From: Candidatus Saccharimonadota bacterium
GTDB lineage: Bacteria > Patescibacteriota > Saccharimonadia > Saccharimonadales > Saccharimonadaceae
DNA: 64,000 bases
Direction of reading: 5' to 3'
Assembly (NCBI GenBank): GCA_017404955.1
Contig: JAFRBH010000003.1
Span: 1 to 64,000, forward strand
Shown here piece after piece: positions 1 to 64,000 of the stretch (position 1 is its first letter; each line of letters starts with the position of its first letter). Made by a program: the position numbers and the translations under genes. The notes below the pieces were generated by a model. That model searched no databases. It saw only the letters and a list, made by a program, of their open reading frames with translations, and was not told the DNA's origin.

Positions 1-94
1 AATAGTGATGTAAACTGCGGAACAAATACTAACACAGTGATGAACTTTTTATAATTGTTAATATAGGTATCGTACTATATGATAAAACGCTGTT

Positions 95-128
95 ATTGCT
101 AGCTACTCAACTTGTACATGCTAGCAAT
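95..128 (-). terminator. Inverted repeat at the distal end of the array
   Basis: ATTGCTAGC (95-103) and GCTAGCAAT (120-128) form a perfect 9-bp stem with a 16-nt loop around the stop of K26. On the minus strand a short T-run follows at some distance, so it could be a weak terminator or an array boundary element. I see no gene in 1-106. Confidence 0.4.
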
Positions 129-376
129 GAGCCGTAGGTTACATTGCTAACGTTGATAGAGTCTCCCTTTTTTATATTTTTAATGAGCATTTGTCTACTA
201 TATCCTTCCGGATCGGAATTATTGTTCAATACGGTGCCACTTCCAGAATACGACATGTTAGCTCTTCCAGAGCCAGTAAAAATTATAGCATATAGAGCAT
301 AGTCATAATCTTTATCTGCCACAAAAGATGTCCTACTAGTGCTATAAGTACAGTACCCACTACTCTGACTGATTAC
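107..376 (-). CDS. Cassette K26 (last in the array)
   Basis: 89 codons, VISQSSGYCTYSTSRTSFVA, then DYDYALYAIIFTGSGRANM and NVTYGSLLACTS with TGA. It is a singleton. No repeat follows its stop within the remaining 106 bases, so the array probably ends here. A 9-bp inverted repeat spans the stop. Confidence 0.6.
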   Translation of the reverse strand, partial: VISQSSGYCTYSTSRTSFVADKDYDYALYAIIFTGSGRANMSYSGSGTVLNNNSDPEGYSRQMLIKNIKKGDSINVSNVTYGSLLACTS

Positions 377-379
377 ACA

Positions 380-760
380 CTAATAAATAAGATACGCATG
401 AACGCTAGCATTTGCCCTTGCGGTATAAGACAAAACCCAACTGCAGTTACTACCCTTAAACACTCCACCAGTTGCTGTTGCACTCACGTAAAAATTCAAT
501 ATACCAGTTGATTGATTATAACTCTTAATATTAGATATTGTACCTGATGCAACTCCAACATTGCAGTATAGACCTGATGCATCTCCCATCCTCGCATCAG
601 TATAATAGTTACCAGGAATTGACTTGTTGATTACTTCTGTTATGTAGAAATTGTCTGCGGTTAGCGTTGCGTAATCTACGTTTGGTGCTAAAGTTTTAAC
701 ATCAAAGCTCGTTCCAGTACCTAGATCAACTAATGTAACACCACCGCTTTGACTGATTAC
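380..760 (-). CDS. Cassette K25, KTLAP family
   Basis: 126 codons, DLGTGTSFDVKTLAPNVDY, ADNFYITEVINKSIPGNYY, SYNQSTGILNFYVSATATGG, TARANASVHAYLIY then TAG. Its distal third is the closest relative of the truncated remnant at 6776-6900. Confidence 0.65.
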   Translation of the reverse strand, partial: VISQSGGVTLVDLGTGTSFDVKTLAPNVDYATLTADNFYITEVINKSIPGNYYTDARMGDASGLYCNVGVASGTISNIKSYNQSTGILNFYVSATATGGVFKGSNCSWVLSYTARANASVHAYLIY

Positions 761-769
761 ATACTTGTT

Positions 770-1051
770 TTACTCTAATCTGAATGTAGCACTACAACTC
801 GAGGTACTCGATGCCACTACTTTAAAGGAAAGTGAGTCATCGGATATATCTACAACGTCGCCATACATTGATTTTCCGTTTAGGTATATTAGTGCGCAAC
901 TCCCGTTGAGAGATATAACGCGAGCTGTTTGCCATTGATTTTGCTCTGACATTATACTGAAGTCTGCAATCTTACTATACGCCCCGGTAGGAGCATTTGA
1001 ACCGGCACTTACTGATAATGTAAATTCAAGTGAAGAAGTCTGACTGATTAC
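770..1051 (-). CDS. Cassette K24, FEFTL/FRLE family
   Basis: 93 codons, VISQTSSLEFTLSVSAGSNA, SEQNQWQTARVISLNGSCA, VVASSTSSCSATFRLE then TAA. It is homologous to K7. Confidence 0.65.
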   Translation of the reverse strand, partial: VISQTSSLEFTLSVSAGSNAPTGAYSKIADFSIMSEQNQWQTARVISLNGSCALIYLNGKSMYGDVVDISDDSLSFKVVASSTSSCSATFRLE

Positions 1052-1055
1052 GTAA

Positions 1056-1400
1056 CTAATATACTAAATAAGCATGTACAGTAGAGGTGTTGCCAGTAGC
1101 TCCAGAACCACAGTTTGATCTAGTATAAGAATAACTATATATGGAAAAATTTAATATACCGGTAGCGGCATTGTAACTTTTAGTTTGGCTAAGACTATTA
1201 TCAACCCAGCTTGTTGTTGCGCCAGTGCCATCTTGGCAATTCTTAACAAGTGTTCCATATTGTCGGCTTGACGCATCTGTTACGCTTGACACTAGAAAAT
1301 TATCTACCGTGAAATTCTGGTACCCTGGATAAGAGCTAACATCAAAACTCGTACCAGTACCCAAATCAACTAATGTGACCCCACTACTTTGACTGATTAC
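1056..1400 (-). CDS. Cassette K23, SSYPGYQ family
   Basis: 114 codons, DLGTGTSFDVSSYPGYQNF, VDNFLVSSVTDASSRQYG, SYNAATGILNFSIYSYSYT, VHAYLVY then TAG. Confidence 0.65.
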   Translation of the reverse strand, partial: VISQSSGVTLVDLGTGTSFDVSSYPGYQNFTVDNFLVSSVTDASSRQYGTLVKNCQDGTGATTSWVDNSLSQTKSYNAATGILNFSIYSYSYTRSNCGSGATGNTSTVHAYLVY

Positions 1401-1403
1401 ACG

Positions 1404-1754
1404 CTAATAAACTAGGTACGTATGTACATCGCCGACCGCAGAACTAGACCCAGTAGCGTAGAGTTTGCCAGTCTGTTGCGCAACATAGTAAGAACCAACT
1501 GTTCCATATGCAGATAAAATACCGTTTACACTATCATATGATTTTGTTAGAACAAATGAACCTGTAGTATAATTACCAGCTGACCCACTATGACTTCCCG
1601 TTCCGTTTGCCCTACTAGAGACATCGCTTACTTCGACGATGAAATTGTCTGTAGTCAATGACGTATAGTCTACACTTGGCGCTAATGTCTTTACGTCAAA
1701 GCTCGTACCGGTCCCCAAATCAACTAACGTAACGCCTCCGCTTTGACTGATTAC
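1404..1754 (-). CDS. Cassette K22, KTLAP family
   Basis: 116 codons, DLGTGTSFDVKTLAPSVDY, TTDNFIVEVSDVSSRANGTG, SYDSVNGILSAYGTVGSYY, VHTYLVY then TAG. The site-to-stop distance is a multiple of three. Confidence 0.65.
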   Translation of the reverse strand, partial: VISQSGGVTLVDLGTGTSFDVKTLAPSVDYTSLTTDNFIVEVSDVSSRANGTGSHSGSAGNYTTGSFVLTKSYDSVNGILSAYGTVGSYYVAQQTGKLYATGSSSAVGDVHTYLVY

Positions 1755-2068
1755 CTAATTACCAAATATGCAGTGACTATTCCAGGCGTACACATTGTAT
1801 ACCAGTTTGTATAATATCCACAAGCAACAATACTAGCACTTAAGGCTCCAGTTTCACTATTGTAGTTTTTAGTTTTTACACTATATCCTCGTACCGATGT
1901 TTTCCCCCCTGTACCAGAATTGCCAGTGCTTTCGCTATTAGTTAATTCAATAATGAAATTATCAGACGTAAGTTGAGTGTAATCTACATTCGGTGCCAAA
2001 GTCTTAACATCAAAGCTCGTCCCAGTACCCAAATCAACCAATGTAACACCACCGCTTTGACTGATTAC
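1751..2068 (-). CDS. Cassette K21, KTLAP family
   Basis: 105 codons, DLGTGTSFDVKTLAPNVDY, TSDNFIIELTNSESTGNSG, YNSETGALSASIVACGYYT, AYLVIR with TAA inside the neighbouring repeat. An ATG nine bases before the site belongs to the preceding spacer and is probably fortuitous. Confidence 0.65.
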   Translation of the reverse strand, partial: VISQSGGVTLVDLGTGTSFDVKTLAPNVDYTQLTSDNFIIELTNSESTGNSGTGGKTSVRGYSVKTKNYNSETGALSASIVACGYYTNWYTMCTPGIVTAYLVIR

Positions 2069-2076
2069 ATGCCACA

Positions 2077-2442
2077 TTATTTGCCCACTATTTGTCCAAG
2101 AACTAGATAGACCTCAAATGACGGATACCCATAATTTGAGTAAGTCCAAAGATTATCACATTTCCCCCTTCCTCTTGGAGTTAAGCCACTTAGGGATAAT
2201 ATTCCAGTGGTATTGTTATAGCTTTTTGTGAGTGAACTTCCATCCAAGTATGTTTGTGGACTATTTGAGCACGACCATGCATATGATATGAAGCTACCCG
2301 AAGAAATAGAAATCGTAGAAACTATAAAATTATCTATAGTTAACGAAGAGTAATCTATGTTAGGGAGCAGACTCTTTAAGTCGAAAGAGGAACCAGTGCC
2401 TAAATAGTAGATATTACTTGCGCCACTACTCTGACTGATTAC
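2077..2442 (-). CDS. Cassette K20, YYLGTG family
   Basis: 121 codons that stay open with no ATG or GTG near the head: SGASNIYYLGTGSSFDLKSL, PNIDYSSLTIDNFIVSTI, SYNNTTGILSLSGLTPRG, YLVLGQIVGK then TAA. It is homologous to K8. Confidence 0.65.
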   Translation of the reverse strand, partial: VISQSSGASNIYYLGTGSSFDLKSLLPNIDYSSLTIDNFIVSTISISSGSFISYAWSCSNSPQTYLDGSSLTKSYNNTTGILSLSGLTPRGRGKCDNLWTYSNYGYPSFEVYLVLGQIVGK

Positions 2443-2472
2443 GTGTCAATTGGCTGTAGAAATCTGTAATTC

Positions 2473-2793
2473 TTAATTATATGCAAGATAGACATGATAG
2501 CCTGATATACTGCTACTACCACTAGAATAATTATATGTTTTGGAAACGTTATTTACTATAGTTAATATACCTGACGTGACATTATAAGAGAACACAGTAG
2601 CAGAATTTGAAAAATTATAATCACTACTACCGTAACTATCGCGATGAACACTTACATTTATTTTGGTCGAAGATCCACTAATGTAAAAATTATCCGTCGT
2701 AAAGTTTTGGTACCCAGGATACGAACTCACGTCAAAGCTCGTTCCAGTACCTAGATCAACCAGTGTAACACTACCACTGCTTTGACTGATTAC
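2473..2793 (-). CDS. Cassette K19, SSYPGYQ family
   Basis: 106 codons, SGSVTLVDLGTGTSFDVSSY, TTDNFYISGSSTKINVSVH, YNVTSGILTIVNNVSKTYN, GYHVYLAYN then TAA. About 30 bp of spacer precede the next site. Confidence 0.65.
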   Translation of the reverse strand, partial: VISQSSGSVTLVDLGTGTSFDVSSYPGYQNFTTDNFYISGSSTKINVSVHRDSYGSSDYNFSNSATVFSYNVTSGILTIVNNVSKTYNYSSGSSSISGYHVYLAYN

Positions 2794-3047
2794 GTACCAA
2801 TAACTACGTAACGTATAGTCTCGCTAGAACTACCAAACCAAGTCTTATATCCGAAAGTAGCAGACGACGCAGTTTTTCCGCTTTGATATACGCTACATCC
2901 ACTGTTGCCAGCGTTATATGCGTAATACACGGCCTCTACAGTATTAAAGCCAGAGAAATTGACAGTTACGTAATTCCAGTCGTTTCCAATAGCGCAGTAT
3001 ATCCCAATACTACCGTATAGTATTTTTTTACCGCTTTGACTGATTAC
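2790..3047 (-). CDS. Cassette K18 (shortest, start-less frame)
   Basis: 85 codons, VISQSGKKILYGSIGIYCAI, then VNFSGFNTVEAVYYAYNAGN and SSETIRYVVIGT. It has no ATG anywhere. The TAA stop is made by bases of the next repeat. Confidence 0.6.
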   Translation of the reverse strand, partial: VISQSGKKILYGSIGIYCAIGNDWNYVTVNFSGFNTVEAVYYAYNAGNSGCSVYQSGKTASSATFGYKTWFGSSSETIRYVVIGT

Positions 3048-3050
3048 GTA

Positions 3051-3437
3051 CTAATATACTAAATAAGCATGTACTGTGGTGTTTGCAGAGTTACTATAAA
3101 CTAACCTTTGGCAATTACTGCTGCAGCCAGTTTCAACAGCTCCGCCAGACCCGCTTCCTGTGATGTAAAAAGTTAAAATACCAGTTGAAGAATTATAATT
3201 TTTAGTCTCGGATATATTGCCTCCATAATAGCCCACTGGATGTCTTACGCCGCGAGCCCATCCAGCATCGGCAAATGGATAGGTTGTTGTATTTGTCGGA
3301 ATCGATGCATTGGTTACATCCGATATTAAGAAATTGTCTGTTGTAAAACTCTGATACCCTGGATAAGAGCTAACATCAAAGCTCGTCCCAGTTCCCAAAT
3401 CAACTAATGTAACACCGCCACTACTCTGACTGATTAC
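3051..3437 (-). CDS. Cassette K17, SSYPGYQ family
   Basis: 128 codons, DLGTGTSFDVSSYPGYQSF, SIPTNTTTYPFADAGWARG, YNSSTGILTFYITGSGSGG, a Cys cluster (GCSSNCQRL) and VHAYLVY then TAG. The distal two thirds match K10. Confidence 0.65.
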   Translation of the reverse strand, partial: VISQSSGGVTLVDLGTGTSFDVSSYPGYQSFTTDNFLISDVTNASIPTNTTTYPFADAGWARGVRHPVGYYGGNISETKNYNSSTGILTFYITGSGSGGAVETGCSSNCQRLVYSNSANTTVHAYLVY

Positions 3438-3823
3438 GTGTTCTTATATAGAGTTAAAGGCTTAGATATAAAATAAAAGTCGACTGATTTTGTTGGTTGA
3501 TAAGTGGTGGCCGCCGATGATGAACCATTAGTATTGCCGCACCACCCAGACATTGACCCCCTTTCGCCAACACTGAGTGTATCTCCGTTCAAGCTTAGGC
3601 CATTCAGACCAGAGAAACTTGTACCTGAGGAATATGTTCTAGCACTAACAGCAGTTCCGCTGCAGGACAAGCTCCCATTACTTATTCCACCAGCGCCATC
3701 ACCGGCGATAAAGAAATTATCAATTGTCACATTTGAAAAATTTGTAAGTATAGTAGAGACATTTACACTTGTTCCATGACCTAGATATCTGATTTCTACG
3801 TTATCGCTACTTTGACTGATTAC
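3434..3823 (-). CDS. Cassette K16, RYLGxGTSV family
   Basis: 129 codons, DNVEIRYLGHGTSVNVSTIL, TIDNFFIAGDGAGGISNGS, SGLNGLSLNGDTLSVGERGS, DFYFISKPLTLYKNT. It is homologous to K11. The stop TAA overlaps the neighbouring repeat. Confidence 0.65.
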   Translation of the reverse strand, partial: VISQSSDNVEIRYLGHGTSVNVSTILTNFSNVTIDNFFIAGDGAGGISNGSLSCSGTAVSARTYSSGTSFSGLNGLSLNGDTLSVGERGSMSGWCGNTNGSSSAATTYQPTKSVDFYFISKPLTLYKNT

Positions 3824-3888
3824 GTACTACTATAGCCCATGGCCAAATCGTTATGTAGACGATAAGCCTAAGCTTATATTTCATATAC

Positions 3889-4185
3889 TTAACTCAAGTA
3901 AATTATCCTAAGAACCCAGGTACCCCCACTTATACGTATAATATCTCCAACTTTGCAATTATGATATATGAAATATATGTTATATTGACCATTGGCATAA
4001 TTCATAAATAGCTCTGACGCGTCATTATTATTTAGTGTCACGAATGACTTTGTATAATGATTATAACCACTCTCTGATTGAGCTATGCAGATATTCCCAG
4101 AAAGACCTAGAGCGCGTGAAGCTCCTGTACCATTCAAAGTGAATGCCTCTCCAGAGACAGAGCTGATACCACTCTGACTGATTAC
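3889..4185 (-). CDS. Cassette K15 (start-less frame)
   Basis: 98 codons, VISQSGISSVSGEAFTLNG, a middle with MNYANGQYNIYFIYHN and IIRISGGTWVLRIIYLS at the end. It is a singleton. A 65-bp spacer follows its stop before the next site at 3813. Confidence 0.6.
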   Translation of the reverse strand, partial: VISQSGISSVSGEAFTLNGTGASRALGLSGNICIAQSESGYNHYTKSFVTLNNNDASELFMNYANGQYNIYFIYHNCKVGDIIRISGGTWVLRIIYLS

Positions 4186-4197
4186 ATACTAAATAAC

Positions 4198-4575
4198 TTA
4201 AGATATCCCATAAATACTTATGCTACTCTGTTTCCATAAACCGTTAGTCACATTCGTTATGAATACTTTGTCGTTATTATCCCAATCTGGTTTAACCAAG
4301 AAGACTGTTGCGTAGCCTCCACCATCCGCAGCGTTCGATGCCGCTATAGATGATTTGACAATCTTATAGTATCCACTACTGTTTGGGCCTCCAGGATTAT
4401 GAGACCTGCATATTACCGCTGATATTCCACCATCACCTGGAATAAAAAATAGTAAGCAATCGTATTGTGATATATCGGTCGTTAATGTATTTGAACCACT
4501 AGTTCCAAAAGAGAAGGATCCAAGCAGGTTTTGGTACAACCTTTCAGCCGTTATGTCGCTACTTTGACTGATTAC
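4198..4575 (-). CDS. Cassette K14 (start-less frame)
   Basis: 125 codons, VISQSSDITAERLYQNLLGS, DISQYDCLLFFIPGDGGIS, GGYATVFLVKPDWDNNDKVF, SSISIYGIS then TAA. It is a singleton, apparently a beta-rich domain. Confidence 0.6.
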   Translation of the reverse strand, partial: VISQSSDITAERLYQNLLGSFSFGTSGSNTLTTDISQYDCLLFFIPGDGGISAVICRSHNPGGPNSSGYYKIVKSSIAASNAADGGGYATVFLVKPDWDNNDKVFITNVTNGLWKQSSISIYGIS

Positions 4576-4579
4576 GTGA

Positions 4580-4882
4580 CTAATACATCAAATAAATTTT
4601 GTAATTAGATATAGAAACCTGTCTCCAATATTGTTGCACTTGCCACTTGTAATAGTTAAACACTGTTAGTACCCCTGTACTTGCATCATAATTTGTGAAA
4701 AAGTTCCTAGTGCCCATTGAACCAGCAGAATCATTGCTCCCCTCGTAAATAGAGAAGTTGCTAACTAGGAAATTATCTAGAGTTAAAGTAGTGTAATCTA
4801 CGTCCGGAGCCAAAGTTTTGATATCAAAGCTCGTCCCGGTGCCCAAATCAACCAGTGTGACACCACCACTTTGACTGTTTAC
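4580..4882 (-). CDS. Cassette K13, KTLAP family; near-duplicate of K4
   Basis: 100 codons starting at the variant site (VNSQSGG), DLGTGTSFDIKTLAPDVDY, SIYEGSNDSAGSMGTRNFF, YDASTGVLTVFNYYKW, NYKIYLMY then TAG. The frame stays open for 23 codons upstream of the site across the remnant. An ATG at 4951 could in principle start it, but no good ribosome site is seen. Confidence 0.6.
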   Translation of the reverse strand, partial: VNSQSGGVTLVDLGTGTSFDIKTLAPDVDYTTLTLDNFLVSNFSIYEGSNDSAGSMGTRNFFTNYDASTGVLTVFNYYKWQVQQYWRQVSISNYKIYLMY

Positions 4883-5009
4883 ACGCCACAATCGTACACG
4901 TCCCACCTGGACTTGTATGATAAGAGACTGCGCCGTCAACGTAAATGACAATGTTGGCTGAACTAGATTGCATAACTACCTGGTGTAATTTATTCGCTTG
5001 ATGGCTAGG
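4883..5009 (-). pseudogene. Possible truncated cassette remnant
   Basis: This 127-bp stretch between K12's stop and the site at 4872 has one open frame, reading SSANIVIYVDGAVSYHTSPG then GTCTIVA. It lacks a repeat at its head and, in this frame, a stop before the next repeat. It resembles the Cys/Thr/Ile-rich ends of other cassettes. It is probably a second deletion scar. Confidence 0.4.
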
Positions 5010-5291
5010 TTATGTCCCTTCACAATAAGCATACCATCTAATAGTGTCACTATAACCGTTAGGTACTCTGGAAAAGATTATTACACTCGTAGAAGTGGCA
5101 CTCCTGAACGCAACTGTTGTTGCGTAAGCTCCGGCCGCTGAAGCACTAGCATAGACCGTTGGTGTTGCGCAGCTAAATGGTTTTGCAAAAGTTACGGTAT
5201 GATATCTCCAACCAGAAGAATCTGTGCTTTCATAAGTAGAATATGAATAGCTGCCAGACTGATGTTCAATGCCACCACTATGACTGATTAC
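5010..5291 (-). CDS. Cassette K12 (start-less frame, VISHS variant)
   Basis: 93 codons, opens VISHSGGIEHQSGSYSYSTY (the only Gln-to-His in the site), then FAKPFSCATPTVYASASAAG and WYAYCEGT before TAA. It is a singleton. 127 bp with the tail of another frame lie between its stop and the next site. Confidence 0.6.
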   Translation of the reverse strand, partial: VISHSGGIEHQSGSYSYSTYESTDSSGWRYHTVTFAKPFSCATPTVYASASAAGAYATTVAFRSATSTSVIIFSRVPNGYSDTIRWYAYCEGT

Positions 5292-5303
5292 GTAGTAATG
5301 ATG

Positions 5304-5693
5304 CTACATATAAGTAGTTAACGGTGTGGGAACAAAATAGAAATGGGCTGACTTTGCCGATTGATATGTAGGTGTTGCTGTCGTTGTCTTATTACTATTC
5401 CGGCATGATCCAGATAATGAGCTCCTTTCGCCAATACTAAGAGTATTACCGCTTAATGATAATCCACTTAACCCAGAAAATGACGTTTGAGAATAGTAGG
5501 ATTCAGCGCTTTGGTAAGCAGACATTCCAGAGCATGAAAGACTACCACTATTTATCCCTCCAGCTCCACTACCCGCAATAAAGAAATTATCAATTGTAGC
5601 ATTAGGATATTCTGCAAGAACTGCAGAGACATCGACGCTTGTGCCATAGCCTAAATATCTAATATCTGTACTACCACCACTCTGACTGATTAC
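5304..5693 (-). CDS. Cassette K11, RYLGxGTSV family
   Basis: 129 codons, STDIRYLGYGTSVDVSAVL, TIDNFFIAGSGAGGINSGS, SGLSGLSLSGNTLSIGERSS, HFYFVPTPLTTYM. It is homologous to K16 along its length. Confidence 0.65.
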   Translation of the reverse strand, partial: VISQSGGSTDIRYLGYGTSVDVSAVLAEYPNATIDNFFIAGSGAGGINSGSLSCSGMSAYQSAESYYSQTSFSGLSGLSLSGNTLSIGERSSLSGSCRNSNKTTTATPTYQSAKSAHFYFVPTPLTTYM

Positions 5694-5696
5694 GTG

Positions 5697-6083
5697 TTAA
5701 TAAATGAGATAAGCGTGAACTGGCACATTGACGGAGTTACTATATATCAATCTTTGACAATTACTACAGCTGGTTTCAGTAGCACCACCAGAACCACTTC
5801 CTGTAATATAAAAAGATAGAATTCCTGTTGAATTGTCGTAACTTTTTGTCTCAGATACGCTTCCTCCATAGAAGCCTACTGGATGCCGTACCTTAGCCCA
5901 TCCGGCGCTAGAGAATGGGTACGTTGAAGTATTTGCTGGAATTGAGGTATCTGATATGTCTGATACAAAGAAATTATCATTAGTCAATGTTGTGTAATCT
6001 ACATTCGGTGCCAAAGCCTTAACATCAAAGCTCGTACCAGTACCTAGATCAACCAGTGTAACCCCACCACTTTGACTGATTAC
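5697..6083 (-). CDS. Cassette K10, KALAP family; homologue of K17 over the 3' part
   Basis: 128 codons. The head is of the KALAPNVDYTTL type, but the distal part (SIPANTSTYPFSSAGWAKV, HPVGFYGGSVSETKSYD, ITGSGSGGATETSCSNCQRL) matches K17, which has the SSYPGYQ head. Head and tail modules have therefore been recombined between the two. Confidence 0.65.
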   Translation of the reverse strand, partial: VISQSGGVTLVDLGTGTSFDVKALAPNVDYTTLTNDNFFVSDISDTSIPANTSTYPFSSAGWAKVRHPVGFYGGSVSETKSYDNSTGILSFYITGSGSGGATETSCSNCQRLIYSNSVNVPVHAYLIY

Positions 6084-6086
6084 GTG

Positions 6087-6422
6087 TTAATAAATGAGAT
6101 AAGCGTGGACACTTGTGGTTAATGAAGTTGTGACCGATCTCTCTGTCTTACCTCTCCAACCAGTTGCTGAACTATATATATAATAATTCAGCACTCCAGT
6201 TGCTTGAGAATAATCTTTTCTACAAGTAATACTTCCGTATACGCCATAATTGTCATTTGAGCTAGTGCCACTTGCGGTTTGATTTGGGAGATTCCCATTT
6301 TCGAAAGAGCTAATATAGAAATTATCCACCGTAAAGTTCTGATACCCAGGATATGAACTCACATTAAAGCTCGTTCCGGTGCCCAAATCAACCAGTGTAA
6401 CACCACTGCTTTGACTGATTAC
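6087..6422 (-). CDS. Cassette K9, SSYPGYQ family; near-identical to K6
   Basis: 111 codons, DLGTGTSFNVSSYPGYQNF, FENGNLPNQTASGTSSNDN, CRKDYSQATGVLNYYIYSS, VHAYLIY then TAA. It is a recent duplicate of K6 (7205-7540). Confidence 0.65.
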   Translation of the reverse strand, partial: VISQSSGVTLVDLGTGTSFNVSSYPGYQNFTVDNFYISSFENGNLPNQTASGTSSNDNYGVYGSITCRKDYSQATGVLNYYIYSSATGWRGKTERSVTTSLTTSVHAYLIY

Positions 6423-6772
6423 ATACTATTTATACTTCCAATAATGAGATATGCAAAAGTGACTACGCTTTTTGAACTTGAGGACGAAGCACCGTAGCTA
6501 CAGTATTTGTGCCCGCTAGTTGTCTCTTGATATCCTGAGATACTAAGGACGCCAGAAGAATACGATTTACCCAGTGTGAAGCCTGATGACTTAGCACATG
6601 TTACATCTACACTTGCACTAGCTGCTCCTGTAGGTGCTGACTGGGCTCCAATGATAAAATTGTCAATAGTTAATGAGGAATAGTCTATTTCTGGCAACAA
6701 TGTTTTTATGTCAAATGCTGTCCCGGTTCCGAGATAATATATTTGAGCTCCGCCGCTACTTTGACTGATTAC
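6419..6772 (-). CDS. Cassette K8, YYLGTG family
   Basis: 117 codons, GGAQIYYLGTGTAFDIKTLL then PEIDYSSLTIDNFIIGAQ, SYSSGVLSISGYQ and AYLIIGSINSM. It is homologous to K20. The stop TAA overlaps the neighbouring repeat. Confidence 0.65.
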   Translation of the reverse strand, partial: VISQSSGGAQIYYLGTGTAFDIKTLLPEIDYSSLTIDNFIIGAQSAPTGAASASVDVTCAKSSGFTLGKSYSSGVLSISGYQETTSGHKYCSYGASSSSSKSVVTFAYLIIGSINSM

Positions 6773-6775
6773 GTG

Positions 6776-6900
6776 TTAATAAATAAGATAGGCATGGACG
6801 CTAGCATTTGCTCTCGCAGTATAAGATAATATCCAGTTGCAGCTACCGCTAGAGTCTCTAGTTGCCCCACCAGTTACCGTCGCACTTACATAGAAACTTT
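6776..6900 (-). pseudogene. 5'-truncated cassette remnant
   Basis: Between K7's stop and the site at 6762 lies a fragment reading FYVSATVTGGATRDSSG, then WILSYTARANASVHAYLIY and TAA. It matches the last third of K25 (380-760; FYVSATATGG, WVLSYTARANASVHAYLIY). Its 5' part and repeat are missing. It is probably a deletion scar of array rearrangement. Confidence 0.7.
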
Positions 6901-6916
6901 GCATGTCATAAAACTA

Positions 6917-7201
6917 CTATTCGAGTCTAAATACTACTGAAAGTTTTTTACCAGCACCTTGTGTTCCGACTGTGAAAAGAACAGGACCGTTAGAGATATT
7001 AATACTATCGTTACCGGGGTAGTTACCATTTATTCTTATAACCGATGGTGGTCCATCTCCCGACATGGATACCATTTTCGCAGTTTGCCATTTATTTTGT
7101 TCTGCTGATAGCTCGAAAATTGAAGCGTGGACCTTGCCATCGCCAAGGGATGATATAGATTCTGTCAGTGTAAATTCGAAAGGCTGTGACTGACTGATTA
7201 C
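6917..7201 (-). CDS. Cassette K7, FEFTL/FRLE family
   Basis: 94 codons, VISQSQPFEFTL opening, AEQNKWQTAKMVSMSG in the middle and VVFRLE before TAG. It is homologous to K24 (SEQNQWQTARVISLNG, ATFRLE). About 140 bp containing the tail of another cassette separate its stop from the next site. Confidence 0.6.
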   Translation of the reverse strand, partial: VISQSQPFEFTLTESISSLGDGKVHASIFELSAEQNKWQTAKMVSMSGDGPPSVIRINGNYPGNDSINISNGPVLFTVGTQGAGKKLSVVFRLE

Positions 7202-7204
7202 GTT

Positions 7205-7540
7205 TTAATAGATGAGATAGACGTGGACGCTTGTGGTTAATGAAGTTGTGACCGATCTCTCTGTCTTACCTCTCCAACCAGTTGCTGAACTATATATATA
7301 ATAATTCAGCACTCCAGTTGTTTGAGAGTAATCTTTTTTACAAGTAATACTTCCGTACACGCCATAATTGTCATTTGAGCTAGTGCCACTTGCGGTTTGA
7401 TTTGGGAGATTCCCATTTTCGAAAGAGCTAATATAGAAATTATCCACCGTAAAGTTCTGATACCCAGGATACGAGCTAACATCAAAGCTCGTCCCGGTGC
7501 CCAAATCAACCAATGTAACACCACCGCTTTGACTGATTAC
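7205..7540 (-). CDS. Cassette K6, SSYPGYQ family; near-identical to K9
   Basis: 111 codons, DLGTGTSFDVSSYPGYQNF then YISSFENGNLPNQTASGTSS, CKKDYSQTTGVLNYYIYSS and VHVYLIY. It differs from K9 (6087-6422) at only a handful of nucleotides although two cassettes lie between them, so it is a recent copy. Confidence 0.65.
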   Translation of the reverse strand, partial: VISQSGGVTLVDLGTGTSFDVSSYPGYQNFTVDNFYISSFENGNLPNQTASGTSSNDNYGVYGSITCKKDYSQTTGVLNYYIYSSATGWRGKTERSVTTSLTTSVHVYLIY

Positions 7541-7830
7541 ATACTATAACACAGAGCGCTAGAGTATTTTGATGTTGTATAACTCCATTCAATATTATAA
7601 CCAGATGGGACCGATACGCTATCAATCTCACACGATGGAACTTTAGTGCTGATATGCCATTTATAGGCTGCGTAATACACACTTATATAGGCGTCAGAAA
7701 ACCCGCCAGAATTATACATATAATTACCACCGCTCCCATCTGACCTATAAACAAGTGTGGCTGTTTGATCCCCGGCCTTTGATGTTCTAACTATATAGAA
7801 ATACGCAATATCTTTACTTTGACTGATTAC
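7537..7830 (-). CDS. Cassette K5 (start-less frame)
   Basis: 97 codons, opens VISQSKDIAYFYIVRTSKAG, a singleton rich in Tyr and Ser with two Cys near the end (SCEID, LCYSM). Its TAA stop is formed by bases of the next repeat. Confidence 0.6.
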   Translation of the reverse strand, partial: VISQSKDIAYFYIVRTSKAGDQTATLVYRSDGSGGNYMYNSGGFSDAYISVYYAAYKWHISTKVPSCEIDSVSVPSGYNIEWSYTTSKYSSALCYSM

Positions 7831-7834
7831 GTGG

Positions 7835-8140
7835 CTAATACATCAAATAGATTTTGTAATTAGATATGGAAACCTGCCTCCAATAGCTTCCTACTTGCCA
7901 TCTATAGTAGTTAAATACTGTTAGTACTCCTGTGCTTGCATCGTAGTTTGTGAAAAAATTCCTAGTACCCATTGAACCAGCCTCATCATTGCTCCCCTCG
8001 TAAATAGAGAAGTTGCTAACTAGGAAATTATCTAGAGTTAAAGTAGTGTAATCCACGTCCGGTGCCAAAGCCTTGATATCAAAGCTCGTACCAGTACCTA
8101 GATCAACTAGTGTAACACTGCCACTACTTTGACTGATTAC
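7835..8140 (-). CDS. Cassette K4, KALAP family; near-duplicate of K13
   Basis: 101 codons, DLGTGTSFDIKALAPDVDY, then LDNFLVSNFSIYEGSND and NYDASTGVLTVFNYYRW, ending NYKIYLMY. It matches K13 (4580-4882) nearly throughout, with clustered differences at RWQVGSYW against KWQVQQYW. Confidence 0.65.
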   Translation of the reverse strand, partial: VISQSSGSVTLVDLGTGTSFDIKALAPDVDYTTLTLDNFLVSNFSIYEGSNDEAGSMGTRNFFTNYDASTGVLTVFNYYRWQVGSYWRQVSISNYKIYLMY

Positions 8141-8178
8141 ATACCAATACTACATTTATCCGCTTTACTAAACACTTA

Positions 8179-8490
8179 TTAATAGGTCAAATATGCATTG
8201 GTCGAAATTGTTTGCGCACGAGTATTAGCACACCCTAATGACGTCGTGATAGTTCCATATCCTTGTAATATACCAGTACTGTTATTGTACGTTTTAGTTA
8301 CAGAAAAAGTTCCAGTAGCATCATAGCCTTTGCAGCCACCACCACTTGTAGAAGCAGAGCCGCCAGAAGGAAAAACTATCATAAAGTTGTCTGCCGTAAA
8401 ATTCTGGTACCCTGGATAAGAGCTAACATCAAAGCTTGTCCCGGTGCCCAGATCAACCAATGTAACACTGCCACTACTTTGACTGATTAC
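8179..8490 (-). CDS. Cassette K3, DLGTGTSFDVSSYPGYQ family
   Basis: 103 codons, VISQSSGSVTLVDLGTGTSF opening, then SSYPGYQNFTADNF, a Gly/Ser-rich variable stretch, the shared TYNNSTGIL motif and NAYLTY before TAA. About 38 bp of extra sequence separate its stop from the next site at 8130. Confidence 0.65.
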   Translation of the reverse strand, partial: VISQSSGSVTLVDLGTGTSFDVSSYPGYQNFTADNFMIVFPSGGSASTSGGGCKGYDATGTFSVTKTYNNSTGILQGYGTITTSLGCANTRAQTISTNAYLTY

Positions 8491-8491
8491 A

Positions 8492-8797
8492 CTACGATAA
8501 TGTTATGGATGCCTGGCATTGACTATAATTTTTGCTACCGTAAACATATAGGTCGATCTGTACGGCCTTATTATAGACATCATACGATTTGACACTAAGA
8601 TTACCATTGCTTTCTCCTTCTAGGTGAATATACTTGGCACCACATGACCCGCTGATGGAATTTATAGTTAACAAAGAGAAAGAATGAGTGCTATCTAGTG
8701 CAAAATAACCTGCGCCAACATTTAAACCGGACGAGTTTCCGGAACTACCTGTCAACGTAAAAGTTAGACCTCCGGTGGGATTACTCTGACTGATTAC
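8492..8797 (-). CDS. Cassette K2 (start-less frame)
   Basis: 101 codons, begins VISQSNPTGGLTFTLTG, ends CQASITLS then TAG. It is a singleton; the FTLTG opening weakly recalls the FEFTL family (K7, K24). The site-to-stop distance is a multiple of three. Confidence 0.6.
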   Translation of the reverse strand, partial: VISQSNPTGGLTFTLTGSSGNSSGLNVGAGYFALDSTHSFSLLTINSISGSCGAKYIHLEGESNGNLSVKSYDVYNKAVQIDLYVYGSKNYSQCQASITLS

Positions 8798-9108
8798 ATA
8801 ATAATCAAATATAAATCATATATGACACTTGCTCTCGCATTTGGTCCAGCGGTAGGGTAATATACAAATGCCCTCGGGATTGTAAGGGTGCAACTGGTCG
8901 TGTCATACTCAATTTCTGCCTGTGATCCATAATTCTCATCCTTGCCAGTAGAGGGGGCTTGTGCCATTCCAATGTTTCTATACCAAAAGTTATCTTTTGA
9001 AAGATAAGTACATTGTGAATAATAATTATGTATATCATATGTCCGTACGCTATCTGAGTATAAACGTTGACCAATCCGTACTTGCATAGGTTGCGTTTGA
9101 CTGTTTAC
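8794..9108 (-). CDS. Cassette K1 (start-less frame, array head)
   Basis: 104 codons from the variant site (reads VNSQTQP) to TAA, whose bases lie in the next site. It is a singleton, rich in Tyr and aromatic residues, with VYYPTAGPNARASVIYD near the end. Reading upstream in frame there are about 20 codons and then TGA at 9172-9174, with only a TTG (9153) as a conceivable start. It therefore does not look like a complete expressed gene. It is the first cassette in reading order, next to the array edge. Confidence 0.6.
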   Translation of the reverse strand, partial: VNSQTQPMQVRIGQRLYSDSVRTYDIHNYYSQCTYLSKDNFWYRNIGMAQAPSTGKDENYGSQAEIEYDTTSCTLTIPRAFVYYPTAGPNARASVIYDLYLIIM

Positions 9109-9282
9109 CTTGCGTAAAATATAAGAAACAACAGGGAACAGTACATGAAACAAAATATTTTCAACAAAACGTCAATAGGGAAAAACCGAACAAAGCATAA
9201 TTGAAATGCCAAACGAAAAATTAAAAGCGACATTAGACGTATGTTCGGCCTTTATAACACAAAACGAATATAAAACAAGATG

Positions 9283-9311
9283 GAGTTTTCCACAGGGGCG
9301 GTGGAAAACTC
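9283..9311. terminator. Perfect hairpin between array and dcw region
   Basis: GAGTTTTCCAC (9283-9293) pairs perfectly with GTGGAAAACTC (9301-9311) across a 7-nt loop. There is no strong T-run on either side. It lies in the 200-bp gap between the array edge and the promoter at 9352. It may insulate the two units. Confidence 0.4.
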
Positions 9312-9351
9312 TAAAGAGGCGAAAAAAGTGGAAAAATCTTCAAAAATTGTC

Positions 9352-9381
9352 TTGACATTTTTGAAAAAGTTGTGCTAAACT
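9352..9381 (+). promoter_or_regulatory. Sigma70-type promoter
   Basis: TTGACA (9352-9357), 18-bp spacer, TAAACT (9376-9381). Initiation near 9388 would transcribe the structured RNA domain at 9441-9665 and possibly the dcw cluster. Confidence 0.7.
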
Positions 9382-9387
9382 AAGGAC

Positions 9388-9670
9388 AAGTGGAATACAA
9401 AACAAAAACCACAAAAAATAACAAAAAGAACATTAAAAACGTTTGAGGTTGGCCAACTAGGAGTTTTGGCGCGCGTTTAGGATACGCGAAATCAAAACCA
9501 TAGGTACATCTTTTAAACACCTCCCAATTAACTCTAATGAACAACCAATACACATTAAGTCTCTCAACGACTACGAATTTCTATTCGTGGTGACAAAAGT
9601 GTGTTTATAAACAAAAATCATACAAAAATAAACACGCGAAAATTTCTAGTTGGGCGATCTCAAACATCGT
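9388..9670 (+). ncRNA. Structured leader or independent RNA upstream of rsmH
   Basis: The 300-bp gap before rsmH holds no gene but folds as a closed domain. GTTTGAG (9441-9447) pairs with CTCAAAC (9659-9665), and CCAACTAG (9453-9460) pairs with CTAGTTGG (9646-9653). Internal hairpins are CGCGT/ACGCG (9472/9484) and ACGAAT/ATTCGT (9573/9583). It has its own promoter at 9352, and rsmH has a separate -10 just before its ATG, so this could be a free RNA or a long leader. I could not match RNase P, tmRNA, SRP or 6S consensus motifs. Confidence 0.5.
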
Positions 9671-9698
9671 CAGCATTACATATGTTACAATATATGTA

Positions 9699-10574
9699 AT
9701 GGAAGAACACCACAAACCAGTGTTACTCAAGGAAGTATTGCGAGTGCTTGATCCTAAACTCGGTGAATCTTATTTAGATTTGACTGCCGGTTACGCAGGT
9801 CACGCCAGTAGAATTTTGGGTGTAACGCGGAACTATAAAGATTCCTGTCTAGTGGACAGGGATGATTATGCGGTGGAAATCTTGAAATCGAAGTACGAAA
9901 GTGAAGAAATTAAGATTTTGCATATGGAATTTTATAGTGCGGCGCTACAACTTTTACAGTGTGGAAATACTTTCGATATGATACTCGCTGATTTTGGGGT
10001 GTCTTCTCCGCAACTGGACCAAGGAGATAGAGGTTTTTCTTTCTCTAAAGAAGGTGCTCTCGATATGCGTATGGACAGACGGCAGAACCTGACTGCCGCT
10101 GAGATTGTAAATAAATGGAGCGAGAGGGAATTAATAGAGATTTTTGAAAAATATGGAGAAATGAGCCCAGGGTTTTCTAGAAAAGTTGCAAAGATTATCG
10201 TGACTTCTAGGCCGTTTACGAATACATTGGAACTTGCAGATGCGATCGCGGGAAATGCTAGACATACTCGCATACATCCAGCAACCAAAGCATTCCAGGC
10301 AATTAGAATTGTAGTTAATGATGAACTTGTGCAAATTGAGAAAACCTTACCACTTCTGCCAAAGTTACTTAATAAGGGCGGCAGGCTTGCGATCATCACC
10401 TTCCATAGTTTAGAAGATAGATTAGTAAAAGATTATTTCAAAGAGGCATCTAGCCTTGGAGAAGAATCGAAACTAAAACTAATTAATAAAAACCCAATTG
10501 TTGCGGAGAAAGTGGAGCTAGTTAACAACCCACGCGCACGTAGTGCAAAACTTCGCGCAGCCGTGGTTTGTTAA
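9699..10574 (+). CDS. rsmH: 16S rRNA (cytosine1402-N4)-methyltransferase
   Basis: RsmH (MraW) methylates C1402 of 16S rRNA in the ribosomal P site using S-adenosylmethionine. The 291-aa length is near the family norm. HHKPVLLKEVLRVL at the N-terminus, the SAM-binding LDLTAGYAGHAS loop, DFGVSSPQLDQGDRGFSF and the C-terminal NNPRARSAKLRA tail are all diagnostic. As in most bacteria it opens the dcw cluster, though no mraZ precedes it. TACAAT (9686-9691) ends 7 nt before the ATG and no Shine-Dalgarno site is visible, so the message is probably leaderless. Confidence 0.95.
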   Translation: MEEHHKPVLLKEVLRVLDPKLGESYLDLTAGYAGHASRILGVTRNYKDSCLVDRDDYAVEILKSKYESEEIKILHMEFYSAALQLLQCGNTFDMILADFGVSSPQLDQGDRGFSFSKEGALDMRMDRRQNLTAAEIVNKWSERELIEIFEKYGEMSPGFSRKVAKIIVTSRPFTNTLELADAIAGNARHTRIHPATKAFQAIRIVVNDELVQIEKTLPLLPKLLNKGGRLAIITFHSLEDRLVKDYFKEASSLGEESKLKLINKNPIVAEKVELVNNPRARSAKLRAAVVC

Positions 10575-10614
10575 AAATAAAAACAACAAATAAATAAAAA
10601 GAAGGAGGCACAAT

Positions 10615-10680
10615 ATGCCACGTCAAATCATTGTCGCGAACAAATCACGCGTCCAAAAAGTGAAAGTCCACTTTCGCTAA
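10615..10680 (+). CDS. 21-residue basic peptide ORF
   Basis: This short ORF encodes a 21-aa basic peptide beginning MPRQIIVANK and ending KVKVHFR. It is preceded at ideal distance by GAAGGAGG, one of the strongest ribosome sites in a window where most first genes lack one. It sits 40 bp after rsmH and directly before a run of RNA hairpins, upstream of the ftsL-like gene. I do not recognise a family. It may be a regulatory leader peptide or a small functional protein; reality is supported mainly by the ribosome site and position. Confidence 0.55.
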   Translation: MPRQIIVANKSRVQKVKVHFR

Positions 10681-10686
10681 ATCTTT

Positions 10687-10845
10687 TTGACCCTCGCTAA
10701 TCACAAAATGTTAGCAGGGTCCCATATGGAGGGAAACCTCCACCAAGGTTGGAGCCTTGGCAGGTGTTAATAAATATATGACCTTCCCGGAGTGGGACTT
10801 TGTCCACTTATAGCTCTGGAAAAAGCGGCCACTCCGGTCTTATGT
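10687..10845 (+). ncRNA. Four-hairpin structured RNA element in the dcw transcript
   Basis: The stretch between the 21-aa ORF and the ftsL-like gene (about 370 bp) has no other gene. It contains consecutive stems: GACCCT-GCTAA with TTAGC-AGGGTC (10689-10721); GGAGG/CCTCC closed by a GAAA tetraloop (10728-10741); CCAAGG/CCTTGG (10743-10760); and CCGGAGTGG/CCACTCCGG (10787-10837). This density of perfect stems suggests a conserved regulatory RNA. No known riboswitch consensus was recognised. Bases 10846-11054 are AT-rich with nothing else obvious. Confidence 0.5.
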
Positions 10846-11054
10846 TTTAGCACAAATGGAATAGTTTATAGCATAAACCGTATGAATTATTCCATAATCG
10901 TAATGAAATAAACCATAAACGAGAAGAAAAATAGCACAAGCCAAATGCTTCAAAGTATGAGCTTTTTGAGTCTCTAAAAAATGGAGTAAAAATGCGAAAT
11001 AAATATAGTAAAAATTTATAAAAACAAAAACAAACAAGAAGTCGAAAGGAAAGA

Positions 11055-11399
11055 ATGCGAAACGAATATGTATCAAGGCGAGGAGTGGTAACAAATTCTT
11101 GGTCTCGTAATCAAAATACAGTTAGACATACGGGTAAAAGGCTCGGAAATTTAAGTCTAGCAGCGATTTTTGGAATTATGGTGCTGATTGTCGGTCTTAT
11201 TTATGCTACTCAGAGCGTTAAAGCGACTTCTTATGACTATGAACTTTCTAATATTGAAGAAGAACTTTCCGATCTCCAAGCTAAAAAAGAAGATTTAGCT
11301 GTAGAGAAGGCTAGACTTACCTCAATTGCAGCTTCGGAAAACTCTCAAGTTGCGGCAAACATGCCAGATGGCCAAGTTTCTGGTTATGCAAATGACTAA
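11055..11399 (+). CDS. ftsL: FtsL/DivIC-like division protein
   Basis: A 114-aa bitopic protein with a basic cytoplasmic N-terminus, one transmembrane segment (about residues 34-55, IFGIMVLIVGLIY) and a heptad-like coiled coil (about 63-95, NIEEELSDLQAKKEDLAVEK). Size, topology and place between rsmH and ftsI fit FtsL. The sequence itself is too short and diverged to prove it. FtsL proteins scaffold the FtsQLB complex that activates FtsWI. A GGAAAG ribosome site precedes the ATG. Confidence 0.7.
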   Translation: MRNEYVSRRGVVTNSWSRNQNTVRHTGKRLGNLSLAAIFGIMVLIVGLIYATQSVKATSYDYELSNIEEELSDLQAKKEDLAVEKARLTSIAASENSQVAANMPDGQVSGYAND

Positions 11400-11448
11400 A
11401 ATAGCTAGATAACTGGTTATGCTAGCAAATAAATGATATAATGAAGTA

Positions 11449-13194
11449 ATGAAGAATAGGGAAAAAGCTCTAAAAATACTTCTAGCAGTAGCTGTGGTAG
11501 TAGTTTTATTACAGCTTTTTTTGATTCAGATTGTCCAACATAATTCTTGGGTGAAAAAAGCAGAAGATGAGCATATCGTCCAGAGCACAATTAAGGCTCG
11601 CCGTGGCGAAATCTATCTAATGGATGGGGAAGAGCCAACTATTGCTGTGATGAACGAGACAGTTTGGACTCTAGTAATTGACCCAATGCTTGCTGATGCG
11701 GAAGCTACAGAAAAATACCTAGCACCACTGATCAAAGATACAAAAGTAGCGGAATTCAAGGATGTTTTTGCCGATAAAACTAGAAGATATTATGTACTAG
11801 CTAGAAGAATTAAGCGTGATGATGCGGCCAAAATTAGGGACAAAGTAAAAGAAGAAGTTTTAGCTGGCGTATATCTAAAGGAAGGGAACGCTAGAGTTTA
11901 TCCAGAAGGCCAGCTAGCATCAAGTTTGCTAGGCTTTGTGAACATCGAAGGTGAAGGCCAATATGGGGTGGAAGGCGCGCTTGATAAAGAACTCGCTGGC
12001 GAAAATGGTGTGCTTAAGACTATTACGGATGTTAATAATATTGCGCTTTCGATTGGTGATGAAAATGTACGTGTGCCAGCTAAAGATGGTAAAAATGTAG
12101 TGCTTTCTATCGATAGAAACGTTCAATATAAGATGGAGCAATTCTTAAAAGAACAGATGGACAGCTCTCATGCTGAACATGCTGCAGGTTTAGTAATGAA
12201 CCCAAGAAATGGGGAAATATGGGCACTTGCCAACTTGCCTTCTTACGATGCGGCTAATTATAATAAAGTAGAAGATGCTACAGTATTTATTAATGAGCCT
12301 CTAGAAACGGCTTACGAGCCTGGCTCGATGTGTAAGACATTTTCTTTTTCGGCGGCAATAGATCAGGGAAAAATGACCCCATCTTCCACCTACAACAACA
12401 ACGGCTACCTGATGGTTGATGACTGGAAAATCGAAAACGCGTATAAGGGACAGCTTGGTACTATTACCATGCAGACTGGCCTTGATTACTCACTTAATAC
12501 TAGTAGTATGACTGCTCTTATGTGGTTAGGCGGTGATCCAAATCAGATTACCCAGGCTGGCAAGAATAAATTATATGAATATTATCATGATAAGTTTGGT
12601 TTTGGTGAGTATACTGGCATTGAACTTTTTGAGGCACCAGGTGTAATTACTGAGCCAGATGCAGCGGATGCATATAATTCTCGTTATGCTAACATGACCT
12701 TTGGTCAGGGTATGCAGATTACTATGATGCAGCTAGCCGCAGCGTTTTCTAGCGTAATTAACGGTGGTGATTTTTACCGTCCAACTATTGTGGCAGGTGA
12801 AGTCACTAAGGATGGGGAATTCAAGTATGGTGAATTTCCAGAGGTGATTAGGCAAACAGTTTCCGTAGAAACTTCAGAAACAATGCGCCAGATGCTATAT
12901 GGCACGAGATCATATAAACGAGCTAACGGTACTGACCCAGAAGGTTATTATATTGGTGGCAAAACCGGGACTTCACAGGGAATTAAAGATGGTGCTTACA
13001 CCTTTGACGAAACCGTAGGTAACTATATTGGCTTTGGTGGAGCAGAAGGGGAGTTGCCAGAATACGTAATAATGGTTAAAATATGGGGAGAGGGGAAGAA
13101 GATGGAAGGCGAAAAAGACGCTATGCCAATCTTTGATAAAATGAACAAATACATGATTGATTATTTAAAGATAAAACCAAAAGGAGCTAATTAA
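11449..13194 (+). CDS. ftsI: Class B penicillin-binding protein (FtsI-like transpeptidase)
   Basis: Septal peptidoglycan transpeptidase of 581 aa: N-terminal membrane anchor (residues 8-28), dimerisation domain from about RRGEIYLMDG, and C-terminal transpeptidase domain. Catalytic motifs are visible: SMCK (Ser293-Lys296), SLN (348-350) and KTG (505-507). PASTA domains are absent. TATAAT (11437-11442) ends exactly 6 nt before the ATG, giving an independent, leaderless start inside the dcw cluster. Its stop overlaps the mraY start by one base, so the two are translationally coupled. Confidence 0.93.
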   Translation: MKNREKALKILLAVAVVVVLLQLFLIQIVQHNSWVKKAEDEHIVQSTIKARRGEIYLMDGEEPTIAVMNETVWTLVIDPMLADAEATEKYLAPLIKDTKVAEFKDVFADKTRRYYVLARRIKRDDAAKIRDKVKEEVLAGVYLKEGNARVYPEGQLASSLLGFVNIEGEGQYGVEGALDKELAGENGVLKTITDVNNIALSIGDENVRVPAKDGKNVVLSIDRNVQYKMEQFLKEQMDSSHAEHAAGLVMNPRNGEIWALANLPSYDAANYNKVEDATVFINEPLETAYEPGSMCKTFSFSAAIDQGKMTPSSTYNNNGYLMVDDWKIENAYKGQLGTITMQTGLDYSLNTSSMTALMWLGGDPNQITQAGKNKLYEYYHDKFGFGEYTGIELFEAPGVITEPDAADAYNSRYANMTFGQGMQITMMQLAAAFSSVINGGDFYRPTIVAGEVTKDGEFKYGEFPEVIRQTVSVETSETMRQMLYGTRSYKRANGTDPEGYYIGGKTGTSQGIKDGAYTFDETVGNYIGFGGAEGELPEYVIMVKIWGEGKKMEGEKDAMPIFDKMNKYMIDYLKIKPKGAN

Positions 13195-14225
13195 TGCTTA
13201 ATGTAAGTTTCAGCGGGGAAATGTTTTATGGATTGATTTTGGCGCTGGGTGCATTTCTTTTGGCAATGTTTTTGACGCCGATTTATACTCATTTTGCGTA
13301 TAAATATAAATTTTGGAAAAAGCAGAAGAAAACTACACTTGATGGTAAAGAATTACCTGTAATGACTAAACTTCACGCACACAAGTTTAAGCGTGTTTTT
13401 CCGACTATGGCCGGCATCGTCGGTGTTATTACTGTGGGTGCGGTAACTTATATTTGTAACTGGGATAGAGGCCAGACTTGGCTTCCATTACTTGGTTTCT
13501 TGGGGGGTGCATTTGTAGGGCTCATTGACGATCTTATTAATGTTTTTGGTGATGGTCATGGGGCTGCAGGTTTGCGTGCACCAGTGAAATTTGCAATGAT
13601 TACTGCGGTTGGTATAGTGCTCGGTTGGTTTTTCGCGGTAAAACTTGGTTGGAGTTCAATTCACGTTCCATTCGTTGGCGAATGGGTATTGCCAGAATTC
13701 TTGATGATTGCAGTTTTTGCCTTTGCGGTCGTAGCAACATCAAATGCAGTGAATATTTCTGATGGACTTGATGGTTTAGCTGGAGGATTGATGATGATAG
13801 CCTATGGCGCTTTTGGCGCAATTGCGCTTTTGCAAGGGCAATGGATGTTGGTCGGTTTTTGTCTAACTGTAGTCGGCTGGCTACTTTCTTACGTATGGTT
13901 CAACGTGCCGCCGGCAAGGTTTATGATGGGCGACGTAGGCTCATTTGCGCTTGGTGCCGGACTTGGCGTAGTAGCAATGATGACAAATTCATTTTTACTG
14001 CTTCCAATTATTGGCGGTCTTTTGGTGGTGGAAGCTGGCTCATCTTTGCTCCAACTATTTTGGAAAAAGGTATTTCATAAGAAGCTTTTCGTTTCTGCTC
14101 CAATTCACCATCATTTAGAGGCCAAAGGTTGGGGGGAGTCTAAAATCGTAATGAGGTTTTGGGTGATTGCTGGCGTGCTGGCATTTATTGGTATCTTTAT
14201 TGCATCGGCTGGAGGCATTGTATAA
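13194..14225 (+). CDS. mraY: Phospho-N-acetylmuramoyl-pentapeptide transferase
   Basis: MraY transfers phospho-MurNAc-pentapeptide to undecaprenyl phosphate, forming lipid I at the inner membrane face. The 343 aa have about ten hydrophobic helices. Family motifs include FVGLIDD near residue 113, NISDGLDGLAGG near 188 and PIHHHLEAKGW near 303, which carries the substrate-binding His residues. Start is a one-base overlap with ftsI; ftsW follows with no gap. Placement in dcw order is conventional. Confidence 0.96.
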   Translation: MLNVSFSGEMFYGLILALGAFLLAMFLTPIYTHFAYKYKFWKKQKKTTLDGKELPVMTKLHAHKFKRVFPTMAGIVGVITVGAVTYICNWDRGQTWLPLLGFLGGAFVGLIDDLINVFGDGHGAAGLRAPVKFAMITAVGIVLGWFFAVKLGWSSIHVPFVGEWVLPEFLMIAVFAFAVVATSNAVNISDGLDGLAGGLMMIAYGAFGAIALLQGQWMLVGFCLTVVGWLLSYVWFNVPPARFMMGDVGSFALGAGLGVVAMMTNSFLLLPIIGGLLVVEAGSSLLQLFWKKVFHKKLFVSAPIHHHLEAKGWGESKIVMRFWVIAGVLAFIGIFIASAGGIV

Positions 14226-15431
14226 ATGCGAAAGCATAAGTCGGATAGGTGGATTGCTATTTTAACCTTCGCTTTAATGGCAATAGGTTTAATTGTGATT
14301 TATGCAATTGGTCCGCAGCGCGCGAATTTTATTAATGCAACCGCCGCACCAGATGATAAAATGAGCACCAACGCGTTTTTTATCAACCAGTTAAGGTCGG
14401 TAATTTTTTCGATAGCAGCGTTTATTTTTGCCTTTAAGTTTCCATATGAAAAGTTGCGTATTTATGCCAAATGGATTATGTTCGCTGGTCTCGTAGCTTG
14501 TGCAATTTTGGCGGTATCAGCGTTAGCTTCAATGCCACTTGCAGTTTGTGAAATGGGTGGTTGTAGATGGATAAACCTTGGTGTAACGACCTTTCAGCCT
14601 GCGGAGTTGGTAAAATTAGGCCTAGTTCTGTATCTTGCACAACTAGCTGCAAAATGGAAAAAAGAAGGAAAGCTCGAATCTCGAGATTTTTTGCAACCAC
14701 TAGTCATTGTGTCGGTTTTATCTTTGTTCTTTGCGGTAATTATGCAAAAAGATTTAGGCACTGGCGTAGCAATGGTGTCGATTATTCTTGCAATTTTATT
14801 TATGAGTGGTATCAAAATGTCATATTTTGTGGCAGCAGTGGCGGTGGTAATAGCTGGTGGGCTTTTCGCAATTTTTTCTTCACCACATAGGATGGAGAGA
14901 ATTATGACTTTTTCTGGTGAAGGCAGTTCAGATGAGAGTTATCACCTAGACAACGCCTTAATGGCAATTGGTACTGGTGGTTTGTTTGGCGTGGGCATTG
15001 GTAACAGCGTTCAAGCTACGGGATATTTGCCAGAATCTATCAATGACTCCGTGTTCGCAGTAATGGGTGAGACTTTCGGTTTTGTGGGGCTTTCTGCAAT
15101 TGTATTTATCTTCTACGTACTATTGCTTAGATTGGTTAAAACTTCCACTAGCCTAGACATAGAACGGAGTTTGGTGGTGGTAGGCGTATTTGCATGGATT
15201 GCGGCGCACGTGTTTGTGAATATTGCAGCGATGACTGGGCTAGTGCCGCTTACTGGTATTACTTTGCCGCTGCTCTCTTATGGCGGCACGTCAATGATCT
15301 TTGTTTCGTTCTCACTTGGTCTAGTTTCACAACTTTCGTGTTATACTGGAAGAGAGGTAAGAAATGAAAGTATTAGTAGTGGGCGGGGGCTCAGGGGGAC
15401 ATATCACTCCAGCCGTCGCCGTAGTGCGTGA
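14226..15431 (+). CDS. ftsW: SEDS-family peptidoglycan glycosyltransferase FtsW
   Basis: FtsW polymerises lipid II at the septum together with FtsI. The 401-aa polytopic protein shows CRWINLGVTTFQPAELVKL near residue 115, NDSVFAVMGETFGFVG near 273 and LPLLSYGGTSMIF near 350, all SEDS signatures. The hydrophilic C-terminus (last about 25 residues, Arg/Ser-rich) overlaps the first 68 bases of murG in another frame, an unusually long overlap that couples the two. FtsW rather than RodA is inferred from the dcw context. Confidence 0.92.
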   Translation: MRKHKSDRWIAILTFALMAIGLIVIYAIGPQRANFINATAAPDDKMSTNAFFINQLRSVIFSIAAFIFAFKFPYEKLRIYAKWIMFAGLVACAILAVSALASMPLAVCEMGGCRWINLGVTTFQPAELVKLGLVLYLAQLAAKWKKEGKLESRDFLQPLVIVSVLSLFFAVIMQKDLGTGVAMVSIILAILFMSGIKMSYFVAAVAVVIAGGLFAIFSSPHRMERIMTFSGEGSSDESYHLDNALMAIGTGGLFGVGIGNSVQATGYLPESINDSVFAVMGETFGFVGLSAIVFIFYVLLLRLVKTSTSLDIERSLVVVGVFAWIAAHVFVNIAAMTGLVPLTGITLPLLSYGGTSMIFVSFSLGLVSQLSCYTGREVRNESISSGRGLRGTYHSSRRRSA

Positions 15432-16674
15432 AATCTTAGAATTAAGACCCAGAACGAGGGTTGAATTTTGGACTGATAAAAAATATTACAAAAATGTCGT
15501 GAAAATCACTACCGGTCTGGGGGTAGGCTGGGGAGAAGAAGATCGCGTTTCTGGAAAGCGCCAATATATCAGAGTACGCAAAGTGATGGCAGGGAAATTC
15601 CATCGTTATGCCGGCTGGAAATTCAAAGATTATTTTGAGAATTTTGGCATTACTTTGAAAGATATTATTTGGGGGAATATCACTGGTTTTATTGGTTTTA
15701 TGGGTGGCATTTTCCAGAGTTTCTTTAGAATGGTAGGGAAAAATAATCGCCCAGATGTGATTTTCCTGAAAGGTGGTTTTGTGGGGCTGCCAGTAGGTTT
15801 GGTAGCAAGACTCCTCAAGATTCCTTACGTAGTTCACGAAAGTGACGCGGTGCCAGGTTTAGCCAATCGTATTTTGATGAAACACGCCAAGGTGGTAGCA
15901 GTAAGTCTGGAAGAATCTAGCGAAGCTTCGCGTAGGGTATTAACTGGTGTGCCAGTGGCGCCAGAATTCAAGAAGATAAGCAAAACCAAGCAGGAGCAGC
16001 TTAAGAAAACTTTTGGTTTTCCAGTAGACAAACCACTGGTGGTGATTACTGGCGGTTCGCAGGGCGCGCAGCATATCAATGAGGCGATTCGTGACATTTT
16101 GCCAGAGATGCTGAAATTTACTAGTGTGGGTTTGGTGGCTGGTAGAGGTCGTTATGAGGAAATGGTTGATCTTAAAAAATACGAGGAATGGGACAAGGCT
16201 AAGCTCCAGTCTAATTTTAGAATGTGGGCTTTTAACTCTGCAATGGATGAGCTTTTGGGCGCGGCCGATGTGGTGATATCACGTGCTGGTGCGACTACAA
16301 TCGCAGAACTTGCAGCGCTTTCTAAGGCGGTGATTTTGGTGCCATTTGAGAAATTGCCAGGTAGTCACCAAGTTAAAAATGCCGAACGCTTGGTAGATAT
16401 GGGCGCGGTAGCCATGGTAGGCGATGAACGTATGGTCCAGCAGCCTGGAATTTTGCTTCAGCTAACGCAGAAGTTGGTTCGTAGCCCAAAGCTTAGGGAA
16501 GAATTGGCAGAAAAACTTCACGAAACATACAAGCCACATGCAGCACGAGATTTGGCTCAGATTTTAATTGATGTGTCTGCTGACAAACTCGACGAGAGCA
16601 TTTTGAACGATGGTTCTTCTAATGAGGAAGATGAGAGATCGGAAAAGGGTGGCGAAAATGTCAAGAAAAAATAA
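15364..16674 (+). CDS. murG: UDP-GlcNAc:lipid I N-acetylglucosaminyltransferase
   Basis: MurG makes lipid II from lipid I and UDP-GlcNAc at the cytoplasmic membrane face. Signatures: GGGSGGHITPAVAVV at residues 7-21, HESDAVPGLANR, GGSQGAQHINEAI and the donor-site SRAGATTIAELAALSKA with GSHQVKNA. At 436 aa it is markedly longer than typical MurG (about 355). The excess is an insert around residues 55-125 with a hydrophobic stretch (NITGFIGFMGGIFQSFF) plus a charged tail. It starts inside ftsW with AGAGG upstream. Confidence 0.93.
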   Translation: MKVLVVGGGSGGHITPAVAVVREILELRPRTRVEFWTDKKYYKNVVKITTGLGVGWGEEDRVSGKRQYIRVRKVMAGKFHRYAGWKFKDYFENFGITLKDIIWGNITGFIGFMGGIFQSFFRMVGKNNRPDVIFLKGGFVGLPVGLVARLLKIPYVVHESDAVPGLANRILMKHAKVVAVSLEESSEASRRVLTGVPVAPEFKKISKTKQEQLKKTFGFPVDKPLVVITGGSQGAQHINEAIRDILPEMLKFTSVGLVAGRGRYEEMVDLKKYEEWDKAKLQSNFRMWAFNSAMDELLGAADVVISRAGATTIAELAALSKAVILVPFEKLPGSHQVKNAERLVDMGAVAMVGDERMVQQPGILLQLTQKLVRSPKLREELAEKLHETYKPHAARDLAQILIDVSADKLDESILNDGSSNEEDERSEKGGENVKKK

Positions 16675-17203
16675 AGACAACCTAAAGGTTGGACGCACCA
16701 TTGCGACCGAATGGGAGCGCCAAGAATCTGAGTCTGAGCGTTTAGCTGCTAGAAAAAAGCAGAAAACTCGCAAGATTTTTAGGCTATTGTTTTCCGTATT
16801 GGTTATCACTATTATTGTTATAGTAATCGTAATGGAGGTGATGGCGTTTATTGACCATCGTGAGAAGGTAGAAGCGGCTAAGAGCATTCCACAGCCAACA
16901 ATTGACGTGATTGACGAAAATGGCTTAGGCGTGACTTCTAAAATGAAGGAATTTGTGGCGGTTTTAGAGCGAGATTTAGCTGACCTTGGTTATTCAGCAA
17001 ATCGTGCAGTGGTGCCAGCTGGTAAAACTCGAGAAATTCATCTATTTTTGAACGGCTACGATCTTTATGTTAAGTACAATATTGATCGCGGAACAGGGGT
17101 ATCGGCAGAAGATACCGACAGAATGTTGAAATATCTAAAAGAAAAAGATATCCACCCTAGTTATGTAGATGTTAGAGTAGAGGGAAAAGGATACTATAAA
17201 TAA
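16658..17203 (+). CDS. ftsQ: Minimal FtsQ/DivIB-like division protein
   Basis: A 181-aa bitopic protein: basic cytoplasmic region, one strongly hydrophobic segment (about residues 47-70, VITIIVIVIVMEVMAF) and an extracytoplasmic part ending in SYVDVRVEGKGYYK, which resembles the terminal beta strand of FtsQ/DivIB. It is shorter than usual and a full POTRA domain is not evident. I chose the ATG at 16658, 17 bp inside murG, after GGAAAAGGG; an upstream start at 16610 is possible. Assignment rests on position after murG, topology and the tail. A terminator follows. Confidence 0.65.
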   Translation: MSRKNKDNLKVGRTIATEWERQESESERLAARKKQKTRKIFRLLFSVLVITIIVIVIVMEVMAFIDHREKVEAAKSIPQPTIDVIDENGLGVTSKMKEFVAVLERDLADLGYSANRAVVPAGKTREIHLFLNGYDLYVKYNIDRGTGVSAEDTDRMLKYLKEKDIHPSYVDVRVEGKGYYK

Positions 17204-17228
17204 CAGGGGTGCGACCTCTGTTATTTTT
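17202..17228 (+). terminator. Rho-independent terminator of the dcw cluster
   Basis: AACAGGGGT (17202-17210) pairs with ACCTCTGTT (17214-17222), with G-U wobble and a 3-nt loop, followed by ATTTTT. It overlaps the stop codon of the ftsQ-like gene. Confidence 0.75.
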
Positions 17229-17598
17229 AGCGATTCCTGACCCCTGTTAAACAGGGGCGGAATTCTAAGTTCGGTTTTTGTTCGGGAAGGGAAACAAAGG
17301 ACTTTTTTGGCAGGGAATTTTGACAGGATATGGCTTGATATAGGTCAGTTAACAGGGGAGAATCACAAATAGGGAAATAAAGCGGGGAAATGTCAAATTT
17401 AAAAATTTGGACAAATTTTTGGCTAAAGAGCAGGCCAAACAGGGGTGGGCCAAAATTGGCATTTCTAGGACGCTTAGAATTACTCGAAATTGTTGTGGAA
17501 AACTCAGGGTTTAATAGGAGTAGTACTGGGGTCGTATAGGGGTGGAACAGGGGTGGTGCCTCTGATGGACCCCTGTAATATAGGTTAGAGGCTACTAA

Positions 17599-17769
17599 CT
17601 CGCATTGATTAGCTCGCGTCTGTTTCAAGATAAGCTTATCAGGCGGTCCTGCGCCCGACTAAACGGTGCTCGGACCGTGACAAACTTATCTTAAAACGGC
17701 TCGCTAATAAAATGCGAGGTCAGTAAGCCTCCAACACTATATTGCTCATAGTCCTGTGAGGGGGCTTAC
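17599..17769. ncRNA. Nested-hairpin RNA candidate
   Basis: Stems nest inside each other: CTCGCATT/AATGCGAG (17599/17711), ATTAGC/GCTAAT (17608/17703), AAGATAAG/CTTATCTT (17627/17685) and CGGTCC/GGACCG (17644/17672). They make one long interrupted hairpin of 120 nt. A second stem GTAAGCCTCC/GGGGGCTTAC (17723/17760) follows at once. The overall shape, a long stem with open internal loops, recalls 6S RNA, but no diagnostic sequence was recognised and the strand is unclear. Confidence 0.5.
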
Positions 17770-17822
17770 CTAGTATTACCTATATATGGACGCATTACAC
17801 AACTAGCCTCGGGCCCAAAAAG

Positions 17823-17860
17823 GTTTAATGTCGTAAAATATACATTGTGCGACATTAAAC
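17823..17860. repeat. 11-bp perfect inverted repeat
   Basis: GTTTAATGTCG (17823-17833) and CGACATTAAAC (17850-17860) form a perfect stem with a 16-nt loop. It could be a protein-binding palindrome or part of the terminator region beside it. Confidence 0.5.
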
Positions 17861-17867
17861 ATTTAAC

Positions 17868-17895
17868 AAAAAGACGATAACTTATACGTCTTTTT
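17868..17895. terminator. Bidirectional terminator-like hairpin
   Basis: AAAAAGACG (17868-17876) and CGTCTTTTT (17887-17895) pair perfectly; the A/T flanks give a U-run on both strands. Confidence 0.6.
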
Positions 17896-18202
17896 CAAGT
17901 CAATTTTCTTATGTTTATACGTGCTGGCTTATGTTTTTGTTATATTTCCCCACTCACATGGCCTACAATGCCCTTTTTCCTATGTTGATGAGTATTGATG
18001 CCTTTTATGCTTAAATAGGCCTTAAAACGCGTTCTAGGGCCTATATTTGCCTATAACAGGGGTAGAATAGGGGTGGAGCAGAGTAATAATAGGGGTGGAG
18101 GATTAAGCTATTAGGGGTGAAACAAGGGAATGATAGTATTAAAAATACCCCATAACAGGGGTAGAGGAGCATTAGATTTACGTTGCAACATGGGTAGAGA
18201 AT

Positions 18203-18234
18203 CAATAATTCCCCAGTTTTCAGGGGAATTATTG
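18203..18234 (-). terminator. Hairpin immediately after the TraG-like gene
   Basis: CAATAATTCCCC (18203-18214) and GGGGAATTATTG (18223-18234) form a perfect 12-bp stem adjoining the stop codon of the minus-strand gene. The U-run is poor, so it may act as an RNA-stabilising end or weak terminator. Confidence 0.55.
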
Positions 18235-21021
18235 TTATTTGGCTTTTTCCTTTTTGTGGTAGCGGTTTCGATTGTGATATTTTTTCGAATTATTATTTCC
18301 CTGCTTTTTGGACTCTTGCTCCTTTTCAGCGACAAGTTTGCTAAGATCTTTCAAGCCAGGACGATCATTCTTATCCTCAGCAGTATTTGGTGAGAGTTTC
18401 AATTTCTTGAAATCATTTTTTGGAGTGGCTTGATAAATAAAGCCTTTCTTAGAAACGGTGTTTCCCTGTTCAGGGGTAGACCCCTGTTTTTTAGAAAGGA
18501 AATTAACAGGAGTAGAGCCCTGAACGCCAGCTGTCTTCGCACCTTGATTCCCTGCTTCGCCAGCCGCGCGACCAGAGTCAGAGAGTTCTTTTTTGTATTT
18601 CTCTGACTGCTCAATAGTCTCTTTGATTTCGGCTTCAACTTCGGCGCGAGGGCGAGAATAAAGCTGACGTGAAGAAGCAATAATAGCGGCAAAGTTGTCT
18701 TTTGGTGTCTGCGGAATAGATAAAGTGGTAGCAGAGAAAGCAGGGACTTTCTCACCATTGATAATCATAGAGATTACGAAGTTGCGGTTGTTCATTTGAA
18801 GTAAGTCTTGTTCCTCAAAAGTTGGTTCAAATTGTTTGGCAAGAATTGGGGCATCATCGGCAGAGACACGAAAAGAGATAGTAGTGCCGACGTTGCCAAA
18901 GACTGCGTCGCGAACGGAATCAGTCATCTGGGAAATGTATTGGTTGGCTACGGTGAGATTGAGGCCGTATTTACGCGCTTCAGAGAGAATTACGGCAAAG
19001 GAATCAGTAGCAAAGTTTTGAAACTCATCAACGTAGAGATAGAATGGGCGACGATTAGCAACATCTGGAATATCGGAACGAGACATAGCAGCAAGCTGAA
19101 CTTTAGTAACTAGGAATGCGCCTAAAATGCCGGCATTATCTTCGCCGATTAGACCTTTGGACAGATTTACGACTAAAATTTTACCTTCATCCATGATGCG
19201 ACGTACGTCGAAGGAAGATTTTGGTTGGCCAATGATATTTCTAATAATCGGGTTAGCAGTAAAGGCGCCAACTTTGTTTAGAACAGGGGCGATGGACTCA
19301 TTAACCTGTTTTTCGTTCCATTGACCAAATTCATGCTTCCAGAATTGAAGAACAGTAACATCCTTGCAATAGTCAAGAGTTTCCTTCCTAAAGTCTTTGT
19401 CTGTAAGCATGCGAGAAATATCAAGTAGAGTAGTTTCTGGGCGATCTAGGAGTGCCAAAAGGGTATAGCGTAAGATATGTTCAAGGCGAGGACCCCAAGA
19501 GTCGCCGAACATACGTTTTAGAACGCCGATAACTTCAGAACAGACGTTAGGTTTTCTTGATGGGTCGGAAATCTCTAATGGGTTAAAGGCAACTGGAAAT
19601 TCTCTGTCGGCTGGGTTGAAATAAACAACATCTTTAATACGTTTTTCTGGCACGAAACGGAGGTTGTTAATGGCGAAATCACCATGTGGGTCAATAATAC
19701 AGTAACCTTGGTCATAGAAAACATCAGAGAGTGCAAAGAGCTCGAGCATACCGCTTTTCCCTGCCCCGGTTTGACCGATGATGTAAACGTGACGAGAACG
19801 GTCGCGGCGAAGCATACCAAATTGGTGGTTGATGCCGCGGAAATTGGTAAGACCAAAGGCGGAAATATTTTCATCATTTTGGTTGCTACCAGTAATGAGT
19901 GGTAGTTGTGCTGGAGGCTCGGCAGTTTTAGAGGTAGCCCAGACGATATTAGGGGTTTCTACAGAGGTGTGCGGTAAGTGATAGACTGAAGCAAGTTCAG
20001 AGATGTTTAAGATAAAACCACGACCAGAGAAACGGCGCATTTTATAATCTTCAAGCGCAGCTCTATCAAAAGTGCCACCAACGCTCTTAAAGCCGTTAAG
20101 ATTGGTGGAATTATATTGCTTGAAAGTGCCAACCAGAGCTTGCATATTGAGTTTAGCATCAGTTTGATCAGAGCCAAGATAAGCTAAACGGATTTTGACT
20201 TCAAAACCGAGTTTGGTAGCCTTTTCTTCAGCTTTGGCAATCTGAGTTTTAGCACGCTCAGAAAGTTCAACTTTGACTGGTTCACCATTAGGACCGCTTT
20301 CTGGTGGACGGAACAGAGCGCCCAGAGCGGTAACTAGCCAAACCCAATCAATGCCGAGGAGGTTAAAGGATTTTTGGCCACTTTTGACCTTTTGAATCCA
20401 TTTATCGGTAGTAGATTTGTGCCAATCATCAGGGATTGGGCGAGTGAGAATCTGAATCCAAAGTTCTTCGTCTTTGTCCGGATTGAGTTTAGCTAGAGTA
20501 CCAGTGATACCGGCAAGTGGATCGACCTCGAAATCTTCAAAGGTCTTAATTGGTAGAACTTCATTTTCGGTCAAAGTAATTTCTGAAGAATAAGCTACTG
20601 GGTATTCTCTAGTCTTTCTGACATAATCTTCTTTAACTTTATGAATTTGAACAGTTGGATATTGAGCGTAAATCTGACTTTCAACAAAACTTTGTAATAT
20701 TTTTGGTACCCAGACAAAGAAACGAATTTGGCCGCCAGTAGAGACAATCTCAAAGCTTAAATGTTCCTGAACGCCACCAGAGTTTTTAAGCTCGGTTTTA
20801 TCTCTTAAAATACCATGAAGACTAGCAAATAATTGTTCGGCAGCCAACTCTTTTTTATCGTTGGTGCGCGGAATTTCCAACATGAGAAGTACACTATCAA
20901 CATTTAATACCTTTAGACGATTGATTTTCTTGTAGTTCCTATAGGTCAAAAAACCAAGGATAAGAATAACTGGTATCCAAACAATTGGCATTAAAATAAA
21001 ATGAATAATGTTTGCTAGCAT
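18235..21021 (-). CDS. TraG/VirD4-like membrane ATPase (conjugation-type P-loop protein)
   Basis: A 928-aa membrane-anchored P-loop ATPase. Residues 3-26 are a transmembrane segment. A mixed domain (about 40-400) precedes Walker A GQTGAGKS at 416-423 and IIDPHGDFAINNLRF. Walker B lies in FYLYVDEFQNFATDSF. This matches the family of type IV secretion coupling or HerA/TraG-like ATPases. The last 180 residues are low-complexity with QGSTP repeats and a basic tail (KKYHNRNRYHKKEKAK). No other secretion genes lie nearby, so a role in DNA transfer, uptake or chromosome pumping cannot be decided. TAAAAT lies about 12 nt before the ATG. Confidence 0.75.
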   Translation of the reverse strand: MLANIIHFILMPIVWIPVILILGFLTYRNYKKINRLKVLNVDSVLLMLEIPRTNDKKELAAEQLFASLHGILRDKTELKNSGGVQEHLSFEIVSTGGQIRFFVWVPKILQSFVESQIYAQYPTVQIHKVKEDYVRKTREYPVAYSSEITLTENEVLPIKTFEDFEVDPLAGITGTLAKLNPDKDEELWIQILTRPIPDDWHKSTTDKWIQKVKSGQKSFNLLGIDWVWLVTALGALFRPPESGPNGEPVKVELSERAKTQIAKAEEKATKLGFEVKIRLAYLGSDQTDAKLNMQALVGTFKQYNSTNLNGFKSVGGTFDRAALEDYKMRRFSGRGFILNISELASVYHLPHTSVETPNIVWATSKTAEPPAQLPLITGSNQNDENISAFGLTNFRGINHQFGMLRRDRSRHVYIIGQTGAGKSGMLELFALSDVFYDQGYCIIDPHGDFAINNLRFVPEKRIKDVVYFNPADREFPVAFNPLEISDPSRKPNVCSEVIGVLKRMFGDSWGPRLEHILRYTLLALLDRPETTLLDISRMLTDKDFRKETLDYCKDVTVLQFWKHEFGQWNEKQVNESIAPVLNKVGAFTANPIIRNIIGQPKSSFDVRRIMDEGKILVVNLSKGLIGEDNAGILGAFLVTKVQLAAMSRSDIPDVANRRPFYLYVDEFQNFATDSFAVILSEARKYGLNLTVANQYISQMTDSVRDAVFGNVGTTISFRVSADDAPILAKQFEPTFEEQDLLQMNNRNFVISMIINGEKVPAFSATTLSIPQTPKDNFAAIIASSRQLYSRPRAEVEAEIKETIEQSEKYKKELSDSGRAAGEAGNQGAKTAGVQGSTPVNFLSKKQGSTPEQGNTVSKKGFIYQATPKNDFKKLKLSPNTAEDKNDRPGLKDLSKLVAEKEQESKKQGNNNSKKYHNRNRYHKKEKAK

Positions 21022-21061
21022 TTACAACTTCTATTTTAACATAAATATTAAGAAAGCAACA

Positions 21062-21091
21062 AAAAAGAGCACATTAATTTGCGCTCTTTTT
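21062..21091. terminator. Bidirectional terminator
   Basis: AAAAAGAGC (21062-21070) and GCTCTTTTT (21083-21091) pair perfectly, giving a U-run on either strand. It closes the regulator gene at 21097. Confidence 0.8.
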
Positions 21092-21096
21092 ATCTT

Positions 21097-22125
21097 TTAG
21101 GCTAATTTGTATGAGTTTTTACCAACCTTTACAAACAATTTCTTGTTTTGTAGGTTTAGGAGGATAGTGGTTTCTTTAACCTTGCGTGAGTGAAGAACTT
21201 CTTTAACGATTTCTTCACGCGTAAGTGGCTTGCCGGCCTTTTCTAGAATACTCTTGATGATATCAGATACGGTTCCTTTTTTGTATCCCCAGCTATCCAA
21301 TGCGTAAATACCACGACCGATTAAGACAAAACGTTCATCTTTAATTAGTTCATTATGAATGGCTTGAATAGTGACATTCTTTCTCTTAAAATCAGATTCA
21401 GAAATAGCCTTAGCGATATCGGCAAAATGCATTGGCTCTTTTTTGGTTTCTAGGATGACGAAGATCTTATCGCGAATATTCTTAGGATTAACAGTTGGCC
21501 ATTTAGCAAGGCCCCAGTAGCCATTAAGCACAGCAAGCTGTTTAGAAATGGAGGCGATAGCTTCGATGTGAGATGGATGTTCATAATCTAACTTACCATC
21601 AAGCTCGTCTAAGGTCATTGGCTTCTTATTTTTCTTAATAATAGAGACAATCTCATCGACCTTCTTTTTAACTTCAGATGTATTACCATATTCAGCAATG
21701 CCAATAGCGGCAAAATAGTTGTCGTTTTCATCAATAGTAGTGAGGGCGGAAGAAATATTACCTAGGAAAGCCAAACCAGAGCGCTCTTTAGAGGTTGTAG
21801 TCTTGCCATAAATTTTGTCAGCAAGGGTAGAAACGCGAGCAATGCGACCAGTTTCAGTAAGATTTCTAATGATAATTTTTTCGGCAGCAGCTAATTCTGG
21901 GATATCACCTTCTTCGGAACAGACGCGAAGGCGAATTAGGATGGCTTTTTCGAGTTGGCGAACGCGCTCGCGGGTAATAGACAACATATCTCCGATTTGT
22001 TCAAGAGTTTCCTTGCTGCCGTTTAGACCAAAACGACGCGAAATAATTTCTCTTTCGCGATCTTGTTCGATGATTTTTAGGCTGCCTTTGATCGCGTTAG
22101 AAATCGCGTCTGCATTTTGTTCCAT
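21097..22125 (-). CDS. Sigma-region-4 / HARE-HTH regulator
   Basis: A 342-aa DNA-binding protein. Residues 18-62 look like sigma70 region 4 (REREIISRRFGLNGSKETLE, then IGDMLSITRERVRQLEKAIL). Two winged-helix segments follow (about 215-275 and 280-340; EPMHFADIAKAISES and KPLTREEIVKEVLHSRKV) that resemble the HARE-HTH fold of RNA polymerase delta. Regions 2 and 3 needed for promoter melting are absent. It is therefore probably an RNA-polymerase-associated regulator rather than a full sigma factor. It has a good promoter at 22173-22201 and an AAAGGA ribosome site. Confidence 0.7.
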   Translation of the reverse strand: MEQNADAISNAIKGSLKIIEQDREREIISRRFGLNGSKETLEQIGDMLSITRERVRQLEKAILIRLRVCSEEGDIPELAAAEKIIIRNLTETGRIARVSTLADKIYGKTTTSKERSGLAFLGNISSALTTIDENDNYFAAIGIAEYGNTSEVKKKVDEIVSIIKKNKKPMTLDELDGKLDYEHPSHIEAIASISKQLAVLNGYWGLAKWPTVNPKNIRDKIFVILETKKEPMHFADIAKAISESDFKRKNVTIQAIHNELIKDERFVLIGRGIYALDSWGYKKGTVSDIIKSILEKAGKPLTREEIVKEVLHSRKVKETTILLNLQNKKLFVKVGKNSYKLA

Positions 22126-22172
22126 AAAATTAATCCTTTATCCCGCCTCTGTTAATATTGTTCATTTAGTTT

Positions 22173-22201
22173 ATGATATCATATTTTCTGCTAAATGTCA
22201 A
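22173..22201 (-). promoter_or_regulatory. Sigma70-type promoter of the sigma-like regulator
   Basis: Minus-strand TTGACA (22196-22201), 17-bp spacer, TATCAT (22173-22178). A second TTGACA at 22250-22255 with TAAAAT at 22229-22234 has a short 15-bp spacer and is weaker. Confidence 0.65.
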
Positions 22202-22320
22202 CTTAATTTTTATAACTTTCTATGTTCTATTTTACCACATTTTTTACAATGTCAATAATTTATTTCAAAAAAGTATTAATATAAGCGAAATGGTGTGATA
22301 AATTGTTTATTTTTTGCAAG

Positions 22321-22348
22321 AAAAAGCCCACTACCTTTAGTAGTGGGC
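22321..22348 (-). terminator. Rho-independent terminator
   Basis: On the minus strand GCCCACTAC-loop-GTAGTGGGC is followed by TTTTTC. It closes the gene ending at 22356. Confidence 0.85.
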
Positions 22349-22355
22349 AAGGCCA

Positions 22356-22742
22356 TCACGGTATTCTTCCTCCATTAAAGAGCATTTCTGAGGTAAAGAT
22401 CAGTACCCCTGTTTTGCTCTCTGATGAGTACTCCGCCTCAAATCCATAGGCATCAGCAGGCGATTCACCATCGATATGGAAAGGCACATTGGTGCAGTAT
22501 CCTTTAATGACGAAGCTCTGGCCTTTAGTTCCGTGACCAAAGACGTCGTTATGGGAGATGCTGGTGATTGTTGGCCTCAATTTGACCTGTTCACCATACC
22601 CGCCATCTATGCATTCAAGACAGGTGAATATGACACCCATGTCGACGTTTTTGTCCAGTGCATATTGTGCGGCGTCGAATAGGTGACCTCTAATCGGGCC
22701 ATTTTTTATTACATACTTCTTTATTTCGCTCCCGTTACTCAT
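22356..22742 (-). CDS. Conserved-looking small protein of unknown function
   Basis: 128 aa starting MSNGSEIKKYVIKNGPIRGH. I recognise no domain. It is soluble with no signal peptide; it has Cys at FTCLECIDGG and an ITSISHNDVFGHGTKG segment. The frame extends upstream, but the ATG at 22742 is chosen because AAGGAGGTG lies at ideal distance. A short hairpin (CTTGTCG/CGGCAAG) precedes it. The same AAGGAGGTGTCT leader is found before phoH at 28760. It is a single-gene unit with its own terminator. Confidence 0.7.
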   Translation of the reverse strand: MSNGSEIKKYVIKNGPIRGHLFDAAQYALDKNVDMGVIFTCLECIDGGYGEQVKLRPTITSISHNDVFGHGTKGQSFVIKGYCTNVPFHIDGESPADAYGFEAEYSSESKTGVLIFTSEMLFNGGRIP

Positions 22743-22873
22743 GAGACACCTCCTTAAGGTTCTCTTGCCGCATTTACGACAAGGTGAAAAAGTGGCGGAA
22801 TTGCCACATATTCTTATTATACCACAAAAAGACGAAAAACACAAGGGTTTTAGCTATATAACAGGGATAAAAA

Positions 22874-25180
22874 CTATTTTTTAGTGGCTTTCTTGCTGGT
22901 TTTGCGGCGGTGTGGTGCATGGCGAGAGGAAGATTTTGGCTTTTCGGCTAAAATCTTCTTAGCTTCCTCTAGAGTTAATTTCTTAGGGTTGATTTCTTTA
23001 GGAATTTTGGCATTATTGCGGCGGCCCGGACCCTTGACATAAGGCCCGTAAGCACCGTTAATAATCATAATTTCGCCCCAATCGGCGATGATACTATCAA
23101 TCTTCTTCTGATAGAGCGGTTCAGCCTGTTTCAGGGTAACGGTGTAGGGGTCGTAATCTTTCATTAGAATGTTATAATTGCCAGCTTTTAGATATGGTCC
23201 GAATGGGCCAGCGGCAGCGATAATTTCGGTGCCATCTTTGGCCTTACCAAGGCTCCTAGGAAGAACTGGAAGACTAAGTTGCTTAATAGCTTGCTCCAAG
23301 GTGACAGTTTTAACAGTTTCTCCCTTAGGGAGTGGAGCAAAACGTGGCTTTTCGCCAGATTCTTTTTCGCTTTCACCAAGCTGAATGAAGCCACCATTTC
23401 GGCCAACTTTGGCATAAATATTCTTCCCTGTTTCTGGGTCTTTACCAAGAGCATTGGCGTTATTGTAGCGTTCAGCACTATCTGAAGCTTTAGTGAGTTT
23501 AGAAAACGGTCCATAGAAGTCTCTTAGCATCTTAACACGCTCGAGTTTAGCTTCGGCAATCTTGTCTAGTTTAGTCTCGACATCAGCGGTGAAGCCATAA
23601 TCGATAATTTGTTTGAAATGGTCAGTTAGAAAGTCGGCAACGAGCTCACCAACAGGAGTAGGAATAAGTTTACCTTTATTGCTGCCAGATTTCTCGGTGA
23701 TAGTTTTTTCAGTAATTTTATTATTTTTAAGAGTTAATTCTCTCACTTCACGCTGTTCACCTTCGGAATCACCTTTAACAACGTAGCCGCGACTCTGGAT
23801 GGCACTCATAATTGTGGCATAAGTAGAAGGGCGGCCGATACCAAGTTCCTCGAGCTTTTTTACCAGGGAGCCTTCAGTGTAACGGGCAGGCGGTCTTTCA
23901 AAAGTTTCATGAGCGGTGAGTTCGTTAGCGTTACAGAGGTCGCCCTGCTGCAGCTTTGGTAGATTTAGCTCTTTTGATTTGCCATAGACCTTAAGAAAAC
24001 CGTCAAAGATAACAGTTTCACCTTTGGCAGTGAAGGTGACTTTGACTTTGTCTGCATCAAGTTTAACAGTGGTACGATTAACTTTGGCATTGGCCATTTG
24101 AGTGGCCAAAGTGCGGGTGCGAATCAAATTGTAGAGACGTTTCTCGTAATCATTGGCGCCAGCCACCTCTGTTTCAATATGGGTGGGACGAATGGCTTCG
24201 TGAGCCTCTTGAGCGCCGGCTGATTTGGTCTTGAAATGGCGGGTTTTAAGGTAATTTTCACCATAATTTTTCTTAATATAATTAGCGATACTACCAAGGG
24301 CCTGGTTGGAAAGATTGAGACTATCGGTGCGGTGATAAGTAATGTGGCCAGCTTGGTATAACCCCTGAGCGGCACGCATAGTAGTGCTAGCAGAAAAGCC
24401 AAGTTTGGCGTTAGCTTCAATTTGAAGTGTAGCGGTAGCAAAAGGTACCGGATTGGGTTTTAATGCTTCGGTCTCGCTTATGCTTTTTACCGTGTATTTG
24501 GCCCCTAAGAGGCTTTCTAAGAGCTTTTTAGCCTTATCTGCGGTATCTGGACTATCTCCGTCCAAAACAGCCTCAAAAGGCGTATTTTTGCCGCTTTTTA
24601 CAAATTCACCAGTAATTTTGAAAGTGGAATTCCCCTTAAATTTCTCAATTTCGCGCTCTTTTTCAACTACGAGTTTCAAGGCTGGGCTTTGAACACGACC
24701 AGCAGAGATGGCGCCAGGTACTTTTTTGCGTACCGCTCCTGACAGATCAAAGCCAACGAGCATATCTAGGGTCTGGCGAGCTTGTTGAGAGCTTACCATA
24801 TCCATATCGACTTTACGTGGATTCTTAACAGCTTCTTCTAATGCTTCTTTGGTGATTTCGTGAAAGGTAATACGATTAGTGGTTTTTGGCAGATTTAATA
24901 CCTCTATTAAGTGCCAAGAAATTGACTCTCCTTCGCGGTCTTCATCGGTTGCGAGCCAGATGGTCTTAGCATCTTTGGCGGCTTTTTTTAGATCGCTGAC
25001 AATCTTAGTGTGGCTTTCATCAATTTCGTAAGTTACTGCAAAATCATCATCAATATCAACTTTGGTATCTTTTCTAATATGCCCAACCGAAGACATCACC
25101 TTGAAATCTTTTCCAAGATATTTTTCAATAGTTTTAGCCTTAGCAGGCGACTCGACAATTACTAGATTTTTTACAGCCAT
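22874..25180 (-). CDS. topA: DNA topoisomerase I
   Basis: Type IA topoisomerase, 768 aa, which relaxes negative supercoils by single-strand passage. The TOPRIM domain opens at NLVIVESPAKAKTIEKYLG and contains DEDREGES. The catalytic tyrosine lies in ITYHRTDSLNL near residue 290. The C-terminus carries repeats of the GGFIQLGE / GPFGPYLKAG / GAYGPYVKG type rather than zinc fingers, and a Lys-rich tail, as in actinobacterial enzymes. I start at MAVKNL (25180), since TATCAT ends 6 nt before it; a longer frame exists. Confidence 0.95.
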   Translation of the reverse strand: MAVKNLVIVESPAKAKTIEKYLGKDFKVMSSVGHIRKDTKVDIDDDFAVTYEIDESHTKIVSDLKKAAKDAKTIWLATDEDREGESISWHLIEVLNLPKTTNRITFHEITKEALEEAVKNPRKVDMDMVSSQQARQTLDMLVGFDLSGAVRKKVPGAISAGRVQSPALKLVVEKEREIEKFKGNSTFKITGEFVKSGKNTPFEAVLDGDSPDTADKAKKLLESLLGAKYTVKSISETEALKPNPVPFATATLQIEANAKLGFSASTTMRAAQGLYQAGHITYHRTDSLNLSNQALGSIANYIKKNYGENYLKTRHFKTKSAGAQEAHEAIRPTHIETEVAGANDYEKRLYNLIRTRTLATQMANAKVNRTTVKLDADKVKVTFTAKGETVIFDGFLKVYGKSKELNLPKLQQGDLCNANELTAHETFERPPARYTEGSLVKKLEELGIGRPSTYATIMSAIQSRGYVVKGDSEGEQREVRELTLKNNKITEKTITEKSGSNKGKLIPTPVGELVADFLTDHFKQIIDYGFTADVETKLDKIAEAKLERVKMLRDFYGPFSKLTKASDSAERYNNANALGKDPETGKNIYAKVGRNGGFIQLGESEKESGEKPRFAPLPKGETVKTVTLEQAIKQLSLPVLPRSLGKAKDGTEIIAAAGPFGPYLKAGNYNILMKDYDPYTVTLKQAEPLYQKKIDSIIADWGEIMIINGAYGPYVKGPGRRNNAKIPKEINPKKLTLEEAKKILAEKPKSSSRHAPHRRKTSKKATKK

Positions 25181-25224
25181 ATTTATATGATAGCACACGT
25201 GTCAAGCATAAACGTTTTAAGACA

Positions 25225-25284
25225 CCAAAAAACCTCTAGTTGGGATTAGGTAAGGGTGGGCATCACCTAATCCCAACTAGAGGT
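25225..25284 (-). terminator. 20-bp perfect terminator hairpin of the upstream RNA gene
   Basis: The 20-base arms at 25232-25251 and 25265-25284 are perfectly complementary (outer bases ACCTCTAG and CTAGAGGT). On the minus strand TTTTTTGG follows. It ends the RNA transcribed from the promoter at 25583-25611. Confidence 0.85.
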
Positions 25285-25577
25285 TCTTTGGGTACCCCAT
25301 AACGCTTCTTTTTCCAGATACCGGGGAAGCCCCGGAAGCGCGACCCACCTCACACAAATTGGGGCCCGCCGGTTATGGGGGTTGCTATGTCCTCGAAGAG
25401 TCCTTCTTAAAAGTGGAGGTAATACTTATAACCTGATGACCGTATAGAGAAATCAAAAGGTCTAAGAAGGGTTCAAGAACACGCAACTTCTTCTACTTGT
25501 TAGCGCAAAACATGCTAAAATAGTAGTAGAAATTATGATTTATTTAGGTGCAGTTTGGGAGAAAACTCCCTAACTGT
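25225..25577 (-). ncRNA. About 350-nt structured RNA gene with own promoter and terminator
   Basis: The 430-bp gap between topA and dprA has no protein gene but a full minus-strand transcription unit. From 5': hairpin CAGTT-GGGAG/CTCCC-AACTG (25551-25576); a TTCTACT/AGTAGAA stem enclosing TTAGC/GCTAA; a long domain GTTGC...GCAAC with CCTTCTTA/TAAGAAGG; a GC-rich domain closed by CCCCATAAC/GTTATGGGG (25294/25372) containing CCGGGG/CCCCGG; then the terminator. Length suits RNase P RNA or tmRNA, but I cannot find their conserved motifs. Treat it as an unassigned RNA. Confidence 0.65.
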
Positions 25578-25582
25578 TTTTA

Positions 25583-25611
25583 ATTATATCACACCGAAAA
25601 AAATAAGTCAA
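25583..25611 (-). promoter_or_regulatory. Consensus promoter of the RNA gene
   Basis: Minus-strand TTGACT (25606-25611), 17-bp spacer, TATAAT (25583-25588). Predicted initiation near 25576 coincides with the first RNA hairpin. Confidence 0.8.
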
Positions 25612-25630
25612 TACTTTTTTAACATTTTTT

Positions 25631-26524
25631 ATGAAAATCAATGAAGTGCGACCCCTAGAGCATAATTACTCTAAGGGGTTGAAAATGCTTGCGCTTATTC
25701 CAAAAATGTTGTATTTTTGTGGAAAATTGCCGGAAAATAGGCTGAAATCGGTGGCAATTGTGGGTTCCAGGAAAAACACTTCCTATGGTAAAGAGGTGGC
25801 ATATCAAGCAGCATATCAGGCGGCCAAAGCTGGCGCAGTAGTGGTGTCAGGGCTAGCCTATGGTATAGATAGTATTGCGCACAGGGGCGCTTTAGATGCG
25901 GGTGGCATTACTATTGTAGTACTTGGCACGCCAATAGACCAGATTTACCCCAGCATACACAAAGGTTTGGCTCAGGAAATTATTGAAAAGGGCGGAGCGG
26001 TAATTTCTGAATACCCTGCTGGTGCAGCTCCAAGGGGCGGGACGGAGATGAAACTGAGATTTTTGGAGAGAAACCGCCTCATTGCTGGGCTCTCTGATGT
26101 AGTTTTAATTGTGGAGGCGGCAGCGCGTTCTGGTACTTTAAATACAGCAATGCACGCACTTGATACTGGGAAGGATTTGATGGCGGTACCAGCAGATATT
26201 ACTAGAATAAATTCGGCTGGGTGTAATAGGCTAATATCTCAGGGTGCAATTCCCTACACCGAGACTTCTGACCTTTTAAATTTGCTTTTTCCAGAGAGGA
26301 TATATAAAAATAACTTTAGAAAGCAGGCTTTGAAACAGCTTTCTTTATTAGCAGAAACCCCTGTCGAAGCTAAAATTTTGGGGCAAATTTTGGCTGGGGT
26401 GCGTGATGGTGATGAAATCATTTCTGCCACTAAGGTATCAGCGGCGGAATTTAGTCAAGCAATTACGATGCTAGAGATAAAAGGTGCTGTAAAATCATTG
26501 GGCGCTAACAAGTGGGGAGTTTAG
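25631..26524 (+). CDS. dprA: DNA-processing protein DprA
   Basis: DprA binds incoming single-stranded DNA and loads RecA during natural transformation. The 297-aa Rossmann-like domain shows AIVGSRKNTSYGKEVAYQ, VVSGLAYGIDSIAHRGAL, TIVVLGTPIDQIYP and ARSGTLNTAMHALDTGKD. A short winged-helix-like C-terminus follows (about 240-297). Many Patescibacteria keep competence genes. The stop overlaps the convergent pth stop within TTAG (26521-26524). Confidence 0.93.
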   Translation: MKINEVRPLEHNYSKGLKMLALIPKMLYFCGKLPENRLKSVAIVGSRKNTSYGKEVAYQAAYQAAKAGAVVVSGLAYGIDSIAHRGALDAGGITIVVLGTPIDQIYPSIHKGLAQEIIEKGGAVISEYPAGAAPRGGTEMKLRFLERNRLIAGLSDVVLIVEAAARSGTLNTAMHALDTGKDLMAVPADITRINSAGCNRLISQGAIPYTETSDLLNLLFPERIYKNNFRKQALKQLSLLAETPVEAKILGQILAGVRDGDEIISATKVSAAEFSQAITMLEIKGAVKSLGANKWGV

Positions 26525-27036
26525 ATTTGATCGTTGATAATATCACACGCTTCGCTCAAGATTTCTGGGAGTTTTTCTTTTTCGGCGGCAGTAAATTTAC
26601 CGAGAACAAAATCAGTATCACCAGTTTTGGCTCTCAAGCTAGAGCCGGTCCCTAATCTTAACCTTGGGAATTCGTCAGTGCCAAGCTCAGAAATAGTAGA
26701 TTTAAGGCCGTTATTGCCGCCGGCAGAGCCTTTTTCGCGAAGTCGTAATTTACCAAATTCCAGATTGAAATCATCACAGATGATTAAGATATCTTTTGGT
26801 GCGATTTTGTAAAAATGGGAGAAGGCTTGAATGCTACGACCAACTTCGTTGTAGTAGGTTTGAGGTTTAACGAAGATAGTGTTGCCGTTTTTTAGCCAGA
26901 TAGCATTAAATTTTTCGGATTTTTCCCAGTCTAGTTTATGAATTTTGGCATAAAAATCAAGGGTTAAAAAACCGAAATTATGGCGGGTGAAGTTATATTT
27001 TGCTTCTGGGTTGCCAAAGCCGACGATTAGTTTCAT
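26521..27036 (-). CDS. pth: Peptidyl-tRNA hydrolase
   Basis: Pth recycles tRNA from prematurely released peptidyl-tRNA. The 171 aa begin MKLIVGFGNPEAKYNFTRHN, containing the family Asn and catalytic His, with FVKPQTYYNEVGRSIQ and ICDDFNLEFGKLRLREKGS downstream. The ATG at 27036 is selected over an upstream start because it matches the family N-terminus and TATAAT (27043-27048) ends 6 nt before it, a leaderless arrangement. That promoter abuts the phoH terminator. Confidence 0.94.
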   Translation of the reverse strand: MKLIVGFGNPEAKYNFTRHNFGFLTLDFYAKIHKLDWEKSEKFNAIWLKNGNTIFVKPQTYYNEVGRSIQAFSHFYKIAPKDILIICDDFNLEFGKLRLREKGSAGGNNGLKSTISELGTDEFPRLRLGTGSSLRAKTGDTDFVLGKFTAAEKEKLPEILSEACDIINDQI

Positions 27037-27056
27037 GAAATGATTATAACATGAAA

Positions 27057-27080
27057 AAGCCTCCCTATGAAGGGAGGCTT
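27057..27080 (-). terminator. Rho-independent terminator of phoH
   Basis: AAGCCTCCC (27057-27065) and GGGAGGCTT (27072-27080) pair perfectly; TTTTTC follows on the minus strand, directly before the pth promoter. Confidence 0.85.
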
Positions 27081-27140
27081 GAGGTGTTGGATACAACTCC
27101 AAAAGTAGCTACGACAAAAGACGCGTTGAACCTATAAGTG

Positions 27141-28760
27141 TTACTTTAGTGCTTTTGCGATTTCGCGGAGTACCCAATGTCTCACAATCTCATCTTCTTC
27201 CGTGCAGCCAATGATAGCGGCGTACGGCTTATCGGCGAGTTTGTTGCCAATGTAATTTAGGCCGTTACTCGTGCGATTAAGGTGAGGATTAGAGAGCTGA
27301 GTCGGGTCACCGGTGATGACGATCTTACTGCCGTTACCGATACGACTAATCAGCTCGCGAGCCTGGAAACGCTCAACGTCCTGGAATTCATCGTAGTAGA
27401 TGAGTGCGTTTGAGATTGAACGTCCGCCCATGAAAACCAGCGGTTGGAACTCAAAATAGTTCTTGACTATCTCCATTGTCTCTTTGTTGAGAATGTTAGA
27501 GTTGGATCTTCTGGCTATCTGCGAGGCGTTTTCGCTGCTTGTAGCTTTTCTGCGTTTTTCGGCGCGACGCTTAGCGGTTTTACGGTTGCTCGTTTCGAGG
27601 TCCTTGTTAAGAAGAAGCTCCGGAAACTGAAGTTCTGCATCAAAACCTGAATTAAGTTTCGAGCCAAATTCTTGCGCTTCATCGCTCTCTGCCCCTTTTG
27701 GTGTTTTATCATTGATGATGTTGACAACGTCATAGATATTGTCAATGATAGGCATAGCCATGGGCATAGTCTTATCCGGTAGATTGCCGGGAAGAAAACC
27801 AACATCTTTTCCAAGAGCGGAATCGCGTGGACAGATGAAAATACGATTATATGCAACATTTGGCTTAGTCGTGCGATACCCAACGCCATTTAGGCCAGCA
27901 GCGACAGCGAGGAAAGTTTTACCAGTACCAAAGAGTCCCGAGAAGACTACGATTGGAATTTCGTCAACGGGAGCAAGAAGCGCTTCCATATACATAGCCT
28001 GGACATTCGTAATCGGACGAATGTTGTGGTATGACGGCGAGGTAAACTTGATATACTTAAGCGGTACGACAGCAGGGTTACCATGTTTATCGTAGGTAAA
28101 GCGGCCGATATTACTGTATCCAGATTGGGTCTGGCCAAAATCGTTGAAGGAAAACTCGATAAATTCATTAAAGTGAATCGACTTTTTGGGGAAAATATCG
28201 TGCCACTCCTGCTCCGAAATATGATGATTTCTCGTCCAAAGCGAAATTGCATCGGTTGGTAAAGTTACCTTCGAACGGCCGGTGTAAATTTCGGGGTTAA
28301 TTCGGGCGACATCGATATGCGCGGCAGAAGCTTTTGCTACCATCCAATCACTACCAGTCATAATTGCAACAGAACCACTCTTTCCGGCACCATGCTCGGA
28401 TTTTAAGGCCTGAGAGAGCGAGATTGCAAGTTGCGTACTATGTGCTTCGGTAGCATAAATAACATCGCGAAACATAATGTGCATACCGTTTTTGGTGAGG
28501 AACGCGTTGTTATTATTCGGATGATTATTTAAATAATATAACATCCCGCCGATTGAATTGATCAGACGCTTTGAAGCTTCGCCACGCGAGCTGAGCTCGT
28601 GACGCCACTCGCCGAGCTTGTCGAGATATTGAATCGGAATGCAGAGATAGTCTGCTTTCTTCTTCGTGCTTTCGGTGATTTCGCTCGGGTCAATGACATC
28701 AGGATCGCCAATTAGCATATCCATGGCTGCGACGATATAATTATGATAGTAAGACGACAT
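27141..28760 (-). CDS. PhoH-family ATPase (PhoH2-like, probable PIN-PhoH)
   Basis: A 539-aa protein. The C-terminal half is a PhoH P-loop ATPase: GLFGTGKTFLAVAAGLNGVG (Walker A), IYYDEFQDVERFQARELISR (Walker B) and KIVITGDPTQLSNPHLNRTS. The N-terminal 240 residues, with VAIMTGSDWMVAKASAAHID, are compatible with a degenerate PIN RNase domain as in PhoH2, which are RNA helicase/RNase proteins. The start at 28760 is preceded by AAAGGAGGTG; the longer frame upstream is unlikely. A TGGGCA/TGCCCA inverted repeat lies in the leader. Confidence 0.8.
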   Translation of the reverse strand: MSSYYHNYIVAAMDMLIGDPDVIDPSEITESTKKKADYLCIPIQYLDKLGEWRHELSSRGEASKRLINSIGGMLYYLNNHPNNNNAFLTKNGMHIMFRDVIYATEAHSTQLAISLSQALKSEHGAGKSGSVAIMTGSDWMVAKASAAHIDVARINPEIYTGRSKVTLPTDAISLWTRNHHISEQEWHDIFPKKSIHFNEFIEFSFNDFGQTQSGYSNIGRFTYDKHGNPAVVPLKYIKFTSPSYHNIRPITNVQAMYMEALLAPVDEIPIVVFSGLFGTGKTFLAVAAGLNGVGYRTTKPNVAYNRIFICPRDSALGKDVGFLPGNLPDKTMPMAMPIIDNIYDVVNIINDKTPKGAESDEAQEFGSKLNSGFDAELQFPELLLNKDLETSNRKTAKRRAEKRRKATSSENASQIARRSNSNILNKETMEIVKNYFEFQPLVFMGGRSISNALIYYDEFQDVERFQARELISRIGNGSKIVITGDPTQLSNPHLNRTSNGLNYIGNKLADKPYAAIIGCTEEDEIVRHWVLREIAKALK

Positions 28761-28876
28761 AAGACACCTCCTTTTAAAAGAACGCCACCCTATATAAAAA
28801 TGGGCATAAATTAAATTGCCCACATAAGTAATTTTAACACGAATTTCTATGAATTTCTAGAGGGGGATGGAGTATA

Positions 28877-30250
28877 TTAAGAATTTTTGGAAGTTTCTTT
28901 GTGGTTGTCGCTTCTAAATGAGAAGAAAATTGGTGTGCCAACAAATGGATAGAACTCGCGAATTTTGCGCTCTAAGAAACGCTTGTAAGACCAGTGTAGG
29001 AGCCCCAAGTCGTGGCCATGAATAACGAACCAAGGTGGTGTAATATCGGTTTGGACAATGTATTTGGGTTTTGGATGGGTGTTTTTAAGACCGGCAGGTA
29101 GGTGTTCAGACATGGCACTGCGTAAGATTTTATTCAAATCTTGAGTTTTGATTTCGTGGTGCCTGGCTTCATCAATTTCAAGAGCAAGTTCAAAGATCTT
29201 GGTAGCGTTTTTCCCTGTTTCTGAGCTGGTAAATAACACTGGTGCGTAAGGTAGAAAATCAAGGTCTTTCTCTAGACTATCTAGCAAAAAATCGGCGGCG
29301 GTGCGGTTTTTGATATTTTGTTCGCCAAAATAATTTGTTGGCGTGGCATTGTCTAAAAGATCAGATTTAGTTACTACTACAACGATACCTTTTCCAGCTT
29401 TAACGATTTGGCCGGCAAGTGATTGATCGAGTTTGCTATGTGGTTCGGTACTATCAACTAGAAGACAACAAATATCAGCCTCCTCAATAGCAGAAAGTGT
29501 ACGAATGGCAGAAAATTTTTCAATACCAACTTCGCGTTTGCCGGGCTTTCTCAAGCCCGCAGTGTCAAGCAGTTCTAGGTTTTTACCTTTGAATTTGATT
29601 TTTACGCGATTAATATCTCTCGTGGTGCCTTGGCGACTAGAGACAATGGCCTGCTGTTTTTTGCTAAGAGTATTAAAAAGACTAGATTTACCAACATTTG
29701 GGCGACCAATTAGCGCGATTTTGAGTGTATCTTCGGCAGTCTCCGTGTTTTTATGGTTACAATTTAAGTCTTTTATGATGGTTTTTTTCAGATCTTCAAT
29801 TCCCTGACCGGTAGTAGCAGAAGTACGGAAGATTTTTTCTTCTGGCACACCAAGAGCGCGAAACTCGTTGATGTCAAGCGCTTCACCTCTGTCAGATTTG
29901 TTCAAAATTAGAAAAACAGGTTTTTTGGAACGGAGTGCCAAGCGAGCAATGTTTCTATCGTAATGGTTGAAATATTTGGTACTATCAACGGTAAGCAAAA
30001 TCAAATCGGCAGAATCAATAGCATCATTAATTTGGTCTTGAATGCTAGCTTCAAAATCATCTTCTGGGTTTTTGAGACCAGCGGTATCAATCATTAAAAA
30101 TTGATTATCAATATTAGCAACCACATTGTCGCGAGTGGTGCCTTCTTCTCTGGCCACGATGGCAATATTTTTATGCGCAAAACGATTAAGCAGGCTAGAT
30201 TTGCCGGCATTGGTTTGTCCGATTAATGCTACAATTGGCAGAGATTTCAT
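28877..30250 (-). CDS. der: Ribosome-assembly GTPase Der (EngA)
   Basis: Der is a double-GTPase needed for 50S subunit maturation. The 457 aa contain two G domains, with P-loops GQTNAGKSS (near residue 11) and GRPNVGKSS (near 183), NKSD and TKSD motifs, DTAGLKNPEDD and DTAGLRKPGKRE, and a C-terminal KH-like domain (about 360-450). I place the start at MKSLPIVALIG (30250): TATAAT ends 7 nt before it. Confidence 0.95.
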   Translation of the reverse strand: MKSLPIVALIGQTNAGKSSLLNRFAHKNIAIVAREEGTTRDNVVANIDNQFLMIDTAGLKNPEDDFEASIQDQINDAIDSADLILLTVDSTKYFNHYDRNIARLALRSKKPVFLILNKSDRGEALDINEFRALGVPEEKIFRTSATTGQGIEDLKKTIIKDLNCNHKNTETAEDTLKIALIGRPNVGKSSLFNTLSKKQQAIVSSRQGTTRDINRVKIKFKGKNLELLDTAGLRKPGKREVGIEKFSAIRTLSAIEEADICCLLVDSTEPHSKLDQSLAGQIVKAGKGIVVVVTKSDLLDNATPTNYFGEQNIKNRTAADFLLDSLEKDLDFLPYAPVLFTSSETGKNATKIFELALEIDEARHHEIKTQDLNKILRSAMSEHLPAGLKNTHPKPKYIVQTDITPPWFVIHGHDLGLLHWSYKRFLERKIREFYPFVGTPIFFSFRSDNHKETSKNS

Positions 30251-30327
30251 GACATATATTATAACATAAATCAAGCAGTTTAGCACTACTTTACTAATCT
30301 CGAAAATAATGCTAAAATAATGAAAGT

Positions 30328-30404
30328 GGTCGCGTCGTCTAGTGGTCTAGGACGCCTGGTTCTCATCCAGGAAATCGCGGGTTCGACTCCCGCCGCGACT
30401 ACCA
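30328..30404 (+). tRNA. tRNA-Glu (anticodon CTC)
   Basis: Cloverleaf with acceptor GGTCGCG/CGCGACT, anticodon stem CCTGG/CCAGG with loop TTCTCAT (anticodon CTC, decodes GAG), T arm GCGGG-TTCGACT-CCCGC, discriminator A and encoded CCA. TAAAAT lies just upstream (about 30312) and a T6 run follows. gltX is 1.5 kb downstream on the other strand. Confidence 0.95.
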
Positions 30405-30419
30405 TTTTTTGACTTAAAT

Positions 30420-31850
30420 TTAGTAATTAACTGTCCCTGTAGAGTTAGGAAGAGCAGAAATAAACATTTGTCCAGGAGTGAATGAAACAATATTGCCAGA
30501 ACCATCTTTAAAGGTAATCTGGTCTTCTTTATTATTTTTGACCCAAATGCCTTTTTCGGCAGTACCGTTTTGGAAGATGTAGGCTACGCCAGAGCCAATA
30601 GTTTGAATGACGTGGTGGTAGCCATCAGTATCTAAATATTCATCGACCATCATAGCGATAACTACTGATGGGCTAAGCTGAGTAGCGGCACCACAATCAG
30701 TTTTAGGATCTGGCTTATCTAAGCCAACAGGACAATTATAAGAAATATGCTCTTGATCGTTTTGATAACTTCTGAGATAGGAATTAGTATCTTCGTTATA
30801 TACATAATGGATATTGAAGGCTGGTACGTAACCAAAATTCATATCGATAGTCTTAATTAGTGGGGTAACTGCCGGTTTTTCAGTGTTTTCATCTGTGTTT
30901 TCTTCGGCAGATTGGTCTAAGCCAGCTTTTTCACGTGCTGATTTTACAGCTTCCTCCGCTTCGGCAGGTTTAAGACGTGGAAATACGGCTGGGTTGGAAG
31001 TGGTATAGCCCTGAGCATTATTATAATCGGCTAATAACTGACCCGAAGTCATTAAATTGTTTGGTGCCCAGTAGCTATTATAATTGCGCCACATATAAGT
31101 ATTAGATTCGTTAAGATCGCGATATCTGCCACTGGAAACTTCAGCGGAAGCATCGGCAGAGCCTCCAGCATGGACAACGGTACAATCGAAAGGAGTGTCC
31201 CAGCTTAGATAGTAGCTTCTAAGTGAGCGTATTGGACCGATAGTGGAAGACTCAGGGTTTTGGAAAATAGCAGCAAAACGAGTAATGCCAGCTTCGGCGA
31301 TTGCCTCAAAGATGACGCCAGCTTCGTTTAGACCAGTTTGTGGTCTGGCGCCGTCAACACCGTTAGGAATCTGGATACAATATAGAGGTTTAGAATTCAA
31401 ACTTTCATCTGGAATTTCCAGACCGGTGAATTTACTATAATATTTTGGTACTTCTGCTACCGGCTCTTCTGGCTCAGGTGCAGATTCTGATTTTTCTGGG
31501 TGGTAGAAGAATAAGAAGAATGCAGCTACACCAGCGCCAACTAAAACGACTAAGATAATAGAGATAATGATAATAATTTTCTTACGTTTTTTCTTGTTCT
31601 TCGGAATAGGGGCTTTAGTTTTTTCTTCGTTGTATTTTTCTTCAATTTTTGGATCAAAAACCTCATCATCGGACTGTTCGTGTGGTTCTACTTCTGGTTT
31701 TTTATCTTTAGCTGTCGCTTCAGATTCAACTACTGCCTCATTTGTTTTAGCTGTCGCTTCAGATTCAACTACTGCTACTGCTTCATTTGTTTCAGCTGTC
31801 GCTTCCAAATGTTTTTCTTTAACCTCTTTTTTCTTAGATTTCTTGCCCAT
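30420..31850 (-). CDS. Membrane-anchored DUF3048 (YerB-like) protein
   Basis: A 476-aa envelope protein. It has a charged N-terminus with a near-repeat (SEATAKTNEAVVESEATAK), a Lys-rich stretch, a transmembrane segment (about 93-115, IIIISIILVVLVGAGVAAFF) and an extracellular DUF3048 domain recognisable from CIQIPNGVDGARPQTGLNEA, ITRFAAIFQNPES and GPIRSLRSYYLSWDTPFD. The biochemical role of this family is not established. TATACT (31857-31862) ends 6 nt before the ATG. Confidence 0.85.
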   Translation of the reverse strand: MGKKSKKKEVKEKHLEATAETNEAVAVVESEATAKTNEAVVESEATAKDKKPEVEPHEQSDDEVFDPKIEEKYNEEKTKAPIPKNKKKRKKIIIIISIILVVLVGAGVAAFFLFFYHPEKSESAPEPEEPVAEVPKYYSKFTGLEIPDESLNSKPLYCIQIPNGVDGARPQTGLNEAGVIFEAIAEAGITRFAAIFQNPESSTIGPIRSLRSYYLSWDTPFDCTVVHAGGSADASAEVSSGRYRDLNESNTYMWRNYNSYWAPNNLMTSGQLLADYNNAQGYTTSNPAVFPRLKPAEAEEAVKSAREKAGLDQSAEENTDENTEKPAVTPLIKTIDMNFGYVPAFNIHYVYNEDTNSYLRSYQNDQEHISYNCPVGLDKPDPKTDCGAATQLSPSVVIAMMVDEYLDTDGYHHVIQTIGSGVAYIFQNGTAEKGIWVKNNKEDQITFKDGSGNIVSFTPGQMFISALPNSTGTVNY

Positions 31851-31936
31851 ATAATAAGTATATCATACTTATGCTTGAAATTATGGCGCTTATGTTAAAA
31901 ATATTAAGCTTGCGCTATAAATTATTAGACTTAGGC

Positions 31937-33418
31937 TTAGTTTAAGTCATTTACGATGGCTGAACGGGTGGCATTTAGGCGAGCAAGGGTGGTATTTTTA
32001 CCTAAAACTTCAGCTGTTAAATGTAGTGCTGGTGAAAATGGTGCAAAAGATAAGGCAATGCGAATTAAACTAAATAATTCCGCTGGTTTTTTGCCAGATT
32101 TTTCCAATAATTTATTAAGTGCGGCTTGTAGATTGTCAGCATTCCAGTCTTTGTCAGAAATTGCCGATAGGCGCTCAATAGCGTTGCCGAGCAAGTCACT
32201 TTCTTCAGTTTCTGATAATTTTTTCAAAAATTTGTTGTTCTCAATCATTTCAAGATCAATTTCTGGATCTTTGAAAAAGTAATCGGTAAAAGTTTTAATA
32301 TCGGATAACGTCTTCAGACGGTCATAAATAATAGATAGAACTTTTTTACGATATTCTTCTGGATAATTTGTAGCTTCTTCTGGCCAAAAACCTTCAGTAC
32401 GACTATAAAGCTCATCAACACCCTGTTCATCGAAGATTTTTCTAATCCATTGACCATTTTGCCAGAGTAATTTCACTTCGTCAAAACGGGCACCAGAACT
32501 TTGAATTCGGTCAACTGAAAAAGCTTTTAGGAGTTCTTCCATGGAATAGATTTCTTTTTCAGTGCCATCATTCCAGCCGAGACATGCTAAATAGTTTAAC
32601 ATTGCTTCTGGCAGGACACCTTCATTTCTATAGTCAACGGCTGATTTGGCGCCATCGCGTTTGGAGAGTTTTTTGTTGCCAGTAGTAGCAAGTACATGTG
32701 GGAGTGAGACAAATTTCGGGTGCTTAATACCAAGTGCCTCGTAGATATTGAGATAATTTGGCATACTAGAAAGATATTCCACGCCACGTACGATGTGCGT
32801 AACTTGCATTTCGTAATCATCAACGATGTGGGCAAAATTATAAGTAGGAAGACCATCGGCTTTAATCAAGATGATATCATCACAAACTTCGGGACCAGTG
32901 GAAAGATCGCCCATAACTTCATCGTGCCATTTGTAGCTTTTCGGCTCAGACTTGAAGCGAAGAGGAGTACCTTCTTCCCAAGGGATAGCTTCGGATGTGC
33001 CAGCTTTTTCGGCGGCTTCTGGACGATGGTTGCGATAAAGGTATGGAACCTTTTTGTCATTATCAGCCTTTCGATACTCGTTAATTTTTTCTGGAGGAGT
33101 ATTGTCTGGATAAGCGCGCCCTGCAGCAATCAATTTTCTAGCATAGGCATGATAGATGTCGCGACGTTCAGATTGATAATATGGCCCGTGATCTCCGCCA
33201 ACAATAATTCCCTCATCCCAGTTAAGCCCTAGCCACCTTAAGGTTTCCACAATTAAATCTGTGGCACCAGGGACGTAGCGAGATCTATCGGTATCCTCGA
33301 TGCGCAAAATAAATTTACCACCAGACTGTTTAGCAATAAGATATGGGTAGATCGCACTTCTAACATTTCCAATATGAATGTAGCCAGTTGGACTTGGCGC
33401 AAAACGAGTAATATTCAT
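31937..33418 (-). CDS. gltX: Glutamyl-tRNA synthetase
   Basis: Class I aminoacyl-tRNA synthetase, 493 aa. The HIGH-type motif lies in APSPTGYIHIGNVRSA at residues 7-22, the KMSKS-type motif is KLSKRDG near 254, and a helical anticodon-binding domain fills the C-terminal third. It charges tRNA-Glu; whether it also charges tRNA-Gln cannot be told here. TATAAT (33425-33430) ends 6 nt before the ATG: leaderless. Confidence 0.95.
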   Translation of the reverse strand: MNITRFAPSPTGYIHIGNVRSAIYPYLIAKQSGGKFILRIEDTDRSRYVPGATDLIVETLRWLGLNWDEGIIVGGDHGPYYQSERRDIYHAYARKLIAAGRAYPDNTPPEKINEYRKADNDKKVPYLYRNHRPEAAEKAGTSEAIPWEEGTPLRFKSEPKSYKWHDEVMGDLSTGPEVCDDIILIKADGLPTYNFAHIVDDYEMQVTHIVRGVEYLSSMPNYLNIYEALGIKHPKFVSLPHVLATTGNKKLSKRDGAKSAVDYRNEGVLPEAMLNYLACLGWNDGTEKEIYSMEELLKAFSVDRIQSSGARFDEVKLLWQNGQWIRKIFDEQGVDELYSRTEGFWPEEATNYPEEYRKKVLSIIYDRLKTLSDIKTFTDYFFKDPEIDLEMIENNKFLKKLSETEESDLLGNAIERLSAISDKDWNADNLQAALNKLLEKSGKKPAELFSLIRIALSFAPFSPALHLTAEVLGKNTTLARLNATRSAIVNDLN

Positions 33419-33436
33419 AGTGTGATTATACTATAA

Positions 33437-34816
33437 CTAGACAGAAGTAGCAAGATTTCTAATCTGTTCTTTGGTCAAATATTTACCGGATGCTTTGACT
33501 TTGAAAAGAATACCGCCATTCACCCAAACTGCTGAATCTCCCTCCGAATATATAGTGATACCCTGTTCGCGCATAGTGGAATACTTACTGGACATAGATT
33601 TTTTGACATAATTATTAAGAAGTGCGTTACTGTCCCATGTGGATTTTTCTTCGGTGAGTGTAAAATTGTCTTCGTCGGAATTTTTGAAGACCATAGTAAT
33701 TTGCCCATCTTTGTCGGAAGAAACGTTAGAGAGGGTGTATCCGCGAGGAATGATGCTTGGATAAGAGGCATCAATGCCGGTTTGGATAGCGGCGACCTTT
33801 ACCGAAATATCTGGCATATTAAAATGAACAAAAGCGACAAGTGCGGCAACGGTGACGGCTGAACAAAGCATAGCTAGAGCAATACGTCCACCTTTTCTTT
33901 TCTTGCGAAATTCGTGATGCATTTCTTTTGGGGTGTCTGTTGTATCCATAGTGGCAACGCTTTGCATAGCGCTATGTAGAGCTTTATTGGTGGAAGTTTT
34001 TGAACCCTTTAAGGCTGGCATTGCAGTTTTAGCGTGCTTTCTAGCTAATCTTGCTTCTTTGGCAGCTCTTATTGCAGCATCTTTCTGAGCCCTGGCAGCT
34101 TTAATGGCGGCTATCTTTTCAGCTTTCGCTTGAGCTTTTCTAGCAAGTTCAGCCTCGGCTCTAGCGCGTTTTTCTGCAAGTTTAGCTTGTGCTTTTGCTA
34201 CCTTTAAAGCTTGTCGTTCAGCTTTTGCTTGGGCTTTTTTAGATTTTTCCGTTTTAGCGTTTGCAGAAGGTTCATTTATGGAAATTTTTACTTCGTTTTC
34301 GGAATCTTCTTTTGTAGCGGGTTCAGAGAAGACGTTTGATGTGATTGGCGTGGCGGATTCAGCAGGTTTTTTATTGTCAGATTTCCTAGTGTCTTTAGCT
34401 AGTTCATTTTCTGGACGCTTAACATAGCGGCGAGAAAGAGTGGTAGATTTCTGCAAAATATTATGTGTAGCATTGCTAGATACGGCGGAAGCAGTATGCT
34501 TAATTTTCGTAGAAGATTTTTTCTTTACTTCATTGCTAGGCTGTATTGAGACTTTGGTGGCTGTTTTCTTGATTTTTTTGACCGCAACTTCAGTCTTCTT
34601 CGATTCGGATTTTTCTACTCTTACTGGCTGCTTAGTTTTAGTGGATTTCTTTGGGGATTTTTTCTCAGCTTTTTCTACTTTAATCCTTTTGATTTTTTTA
34701 GGGGTAACAGAGGTAGTGTCAACAGAAACTTTCCTTGTCGACCTTTTAGCCGTAGTTTTTTTCGCCAAAGTTTTTTTCTTGGCGTCAGCATCATCTGTAA
34801 CTTGAATTTTTGCCAA
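33437..34816 (-). CDS. Lys/Ala-rich membrane protein with DUF4367-like extracellular domain
   Basis: 459 aa. Residues 1-300 are a highly basic, Ala/Lys-rich cytoplasmic region with long helical repeats (AKAERQALKVAKAQAKLAEK). A transmembrane segment (about 309-331) precedes an extracellular domain with SYPSIIPRGYTLSNVSS and WVNGGILFKVKASGKYLT, which resembles DUF4367. Translation most likely starts at TTG (34816) because GGAGG lies just upstream; TATAAT about 35 nt further gives this gene a real leader. Function unknown; perhaps nucleic-acid or wall anchoring. Confidence 0.7.
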   Translation of the reverse strand: MAKIQVTDDADAKKKTLAKKTTAKRSTRKVSVDTTSVTPKKIKRIKVEKAEKKSPKKSTKTKQPVRVEKSESKKTEVAVKKIKKTATKVSIQPSNEVKKKSSTKIKHTASAVSSNATHNILQKSTTLSRRYVKRPENELAKDTRKSDNKKPAESATPITSNVFSEPATKEDSENEVKISINEPSANAKTEKSKKAQAKAERQALKVAKAQAKLAEKRARAEAELARKAQAKAEKIAAIKAARAQKDAAIRAAKEARLARKHAKTAMPALKGSKTSTNKALHSAMQSVATMDTTDTPKEMHHEFRKKRKGGRIALAMLCSAVTVAALVAFVHFNMPDISVKVAAIQTGIDASYPSIIPRGYTLSNVSSDKDGQITMVFKNSDEDNFTLTEEKSTWDSNALLNNYVKKSMSSKYSTMREQGITIYSEGDSAVWVNGGILFKVKASGKYLTKEQIRNLATSV

Positions 34817-34956
34817 TTTAATACCTCCACGTATTCAGGTTATTCTTATTATAACTTAAAGCACTATAGAAAAGCAAGAGTTTTTTACTTTTTAATAAAT
34901 TTACGAAATTAACGCAAGTGATTTATTTATATGCAAAATATGGTAAAATATTGAAT

Positions 34957-36411
34957 ATGGATAGAGAACGCAAAAAGCGTATTCAGACTATTAAATTGAT
35001 TATTACAGAGATACTGATGGTTGTTACAGTGGTAGCCGCTGTAATTATATTAACTTTCGTAGCAATGGGTTACAACGTCAACAAAGATGGTGATTTAGCT
35101 CAGTCTGGGCTTTTGCAAATTAAATCAATTCCTACTGGTGCTACGGTGGCAATTGATGGTGGCAATGTTTCTGCTAAAACTAATACTAGTAAAATGTTGT
35201 CAGCTGGGGAGCATTCTTTGAAATTAACGAAAGATGGGTATGATAGTTGGAGTAAAGATATTGAAAGTAAGTCAGGGTGGCTTTTAAAGCTGGATTACCC
35301 AAGGTTGTTTTTGAAGAATCGTACTATAGAAAAAGTGAGAGAGTATGAGAAAAATATTCAGATAATTAGCTATAGTATGGACGGTGGGCAGATTTTGTAT
35401 AAAATAGAGCAAGAAGATAGTTGGGTACTGTTGAATATTTCTGGGAATGATGTTAACGAAACAAGATTAGATTTTTCTAAATATATTGGAAATAACACAG
35501 TCAAAGAAATTCATTGGAATAAGAATAATGATAAAGTACTGATAAGGACCAAGAACGGCGATAAGAATGAATGGGTACTTATTAATCTTCGTAGTCTAGA
35601 TAGTAGCATTAACGTAACGAAGGAATTTAATTTGGAGATAGCCAAAATTGATTTCTTGACCGATTCTGGCGACAGATTAATAGTGCTGGAGAGTGGAGAT
35701 TTGAGAATAATCTCGGTTAACGATAAGACAGTCTCTCAAGTGTTGGCAAAGAATGTAGAAGATTTTGCACATGACGAGGAAAATATTATGTATGTTGGTG
35801 CGATTACCCCAACTACTAAAATTTTGGATCGATTGAGGGATAAGGGCGAATATTCTGCAGATAGATTAATGCGTGCAATAATGTTTTATTCCGATAATGC
35901 CGATGATGTATTTGTGATGGAGACTGGGCTAGGCACATCCATTAAAATAGCGTTGTCTAATTACCTCGGGAAGGATTATTTGACAATTGCTGAAAATAAT
36001 AACTTAAAGATTTACCGTGGAATTTACCCTAAAGGAAACGAAAACTTATCAGATATGGAACAGGTTTTGGAGGGTGAATTGAAGATTACTCCAAATGAAT
36101 TAAAAGTTTGGACTGATGGTGAATTGATTATGGCTAAAAATGGCAAAGATATTGCAATGTTTGATGCTGAGCTTGCTAAACTTTCTGAATATGAAGTTGA
36201 AAGTGAGAACATTTTCTTCCCCGAAAAATATATGGTTGGTGTAGTGGCAGATAGTAAATTGATTATACGCGATTTTGATGGTGAGAATCGTCGTGAGCTT
36301 ACTACTGCTGAAGGTTCTGGCGGGGTGATTTCTAAGAATGATAGATGGCTTTATTACTCATTAGTAGTAGAAGGTAAAACTAATATCTTCCGTGAAAATA
36401 TATTAGAATAA
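34957..36411 (+). CDS. Membrane-anchored PEGA-domain protein
   Basis: 484 aa: basic N-terminus, transmembrane segment (about 16-38), then a PEGA domain (about 50-100; LLQIKSIPTGATVAIDGG and LSAGEHSLKLTKDGYDSW), then a long region of repeated beta-strand blades that may form a propeller. PEGA domains are common in surface proteins of monoderms; a receptor or wall-associated role is inference. I start at MDRERKKRIQ (34957), 7 nt after TAAAAT. The convergent sortase gene ends one base away. Confidence 0.75.
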   Translation: MDRERKKRIQTIKLIITEILMVVTVVAAVIILTFVAMGYNVNKDGDLAQSGLLQIKSIPTGATVAIDGGNVSAKTNTSKMLSAGEHSLKLTKDGYDSWSKDIESKSGWLLKLDYPRLFLKNRTIEKVREYEKNIQIISYSMDGGQILYKIEQEDSWVLLNISGNDVNETRLDFSKYIGNNTVKEIHWNKNNDKVLIRTKNGDKNEWVLINLRSLDSSINVTKEFNLEIAKIDFLTDSGDRLIVLESGDLRIISVNDKTVSQVLAKNVEDFAHDEENIMYVGAITPTTKILDRLRDKGEYSADRLMRAIMFYSDNADDVFVMETGLGTSIKIALSNYLGKDYLTIAENNNLKIYRGIYPKGNENLSDMEQVLEGELKITPNELKVWTDGELIMAKNGKDIAMFDAELAKLSEYEVESENIFFPEKYMVGVVADSKLIIRDFDGENRRELTTAEGSGGVISKNDRWLYYSLVVEGKTNIFRENILE

Positions 36412-37746
36412 TTAATTATTACCGGTGAGGAAATTCCAAATTCTTTCAAAGAAGGTTGGTTCATTCTTTGGCATGACTTCTGTGGTAGATTCATTAGCGC
36501 TACCATCGTCAATATGTTCACCTTGATTCTGGTCGTTTTGGGTGGCACCAGAAGGGGCTGGGTTAATCTGTTCGGCGGAAACAAGCAAACGATAACGAGC
36601 GGTGCCGAGTGGAGTACAGGTGATTAGAGTAAGCATTGGCTTGTTAGTTTCGTAGATTAAGGCGGCAACATTGCTTGGTTCAACAGTTTTGAAACCAGTT
36701 ACTGAATAAGTATAACGTGTGCCCTGATAATCAATGTAAATTAAATCCCCGACACTTAGTCGTTCTAGGCCAGAGAAGATAAATTTATACTGATTATTGC
36801 TATAAATATCGCCGGCGGAGTGACCTGTAATCACAAGGTTACCAATCTCTCCTGGCATTGCATTAGCTCCTGGAATAGCGAATTGAGCGACGCCATTTTC
36901 CATGGCGTTATTAATGCTGGCCTCATCATTTGGAATATTGAAATTGACTGGGACATCAACATTGAGTTTTGGAATCATTAGGCGATTGTCTTGTCCCACT
37001 GCAGTAGTAACCGTAGGGTCTAGGGCAGTAATACCACTATCATTAGAGTTTCCCGGTGAAACATAGGCCATAATTGGGGCGAAAATTAAACGGTTATATT
37101 GAAGAAATAGAATTACGAGAATTGCAGTGATGCCGGCAATAATAGGGATATAACGTTTGATTTTGCGATTGTGGCTAGCTTTTTTAACGGCTTTTTCACG
37201 GACTTTCTGCTTTAGGGATTTCATTATTCCCTGTTCTTCTTCGTCAGTAGGGTTGTTTGGTAAGTTTTCGATAATTAAAGATAGGTCAGCGGTCTGCCCA
37301 AGGTTTTTGTTGCGATAGTCAGATTTAACTTTTTCCTTGGCTTTTTCAGTTTCAGTATTGACGTAGTTTTGAGCAGCTTTAGCATAGTACTCACTGTAAT
37401 ATTTTTGATAGTAGTTTTGCCAAGCTGAGTGATATTTTTGCCATTCTTTGGCGGCGTCACGTTTTTCGGTAACATTAGTGGCGATAGGGGTCTGTTTGTA
37501 AGAGGTTGGAGTAGATTGAGCGGCTTGAGGTTGAGACTTGGCGATTGGTTGAGTTTGAACAGTAGATTGGGTTGTTTTTCCAGTATTAAAATTCCTAGTG
37601 ATACTGGCGGATTTTTCAGTATTTTGAGCATTAGAATTATAGGCCGCGAGAACTTTTTTACGTGCAATATCTGCCGCGGTTTGGCGCTGGCGGTCTTCGG
37701 AATTCTTGGCTGAGCTCGAGAATTGCCCACTCTTTTCAGAATCCAT
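36412..37746 (-). CDS. Sortase family transpeptidase
   Basis: 444 aa with a long Gln/Ala/Thr-rich N-terminal region (1-185), a transmembrane segment (about 201-220) and a C-terminal sortase domain. The catalytic triad is visible: His in LVITGHSAGD, Cys in LTLITCTPLG, Arg in TARYRLLV. Sortases attach proteins to the wall or polymerise pili, which fits a monoderm surface. The extended N-terminus is unusual. No substrate gene with a clear LPxTG tail was seen nearby. TATAAT (37753-37758) ends 6 nt before the ATG. Confidence 0.87.
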   Translation of the reverse strand: MDSEKSGQFSSSAKNSEDRQRQTAADIARKKVLAAYNSNAQNTEKSASITRNFNTGKTTQSTVQTQPIAKSQPQAAQSTPTSYKQTPIATNVTEKRDAAKEWQKYHSAWQNYYQKYYSEYYAKAAQNYVNTETEKAKEKVKSDYRNKNLGQTADLSLIIENLPNNPTDEEEQGIMKSLKQKVREKAVKKASHNRKIKRYIPIIAGITAILVILFLQYNRLIFAPIMAYVSPGNSNDSGITALDPTVTTAVGQDNRLMIPKLNVDVPVNFNIPNDEASINNAMENGVAQFAIPGANAMPGEIGNLVITGHSAGDIYSNNQYKFIFSGLERLSVGDLIYIDYQGTRYTYSVTGFKTVEPSNVAALIYETNKPMLTLITCTPLGTARYRLLVSAEQINPAPSGATQNDQNQGEHIDDGSANESTTEVMPKNEPTFFERIWNFLTGNN

Positions 37747-37769
37747 AGATTAATTATACCATAAGTGGT

Positions 37770-38609
37770 TTATTTTTGGTTGGCTTTCTTAGATTTTGTG
37801 GTTGGGGTAGGTTTAGTAGGAGATTTGATTGTCTTTTTGTTGGTGACAATAAGTGCGATAATTGTAAAAATAAAGATCAGTATGCTAATGAATTGCGAAG
37901 TGGAAACTGGACCAACAAATCCTCGATAAGAGTCTCCTCTGAAAAATTCATCGACAAAACGAATCACACTATAAGATAGTAGATAGATATAAAGTAGAGT
38001 TTTTTTGCATTTGCCTTTTTTCTGAAGATAAAGTAGAACGCCAAATAGGGCGAAATTACAGAGAGCTTCAATGAGTTGAATCGGCAACCTAGGCACACCG
38101 TTGGCGGCAGGAATAGATGAATTGTGGAAGACTATTCCATTTTCCATCTCGACGCCATAGCAACAACCAGCTAAGAAGCAGCCGATGCGACCCAGCCCAT
38201 GAAACAAAGGTATAAACGGAGTGATGATGTAGGCATAAAGCGCAACATCTTTTTTGGTCTTTTTGAGGTAAATATAGGCTGCGAGTAAGCCGCCAAGTAG
38301 ACCACCATAAAATACCTGACCACCAAAAATAGTACCGAGCACATCAAATAAAATACCGAAAGAAGTAATTTTGTCGAGGTTTTGGAAAACTACAATAATT
38401 TTATCAAAATTCGTGAGCGCATAAACTAAATGCCCACCGATAACTACGCCAATGCCGGCAACAAGCAAAGTAATTAGAATGTCATTAGTATCAACTTTAA
38501 ATTTCTTTGCGACGCGCATTGATAAAAATAGTAAAAGCAAAATTCCGGCAGTTGCTAAAATGCCATAAGTAGGGATATCTTTGCCGGTAAAATTAATTGT
38601 TGGAAACAT
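37770..38609 (-). CDS. lgt: Prolipoprotein diacylglyceryl transferase
   Basis: Lgt adds diacylglycerol to lipobox cysteines of secreted prolipoproteins. The 279-aa polytopic protein shows the Lgt signature around GRIGCFLAGCCYGVE (near residue 140), with GGQVFYGGLLGGLLAAY before it. The C-terminus is a Lys/Thr-rich tail. It starts 18 bp after a terminator hairpin (38627-38656), and no clear ribosome site is seen. Confidence 0.92.
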   Translation of the reverse strand: MFPTINFTGKDIPTYGILATAGILLLLFLSMRVAKKFKVDTNDILITLLVAGIGVVIGGHLVYALTNFDKIIVVFQNLDKITSFGILFDVLGTIFGGQVFYGGLLGGLLAAYIYLKKTKKDVALYAYIITPFIPLFHGLGRIGCFLAGCCYGVEMENGIVFHNSSIPAANGVPRLPIQLIEALCNFALFGVLLYLQKKGKCKKTLLYIYLLSYSVIRFVDEFFRGDSYRGFVGPVSTSQFISILIFIFTIIALIVTNKKTIKSPTKPTPTTKSKKANQK

Positions 38610-38626
38610 AATTTTTTAAAAGTCAG

Positions 38627-38656
38627 AAAAACCGCCTTCTTTAAAAGGGCGGTTTT
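38627..38656 (-). terminator. Rho-independent terminator
   Basis: AACCGCC (38630-38636) pairs with GGCGGTT (38648-38654), extended by A/T pairs; TTTTTC follows on the minus strand. It closes the small membrane protein gene and lies just before lgt. Confidence 0.8.
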
Positions 38657-38663
38657 CAACATT

Positions 38664-39002
38664 TTAGTAGGTAGTAACGGTCCAGTTAGCCTTGTCAAGA
38701 AGACCAGCAGCACCGAGAGTACCAACACAAGCAATTGCGCAAATGATAGCAAGAGCACCAATTGCGACGCCAATAATTGAAAGAACTAGACCTGCAGTAG
38801 AGGCGCTAGTTTTAGCAATTTTGCGAGCTTTAACAGCTAGTACGATACCAACGATACCACCGACAAATCCTAGGAATCCGATGTAAGGGATTGGAAGGAT
38901 AGCAGAAGCGGTAGCAATGATACCAAGTACGAGAGAAGCGGTTGCTAGTGGTTTAGCTTTTTCCGCGCCTTTAGCTGGGGTTTTGCTTGTATTTTCGCTC
39001 AT
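38664..39002 (-). CDS. Small DUF4190-like membrane protein
   Basis: 112 aa with a charged N-terminus and three hydrophobic stretches (ATASLVLGIIATASAILPI, GFVGGIVGIVLAV and VLSIIGVAIGALAIICAIAC), a pattern like DUF4190 membrane proteins of monoderms. It has a real 5' leader: TATAAT about 30 nt upstream and AAAGGAGC before the ATG. Function unknown. Confidence 0.75.
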   Translation of the reverse strand: MSENTSKTPAKGAEKAKPLATASLVLGIIATASAILPIPYIGFLGFVGGIVGIVLAVKARKIAKTSASTAGLVLSIIGVAIGALAIICAIACVGTLGAAGLLDKANWTVTTY

Positions 39003-39166
39003 TATAAGCTCCTTTTAATTAATGTTACGCTTATTATACTATATATTTTTTGAAATGTTAAGTGATTATGAATAAAAAAATACACGACTTCCCGTGCATA
39101 TGTTTATTATAGCATAGATTGCGATTTTTGTCAATATATGTTACAATGTATAAGATATGACTTTGA

Positions 39167-39253
39167 GGGCGAATGGCGGAATTGGTAGACGCGCCAGACT
39201 CAAAATCTAGTGGTAGCAATACCGTGAGGGTTCGATTCCCTCTTCGCCCACCA
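39167..39253 (+). tRNA. tRNA-Leu (anticodon CAA)
   Basis: Acceptor GGGCGAA/TTCGCCC, anticodon loop CTCAAAA (anticodon CAA, decodes TTG), long class II variable arm, T arm GAGGG-TTCGATT-CCCTC, discriminator A and encoded CCA. The anticodon stem contains one C-A mismatch. TATAAG lies about 15 bp upstream. Confidence 0.93.
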
Positions 39254-39270
39254 GAAATTTAAAAAAGTGC

Positions 39271-39345
39271 TTGACCTTTCTTTTAAAATAGGTTACACTG
39301 AGATTGTAGAGTTGAGTTTTGCCCCCGTCATGTTCGGGGGTTTTA
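39271..39345 (+). ncRNA. Promoter-terminator mini transcript or attenuator
   Basis: TTGACC (39271-39276), 17-bp spacer and TACACT (39294-39299) form a good promoter. Only about 20 nt after the expected start lies a terminator, CCCCCG/CGGGGG (39322-39340) plus TTTT. The product would be about 40 nt. It could be a small RNA or an attenuated leader of the gene at 39456. Confidence 0.45.
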
Positions 39346-39397
39346 TGATTTTTAGGACTTTTTCGGGAAAAATCTAGCAAAAGAAAAATAATGTAAC

Positions 39398-39428
39398 AAT
39401 GAAGTCGGGCACATGTCCTGACTTCATT
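39398..39428. promoter_or_regulatory. Inverted repeat next to a -10 box
   Basis: AATGAAGTC (39398-39406) and GACTTCATT (39420-39428) are perfect complements; TATAAT follows at 39433. It may be an operator for the membrane protein gene at 39456. Confidence 0.45.
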
Positions 39429-39455
39429 ATGATATAATGGAAGAAAAGGAGGAAA

Positions 39456-39893
39456 ATGGAACAACGTATTAAAGAATACGAGGAGTTTATTAAGAAACGG
39501 GTGAGCAAGCCAGATGAAAAATTAATTTCTTATCATCGGGAAATGCTTGCTAATTTTCAGCATGAGAGGTTAGTTCATCTAATCATTATGCTGTTCTTTG
39601 TGGCAATTACTTTTGTAGTTACTGCCATTTGTATTTTTACTCTAGCGACAATGAAGTCAATGATGGTCTGGGAGTTTTTGCCAATGATTATTGCTGCGGC
39701 ACTTCTCTGGATCTTGTCATTCTTTTATGTTAGACATTATTATTTCCTTGAAAATCATGTTCAAGGGTTGTATAATATTTCGAAGGAATTTTACGAGAAT
39801 AGCTCTAAATCTGAAAAGGTGAATTTGAAGAATTTGGGTGAAAAAATCGTGAAGAAAGTTGGGAAAGTTTTAAGTAAAAAGGAGAAAAAATAA
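39456..39893 (+). CDS. Small two-helix membrane protein of unknown function
   Basis: 145 aa with amphipathic, charged ends and two transmembrane segments (about 43-68 and 73-95; IIMLFFVAITFVVTAICIF, EFLPMIIAAALLWILSFFYV). I recognise no family. TATAAT (39433-39438) and AGGAGG before the ATG give it a leader. Its TAA overlaps the start of the next gene (TAATG), so both are probably co-transcribed and coupled. Confidence 0.75.
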   Translation: MEQRIKEYEEFIKKRVSKPDEKLISYHREMLANFQHERLVHLIIMLFFVAITFVVTAICIFTLATMKSMMVWEFLPMIIAAALLWILSFFYVRHYYFLENHVQGLYNISKEFYENSSKSEKVNLKNLGEKIVKKVGKVLSKKEKK

Positions 39894-40654
39894 TGTTTGA
39901 TTTGTCTGGTCAAGTAGCAGTTGTAACTGGCGCATCTTCTGGTCTTGGTAAGCAGATGGCTAGAGGTTTTGCAAAACAAGGCGCAAATTTGGCGATTTTA
40001 GCTAGAAGAATGGAGAGACTAGAGGAATTTGCTAAAGAGTTGTCTGACGAATATAAAGTTGAGGTTCTACCAGTAAAATGTGATGTTACCTCTTCCGATA
40101 GCATCAATGCTGCCGCTAAGGCCGTAGAAGATAAATATGGTAAAGTTGACATTCTTTTAAACTGCGCTGGCTCTTCTAAGGATAAAGGCGTACTAGATAT
40201 GGCTGATGATGAATGGGATTTTACTATTGCTACTGATGAAACCAGTGTATTCAAGATGACTAGAGCATTTGGTAGTATCATGAAAAAGCAGAAATATGGT
40301 CGTATTATTAATATCGCTTCAATGTATGGTTTAGTGGGCAATACAGAGATTCCAACTATTGCTTATCATGCATCTAAAGGTGCAGTGGTGAATTTCACCA
40401 GAGCTGTAGCAGCAGAATTGGCAACTTATGGTATTACCTGCAATGCGATTTGTCCAGGTTATTTCTATACCGAGCTCACTCAGCCAGTGCTTGATACGGA
40501 ACAATTCCAAGCTTTTGCTAAAGAACATGTGCCAATGAAGCGCTACGGCAAAGAAGGTGAATTAAATGCCGCAGCAATTTTCTTAGCTTCAAAAGAAGCT
40601 AGCTATGTTACCGGTGCAATTATTCCAGTAGATGGAGGGTATACGGCAGTATAG
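39893..40654 (+). CDS. Short-chain dehydrogenase/reductase (FabG-like)
   Basis: 253-aa SDR oxidoreductase. The NAD(P) motif is VVTGASSGLGKQMARGFAK (residues 9-27); NCAGSS, the catalytic Ser in INIASMYG, and YHASK (Tyr-x-x-x-Lys) are intact, as is the C-terminal ASYVTGAIIPVDGGY. Substrate is unknown; the FabG-like core does not prove fatty-acid synthesis, and no other fab genes are near. It lies between a membrane protein and a glycosyltransferase, apparently one operon. Confidence 0.85.
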   Translation: MFDLSGQVAVVTGASSGLGKQMARGFAKQGANLAILARRMERLEEFAKELSDEYKVEVLPVKCDVTSSDSINAAAKAVEDKYGKVDILLNCAGSSKDKGVLDMADDEWDFTIATDETSVFKMTRAFGSIMKKQKYGRIINIASMYGLVGNTEIPTIAYHASKGAVVNFTRAVAAELATYGITCNAICPGYFYTELTQPVLDTEQFQAFAKEHVPMKRYGKEGELNAAAIFLASKEASYVTGAIIPVDGGYTAV

Positions 40655-40662
40655 GTGGGCGC

Positions 40663-41937
40663 ATGAACATAGCTGTATTTTCAGATGTTTTTCTAGAAGT
40701 TCCGGGTGGAATTCCGTCATCGATTACTGCGCAGAAGAAAAGTTTGGAAGAGTTAGGGCATAAAGTCACAATTTTTGCTCCTGGTTTTACTAACAATAAT
40801 GGTGAGGCTACAGGGCTTGCGGATAAAAGTGTGCTAAGGGATGTGGTGGTAGTACCAACTCATAAGCATCTACGTCTTAATGGTGCACCACTTGCTAAAG
40901 CTCCAGAAGTGGTGGAACGGTGGATTATCGAAAATTATCCGGTGTTTTCTAGTTTTGATTTGATCCATGTTCATTATGAAGCTAGCTGTTCTCTGGCAGG
41001 CGCAAGACTTGCTAGGAAGTTTAAGATTCCTTTAGTCCAAACAATGCATGGACGCGAGGATATGGCTATTGCTGTAAATGTGCCGCATCCGTTTAAGACC
41101 ATTGCGGGTAGCGTATTGAACTTTTTACATAGCAAATATATACCACATAAAGTAGTAGTAAAAAGAGATCATGAGCTTGCACCAACTGTGGCTAGGGCTA
41201 AAATGTGGACTTTAATGGTAAATCATGCTAATTTTGCTGACATGGTGTTAACTCCTTCGGAGCATTTTGCAGAGAAATTGAAACACTATGGCGTTTCTAA
41301 GCCAATCACAGTAGTATCAAATGGTGTAGCCGATGAAATGGTAAAAGAATTTGATAAAAAAGTTGGTAGAGAGGCACTTATTCGCAACAAAAAACCAGGT
41401 GAGCCATTGAAACTTTTCTGGAACAGTCGTCTTTCTCAGGAAAAACGTATTATGCCATTCCTTGAGGCTCTAAGCATGATGAAAGAACCATTTTTCTTTT
41501 CTGCTTGTGGCGATGGTAACGAATTTAAGAATGCGCAGAAGTTTATTGCGAGAAATAATATGACTAAGGAAGTTAAACTTTATGGTAGAGTGCCACATGA
41601 AGAAGTGTTAGATAAAATGTTGGACCAGCATCTTTCTGTGACCGTATCGTATGGTTTCGACACGCAAGGCCTAACGCTTTTGGAAGCAGAGGCTGTTGGC
41701 CTGCCCGTATTTTTCTGTGATCCAGACATGAAAGAAGTTGTACCGGCTAAGGGAGCGGTAATGTCTGATGGCCCAGATCCGGTTGACATGAGTAAGGCAT
41801 TGGACGAAATAGCTAGAGAACCCGAGCGAATTGAAATGATGAGTAAAGAAATGCTGAAGCATCGTGAAGAGATTTTACAATCCACACAAATAAAAAAGTT
41901 AGTAATGGTCTATAAAGAACTAACTGATAAGGCCTGA
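40663..41937 (+). CDS. GT4-family glycosyltransferase
   Basis: 424-aa GT-B fold enzyme beginning MNIAVFSDVFLEVPGGIPSS, with the donor-domain SRLSQEKRIMPFLEAL and the family EX7E-like segment LLEAEAVGLPVFF. This resembles enzymes that add hexoses to diacylglycerol or phosphatidylinositol. Start is 8 nt after the SDR stop. It ends in TGA and overlaps the convergent gene at 41920 by 18 bp. Confidence 0.85.
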   Translation: MNIAVFSDVFLEVPGGIPSSITAQKKSLEELGHKVTIFAPGFTNNNGEATGLADKSVLRDVVVVPTHKHLRLNGAPLAKAPEVVERWIIENYPVFSSFDLIHVHYEASCSLAGARLARKFKIPLVQTMHGREDMAIAVNVPHPFKTIAGSVLNFLHSKYIPHKVVVKRDHELAPTVARAKMWTLMVNHANFADMVLTPSEHFAEKLKHYGVSKPITVVSNGVADEMVKEFDKKVGREALIRNKKPGEPLKLFWNSRLSQEKRIMPFLEALSMMKEPFFFSACGDGNEFKNAQKFIARNNMTKEVKLYGRVPHEEVLDKMLDQHLSVTVSYGFDTQGLTLLEAEAVGLPVFFCDPDMKEVVPAKGAVMSDGPDPVDMSKALDEIAREPERIEMMSKEMLKHREEILQSTQIKKLVMVYKELTDKA

Positions 41938-42708
41938 GATTGTAGCTTCGAGAGGCTTCCCTGGGTTAAACAAGTTCATCGCGGCGATTTTTCCAGCAAG
42001 TTCTCCATCCCAGAGCGATAATGGTGTATAGCTAGTGCTTCCGATTGGAATGCCAGCAACTTTGCCATTGTTTGCGATGATAACTTGGTTTTCAAGAAAT
42101 GTCAAAATAGTACAAGGGTAACTCAGAGTAAATTTGTGAAGATTTTCTACAACCTGCATTAATGGCATAGAAAGGAGTAACATTTTAGGGTAGTAGACTG
42201 CGCGAAATAGTTTTTGTAGCTGTGCCATTGTGCCAATTATGAATAAGTTCTCTTTTTCAATTATATTTACCATTTCTGGCAATAATAAGTCGATCGTGTC
42301 GCGTGCAAATATAGTTGGATTATCGGACGATTTTAATGCTTCAGCTATGGCTATACAAGTGGCAGAGTTTTTGGAAAAGTCGCCCAATAGAATATTGAAG
42401 TCAGAGTTTTTCAAGGCGTTGTCTAGAATATCTGACTTGGCAAAAGAACCAGACTCGGTAGAGCTGGCAAAAACAAAATTCGGGAGTGGTGGGAGCTTGT
42501 TTTTCAAGCTATCTGGCAATATTATGCTGAGGTCTTTGATTGGGAAACTTTGCTGTAAGCTTTCAGCGCTTTTGATGATATTTGAGAAGCTCTGGGAATT
42601 GCCGCCGATTAATGAGATTTTGCCGTTTTTTTGTTCGGGAATATTCCAAGACAACTCTTGATATTTTTTAAGATTTTCAATTTTTTCATAATAATCAAAT
42701 TTTTCCAT
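41920..42708 (-). CDS. Unknown protein, possibly a diverged ribokinase-fold enzyme
   Basis: 262 aa. No firm family. GKISLIGGNSQSFSN near residue 29 and LWDGELAGKIAAMNLFNPG near the end recall the carbohydrate-kinase domain of ADP/ATP-dependent NAD(P)H-hydrate dehydratase (YjeF C-terminal). The usual GTGD anion hole is replaced by WDGE, so activity is uncertain. The ATG follows the exonuclease stop with no gap (TAAATG), so it is the last gene of the smpB-xth operon. Confidence 0.5.
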   Translation of the reverse strand: MEKFDYYEKIENLKKYQELSWNIPEQKNGKISLIGGNSQSFSNIIKSAESLQQSFPIKDLSIILPDSLKNKLPPLPNFVFASSTESGSFAKSDILDNALKNSDFNILLGDFSKNSATCIAIAEALKSSDNPTIFARDTIDLLLPEMVNIIEKENLFIIGTMAQLQKLFRAVYYPKMLLLSMPLMQVVENLHKFTLSYPCTILTFLENQVIIANNGKVAGIPIGSTSYTPLSLWDGELAGKIAAMNLFNPGKPLEATISGLIS

Positions 42709-43515
42709 TTAAAACTCCAGAGTAATAGAAATTGGGCAGTGATCTGAGCCAGTGATATCTTCGTAGATATCGGCGGATCTTAAGTTCTTTAGAAGGGTTT
42801 TGCTAATAAAGAAATAATCAATGCGCCAACCGATGTTACGAGCTCTGGCATTAGCACGCCAAGTCCACCAGGTATAACGACCTATTTCTTGAGGGTGAAG
42901 CGTGCGGAAGGTATCAACGAAGCCTGCTTTTATAATGTTTTCAATTCCCTGTCGTTCTTCTTTGGTGAAGCCAGCATTTTCTTCGTTATCTTTCGGGCGG
43001 GCCAAATCTATCTCGGTATGGGCAGCATTGAAATCACCACAGACTACAACGGGTTTGGTCTTCTCAAGATTCTTTAAATATTTTAGAAAAGCTGGATCCC
43101 AAAGTTTTTCGCGGAGCTTTAACCTGGTTAATTCATGCTTACTGTTGGGTGTGTAAACATTGACTAAGAAAAATTCTGGATATTCGACAGTCTGAACCCG
43201 ACCTTCATTAAGAGGATTTCCGTGAATATCATCATCCCAGGCGTAGCTAATATTAATATCATCAGTAAAGCCGGTGAAATAGCTTTCGGGCTTTTTCTTG
43301 GTGAATATGGCAGTGCCAGAATAGCCAGCTTTTTCAGCTGAATTCCACAGTTCTTCGTATTCGGGTAGGTCGATTTCAGCCTGGCCTTCTCTAGCCTTAG
43401 TTTCTTGGATACAGAAGATATCAGGCTTCTTATTAGTTATAAAGGCGGAAAAAGCACCTTTTTTGATTACAGCTCTTAGTCCATTGACATTCCAGGAACA
43501 GATATTGTATCTCAT
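42709..43515 (-). CDS. xth: Exodeoxyribonuclease III / AP endonuclease
   Basis: 268-aa enzyme of the exonuclease-endonuclease-phosphatase fold acting in base excision repair. Motifs: ICSWNVNGLRAVI, DIFCIQETKAREGQ (metal-binding Glu), VVCGDFNAAHTEIDLARP, TWWTWRANARARNIGWRIDY and the terminal GSDHCPISI with catalytic Asp-His. Its ATG overlaps the smpB stop (TAATG), indicating coupling. Confidence 0.93.
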   Translation of the reverse strand: MRYNICSWNVNGLRAVIKKGAFSAFITNKKPDIFCIQETKAREGQAEIDLPEYEELWNSAEKAGYSGTAIFTKKKPESYFTGFTDDINISYAWDDDIHGNPLNEGRVQTVEYPEFFLVNVYTPNSKHELTRLKLREKLWDPAFLKYLKNLEKTKPVVVCGDFNAAHTEIDLARPKDNEENAGFTKEERQGIENIIKAGFVDTFRTLHPQEIGRYTWWTWRANARARNIGWRIDYFFISKTLLKNLRSADIYEDITGSDHCPISITLEF

Positions 43516-43928
43516 TAATATTTCCCCCTACTAATATCGCGATCTTTGATAGTTTGGCGCTTATCGTATTTTTTCTTGCCCTTAGCAGTAGCAATGACTA
43601 GTTTGATGTATCGACTACCGCCCAGTAGCTTAGTCGGGACAATCGTGTAGCCATCTTGTTTGGCACGCATTAAGGTTCTGATCTGTTTTTTAGTAGCGAG
43701 TAATCTGATATTTCTGGCGGTTTCAGCGCCGAGGGTAAGATTGTTTAGCCAGAGTTCATTATTCCTAATAGTAACAAAAGAACCTTTAAGCTGGACGTGG
43801 TGGTCGCGGATACTCCTAACTTCTAGGCCGGTCAGGCTCATGCCACAAGTAAGTTCATCCCCGAGCGCGTAGTCAAAGCGGGCGCGGCGGTTTACGGTAA
43901 CGGAATCTGAACTTTTTTTCTTTTTCAT
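43515..43928 (-). CDS. smpB: SsrA-binding protein SmpB
   Basis: SmpB delivers tmRNA to stalled ribosomes. 137 aa from MKKKKSSDSVTVNRRARFDY; GMSLTGLEVRSIR and the tail KKKYDKRQTIKDRD are typical. I choose 43928 because TATAAT (43935-43940) ends 6 nt upstream; the longer frame runs into the divergent gene. No tmRNA gene was found in this window. Confidence 0.95.
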   Translation of the reverse strand: MKKKKSSDSVTVNRRARFDYALGDELTCGMSLTGLEVRSIRDHHVQLKGSFVTIRNNELWLNNLTLGAETARNIRLLATKKQIRTLMRAKQDGYTIVPTKLLGGSRYIKLVIATAKGKKKYDKRQTIKDRDISRGKY

Positions 43929-43942
43929 GCTATTATTATAAC
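43929..43942. promoter_or_regulatory. Overlapping divergent leaderless promoters (smpB / GT4)
   Basis: Only 14 bp separate the two ATGs. Minus strand: TATAAT (43935-43940) then 6 nt then smpB ATG. Plus strand: TATTAT (43931-43936) then 6 nt then the glycosyltransferase ATG. The two -10 boxes share bases, so simultaneous initiation should be mutually exclusive. Confidence 0.65.
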
Positions 43943-45202
43943 ATGAGAATAGTGATCGCATCAGATATCTATTACCCAATGACTAATGGGGTGGCGGTTT
44001 TTGCTCATAATTTAGCCAAAGGCTTAAGCGAACGTGGCCATGAAGTGATGGTAATTGCCCCAAGCTTTAATGGTAAATTTCATATTGATACCGATAAAGA
44101 AACTGGCATGAAAACAGTGCATCTTACTTCCGCTAGGTTTCATTTTTATCCTGATCAAATTAATAAAGTCCCAGAAGGCAAAAAAATATTTGGTCGCAAA
44201 ATGCCAAGGTTGGTCTACAAACATGGAATTTGGTGGTCAGTTAATCCATATTTTGAGATTAAAAAAGTATTGAATGAATTCAAACCAGATGTGGTTCATT
44301 TACAAACAGCGGAGACTATCGCTATTGCCATTATGCAATATGTCCATAAATACAATATTCCAATTGTCTCCACTGGCCATGCTTATCCGGACAATGTTAC
44401 TGGACAATTTAAGTTCTTAAAACCAGTAAAAAAGCCTGTTGATGCGGCAGTGCGTGCTTATATGGCAAGTTTTTTGAAACACAGTGAGTACGCTACAGTG
44501 CCAACTGAAATTGCAATCAATGGTCTTATGCCAAAGCATAAAAAACGTTTCAAAGTTACCGTTGAAGCGATATCTAACGGTATTGATCTTTCTGAATTTT
44601 TTCCTGCTAAACCTAGTGAGAAAATTTGTCAGAAATATAAGATTGACCTAAGCATTCCGAGAATTATTTATGTCGGTAGGGTTGACCCAGAGAAAAGTAT
44701 TGATGTACTTATTTCTGCTTTTTTAGAGGTGGTTAAGAAGATCCCGAATGCAGAATTTTTAATAGTTGGTGACGGTATTGTTAAGCCGGACTTGGAAGAT
44801 CAAGTGAAAGATCTTGGATTGTCCAGCAGTGTGAGGTTTTTGGGTAGAATAATGCCGCCAGAATTACAAGAAATTTATCGTACAGGCGATGTATTTGCAA
44901 CGGCAAGCGAGACTGAGACTCAAGGTATTGTTTTGATTGAGGCGGCGGCTACTGGTTTGCCACTGATTGCGGTGGATGCTGGCGCAGTGAGTGAGCTTTG
45001 TTTGAATAAAAAGAATGGTATTCTATGTAAGCCTGGTAACGTAAAGGCAATTACTTCTGCAATGATTAAACTACTTTCTGATAAAACATTAAGAAAAGAA
45101 TATGGAAAAGAGAGCATTGAAGTAGCTAAAAAACATGACATCTCTTATACTCTGAAGCGTTTTGAGGATATCTATCAGATGGCAATAAACTTCAAGAAAT
45201 AA
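43943..45202 (+). CDS. GT4-family glycosyltransferase
   Basis: 419-aa GT-B enzyme: MRIVIASDIYYPMTNGVAVF at the N-terminus, GHAYPDNVTGQF, donor-site IIYVGRVDPEKSIDVLISAF and the EX7E motif ETQGIVLIEAAATGLPLIAV. It is related to diacylglycerol or mannosyl transferases, like the paralogue at 40663. It is probably involved in membrane glycolipid or surface polysaccharide. Leaderless start shared with the smpB promoter region. Confidence 0.87.
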   Translation: MRIVIASDIYYPMTNGVAVFAHNLAKGLSERGHEVMVIAPSFNGKFHIDTDKETGMKTVHLTSARFHFYPDQINKVPEGKKIFGRKMPRLVYKHGIWWSVNPYFEIKKVLNEFKPDVVHLQTAETIAIAIMQYVHKYNIPIVSTGHAYPDNVTGQFKFLKPVKKPVDAAVRAYMASFLKHSEYATVPTEIAINGLMPKHKKRFKVTVEAISNGIDLSEFFPAKPSEKICQKYKIDLSIPRIIYVGRVDPEKSIDVLISAFLEVVKKIPNAEFLIVGDGIVKPDLEDQVKDLGLSSSVRFLGRIMPPELQEIYRTGDVFATASETETQGIVLIEAAATGLPLIAVDAGAVSELCLNKKNGILCKPGNVKAITSAMIKLLSDKTLRKEYGKESIEVAKKHDISYTLKRFEDIYQMAINFKK

Positions 45203-45925
45203 TTATTTTTTTCTACGTAAGTAGTTTTTGATAGCAAATGCGGTTTCTTTAGGCTTTTCATAATTCATGAGGTGGCCAGTTCCCTTCACAAAGATACAGG
45301 GGGAGTTCAAATCGCGTGCCAGAGTTTCAGTTTTCTCAATTGGAATTAGACGTTCCTTGTCACCAACAATGAAACAGGATTTTTGTTTGAAATGAAAATC
45401 GTTAATACAGTAATGTGAAGAAAACTTAGCAGATTTAAACACTTCAATTCTACTAACGTAATCCGCACCACAAATATTGCTAATAGCTAGAACGTCCTTG
45501 AATAAGGCTTTATCTTTTGAAGCGAAGAGGTATTTTGTGCAAACATAAGTTACTAAACGATTAGGAAGTAATACGGAAAGCGGAGTAAGGGCTGCAAAAA
45601 AGCGAGCTGGCTTTACAGAGATAGGTGATAAAAAGATAATTTTATCACCAAGTAGCTCTGGATATCTTTCAGCGGTTGCCGCAGCGACAATAGAGCCCAT
45701 AGAGTGGCCGACGAGAATTGGTTTCTCAATTTCGTGTGCTTTGATGTAGTCTGCTACGAATTTTGCATAGGTTAAGGGAGTGTAGCTTTTCATTGAAAAA
45801 TCACCAGCAGGTGGAAGATCAGGGGTATAGACATTAAATTTCTTTTTATCAAAAAATTCAGTAACCTCTTTCAGGCCGGCGCTATTCCCTCGAAAACCAT
45901 GAATAAAAACTAGATTAGTTTTCAT
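45203..45925 (-). CDS. Alpha/beta hydrolase
   Basis: 240-aa serine hydrolase: LVFIHGFRGNSAGL (oxyanion loop), nucleophile elbow GHSMGSIVAA (Ser near residue 74), acid in IVGDKERLIP and catalytic His in GTGHLMNYEKP. Substrate is unknown. Its start overlaps the glutaredoxin stop by four bases, so the two are coupled. It abuts the convergent glycosyltransferase stop without spacing. Confidence 0.85.
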   Translation of the reverse strand: MKTNLVFIHGFRGNSAGLKEVTEFFDKKKFNVYTPDLPPAGDFSMKSYTPLTYAKFVADYIKAHEIEKPILVGHSMGSIVAAATAERYPELLGDKIIFLSPISVKPARFFAALTPLSVLLPNRLVTYVCTKYLFASKDKALFKDVLAISNICGADYVSRIEVFKSAKFSSHYCINDFHFKQKSCFIVGDKERLIPIEKTETLARDLNSPCIFVKGTGHLMNYEKPKETAFAIKNYLRRKK

Positions 45926-46137
45926 TTTAAGAGACCTGCTTTCTTTAGGGCCTTTTTTAGGGCTGGTCGATCAAAACCGACGATTTCCTCATCGTTAATT
46001 TTAGTAACTGGCACAGCTTGCAAATTCATACCTTCGGCATCAACTTCTTCATATTCTACGCCGAGCTCATCAAACCAGCTCATAAGAACATGACAATATG
46101 GACACCAGCTAGTAGAGTAGACTTTAACTTTAGACAT
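45922..46137 (-). CDS. Glutaredoxin-like protein
   Basis: 71-aa thioredoxin-fold protein with the redox motif CPYC (STSWCPYCHVLMSWF), a cis-Pro segment AVPVTKI and a terminal GFDRPALKKALKK, as in NrdH/mycoredoxin-type glutaredoxins. The start at MSKVKVY (46137) is chosen over 46173: TATAAT (46145-46150) ends 7 nt before it. Confidence 0.88.
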   Translation of the reverse strand: MSKVKVYSTSWCPYCHVLMSWFDELGVEYEEVDAEGMNLQAVPVTKINDEEIVGFDRPALKKALKKAGLLK

Positions 46138-46179
46138 ATATATTATTATATAACAATAATCTACTAATAGCAAGCAGTT

Positions 46180-47370
46180 TTAAGCAGATAAGGCTGCGTC
46201 CATTTGAGGATCTTTACCGCTATTAATGTCATCGTATGAGCGTACAATTTCTTTATCTGGAGAAACTCCGGTAGAATTAATACTATTTCCATTTGGGGTA
46301 TACCAGTGAGCGGTGGTGACTTTAAGCAGAGCACCACCAGATAAATTGATTAAGTTCTGAACTACACCTTTGCCGTAGGTTTTTTCGCCAATAATAGTGG
46401 CTTTCTTGTAATCTTTAAGCGCACCCGCGACTATTTCTGAGGCTGAGGCGGTACTACCATTAACGAGGACGACGGTTTTCATGTCCGATAAGATATTTTG
46501 ACCATGATTCGCATAGACGGTTTCTTCTGGTATGTGGATGGACTTTTGAATTAGAACAGCTTCGCTATCTATCCAAAGGCTCAAGAGGTCTTTGGCTGCA
46601 GAAACGTAGCCGCCACCGTTATCTCTAAGGTCAAGAATGACTTTATTGATACCTTTATCTTTGAAAGTTTTAGCGAATTCTTTTACTTTGGTCCCAGTGT
46701 CAGTGTCGAAGCGAGTAATGTGAATGATTGCGGTTTTATCATTATATTCTACATAGGCGGAAACGTTATTAATCTCTTCACGTGTCAAATCGAAAGTCTT
46801 TTCCTCACCGTCACGGATGACAGTAAGTTTGACAGAACTACCTTTTTCACCTCTAAGTTTAGTAGCAATAGTACTAGCATCATCTTTCCATACTTCTTCG
46901 TCGTTAATTTTGTAAATGATATCGCCAGCTTTAACCCCAGCTCTCTCTGCGGGATTATCTGGTAAGAGACGAGTAATCCTGACATAACCATCGCGCTTAG
47001 CCATTACTACGCCAACGCCAGAGCCAACATCACCATGAAGTGATTTGTTATAATCTGTAGCCTCGTTTGCCGTCATATATGAAGTGTAGACATCACCAAC
47101 TGAGGCAGCGATTCCCTTTTTAGCTCCATCTAAGGCTGCACTAAATTCAACATTACCATCATATTTAGATGCCAAAGTATTATAAACTTCATCAAGTGAG
47201 CTCCAGTCATTGGTTGAGACAGTGTTTTTGCCGCCAAGATACGGCAAGAAAGTTTTGGTGAAGGTATTCCAATTAAGACCTATAAATACACCAATAATAA
47301 GGCCGGCAAAGCTAATAACTAAAGCACTGCCTAGACTAACTTTTCTCTCTTTGTCCTCGCGTTTTACCAT
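46180..47370 (-). CDS. ctp: C-terminal processing peptidase (S41, PDZ)
   Basis: 396-aa secreted or anchored serine protease: transmembrane segment (about 12-30), PDZ domain (about 95-180; LLPDNPAERAGVKAGDIIY), and S41 domain with catalytic Ser in VNGSTASASEIVAGAL and Lys in IGEKTYGKGVVQ. Ctp proteases trim cell-wall and division proteins. It follows the ftsE-ftsX-CHAP cluster and has its own TATAAT (47377-47382) 6 nt before the ATG. Confidence 0.92.
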   Translation of the reverse strand: MVKREDKERKVSLGSALVISFAGLIIGVFIGLNWNTFTKTFLPYLGGKNTVSTNDWSSLDEVYNTLASKYDGNVEFSAALDGAKKGIAASVGDVYTSYMTANEATDYNKSLHGDVGSGVGVVMAKRDGYVRITRLLPDNPAERAGVKAGDIIYKINDEEVWKDDASTIATKLRGEKGSSVKLTVIRDGEEKTFDLTREEINNVSAYVEYNDKTAIIHITRFDTDTGTKVKEFAKTFKDKGINKVILDLRDNGGGYVSAAKDLLSLWIDSEAVLIQKSIHIPEETVYANHGQNILSDMKTVVLVNGSTASASEIVAGALKDYKKATIIGEKTYGKGVVQNLINLSGGALLKVTTAHWYTPNGNSINSTGVSPDKEIVRSYDDINSGKDPQMDAALSA

Positions 47371-47385
47371 TACTATATTATAGCA

Positions 47386-48543
47386 CTAAAGTCTATCTAG
47401 GTGAATAAAGTTGTAATAGCCAACTTGGCTGGCAGGAATAATGCGGGCGCCGAAATCACCCCAGCTATGGCTTTCGGAAGAGTAGGCGTTGTTATATTCA
47501 GTAATTCTGATAGAGCCATCGCCGCGGACCTCTTCTACCCAGACTACGTGGCCGTAGCCACCAGCATCAGTTTGAGCAATGATGTTAGGTGCTGGGTTGT
47601 GGTCTACGATACCTTTGCTTCTACCAACATCGTCCCAAGTATTTGCGTTACCCCAGTTTAGATAAAGACCGTATTGTTCCCATGCTTTCCAACCGACATA
47701 GGAGACGCATTCGCAGACATATCCACCAACATAGACACCGCCGATAGCTGTAGCATAGGCATCTTGATTATGCGGACAATCTGCTTGCCAACGATAAGTA
47801 TTCTCTCCAAAATAGACCATACTACCATCACCATAGATTTCTGGGTGGTTGCGAGCGTATTCCTCCATGGCAGCTTGCTGAGCAGCGCGAGCAGCTTTAG
47901 CGTCTTCTGAGTAAGCAGCAGCATCACCCTGATATTTTTCAACCAATTGTTGTTGCTCTGCTTGGTGTTGCGCAACAGCTTGTTTCATAACCTTTTGGCT
48001 TTCAATGATAGCTTGTACCTTGGCTTTGTCCTCCTCTAATTGTTCCTTAGTCTTTTTGATTCTTTGAGCAGAAAGACTGATTTGGGTCTTTATCGTGTTA
48101 TTACGAGCTTGTTTTTCGGCAAAGTCAGATAAAGTTTTAGTGCTAGCAAGTAAAGTAATTGGTTCGGTTTTGTCGTCAAAATGAACTTGAACCAATAAAT
48201 CTGCAAGACCTTCCTGTTGCTCTTTTAATTTAGCCTCTGTCTCTTCGATTTGCTTTTGAAGTTCAGCGGCATAAGCTTCGCTTTCGGCAATTTCTGCATT
48301 TAAACTGGCAATTTCTACGCCAAGTTGGTTCACTTTTTGTTGATATTCATTCGCGGTAGCTTGAGCCTGGTCCGCTTTGGCTACAGCCTCTTTTTCACGT
48401 TCAATGGCGGCTAGACATTCTGGGCTATTTTGACAGGCGATGGAAAGTGAAGACACAAGTTTTGGTGCGGCAAAAACCGAGGCAGTAATTAAACTAGCAG
48501 CTACAAGAAATAAAAATGTTTGTTTTTTGTTGAGAGCTTTCAT
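47386..48543 (-). CDS. PcsB-like CHAP-domain peptidoglycan hydrolase
   Basis: 385 aa: signal peptide (1-26, ending VFAAP), long coiled coil (about 35-230, Gln/Glu/Ala-rich) and a C-terminal CHAP amidase/endopeptidase domain. The catalytic Cys is probably in YVCECVSYVGWKAWEQYG and the His in GGYGHVVWVEEV. PcsB-type hydrolases are switched on by FtsEX through the coiled coil. The adjoining ftsE-ftsX genes make this the likely partner. TATAGT (48550-48555) ends 6 nt before the ATG. Confidence 0.85.
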   Translation of the reverse strand: MKALNKKQTFLFLVAASLITASVFAAPKLVSSLSIACQNSPECLAAIEREKEAVAKADQAQATANEYQQKVNQLGVEIASLNAEIAESEAYAAELQKQIEETEAKLKEQQEGLADLLVQVHFDDKTEPITLLASTKTLSDFAEKQARNNTIKTQISLSAQRIKKTKEQLEEDKAKVQAIIESQKVMKQAVAQHQAEQQQLVEKYQGDAAAYSEDAKAARAAQQAAMEEYARNHPEIYGDGSMVYFGENTYRWQADCPHNQDAYATAIGGVYVGGYVCECVSYVGWKAWEQYGLYLNWGNANTWDDVGRSKGIVDHNPAPNIIAQTDAGGYGHVVWVEEVRGDGSIRITEYNNAYSSESHSWGDFGARIIPASQVGYYNFIHLDRL

Positions 48544-48596
48544 ACTTCCACTATAGCATAAGCGGAATGATTTGTAAAGAGTAAAAACCTAAATTT

Positions 48597-49628
48597 TTAC
48601 TTTTTGCGGCGTTTTTTATTACCACGTAGATATTTGTGGATTGCGAGAGAGGAGGAGATAGTACCGATTAAGACACCAATAGTTATCGTAATTAAGTAAA
48701 TGACTACTAACCAACTAGTTTCAAGGAAATTATTGATTGTAGAAATATCGATGCCGTATCCTTGGAGACGTGGAGCGATTGCATGGAAACCAACATAGCC
48801 AATAGTGGCAGCGATTATACCAGATATCAAACCACAGATTTGAGCTTCGATTAAGAATGGTCCCCTAATAAAGCCATTGTCAGCACCAACTAGCTTCATC
48901 ATATAAATTTCTTCACGACGGGAGAAAATAGCCATGCGAATAGTGTTAAAAATAACTAAAATGGAAATTGCAAGGAAAATAATTGACAGGATGATGCCGC
49001 CATTTCTAGCAACGTTTGCCCAACTAGTGATAGTCTCAATTTCTGCACGGTTAACATCATAAGTAGGTGGCTTGCTTTGGTCGATTGTAGTCATAAAAGT
49101 GCGATCATTATTTACAATATTTTCAATACTTGAAAGATCGTCAATATTGTAGACCTTGATGCGCATAGTGGCCTGCATAGTGGAAATCATTAGTTCACGC
49201 ATAGCTTCGTCATCTAGAGCCGCCATTAAAGCCGCATCGTCAGCATTGTCTTTTAGGAATTGATTATATTCTTCTTCAGAGGTAGATACTTCTACACTTT
49301 TAACGTTTTCGTCGTCGCTCATCGTACTAGCCATTTTACCAAGAGTGGTGATAGATGTAGTTGGCTTAAAATAGATCGTAATGTCGATTTTTTCACGCAT
49401 AGTATCAGCGGTGGAAGACAGAATCGCACTAGCAATAATAGTAATAAATAGAATGACCAAGGTAATTGTCATTACGAGCGTAGAAGCGATAGACAACCAG
49501 ATATTCCTAGCGAAACCGATAGCACCATATTTAAATATCCTCGAACCGCTACGAAGTTTGTATGAGCTGGTACTTTTACTCATAGTTTTAAGATTTTTCT
49601 TAGTGTTCTTGACTTTTTCTTCTGACAT
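48597..49628 (-). CDS. ftsX: Cell division protein FtsX
   Basis: 343-aa permease-like partner of FtsE: a basic N-terminus, first transmembrane helix (about 48-72), extracellular loop (about 75-210) and three C-terminal helices, with FNTIRMAIFSRREEIYMMKL and VGADNGFIRGPFLIEA as the conserved coupling segment. It transmits ATP hydrolysis to a periplasmic hydrolase. The start overlaps the ftsE stop (TAATG) with AGGAGAG upstream. Confidence 0.93.
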   Translation of the reverse strand: MSEEKVKNTKKNLKTMSKSTSSYKLRSGSRIFKYGAIGFARNIWLSIASTLVMTITLVILFITIIASAILSSTADTMREKIDITIYFKPTTSITTLGKMASTMSDDENVKSVEVSTSEEEYNQFLKDNADDAALMAALDDEAMRELMISTMQATMRIKVYNIDDLSSIENIVNNDRTFMTTIDQSKPPTYDVNRAEIETITSWANVARNGGIILSIIFLAISILVIFNTIRMAIFSRREEIYMMKLVGADNGFIRGPFLIEAQICGLISGIIAATIGYVGFHAIAPRLQGYGIDISTINNFLETSWLVVIYLITITIGVLIGTISSSLAIHKYLRGNKKRRKK

Positions 49629-50599
49629 TAAATTACTCTCCTTGCGCGATAGCGTCTTGGGTCTTTAGCGGTAACAGGTGTAGTTGCTGGCCTAGCAGAA
49701 CGACGGCGTGGAGTAGCCGCTTTAACAGGTGTCGCTGTTCGGGCTGCAGTAGTGCGAACTGGATTTGCTGAAGCAGTTGGTGCTACTACTGGAGTTGGTG
49801 CAACGGCGACTGGTTGAATAGGGGATGGATTGATCGGACGTTTGCCTAATTCGGTTGTGCGAACTATGCGTCTAGTTGGAGTTTTCAAGCTTTCTGTGAT
49901 TTTCCCAGAACCGTCTAAGCGATAAATACCATGAATTTTCTGGTCGGCTACAACTCGACCATCTTTTAGTGTGACAACTCGTTTCTGAAGATTGTTAACA
50001 ATATTCTCATCATGAGTAGTAACAAGTAGGGTAGTCCCAAAGTCGTTTATTTTCTTAAGTAAATCAATGATTTCTTCACGGGTTAACTTGTCAAGGTTAC
50101 CAGTAGGCTCATCAGCAATAAGGATTTTCGGCTGTCTAGCTACAGAACGAGCGATAGAAACACGTTGCTGTTCCCCGCCGGAAAGGTGTCGTGGGAATTT
50201 TTTAGCTTTATCAAGTAGTCCAACTAATTCCAGAACTTTTGGTACTGTTTTATTGATTTCACTATTGCTCATGCCGGCAATTTCTAGAGCGAAAGCTACA
50301 TTTTCAAAGACGGTACGACCTGGGAGCAATTTGTAGTCTTGGAAAACTACGCCGAGACGCCTCCTGTAGTGTGGAATATAGCGTTTTTTAACATAGTCAA
50401 GATCAATACCGCCAACGATGATTTTACCGCTATCAGGGATTTCCTCTTTAGTAATCATTTTAATGAGAGTAGATTTGCCAGCACCAGATTGGCCAACTAA
50501 AAATACAAACTCATTAGGCTCAATATGTAGAGAGACATGATCAAGCGCAGGATGAGCATCCCCACGATAGGTTTTTGTTACTTGATCAAGCAATATCAT
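49628..50599 (-). CDS. ftsE: Cell division ATPase FtsE with C-terminal extension
   Basis: ABC ATPase of the FtsEX complex. Walker A GQSGAGKSTLIK (near residue 37), signature LSGGEQQRVSIARSVARQPK, Walker B ILIADEPTGNLD. Normal FtsE is about 225 aa. Here 323 aa include a disordered, basic Pro/Ala/Thr-rich tail from about residue 235 (PVAVAPTPVVAPTASANP, ARRVI end). The tail could bind other division factors or nucleic acid. TATTAT (50606-50611) ends 6 nt before the ATG. Confidence 0.93.
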   Translation of the reverse strand: MILLDQVTKTYRGDAHPALDHVSLHIEPNEFVFLVGQSGAGKSTLIKMITKEEIPDSGKIIVGGIDLDYVKKRYIPHYRRRLGVVFQDYKLLPGRTVFENVAFALEIAGMSNSEINKTVPKVLELVGLLDKAKKFPRHLSGGEQQRVSIARSVARQPKILIADEPTGNLDKLTREEIIDLLKKINDFGTTLLVTTHDENIVNNLQKRVVTLKDGRVVADQKIHGIYRLDGSGKITESLKTPTRRIVRTTELGKRPINPSPIQPVAVAPTPVVAPTASANPVRTTAARTATPVKAATPRRRSARPATTPVTAKDPRRYRARRVI

Positions 50600-50642
50600 A
50601 CATAAATAATAGCATAAGCTATAACAATAATCAAGTTATTGC

Positions 50643-51710
50643 TTAATTTTCTAAATAGGCATTAATAAAGCCTTCAATCTTGCCGTCTAAAACAGCATCA
50701 ACATCGGTTTCTTCATATTTAGTGCGAGTGTCTTTGACTAATTTATATGGTTGCATAACGTAGTTTCTGATTTGTTGGCCCCAGCTGGCAGATTCGCCAG
50801 CTCGAAGCTTGTCAATACTTTCAGCTTGTTGCTCAATTTGCATTTGGGCAAGTTTGCCACGTAAAATTTCCATAGCTTTTTCTTTGTTTTGGAGCTGTGA
50901 CCGCTCATTTTGAATAGCTACCACAGTGTTAGTAGGAATATGAGTGATACGGATTGCAGAATTGGTTGTATTGACTGACTGCCCACCGTGCCCACCAGAA
51001 TGATATGTGTCAATACGTAAATCTTTTTCATTGATTTTTATATCATTATCAGAATCGATTATTGGTAAGACCTCTACTAACGAAAAAGAGGTTTGACGAA
51101 GATTGTTAGCATTGAACGGACTAAGTCTGACTAGTCGATGAGTGCCATGCTCACTTTTTAGGGTACCGTAAGCATCAATGCCAGAAACTTCGTAAACTGC
51201 AGTTTTGATACCAGCCTCTTCTCCGGCAGTACGTTCCAAAAGTGTAGCTTTAAAATTATTTTTTTCAAAGAAGCGCAGATACATACGCTCAAGCATTCCT
51301 GCCCAGTCCATTGCCTCGATCCCACCAGCGCCGGAGGTAATGCGGAGTACGGCATTGTTGTGATCGTATGGGCCAGTGAGCCTTAGAGATTTTTTTAATT
51401 TTTTGAAAGTACTTTCCATAGCTGAGACTTGCTCTTCGATTTCGGCGTCTAAATCCGTTTCGCCCAGTCTTAATAATTCTGATATATCAGAAAGTTGGAC
51501 CTTAAGTATTTGCCAAACTGAAACCTCTTCTTTTAGACGAGCTAACCTTTCATTTTTCTTGCGAGCATTTTCAGGATCTAACCAAAGCTCTGGCTTACTA
51601 ACTTCTTCTTCTAGTTTCTCTTGTTCTTGTATTTTTTGATCAATCGCAAGTTTTTCCCAGGCGGAATTAAATTCTTGGCTTAAAGTTTCTAGTCTTTTTT
51701 GATTTTGCAT
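50643..51710 (-). CDS. prfB: Peptide chain release factor 2
   Basis: RF2 reads UAA and UGA. 355 aa with the catalytic GGQ in SGGHGGQSVNTTNSAIRIT and the RF2-type recognition tripeptide SPF (LVRLSPFNANNLRQTSF). The reading frame is continuous from the ATG, so the autoregulatory +1 frameshift common in prfB is absent. Presence of RF2 supports UGA as a stop here. It starts 5 bp after murD ends. Confidence 0.94.
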   Translation of the reverse strand: MQNQKRLETLSQEFNSAWEKLAIDQKIQEQEKLEEEVSKPELWLDPENARKKNERLARLKEEVSVWQILKVQLSDISELLRLGETDLDAEIEEQVSAMESTFKKLKKSLRLTGPYDHNNAVLRITSGAGGIEAMDWAGMLERMYLRFFEKNNFKATLLERTAGEEAGIKTAVYEVSGIDAYGTLKSEHGTHRLVRLSPFNANNLRQTSFSLVEVLPIIDSDNDIKINEKDLRIDTYHSGGHGGQSVNTTNSAIRITHIPTNTVVAIQNERSQLQNKEKAMEILRGKLAQMQIEQQAESIDKLRAGESASWGQQIRNYVMQPYKLVKDTRTKYEETDVDAVLDGKIEGFINAYLEN

Positions 51711-51714
51711 AATG

Positions 51715-53127
51715 TTACTTTAACGCGTTTACGTATTCCTTGAACAAGTCACCACGTTCTCCATAACTTTTAAACATATCAAAACTGGCAAAAGCGGGAG
51801 ACATAAGAACGACGGCTTGATGGTTATTTTCATTGACGCACTTTTCAGCTAATAATTTTGCCCTCAATACGGCATCGTCTAGACTATCCGCAAATTCATA
51901 TTTTGATGATGGTTCGTTTTCGGCCAAGTTTTTTGCGGTCTCACCAATTAGGACTACTTTTTTAATATTTTTCGAGCTGAAAATTTTTTGTTTAATGTCC
52001 GAGATGTCTGTTCCCTTGTCTTTACCACCAGCAATTAAGATAGTTGGCTTATCTTTAAATGTTTCAATAGCGACATCGATTGACGGGAAAGTTGTAGAAT
52101 AGTTATCGTCGTAATATAAAACATGGTTTAGTTCGCGCACAAATTCGATGCGATGTGGTAGACCTTTGAAGTTTTTGAAAGCATGCTGTAAGGCTGGATA
52201 TAGTTTTCCAGTTAAAAGCTCTTCTAGATCTCCATTGCAATATCGAGCTGCGACTGCAAGTAGTGCAGCCTCGGCATTCTCGCGATTATGCTTTCCTGGA
52301 ACCGTTAAAGATTCTAATAGAGCACTTAGATTATCGTTAGCCTTTTTGCTTAATTTTGGGGTTTCAGCGTTTTTCTCAGAAAGTGGGTAGGATATTTTTT
52401 TGGCAATAGATTTTTCAGCAAGATTTTTAGTAGTCTCGTTGTTGTGGAAGTAAATTAAAAAGTCATTTTCCGTTTTGTAACGTGAGACAGCAGATTTTGC
52501 ATAAATATAATCTTCAAAATCTTTATGAACATTGAGGTGGTCTGGCTCAATACGAAGCATAACTCCGACAAAAGATCCTTGATGTAAATCCCATAGCTGG
52601 AAACTACTCATTTCATAGACTACATTGTCTATTGGACTAAGTTTATCAAGTACTTCTAGAGCCGGAACTCCAATATTTCCAACTAAAAAAGTTCTAGGCG
52701 AACCACCGTCAGTATTTGCAAAACTATGTTCACTAATAGCGTTTAAAATTTCGGTGATCATTGAGCAAGTAGTACCTTTTCCCTTAGTACCTGTTACGGC
52801 GATTATTTCGCAAGGACAATGTTCAAAGAAATATTTAGTAGCTGAAGTCCAATATGGTTTTTTAAACTCAAGTTTATAGCGGTCTTCATTTGATAGATGA
52901 TTCTCTTCAGTGCTAAATTTTTTGAAATCGTAATGTGGGCGTACAGATGGTGAGCGAAAAACTACATCGTATTTTTCTAGTCCTAAAGAATCTATCTCTT
53001 CGTCTTTAAAGTTGTCAAAAACTTTAATCTCTATATCTTTTGGAGGGACGTTCTCGTAGGGGTGAGATTTAAAATATTTTTCTACGCATTTTCCTTCTGC
53101 GCCATAACCTAAAATCGCTAGCTTCAT
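51715..53127 (-). CDS. murD: UDP-N-acetylmuramoyl-alanine-D-glutamate ligase
   Basis: Mur ligase, 470 aa: N-terminal Rossmann-like domain (AILGYGAEGKCVEKYF), ATP-binding AVTGTKGKGTTCSMITEIL near residue 113, EMSSFQLWDL, LRIEPDHLNVHKDF and C-terminal ILIAGGKDKGTDIS. The EMSSFQL signature indicates MurD rather than other Mur ligases. It lies outside the dcw cluster, next to prfB. TATAAT ends 9 nt before the ATG. Confidence 0.92.
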   Translation of the reverse strand: MKLAILGYGAEGKCVEKYFKSHPYENVPPKDIEIKVFDNFKDEEIDSLGLEKYDVVFRSPSVRPHYDFKKFSTEENHLSNEDRYKLEFKKPYWTSATKYFFEHCPCEIIAVTGTKGKGTTCSMITEILNAISEHSFANTDGGSPRTFLVGNIGVPALEVLDKLSPIDNVVYEMSSFQLWDLHQGSFVGVMLRIEPDHLNVHKDFEDYIYAKSAVSRYKTENDFLIYFHNNETTKNLAEKSIAKKISYPLSEKNAETPKLSKKANDNLSALLESLTVPGKHNRENAEAALLAVAARYCNGDLEELLTGKLYPALQHAFKNFKGLPHRIEFVRELNHVLYYDDNYSTTFPSIDVAIETFKDKPTILIAGGKDKGTDISDIKQKIFSSKNIKKVVLIGETAKNLAENEPSSKYEFADSLDDAVLRAKLLAEKCVNENNHQAVVLMSPAFASFDMFKSYGERGDLFKEYVNALK

Positions 53128-53142
53128 ATAATATATATTATA

Positions 53143-54414
53143 CTATATTTTTAGCTTACTAGATAGTTCTTGAATCAATGCCTTTTCGCATGATCCAACT
53201 GCAACCATAGCTTCGATACCACTGTTTTTGAATTCGCGGGCGAGATTAACTAGGTGGTCTTTTTTGATAGATTTTATCATATCTGGAATTCGTTCATAAT
53301 TGTTAATATCTCCAGTGGTGAAATAGTTTTCGGCATAGAAGTCAGCAATTTGAGACGTGGTTTGAGCTCCCATTTGATACCGACCTAGAGCATAAGATTT
53401 AGCTGCCTCAAAATCTGAATCTTTGATATCGCCGCTCAATACTTTTTTCAGCTCTTTACCGATTAATTCGAATAACTCAACCCCATCTTCTTCATTGACT
53501 TCCCCATCAAAATCCCAAGATGAGTTATGGTTGGTGTTTGAGATACAGCTGCTCATGCCATAAACTAGACCACGTTTTCTGGCTTGCCCCAAAATGCGGC
53601 TATTCATTGTGCCAGTTAGGATATGATTTAGACAGTCCATTGTGCGAACTTCTTTTTCGGTCAAATGTCTATCCATCACAAAAGAGAAGCCAAAAGTTAT
53701 ATTACTAGCATCTTTTCTGCGAATTAAAACTGGTTCGGAAGTATGTAGCTCATCAACAGGAATATCAAATCGCTCGCCAGGTTTTAGATCCCAGTCTTCT
53801 AGCATTTCGATGATACGGCGTTTTCTGCCTTTGATTTTGCCGACAATAATAAAACGCATATTATTGGCAGTATGGGTGCGGCGATAATGTTCGCGAATAT
53901 CTTTAAGGTCAATATTTGGTAAAGTCGCAATGCGTTCGCGGAGAGTCGGTGTGGTTTCGCCAATTGCAGTTTGGAGCCTTGGCCAGAGTAACCTTGAATA
54001 ATCGTTTAAATAACTAGTGAGTTCCGATTTAACGTTCCCTTTTTCGCTTTTTAACTCCTCTTCATTGAAGCGTGGGGTAGTAATAGCGATACGTTTTAAA
54101 TCTAAAATGCGATCCCATTCAAAATCGGCACATTCAGTCTCGTAGCAAACAGAAAAATCGGAAGTCCAAGCGTTGTGATAAGCACCGTTTTTGGTAAAAT
54201 CAGCTTCATAATCTTGTTCATCTTTATATTTAGCATTGGCGCCGAAACTTAAGTGCTCTACTACGTGAGCTAATTCATAAATTTCTGGTCTTTTAGCAAA
54301 ACGAAGGCCAGCTCTGAATTGAACACGTGTATTCATTACGCTAGCTTCAGGGACATCAACAAGAAGACCCTTTGCCCCACTCTTCAGCCTAATTTCCTCA
54401 ACGGTATGTTTCAT
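53143..54414 (-). CDS. M16-family zinc peptidase
   Basis: 423-aa inverzincin: inverted zinc motif HVVEH (LAHVVEHLSFGANAKY, near residue 49) with the downstream ligand Glu in SEKGNVKSELTSYL, and the second half-domain with DCLNHILTGTMNSRILGQ and RKRGLVYGMSSCIS. The active motif is intact, so it should be catalytic; role is unknown (processing or quality control). It starts 18 bp after secA and is probably co-transcribed. Confidence 0.88.
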   Translation of the reverse strand: MKHTVEEIRLKSGAKGLLVDVPEASVMNTRVQFRAGLRFAKRPEIYELAHVVEHLSFGANAKYKDEQDYEADFTKNGAYHNAWTSDFSVCYETECADFEWDRILDLKRIAITTPRFNEEELKSEKGNVKSELTSYLNDYSRLLWPRLQTAIGETTPTLRERIATLPNIDLKDIREHYRRTHTANNMRFIIVGKIKGRKRRIIEMLEDWDLKPGERFDIPVDELHTSEPVLIRRKDASNITFGFSFVMDRHLTEKEVRTMDCLNHILTGTMNSRILGQARKRGLVYGMSSCISNTNHNSSWDFDGEVNEEDGVELFELIGKELKKVLSGDIKDSDFEAAKSYALGRYQMGAQTTSQIADFYAENYFTTGDINNYERIPDMIKSIKKDHLVNLAREFKNSGIEAMVAVGSCEKALIQELSSKLKI

Positions 54415-54432
54415 GGCGCAGACTAGACTAGA

Positions 54433-57186
54433 TTACTTTTTTCTTTTGTTCTTTTTAGCCTTCTTTTTAGCGTTTTTCTTCTTATTCTTGGCTTTACTCT
54501 TACTTTTGCTTGGGACTTTTTTGCCGGAAGATTTTTTAAATTCGGAATCAAGATTCTTCTCGCCAGCAGAGATTTCATTGACGCCTTTTTCGGTGCTGCT
54601 CTCTGCCATCTTGGTAAGTTCAGATTCGTATTCTTCACCATCGGTTACGCCGGCTTCCTCAGCTTCTTGCTTGGATAGGGTAAGAATAATTTTTAGGACT
54701 TCTTCGCGTAGATTTCTTTGTAAGCCATCAAAGAGTTTCTGAGACTCGCTACGATATTCTACAAGTGGGTCACGCTGGCCAACACTGCGCCAGTGAATAC
54801 CCTCACGTAAATGTTGCATATTTTCAAGATGTTGCATCCAAAGAGCGTCAAGAATCTTGAGATAGACTTCGCGCTCAATTTTGCGCATAGTATCTGGACC
54901 AAGCTCAGCTTCTTTAGCTGTGTAAGCTTCTTTTACGGCGGTAAGAGCGAGTTTGGCACGGTCTTTTTCTTTACGCATAAGACCAATGGTTTCGACTAGT
55001 TCATCATCTAAATCAAATACCTTCTTAAAATCAGACTGGAAATTCTTATTTACGCGGGAACTGAATTGGGTAAGATCGTCGCAAGCATCTTTCATCAGGC
55101 GGTGAATTTCATCTTCAATATTTTCACCATCAAGAATCTTGCGGCGCATAGTGTAAACTACGCGACGGTGGCGGTTGATGACGTTGTCATATTGAACAAC
55201 GTTTTTACGAGAGTCAAAGTTGAATCCTTCGATACGTTTCTGGGCACTTTCGAGGGTTTTAGTGACGGATTTAGTCTGAATTGGAGTGTCTTCATCAACG
55301 CCAAGTCTAGACATTAAAACTGCAATACGGTCACCTTGGAAAATACGCATGAGGTCGTCTTCGCAGCTTACAAAGAACTGAGTAGTGCCTGGGTCACCTT
55401 GGCGTCCACCACGACCACGGAGCTGGTTATCAACACGACGAGAATCATGACGTTCAGAACCAATAACAACCAAGCCACCAAGTTTTTTAACTTCATCAGA
55501 TAATTTGATGTCGGTACCACGACCAGCCATGTTGGTAGCTAATGTCACAGCGCCCTTTTCGCCGGCTTTTTCAATGATGGCCGCCTCATGTTCGTTGTTT
55601 TTAGCGTTTAACATTTGGTAAGGAATTTTAGCTTCGTCAAGATATTGTGCTATCAATTCATTTTTAACAATGGAAGCAGAACCAATGAGGACCGGTTGAC
55701 CCTTTTCATGATACTTCTTTACCTCCTTAACAATAGCACGAAGCTTCCCTGCTTCAGTACGGAAGATTAAATCATCTTTATCAACACGCTGAATTGGTCT
55801 GTTAGGTGGAATTTGGATAACATCTAGTGAATAAATTTGCTGGAATTCTTCCGCTTCGGTGAAAGCGGTACCGGTCATACCAGAAAGTTTGCGATAAAGT
55901 CTAAAGAAGTTTTGGAAAGAAATAGTGGCTAAGGTCATAGATTCTTGGCGAACCTGGACACCCTCTTTAGCCTCAATAGCTTGGTGAAGACCTTCATTGT
56001 AGCGGCGGCCTTGCATCAAGCGACCGGTGTGCTCATCGACAATAATGACTTCGCCAGAATTAGTAACAACATAATCTTTGTCACGTTTGAAAACGACTTC
56101 AGCACGTAATGCTTGATCCATGTGATAGACTAAACGGGTGTTATCTACAGAGTAAAGGTTATCGATGCCAAGAATTTTTTGAACTTTATCAACACCAGCA
56201 TCAGTAAGAGTCACTGAACGGTGTTTCTCATCTAAGACATAATCATCTGAGCCAAGTTTGGCAGCGATTTTGGCAAATTGATAGTAAGCTTCAGGGTTGT
56301 CGCCGGCTGGTGCGGAAATGATGAGTGGTGTACGGGCCTCATCAATCAAGATAGAATCTACCTCATCTACGATTGCGAAATTTAATTCCCTTTGGCGAAG
56401 ATATTTAGTTTCGTCAACCATATTATCACGGAGATAGTCAAAACCAAATTCATTGTTAGTACCGTAGGTCACATCGGCATTGTACGCTTCTTTTCTAGAA
56501 CATGGTTTAAGATGACGGAAACGTTCATCTTCATGCTCTTCATTGATATAGTCTTTATCATAGATGAAGGAGGCTTGGTTAATGATTACGCCTACGGACA
56601 TGCCAAGAAAATCATAGACTGGACCGTTCCAACCGGCATCACGTTGAGCGAGATAATCATTAACGGTAACTACATGAACGCCACGGCCGGAAAGCGCATT
56701 AAGATAAGCTGGGAGAAGTGCAACAAGGGTTTTACCCTCACCAGTTTTCATCTCAGCAACGTTTCCTTCGTGGAGGACCATACCACCAATCAACTGGACA
56801 TCGAAATGGCGCATTTTCAAAATTCGATTAGTAGATTCGCGAACAAGTGCAAATGCATCTGGGAGTAAGATATCTAGAGCTTTTTCCAGAGCGGCATCAC
56901 TGTTTTTGGCAGCATTGGCATTTTTAGTTTTAGCAAGAGCGAGTTTGCCTTGCTCTTTTTTCATCAGATCTTCTAGGCGGGCCTTAAGAACGTTTGTTTG
57001 TTCGGCCAGTTCTTTTTTCTTCATTTCTTGATATTTTGGCTCGAGTTTATTGATCTCAAGAGCGCGTTTGTAGAGACGTTTTAAGGTTTTTTTCTGGGCA
57101 TCACCAAAAATTCCTTGAAGGAATTTGGTCATTGCAGTTTTGTCTGCCAACTTGTCAGTCGGCTTTTTCTCTTTAGTCTTTACCAT
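54433..57186 (-). CDS. secA: Preprotein translocase ATPase SecA
   Basis: SecA drives Sec-dependent export. 917 aa: Walker A in EMKTGEGKTLVALLPAYLN, DEVDSILIDEARTPLIIS, second NBD with TNMAGRGTDIKLS and QLRGRGGRQGDPG. The C-terminus lacks the zinc-binding CxCxnCH module and ends in a Lys-rich tail (SKAKNKKKNAKKKAKKNK). It starts one base after the hpf stop. Confidence 0.97.
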   Translation of the reverse strand: MVKTKEKKPTDKLADKTAMTKFLQGIFGDAQKKTLKRLYKRALEINKLEPKYQEMKKKELAEQTNVLKARLEDLMKKEQGKLALAKTKNANAAKNSDAALEKALDILLPDAFALVRESTNRILKMRHFDVQLIGGMVLHEGNVAEMKTGEGKTLVALLPAYLNALSGRGVHVVTVNDYLAQRDAGWNGPVYDFLGMSVGVIINQASFIYDKDYINEEHEDERFRHLKPCSRKEAYNADVTYGTNNEFGFDYLRDNMVDETKYLRQRELNFAIVDEVDSILIDEARTPLIISAPAGDNPEAYYQFAKIAAKLGSDDYVLDEKHRSVTLTDAGVDKVQKILGIDNLYSVDNTRLVYHMDQALRAEVVFKRDKDYVVTNSGEVIIVDEHTGRLMQGRRYNEGLHQAIEAKEGVQVRQESMTLATISFQNFFRLYRKLSGMTGTAFTEAEEFQQIYSLDVIQIPPNRPIQRVDKDDLIFRTEAGKLRAIVKEVKKYHEKGQPVLIGSASIVKNELIAQYLDEAKIPYQMLNAKNNEHEAAIIEKAGEKGAVTLATNMAGRGTDIKLSDEVKKLGGLVVIGSERHDSRRVDNQLRGRGGRQGDPGTTQFFVSCEDDLMRIFQGDRIAVLMSRLGVDEDTPIQTKSVTKTLESAQKRIEGFNFDSRKNVVQYDNVINRHRRVVYTMRRKILDGENIEDEIHRLMKDACDDLTQFSSRVNKNFQSDFKKVFDLDDELVETIGLMRKEKDRAKLALTAVKEAYTAKEAELGPDTMRKIEREVYLKILDALWMQHLENMQHLREGIHWRSVGQRDPLVEYRSESQKLFDGLQRNLREEVLKIILTLSKQEAEEAGVTDGEEYESELTKMAESSTEKGVNEISAGEKNLDSEFKKSSGKKVPSKSKSKAKNKKKNAKKKAKKNKRKK

Positions 57187-57187
57187 G

Positions 57188-57547
57188 TTAGCCTCGCTTG
57201 AACAGTGATTTGATTTTGTTTTTCTGAAGATGTGGAGTGCTTTCTAATTTAAAACGCCTAATTTGTCCCATAAGTTTAGCTTCGATAATATCAACGCCGG
57301 CGTAAACATTGGAAGATTCATCTTTAGCGGCAATAACCTTACCACCTGGAATTTCCATAGCAGCAGAGATCTCGTATTTATTACCATGAGCACGATCAAC
57401 TTCGGTGACGACAATTTTAGCTAGGACGTCTTTCTTGCTACCGCGAGGAAGATAACGGTCTAATTTTCCGATACGCTTGGTAGCGTATTTGCGGAAACTT
57501 TCTTCAATTTTATACTTATTTCCGCTAATTTCAATTTTATCAATCAT
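57188..57547 (-). CDS. hpf: Ribosome hibernation factor (short HPF/YfiA type)
   Basis: 119-aa RaiA-family protein that stabilises inactive ribosomes: KIEISGNKYKIEESFRKYAT, KIVVTEVDRAHGNKYEISAA, and a basic tail (HLQKNKIKSLFKRG). The C-terminal dimerisation domain of long HPF is missing. AAAGGAGTG precedes the ATG; TATAAT near 57570 overlaps the serS stop, giving an own promoter with leader. Confidence 0.9.
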   Translation of the reverse strand: MIDKIEISGNKYKIEESFRKYATKRIGKLDRYLPRGSKKDVLAKIVVTEVDRAHGNKYEISAAMEIPGGKVIAAKDESSNVYAGVDIIEAKLMGQIRRFKLESTPHLQKNKIKSLFKRG

Positions 57548-57574
57548 AACACTCCTTTATTACCGTTAATTATA

Positions 57575-58819
57575 CTAAATTTCATCTCGATTGCCAAGGT
57601 AAGGCTTCAAAACTTTAGGAACTTTTAGTTTGCCGTTGTCTAAAGCATAGTTCTCTATTACAGCTACTAGGGCGCGAGCAAGTGAAATTGCAGTACCATT
57701 TAAAGTATGGACATATTCAAGATGGCCGTCTTTTCTGCGAACGCGAATATTGACAGAGTGAGACTGGAAATCGGTACAGTTGGAACAGCTGGTTAATTCT
57801 TGATATTTTTGATTAACTGGAGACCAGTATTCTAGATCGTATTTCTTGGCAGCTGGAGCGCCAAGATCGCCAGCGGCAATATTAATGATGTGGTATGGAA
57901 TACCAATTTCTTGCCAAATTTCCTCTTCAATTTCACGAAGTTTTTCGTGGATTTCTTTGCTGCTTTCTGGGAGACAGAACGCATACATCTCTAGTTTGTT
58001 AAATTGATGAACACGGAAAAGACCACGGGTGTATTTGCCGTAAGCTCCGGCTTCTTTTCTAAAACAAGCAGAATAGCCAGCGTAGAACAAAGGCAGATCT
58101 TTTTCGTCTAAGATTTCATCCATATGATAGCCAGTAATCGACATTTCAGCAGTGGCGATTAAGGCTAGGTCTTCACCCTCTATGAAGTACTCATCGCTTT
58201 GCTTGGAGCTTCTTGGGGCAAAACCGGTACCTTCTAGAACCTTAGAAGATACGAGGTCTGGAACAGTCATGTAGGTAAAGCCATGCTCTAGTACTTTTTT
58301 GATACCAAATTGGAGCAAGGCATTTTCTAGAAGTGCAAGATCGCTTTTTAGATAGTAGAACTTATTACCAGCGACCTTAGCTCCGCGTTCAAAATCAACC
58401 CAGTCTCTTTTAGTACAGAAATCTAAATGGTCGATACCTTTTTCCTTGTTTTTACCCCACTTCTTAATTTCAACACTTTTCTCTTCTCCGCCGAGTGGGA
58501 CATCTTCAAAAATAATATTAGGGACAGCTTTTAATGATGTTTTAACGTCTTTTTCTAATTTATCAAGCTCCGTTTCTTTGACGGATAATTCTTGTTTAAT
58601 CTTTTTGCCTTGCTCAATTAGTTCCGGAGCGGGCTTACCGCCTTTCATCTTAGAGGCGATATCGTTTCGTTCTTTCCTCATCGCTTCAACTTCTTGTAGT
58701 AAGGCTTTTCTTTCGTCATCTTTTTTTAAGATGGCAGGAATGTCGGTTTTGTAACCTTTTTCCCTAGTAGAAGCCTCAACAGCCTCCAAATTTTCCCTAA
58801 TAAAATTTATATCTAACAT
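57575..58819 (-). CDS. serS: Seryl-tRNA synthetase
   Basis: Class II synthetase, 414 aa: N-terminal coiled-coil arm (about 30-105), FYLKSDLALLENALLQFG, TSEMSITGYH-like motif in ATAEMSITGYHMDE, motif 2 CFRKEAGAYGKYTRGLFRVH and motif 3 NGTAISLARALVAVIENY. It charges tRNA-Ser and tRNA-Sec where present. TATAAT ends 9 nt before the ATG. Confidence 0.95.
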   Translation of the reverse strand: MLDINFIRENLEAVEASTREKGYKTDIPAILKKDDERKALLQEVEAMRKERNDIASKMKGGKPAPELIEQGKKIKQELSVKETELDKLEKDVKTSLKAVPNIIFEDVPLGGEEKSVEIKKWGKNKEKGIDHLDFCTKRDWVDFERGAKVAGNKFYYLKSDLALLENALLQFGIKKVLEHGFTYMTVPDLVSSKVLEGTGFAPRSSKQSDEYFIEGEDLALIATAEMSITGYHMDEILDEKDLPLFYAGYSACFRKEAGAYGKYTRGLFRVHQFNKLEMYAFCLPESSKEIHEKLREIEEEIWQEIGIPYHIINIAAGDLGAPAAKKYDLEYWSPVNQKYQELTSCSNCTDFQSHSVNIRVRRKDGHLEYVHTLNGTAISLARALVAVIENYALDNGKLKVPKVLKPYLGNRDEI

Positions 58820-58892
58820 ACTGCTACTATTATAGCACAGTCAAGGGATAGTGGCGGGCTGAAATTAGAGTATTTTCGTGCTCTCAAGCGGT

Positions 58893-60836
58893 TTACCAGC
58901 CACCGCCGCCACCGCCACCTCCGCCCCCGCCGGAGAATCCACCTCCGCCCCCGCCAGATGAACTGGAAGAGGAGTAGGAAGTAGAACTAACAATGGTAGA
59001 TGATGTGGTTGCGACCATACTGTGGAACATCGACATAGTGAGATAATCGGTACCATAATACCAGCCATGTTCGACTTCTGGGTGCTCTTTGTAGTATTTA
59101 TTGAGCTCTTCCATCCAGCTATCTTCTACACCAAAGATACAGGCGTAAGGGAGTAATTTCTCATAGATTTTAACAATGCCTTTAGCGGAAGTATCGGCGC
59201 CTTTGACGGACTGCAGAAACTTCAAACGATCTTTTTCGGCCATTTCAATATAGAGTTTGAGTCCTTCAAGATGTTTTGAAGCCTCAATTCCTTCCATAGT
59301 GCGCTTAGCATATTTAGTAGCACTACTAGAAAGGGCAATAGTGATAATAAGAGTAATAAGATTGATTGCGATTATTGCAATTGTCAAATAGCCGGAGCCA
59401 AAGATTCTTGGACTACTTTCTAACAAGCCTAAGCCAAAAGCAAAACTAAACATTAACGCCAATGCTGAAAGAGCGGCACATACTGCAATTCCACCCAATC
59501 CTTTTTCCTTTTCTTCGAAAAGTGACTTAGTTTTGAGAAGTTCTATCGTGCTAGTACGATAAGATATCTTGATAAGGCTTAGGCTGGAAGTAGCACGATG
59601 CTTTTCGACAGCAAAGGTTTTATTTACTGCTGGTATGGCACCACCGTTTAAGATTTTTAGAACTGCTTTTTGCGGATCGGTGAGATTCTTATCATTGACC
59701 AGTTTTATTTTCCACGAAAGCTTATCTTTCAAGAGCCCTTTCTTTTCGCCCTTGATAATCTCTATATTGTGGTTTACTGCTAGCTCAAGTAGAGTGGCCA
59801 CAAATGATGGTTTTACGGATTTAATACTGACTTCAGCCGCTTCGGCAACCGTGAGGTTCTTCTGTGGAGCATACTCAGGTTTCACGAATAGCGACTTGTC
59901 GTGCTTTTTCTTTTCCTTTGTAACTTTGATATACCTAGAGATTGCGTAAATAATCATTAGGGCGCTGATTATTCCTTCCACAATAACGACGACAAGTAGA
60001 ATATAACTTTGTTTTGGCTTCGGTACGATAAAAGTATTAGGCTTAAAATCTACAGCGAAACTTAGGTTTTCGCCACCCGTGAGATTATTTGTTTTGAAAG
60101 TAATGACAGTCTCGGCAGATTTGTCAAGAGTAGCATTCAGAGCGCTAGAATTGTAAGTAGTTTCATCGTTTGAAGAAACTTCGCAACGAGAAGAGACTTT
60201 GGCACCACCGTTGCTAGTGCCATATTTTCCGACATAACATGAAGTGCCAGTCTCAAGATTTTTAGCGATGTCGGCTGGCAGATGGAGGTTGGCAGTTAGG
60301 TTGTTAAATTTTTGTTTCCAACCAGTGCCGTTAGTATCCCAGAATAATTCTTGGAATTTAGCATTGTTCCCATTCCAAGTCATATTGCCATGATCGTCAA
60401 ATTCGGTAATGACATTTTCAAAATCGTATTCAAGCGTGTAGGTTTGCTCACCATGAACATATTCGCTACTTTTACCAAAGTAGAACATATAGTAGCCGTC
60501 TTCTTTTTCTGACTTAGCAATAGGTTCCTTTACACCGTTTCTTTTAGCGGTGAGGTTGAGGCTACTTTCGCTTGGTGCGGTAATGTTCTTCCCACCTTGA
60601 TTAGTAGAAGGAATAGTGCGAGTAATGCCGTGATTTTGATTGCTATCTGGGAAGACGGCGGTCAAAACTTCTTTGACATGGAGCTTGCTGCCAGTTTCGG
60701 TTTTTTCTAGATAATAGTCAAAAGTAGCCTCTTTAAAATAAAAATCGTTGGTACTAGCTGCCGAGACGTTCCCAAATGGTAAAAATGAAATAATTGATAT
60801 TAATAATAAACTTAAGAAATATTTTATAACCTTCAT
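58893..60836 (-). CDS. DUF2207 membrane protein with Gly-rich tail
   Basis: 647 aa: signal peptide (1-27, FLPFGNVSAA), extracellular DUF2207 beta-domain (about 30-270), a transmembrane helix (near 278-300), a cytoplasmic winged-helix-like part, two further helices (about 450-505) and a C-terminal Ser then Gly-rich tail (GGGGFSGGGGGGGG then W). This build is typical of DUF2207 proteins found across monoderms and CPR. Function unknown. The start at MKVIKYF (60836) is 6 nt after TATAAT (60843-60848). Confidence 0.85.
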   Translation of the reverse strand: MKVIKYFLSLLLISIISFLPFGNVSAASTNDFYFKEATFDYYLEKTETGSKLHVKEVLTAVFPDSNQNHGITRTIPSTNQGGKNITAPSESSLNLTAKRNGVKEPIAKSEKEDGYYMFYFGKSSEYVHGEQTYTLEYDFENVITEFDDHGNMTWNGNNAKFQELFWDTNGTGWKQKFNNLTANLHLPADIAKNLETGTSCYVGKYGTSNGGAKVSSRCEVSSNDETTYNSSALNATLDKSAETVITFKTNNLTGGENLSFAVDFKPNTFIVPKPKQSYILLVVVIVEGIISALMIIYAISRYIKVTKEKKKHDKSLFVKPEYAPQKNLTVAEAAEVSIKSVKPSFVATLLELAVNHNIEIIKGEKKGLLKDKLSWKIKLVNDKNLTDPQKAVLKILNGGAIPAVNKTFAVEKHRATSSLSLIKISYRTSTIELLKTKSLFEEKEKGLGGIAVCAALSALALMFSFAFGLGLLESSPRIFGSGYLTIAIIAINLITLIITIALSSSATKYAKRTMEGIEASKHLEGLKLYIEMAEKDRLKFLQSVKGADTSAKGIVKIYEKLLPYACIFGVEDSWMEELNKYYKEHPEVEHGWYYGTDYLTMSMFHSMVATTSSTIVSSTSYSSSSSSGGGGGGFSGGGGGGGGGGGW

Positions 60837-60917
60837 AGTCTCATTATACAATAAGAAATTAATTAAATACTTAATTTTTGCTTTATTCTCCTCACATCCG
60901 ACAAAATAAGTATTTAA

Positions 60918-61829
60918 CTAATTCTCAATTTCTTTGATGGCGTCTTTGATGGCGTTGATAGATTTCTGAAGTTTGATACCTTCTTTTTCGGTAAGTTTAA
61001 TGTCTAGGCGCCTAATAACGCCATGGCGTCCAAGGACTGCTGGGAAGCCGTAGTAGACTTTGTTGAAATCATCGTAAGATGAGATGGACATGATGCGTTT
61101 CTCGTCACCCAGAATACAATTAATAATTTTAGTAACACAGGCACCGATACCATAATATGTGGCGCCTTTTTTGTTAATAATTTCATAAGCTTCATGACGG
61201 GCGAATTCTTCAATTTCATCTCGTTCCTTGGCCTTTAGGAGTTTGTCAAGTGGTACACCGCCGAGCGAAGAGGTGCTCCAAAGTGAAAATTCCGTATCGC
61301 CATGTTCGCCAATTTGGAAAGCATGGACAGATTTTGGCGCTACGCCAAGGCGCTCAGAAATGCGATAACGAAGTCTAGCAGAGTCTAATACTGTGCCAGA
61401 GCCAATCACCTGTTCTTCTGGGAGTCCAGAATATTGCCAGGTGAGATAAGTCATTACATCCATTGGGTTGGTGACAACTAAGAAAATGCCATTGAACCCA
61501 GCATCCATAATTTGAGAGATCATATCTTTGAAAATTGCAGCATTTTTCTTAAGTAGATCCATACGTGATTCACCCGGCTTCTGCGGGACACCAGCGGTAA
61601 TTACAATAATATCGCAATCGCCGGCGTCCTTATAAGTGCCAGATTTAATTTTCATGAATGATGGAGAAACGGCTAAAGTATCACGAAGATCCATTGCTTC
61701 ACCTTCAGCATCTTCCATATTGATATCAGTTAGGACTAATTCATTGATTGCTGTGCGTTGATTAACTAAACAGTAGCCGATGCTAGCACCAACATTGCCA
61801 GTGCCCACGATCATAACTTTATTTGACAT
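60918..61829 (-). CDS. ldh: L-lactate dehydrogenase
   Basis: 303 aa: NAD motif MIVGTGNVGASIGYCL, catalytic loop AGVPQKPGESRMDLL with Gln at the specificity position (lactate rather than malate), VTNPMDVMTYLTW, and proton-relay His in IGEHGDTEFSLWS. It regenerates NAD+ from pyruvate in a fermentative lifestyle. GGAG ribosome site; TATAAT about 30 nt upstream. Confidence 0.92.
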   Translation of the reverse strand: MSNKVMIVGTGNVGASIGYCLVNQRTAINELVLTDINMEDAEGEAMDLRDTLAVSPSFMKIKSGTYKDAGDCDIIVITAGVPQKPGESRMDLLKKNAAIFKDMISQIMDAGFNGIFLVVTNPMDVMTYLTWQYSGLPEEQVIGSGTVLDSARLRYRISERLGVAPKSVHAFQIGEHGDTEFSLWSTSSLGGVPLDKLLKAKERDEIEEFARHEAYEIINKKGATYYGIGACVTKIINCILGDEKRIMSISSYDDFNKVYYGFPAVLGRHGVIRRLDIKLTEKEGIKLQKSINAIKDAIKEIEN

Positions 61830-61875
61830 ATGATTTCTCCATTAGTGCTTATGGTTATTATAGCACAGAATGGAA

Positions 61876-63372
61876 TTATTTTGTTGGTTTGATGATTGGG
61901 AACGGCACGCCTTCACGACCAGATACACCTTCAAGGAGCCAGAAGTTTCTTTCGGAATTACCCCAACCACAGGCTGGTGGCATACCATATTCGAGCATTT
62001 CTACGAAATCTTGATCTAGCATTTGAGCTTCGGTATCACCGGCATCACGAAGAGCTTGTTGTTCCTCAAAGCGTGCCAACTGGTCTAATGGATCGTTCAG
62101 CTCACTATAGCCGTTGCCCATTTCGGTGCCGGCGATAATTGGGTGGAAACGTTGAGTAACTTTAGGGTTGTCAGGGACAACTTTGGCTAGCGGGCTTAGG
62201 GCTAGGGGTTCTTCAACTAACCAATATGGGCCAGCAGAAGTTTTTCTAATGATCTTCCAAACTGCGTCGATTAATCTTGCATCGGATGCAACTTCTAGAG
62301 TATGGTCAAGAGATTTTTTGGCGGCTTTGTCGTTCTTGTCGCTAGATTTTTTGAAGTCATCTAACAAGATTTGTTTCAACTTTTCCCTGTCAGGGTTAAA
62401 GACGTCAACGTTGAATTTTTCCTTCAAAAGATCAGCATATTTGATGCGTGGCCACTTTCCGTCTAGATTAATATGGAAGCCGCCGACGTCAAATTCAAGC
62501 GTACCCCAAGTTTCCTTAGCTACATATTTAATCATTTCTTCGTAAAGGTTCATGCCATCTTCATAATCTTCATAAGCTGCATAAGATTCAAAAGCAATAT
62601 GCTCTGGCAAGTGCTCGTCATCGACGCCTTCGTTTCTAAATCTTGGACCGATGTCATAAACTTTCTCAAAACCAGCACCGAGCAAGCGCTTTAGTGGTAA
62701 TTCATGAGAGATTCTCAAATAGTAATCTTGATCAAGTGCGTCCATGTGGGTGACAAAAGGTGTAGCATCGGCGCCACCAGTGGTGAGCTCCAAGACCGGA
62801 GTATTGATCTCGATGAAGCCGTGTTTATTCATGAAATCACGAGTGGCTTGCCAGAATTTGGAACGGCGCACCATGCGCTCGCGAACTTCAAGATTGACAT
62901 TCATATCGACATAGCGACGACGGAAGCGCTCTTCTTTATTAGTGAAACCATCACGACCAGGAAGTGGGCGTAAGGCTTTGGTAAGTAATCTAACTTGATT
63001 AGCGAATACAGAAATTTCGCCGGTTTTGCTTTTTTCTACTTTACCGGTTGCTTCTATGAAATCACCAGTATCAAGTAGCTTAATATCTTTAATGCCGAGT
63101 AAATCGCCGGTAGATTCTCCGTCGGTCATAAAAATCTGGACTTCGCCAGTGTAGTCGCGGACTTTGATAAAGGCAAGCTTGCCAAAGCTTCTGATAGTAG
63201 TAATGCGGCCTGCGATAGTGACGGTGCTTCCCTGTAATTTTTCAAAATCATTAAGCACGGCTTTAATCTTGGTGTCGCGATGAGATTTGGAAGGGTAAGG
63301 GTTGATACCGCGCGCCTTTAATTCCCCAAGTTTTTTTAGTCTTTCTTCTCTGTAATCGGCTAATGTTGTCAT
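61876..63372 (-). CDS. lysS: Lysyl-tRNA synthetase (class II)
   Basis: 498 aa: OB-fold anticodon domain (about 45-145; TVTIAGRITTIRSFGKLAF), motif 2 YDIGPRFRNEGVDDEHLPEH and motif 3 near the end (PPACGWGNSERNF region, an apparent variant of GxGxxxDR). That last motif has Asn-Ser-Glu-Arg instead of the usual Gly-x-Asp-Arg, which is atypical but keeps the Arg. The start at MTTLADYRE (63372) is 7 nt after TATAAT (63380-63385). Confidence 0.92.
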   Translation of the reverse strand: MTTLADYREERLKKLGELKARGINPYPSKSHRDTKIKAVLNDFEKLQGSTVTIAGRITTIRSFGKLAFIKVRDYTGEVQIFMTDGESTGDLLGIKDIKLLDTGDFIEATGKVEKSKTGEISVFANQVRLLTKALRPLPGRDGFTNKEERFRRRYVDMNVNLEVRERMVRRSKFWQATRDFMNKHGFIEINTPVLELTTGGADATPFVTHMDALDQDYYLRISHELPLKRLLGAGFEKVYDIGPRFRNEGVDDEHLPEHIAFESYAAYEDYEDGMNLYEEMIKYVAKETWGTLEFDVGGFHINLDGKWPRIKYADLLKEKFNVDVFNPDREKLKQILLDDFKKSSDKNDKAAKKSLDHTLEVASDARLIDAVWKIIRKTSAGPYWLVEEPLALSPLAKVVPDNPKVTQRFHPIIAGTEMGNGYSELNDPLDQLARFEEQQALRDAGDTEAQMLDQDFVEMLEYGMPPACGWGNSERNFWLLEGVSGREGVPFPIIKPTK

Positions 63373-63392
63373 GCTAGAAATTATACCATATC

Positions 63393-63466
63393 TTGACTTT
63401 TTCGGCAAAGTGTGATATAATGGAGATATAGCATAAAAAAGACCCCTTGTTAAAGGGGCTCTTTTT
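63393..63466 (+). ncRNA. Promoter-terminator mini transcript between lysS and greA
   Basis: TTGACT (63393-63398), 17-bp spacer, TATAAT (63416-63421) on the plus strand is a consensus promoter. The hairpin GACCCCTT/AAGGGGCTC (63441-63461) with a U-run follows within 40 nt. The same hairpin terminates greA on the other strand. A 40-nt RNA or an antisense roadblock is possible. Confidence 0.4.
63435..63466. terminator. Bidirectional terminator downstream of greA
   Basis: A-rich flank plus GACCCCTT (63441-63448), short loop, AAGGGGCTC then TTTTT. It works for the minus-strand greA and has a T-run on the plus strand too; it overlaps the greA stop. Confidence 0.8.
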
Positions 63467-63914
63467 ATTCTATCTTTGAGATTTTGCCGGTGTTGCCGTT
63501 TGGTAGCTCAAATTTGTCACCGACCTTTTTACCCATCAAAGCTTTGCCAATAGGTGAGGCGTCAGAGATTTTACCGTTCAAAGGGTCAGCTTCCACTGGA
63601 CCAACGATGGAATAGGTCTGTTTCTTACCGGCGAGACTGATAGTGACAGTGGCGCCCATAGATACTTTGTCGTGAGCAGCATTTCTGATTAATTTAGCGT
63701 TTTTCAAGATATCTTCAATTTCGGCGATGCGATTTTCAACACTCTTTTGCTCAGCGCGCGCATCGGAATATTCCTGATTTTCAGATAAGTCACCAAAAGA
63801 GCGAGCGATTTGCAAGCGCTCGGCAATTTGAGGGCGACGAGCGATGAGCTCTTCTAGCTCGGCTTCTAAATCAGCTCTCCCCTGTTTGGTCAGACTAATT
63901 GTTTTCTTTTTCAT
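63465..63914 (-). CDS. greA: Transcription elongation factor GreA
   Basis: 149 aa: N-terminal coiled coil (about 1-75; LTKQGRADLEAELEELIA, ARSFGDLSENQEYSDARAEQ with the acidic tip) and C-terminal FKBP-like domain with SPIGKALMGKKVGDKFELP. GreA stimulates RNA cleavage in backtracked polymerase. Its ATG overlaps the upstream gene's TGA (ATGA), so it is coupled to that gene; TATACT also lies 9 nt upstream. Confidence 0.95.
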   Translation of the reverse strand: MKKKTISLTKQGRADLEAELEELIARRPQIAERLQIARSFGDLSENQEYSDARAEQKSVENRIAEIEDILKNAKLIRNAAHDKVSMGATVTISLAGKKQTYSIVGPVEADPLNGKISDASPIGKALMGKKVGDKFELPNGNTGKISKIE

Positions 63915-64000
63915 ACCTTTGATAGTATAGCGACAAGTTCATCTAAAGTCAAGAGTTTTTGTTCGCCGGTTTTCCTGGCGGTAAGTTCGGCACTATTCTT
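63911..64000 (-). CDS. 3' end of a class II aminoacyl-tRNA synthetase, probably prolyl (partial)
   Basis: The last 90 bases encode 29 residues and TGA on the minus strand, running off the window edge: ELTARKTGEQKLLTLDELVA then ILSKV. This resembles the anticodon-binding-domain tail of bacterial prolyl-tRNA synthetase (R-K-x-G-E...LxLDEL). Too short for certainty; other class IIa synthetases are possible. Its stop overlaps greA's start. Confidence 0.45.
   Translation of the reverse strand, partial: KNSAELTARKTGEQKLLTLDELVAILSKV

Follow-up and report, generated by a model that had tools for sequence, protein, structure and literature searches.

Among the closest described systems, the R64-type shufflon (pilV, Rci, sfx) couples one expressed gene to spare C-terminal segments, four of them lying between seven sites. 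The sfx site of Rci is asymmetric, and this asymmetry is held to limit Rci to inversion (PMC11852207). At the Mycoplasma vsa and vpma loci, Xer-family enzymes (HvsR, Xer1) act by inversion on surface-protein genes that, in a reduced genome, depend on a single active promoter; HvsR acts on hsd loci also (PMC2268961). Borrelia vls and Neisseria pilE/pilS combine an array of start-less cassettes with one expression site, and segmental gene conversion takes place among their homologous cassettes. Integrons line up their units head to tail, with one recombination site per unit. For Patescibacteria-type epibionts, how hosts are recognized and changed is largely unknown, type IV pili being the best-studied candidates for host recognition so far (PMC12206443).

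We analyzed a 64,000-nucleotide stretch of DNA (the window) from a Candidatus Saccharimonadota bacterium. Our results confirmed that positions 107-9108 hold a real array of 26 cassettes, arranged head to tail on the minus strand in one orientation and one reading frame. Motif and ORF counts agreed with the original prediction on this layout, on the core-to-core unit size of 254-429 bp, and on the shared 11-bp core. Every cassette opens at GTA-ATC-AGT-CA in the same frame, and all 26 translations start V-I/N-S-Q/H at the core. When up to one mismatch was allowed, GTAATCAGTCA occurred 26 times between 366 and 9108, always on the minus strand, compared with a chance expectation of ~0.9 in the entire window, and no shuffle ever reached this count. 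The variant GTAAACAGTCA is found at two array cores (9098-9108 and 4872-4882). The array comprises at least 26 cassettes, K26 being the last complete one before the contig end. The features are as follows, in window coordinates.

8798..9108, minus: K1, 104 aa; array end beside rsmH; core variant GTAAACAGTCA as in the expression gene
8491..8797, minus: K2, 101 aa; singleton
8141..8490, minus: K3, 103 aa; DLGTGTSFDV family
7831..8140, minus: K4, 101 aa; DLGTGTSFDV family; identical to the expression-gene tip on contig C4 over the 114 bp available
7541..7830, minus: K5, 97 aa; singleton
7202..7540, minus: K6, 111 aa; DLGTGTSFDV family; 95% identical to K9, core to core
6773..7201, minus: K7, 94 aa; followed by the 3' half, without a core, of a cassette resembling K25
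6423..6772, minus: K8, 117 aa; DLGTGTSFDV family
6084..6422, minus: K9, 111 aa; near-copy of K6
5694..6083, minus: K10, 128 aa; DLGTGTSFDV family; modelled as a mostly beta domain
5292..5693, minus: K11, 129 aa; divergent DLGTGTSFDV-family member; pairs with K16
4883..5291, minus: K12, 93 aa; six-strand beta domain in the model; plus remnant of an older cassette
4576..4882, minus: K13, 100 aa; 87% copy of K4; core variant GTAAACAGTCA
4186..4575, minus: K14, 125 aa; singleton
3824..4185, minus: K15, 98 aa; singleton
3438..3823, minus: K16, 129 aa; pairs with K11
3048..3437, minus: K17, 128 aa; DLGTGTSFDV family; pairs with K10
2794..3047, minus: K18, 85 aa; singleton
2443..2793, minus: K19, 106 aa; DLGTGTSFDV family
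2069..2442, minus: K20, 121 aa; DLGTGTSFDV family
1755..2068, minus: K21, 105 aa; DLGTGTSFDV family
1401..1754, minus: K22, 116 aa; DLGTGTSFDV family
1052..1400, minus: K23, 114 aa; DLGTGTSFDV family
761..1051, minus: K24, 93 aa; K7 homologue
377..760, minus: K25, 126 aa; DLGTGTSFDV family
107..376, minus: K26, 89 aa; final complete cassette before the contig end
1..54, plus: possible 3' tail of an opposite-orientation cassette (weak); open frame NSDVNCGTNTNTVMNFL followed by a stop, tail to tail with K26
9283..9311, minus: terminator-like hairpin with an 11-bp stem, between array and rsmH
9699..10574, plus: rsmH (mraW), right border of the locus

The frame at 1..54 was seen by translation only, and 17 open codons alone are not significant. 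The hairpin could shield the array from outside transcription.

The sequence supports the view that the cassettes are silent, spare C-terminal tips of one surface protein. As the original prediction stated, their frames lack start signals; no Shine-Dalgarno (SD) sequence plus start codon was found near any of the 26 cores, the only two matches being chance ones 16-18 codons inside, and promoter-like matches within the array showed no excess over chance. The expectation that each cassette ends in its own stop beside the next core held for most units (≤12 bp, often with a 4-bp overlap) but not for K3, K7, K12, K15, and K19, where the distance is 30-144 bp. The leftover DNA after K7 and K12 consists of core-less tails of older cassettes, and the cassettes otherwise abut, with no space for additional genes between them. 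The DLGTGTSFDV head, said to be shared by many cassettes, defines a family of 16 of the 26 with 80-97% identity over ~60 bp after the core. K7 and K24 form a separate pair and the other eight are unrelated singletons, so that the mutual homology characteristic of vls/pilS cassettes is not seen across the array. Within K6/K9 (95%) and K4/K13 (87%), homology runs exactly from core to core, with none outside.

The core is conserved at the DNA level, because its codons GTA, ATC, and AGT are kept, wobble bases included, despite being minority codons elsewhere in the array (32, 15, and 28% of Val, Ile, and Ser codons, respectively; naive chance 1e-45). Upstream, the site extends as RNYRY in 9/9 cores that have non-coding upstream DNA (3e-11). 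The strongly conserved block spans ~19 bp only, and the full asymmetric site reads RNYRY-GTAATCAGTCA-RAG. Compared with sfx, this site is likewise short and asymmetric, one side being conserved and the other variable (PMC11852207), and the conserved core and RNYRY look like a protein-binding site.

The original prediction held that such C-terminal parts need an expressed 5' part of a surface protein, and made a genome-wide check for a long frame running into the core decisive. That check revealed the gene. Outside the array, this genome (G000) contains a single further core, at C4:106-119; it sits in frame within an open frame of 494 aa that is cut by the contig end.

G000 C4:120-1403, minus: stalk of the expression gene, ~428-430 aa; core variant GTAAACAGTCA at its 3' side

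The gene has a perfect sigma-70 promoter (TTGACA-18-TATAAT, 12/12), an SD sequence AGGGAGATAAGG ahead of its ATG, and, by inspection, a signal/TM segment that provides a membrane anchor. Its stalk passes in frame through the core into K4 sequence and then reaches the contig end. From core position 6, the tip matches K4 at each of the 114 bp and has at least 42 differences from any remaining cassette; upstream of the core no similarity between C4 and K4 was found. As in a shufflon, a constant gene is joined in frame, at a site, to one of several alternative C-terminal segments. Two relatives carry the same stalk with a single fixed tip of ~100 aa joined at the same place. The tip protein would presumably be displayed on the surface and bind the host.

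K4 occurs in the array as well as behind the stalk, which implies two mixed states in the sample, a duplicate, or a gene-conversion copy. In the last case RecA-type recombination would copy single cassettes into the gene, as happens at vls and pilE/pilS, and leave the array intact, which would suit the 114-bp identity, the single direction of all 26 cassettes, and the ~60 bp of 80-97% identity that the DLGTGTSFDV family shares after the core. We nevertheless consider gene conversion unlikely. Ten of the 26 cassettes, 8 of them singletons, fall outside the main family and share just the ~14-19-bp core with the others, which is short for homologous recombination; in addition, core and RNYRY resemble a protein-binding site, and duplicates end precisely at cores.

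The exact K4 copy in use behind the stalk also argues against a graveyard of old C termini displaced by newer ones, as at rhs or cdiA, with no working switch. The cassettes are indeed start-less C-terminal fragments, some have decayed (the K7 and K12 remnants), and long series of dissociated tips are known from rhs loci (PMC2935791). However, 26 open in-frame cassettes abut without immunity genes, the 11-14-bp site is kept even at wobble positions, and the array probably faces its gene (see below), whereas rhs/cdi tips lie downstream in the same orientation. These points make a graveyard the least probable explanation that we weighed.

In this genome, the expression gene is bordered by ppa-glyS at the C4 end and the array by rsmH at the C9 end. 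In 7/7 relatives in which both genes were found, ppa and rsmH lie side by side and diverge; their spacing is 527-587 bp in five, and two carry inserts, with 4.9 and 8.6 kb separating the start codons. Because ppa neighbours rsmH in these seven relatives, the C4 and C9 ends should adjoin. Gene and array thus very probably belong to a single ppa-rsmH locus in which each faces the other, a layout drawn from synteny in the seven relatives, as the C4/C9 junction falls in the assembly gap. Such facing would be the layout of an inversion switch. Relatives place other surface proteins at the ppa-rsmH site, two of them (G069 and G073) with a reverse transcriptase, suggesting that one slot apparently received different diversification systems. 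ORF inspection of the array and expression-gene loci revealed no reverse transcriptase beside either.

That no cassette is inverted had been counted against a shufflon. This argument fails, because the gene very probably faces the array and inversion-only shuffling keeps silent cassettes co-oriented; in our simulation, inversion-only recombination left every silent cassette in one orientation. With 27 cassettes under free inversion, a silent run of 26 occupied 0.8% of simulated time, which would call for infrequent or biased switching or for a larger array.

We therefore lean, with some reserve, toward a switchable, shufflon-like surface adhesin built of one stalk gene, silent tip cassettes, and a recombinase that inverts at the core. 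The expression gene would make a membrane-anchored stalk of ~428 aa, reading through the core GTAAACAGTCA into the cassette behind, and the joined cassette would provide a receptor-binding tip of ~85-130 aa and the stop codon. The 26 window cassettes, with neither promoter nor start, would be the silent reserve at the same locus, facing the gene. A site-specific recombinase, probably Xer-like, would act at the ~19-bp RNYRY-GTAATCAGTCA-RAG and invert the segment bounded by the gene's core and any silent core, so that the chosen cassette would follow the stalk in frame. The array would grow by copying of single core-to-core units and may have taken up tip domains common to phage tail fibres. Since a silent tip bank very probably lies next to a single displaying gene, the bacterium probably can change its adhesion by shuffling at the 14-bp site.

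The claim that no recombinase is in view stands for the array, which none was seen to adjoin; the dedicated neighbouring enzyme typical of shufflons was not found. It does not extend to the genome, which holds two tyrosine recombinases (PF00589), Xer-like and both unlinked to the array, and in which no serine recombinase or Piv-type family member was found. One, on C1, is a housekeeping-type Xer beside ndk. The other, on C8, looks like an island integrase, because a tRNA 3' end is adjacent and its cargo varies in relatives; with no core-like site beside it either, it was rejected as the switch enzyme. Homologues of the C8 integrase adjoin hsdM/hsdS-like genes in relatives, a parallel to HvsR and its action on hsd loci. 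A further recombinase gene may lie in the assembly gap.

Two Xer-like recombinases, a head-to-tail array, and single-unit duplicates at distant positions would also be compatible with integron-like traffic, in which cassettes leave as circles at direct cores and re-enter at the expression-site core. This seems improbable to us, as both recombinases fall far below the TIGR02249 cut-off for integron integrases, the core GTAATCA is by inspection not of the GTTRRRY type, and gene and array very probably face each other instead of the one leading into the other.

The array system is present in 1/174 genomes of the genus. The other 173 lack the same core, save one chance match in G180, and the cassette profile gave one weak match elsewhere in the genus (G097) and none in 392 further genomes from the order. 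No arrays were found near integrases, rsmH, or stalk homologues in relatives. Neither core plus head nor K12, K14, and K26 were found in IMG/VR, annotated phage records contained no cassettes, and Pfam and PHROGs searches gave nothing reliable. The K10 model (pLDDT 77) matched two uncharacterised siphovirus proteins in BFVD (E 2e-5 and 2e-4) and nothing in the PDB with E<0.001; the K12 model, built from a single sequence (pLDDT 69), gave weak PDB matches only. An H-type lectin or gp53-like tip was rejected for K12 (E=0.96 only).

The main cassette family (A1) is homologous to spare tips in Lachnospiraceae prophage tail-fibre loci, which lie at an inverted 23-24-bp site with an adjacent tyrosine recombinase. 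The suggestion of a new kind of system must be withdrawn, as the same family occurs in these prophage shufflons and the array appears to operate in the manner of shufflons or Mycoplasma vsa loci. Our best reading is that receptor-binding tips are exchanged by a shufflon-like switch, the first that we found for this lineage.

One displayed stalk with at least 26 interchangeable tips would offer a concrete, testable host-range determinant. The locus suggests that epibiont and phages use one common pool of bacterial-surface-binding tips, and it shows how pure inversion can yield a head-to-tail array. It is conceivable, if doubtful, that phage tail-fibre tips have been built into a switch of at least 26 tips for host recognition in an obligate epibiont, worked by the unlinked housekeeping-type Xer at the ~19-bp in-frame site, so that cells of one population show different tips and track different host bacteria.

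Compared with an integron, the units are C-terminal protein parts rather than genes, with no integron integrase and no attC-type core. In contrast to vls and pilE/pilS, many cassettes are unrelated and apparently move as whole units at the core. The likeness to vsa/vpma is one of organisation, no sequence homology having been seen, and vpma genes have their own starts, with the site in the 5' untranslated region and the recombinase near the locus. The R64-type shufflon shares the short in-frame site but differs in sequence, segment number, and setting, the array having its cassettes in one orientation, no recombinase seen adjacent, and a presumed epibiont chromosome as its location. The Lachnospiraceae prophage shufflons (L105, L111) have only one to few spare tips, a different site (TTAGGACGAAAAATAGTAATTTA), a recombinase next door, and a phage tail part as product. 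They nevertheless share with the array the homologous A1-family tip domain and a fibre gene whose spare tips, some facing it, join it through a short site that precedes the tip, and their fibre repeats show short similarity to the stalk of a relative (G075).

Twenty-six copies of the core, GTAATCAGTCA, were found on the minus strand at 366–9108 of the window, which spans the opening 64 kb of contig C9 in a 718-kb genome assembly (G000; 13 contigs, 99.6% complete). Its assignment to a Saccharibacteria-like Patescibacterium follows the original prediction together with genome size and gene content and is presumptive. About one copy would be expected across the whole window. Two of the cores carry A at position 5, and from each of the 26 the same reading frame stays open for 85–129 codons before a stop. 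These data confirmed the original prediction of 26 head-to-tail, same-orientation segments opening at one core and having no start signals, as we detected no usable start or promoter in any of the 26 cassettes (K1–K26, K1 nearest rsmH). The stop was also predicted to lie beside the next core; this is true of most units but not of five, which have 30–144 bp beyond it. The extra DNA is the core-less 3' half of a K25-like cassette in K7 and another cassette remnant in K12.

Judged from sequence, cassettes travel as entire units; K6 and K9 are 95% alike and K4 and K13 87% alike, in both cases exactly from core to next core, with flanks at random level. Protein comparison placed 16 of the 26 cassettes in one family and K7/K24 in a pair, leaving eight singletons that share little with the rest beyond the core. 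In the remaining cassette sequence, only 32% of Val, 15% of Ile, and 28% of Ser codons are GTA, ATC, and AGT, respectively, yet at the core these three codons are invariant except in the two position-5 variants, showing that the core is maintained as a DNA site. RNYRY precedes 22 cores, including 9 of 9 where the upstream DNA is non-coding (background 6.7%), and the site extends weakly downstream as RAG.

A genome-wide core search allowing one mismatch returned a single further place, C4:106–119. There, an upstream frame of the kind that the original prediction had proposed to look for enters the core in frame:

C4:120–1403, minus strand: expression gene, starting at C4:1403 and reading in frame through GTAAACAGTCA off the contig end.

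The gene has a perfect TTGACA-18-TATAAT promoter with an extended -10, a Shine-Dalgarno sequence ahead of its ATG, and a hydrophobic segment at the N terminus. Its stalk matches IPT/TIG marginally (E = 0.0009), short of the Pfam cut-off. Repeated TAATGTTATT-type motifs that lie past the promoter and ahead of the start codon (C4:1404–1460) look like a candidate operator. Past core position 5, the C4 sequence equals K4 over all 114 remaining bases, from which every other cassette differs at 42 positions or more, and the DNA upstream of the core is unrelated in C4 and K4. This indicates that K4, or a copy thereof, was fused to the stalk exactly at the core.

In seven relatives (G032, G113, G144, G019, G084, G030, and G073), rsmH and ppa are divergent neighbors. 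The distance between their start codons is 527–587 bp in five of these; in the other two, which carry inserts, it is 4.9 and 8.6 kb. In G000, ppa and glyS come after the expression gene on C4, and rsmH comes after the array on C9. It is thus very probable that these two contig ends adjoin, in the order ppa (leftward), expression gene (rightward), gap, 26-cassette array (leftward), rsmH (rightward). Window bases 1–54 could perhaps be the tail of an oppositely facing cassette, as expected under this facing layout. Array and expression gene are known from one genome assembly. By inspection, a second stalk paralogue (C13:1–1425) runs off the C13 end into a FISUMP-like C terminus, and several other G000 contig ends overlap one another, apparently within repeated surface-protein sequence; surface genes therefore seem to cause the breaks in this assembly.

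The lack of inverted cassettes had been taken to speak against inversion. Our simulation of 27 cassettes, shuffled only by inversions between oppositely oriented cores, contradicts this argument: the cassettes always sorted into a single forward run and, after it, a single reverse run, and each of the 27 reached the expression position, so a one-way array is the product that pure inversion leaves. A reverse run of 26 of the 27 was present only 0.8% of the time, suggesting that switching is rare or biased, that further cassettes lie in the gap, or that copying is involved. We moderately favor site-specific inversion at the core as the likeliest mechanism; gene conversion ranks second, and we consider it rather unlikely.

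The original prediction had no recombinase in view; the assembly encodes only two tyrosine recombinases, and no serine or Piv-type recombinases were found in it. A general Xer, located next to ndk, is one of the two; the second is as follows:

C8:10137–11437: tRNA-linked integrase, with a tRNA 3' end adjoining.

About 15 genomes of the genus encode homologues at least 56% identical to the C8 integrase; those in relatives (L175–L188) lie beside restriction or other varied cargo, including hsdM/hsdS-like and methyltransferase genes. The C8 integrase and its homologues have a small gene upstream, and several contigs break off at the integrase or shortly before it on the upstream side. In Mycoplasma pulmonis, one tyrosine recombinase of this kind acts on both hsd and vsa loci (PMC2268961), a precedent that makes a switch enzyme with more than one target possible.

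Neither the exact core array nor the cassette family is present in the other genomes searched, 173 of the genus and 392 more of the order; the exceptions are a single chance core and one weak profile match. The stalk is present in G032 and G075, with a single fixed tip of ~100 amino acids after the same EGYHxxQ linker. Two relatives carry a FISUMP or related surface-protein gene beside a reverse transcriptase (RVT_1):

L224 (G073 C17), 6698–11082: at the ppa-rsmH site.
L226 (G069 C29), 3298–5977.
L192 (G069 C13), 942–4815.

In G069, the surface-protein gene and RVT_1 adjoin rsmH. These loci, at the place occupied in G000 by the cassette array, are likely candidates for diversity-generating retroelements, which are known from CPR genomes (PMC10221324). 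In agreement with the statement that no system of this layout is known to have been described in Patescibacteria, searches of the open-access literature yielded no phase variation, inversion, integron, or surface-recombination system of such a kind in Saccharibacteria/Patescibacteria; a single hypervariable repeat gene has been described in a Gracilibacterium (PMC6851277).

Members of the cassette family are also found among IMG/VR contigs and in genomes of Clostridia and Lachnospiraceae, including two prophage loci:

L105, 1–6817: fibre gene with Baseplate_J and Mu gp48 proteins as neighbors, facing a spare tip.
L111, 7400–10843: two spare tips, one per orientation.

In L105, a 24-bp inverted site marks the entry to both the fibre tip and the spare tip, with a tyrosine recombinase adjoining. 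By their sequence organization, both loci are tail-fibre shufflons of Lachnospiraceae-type phages, with tips of the G000 cassette family and 23–24-bp inverted sites. Short stalk repeats are similar between G075 and the phage fibres, and when the K10 model was compared with BFVD structures, the top matches were two siphovirus proteins without assigned function. The core site is itself asymmetric, with one strong and one loose side, like that of the Rci shufflon, in which site asymmetry is thought to confine the invertase to inversion (PMC11852207).
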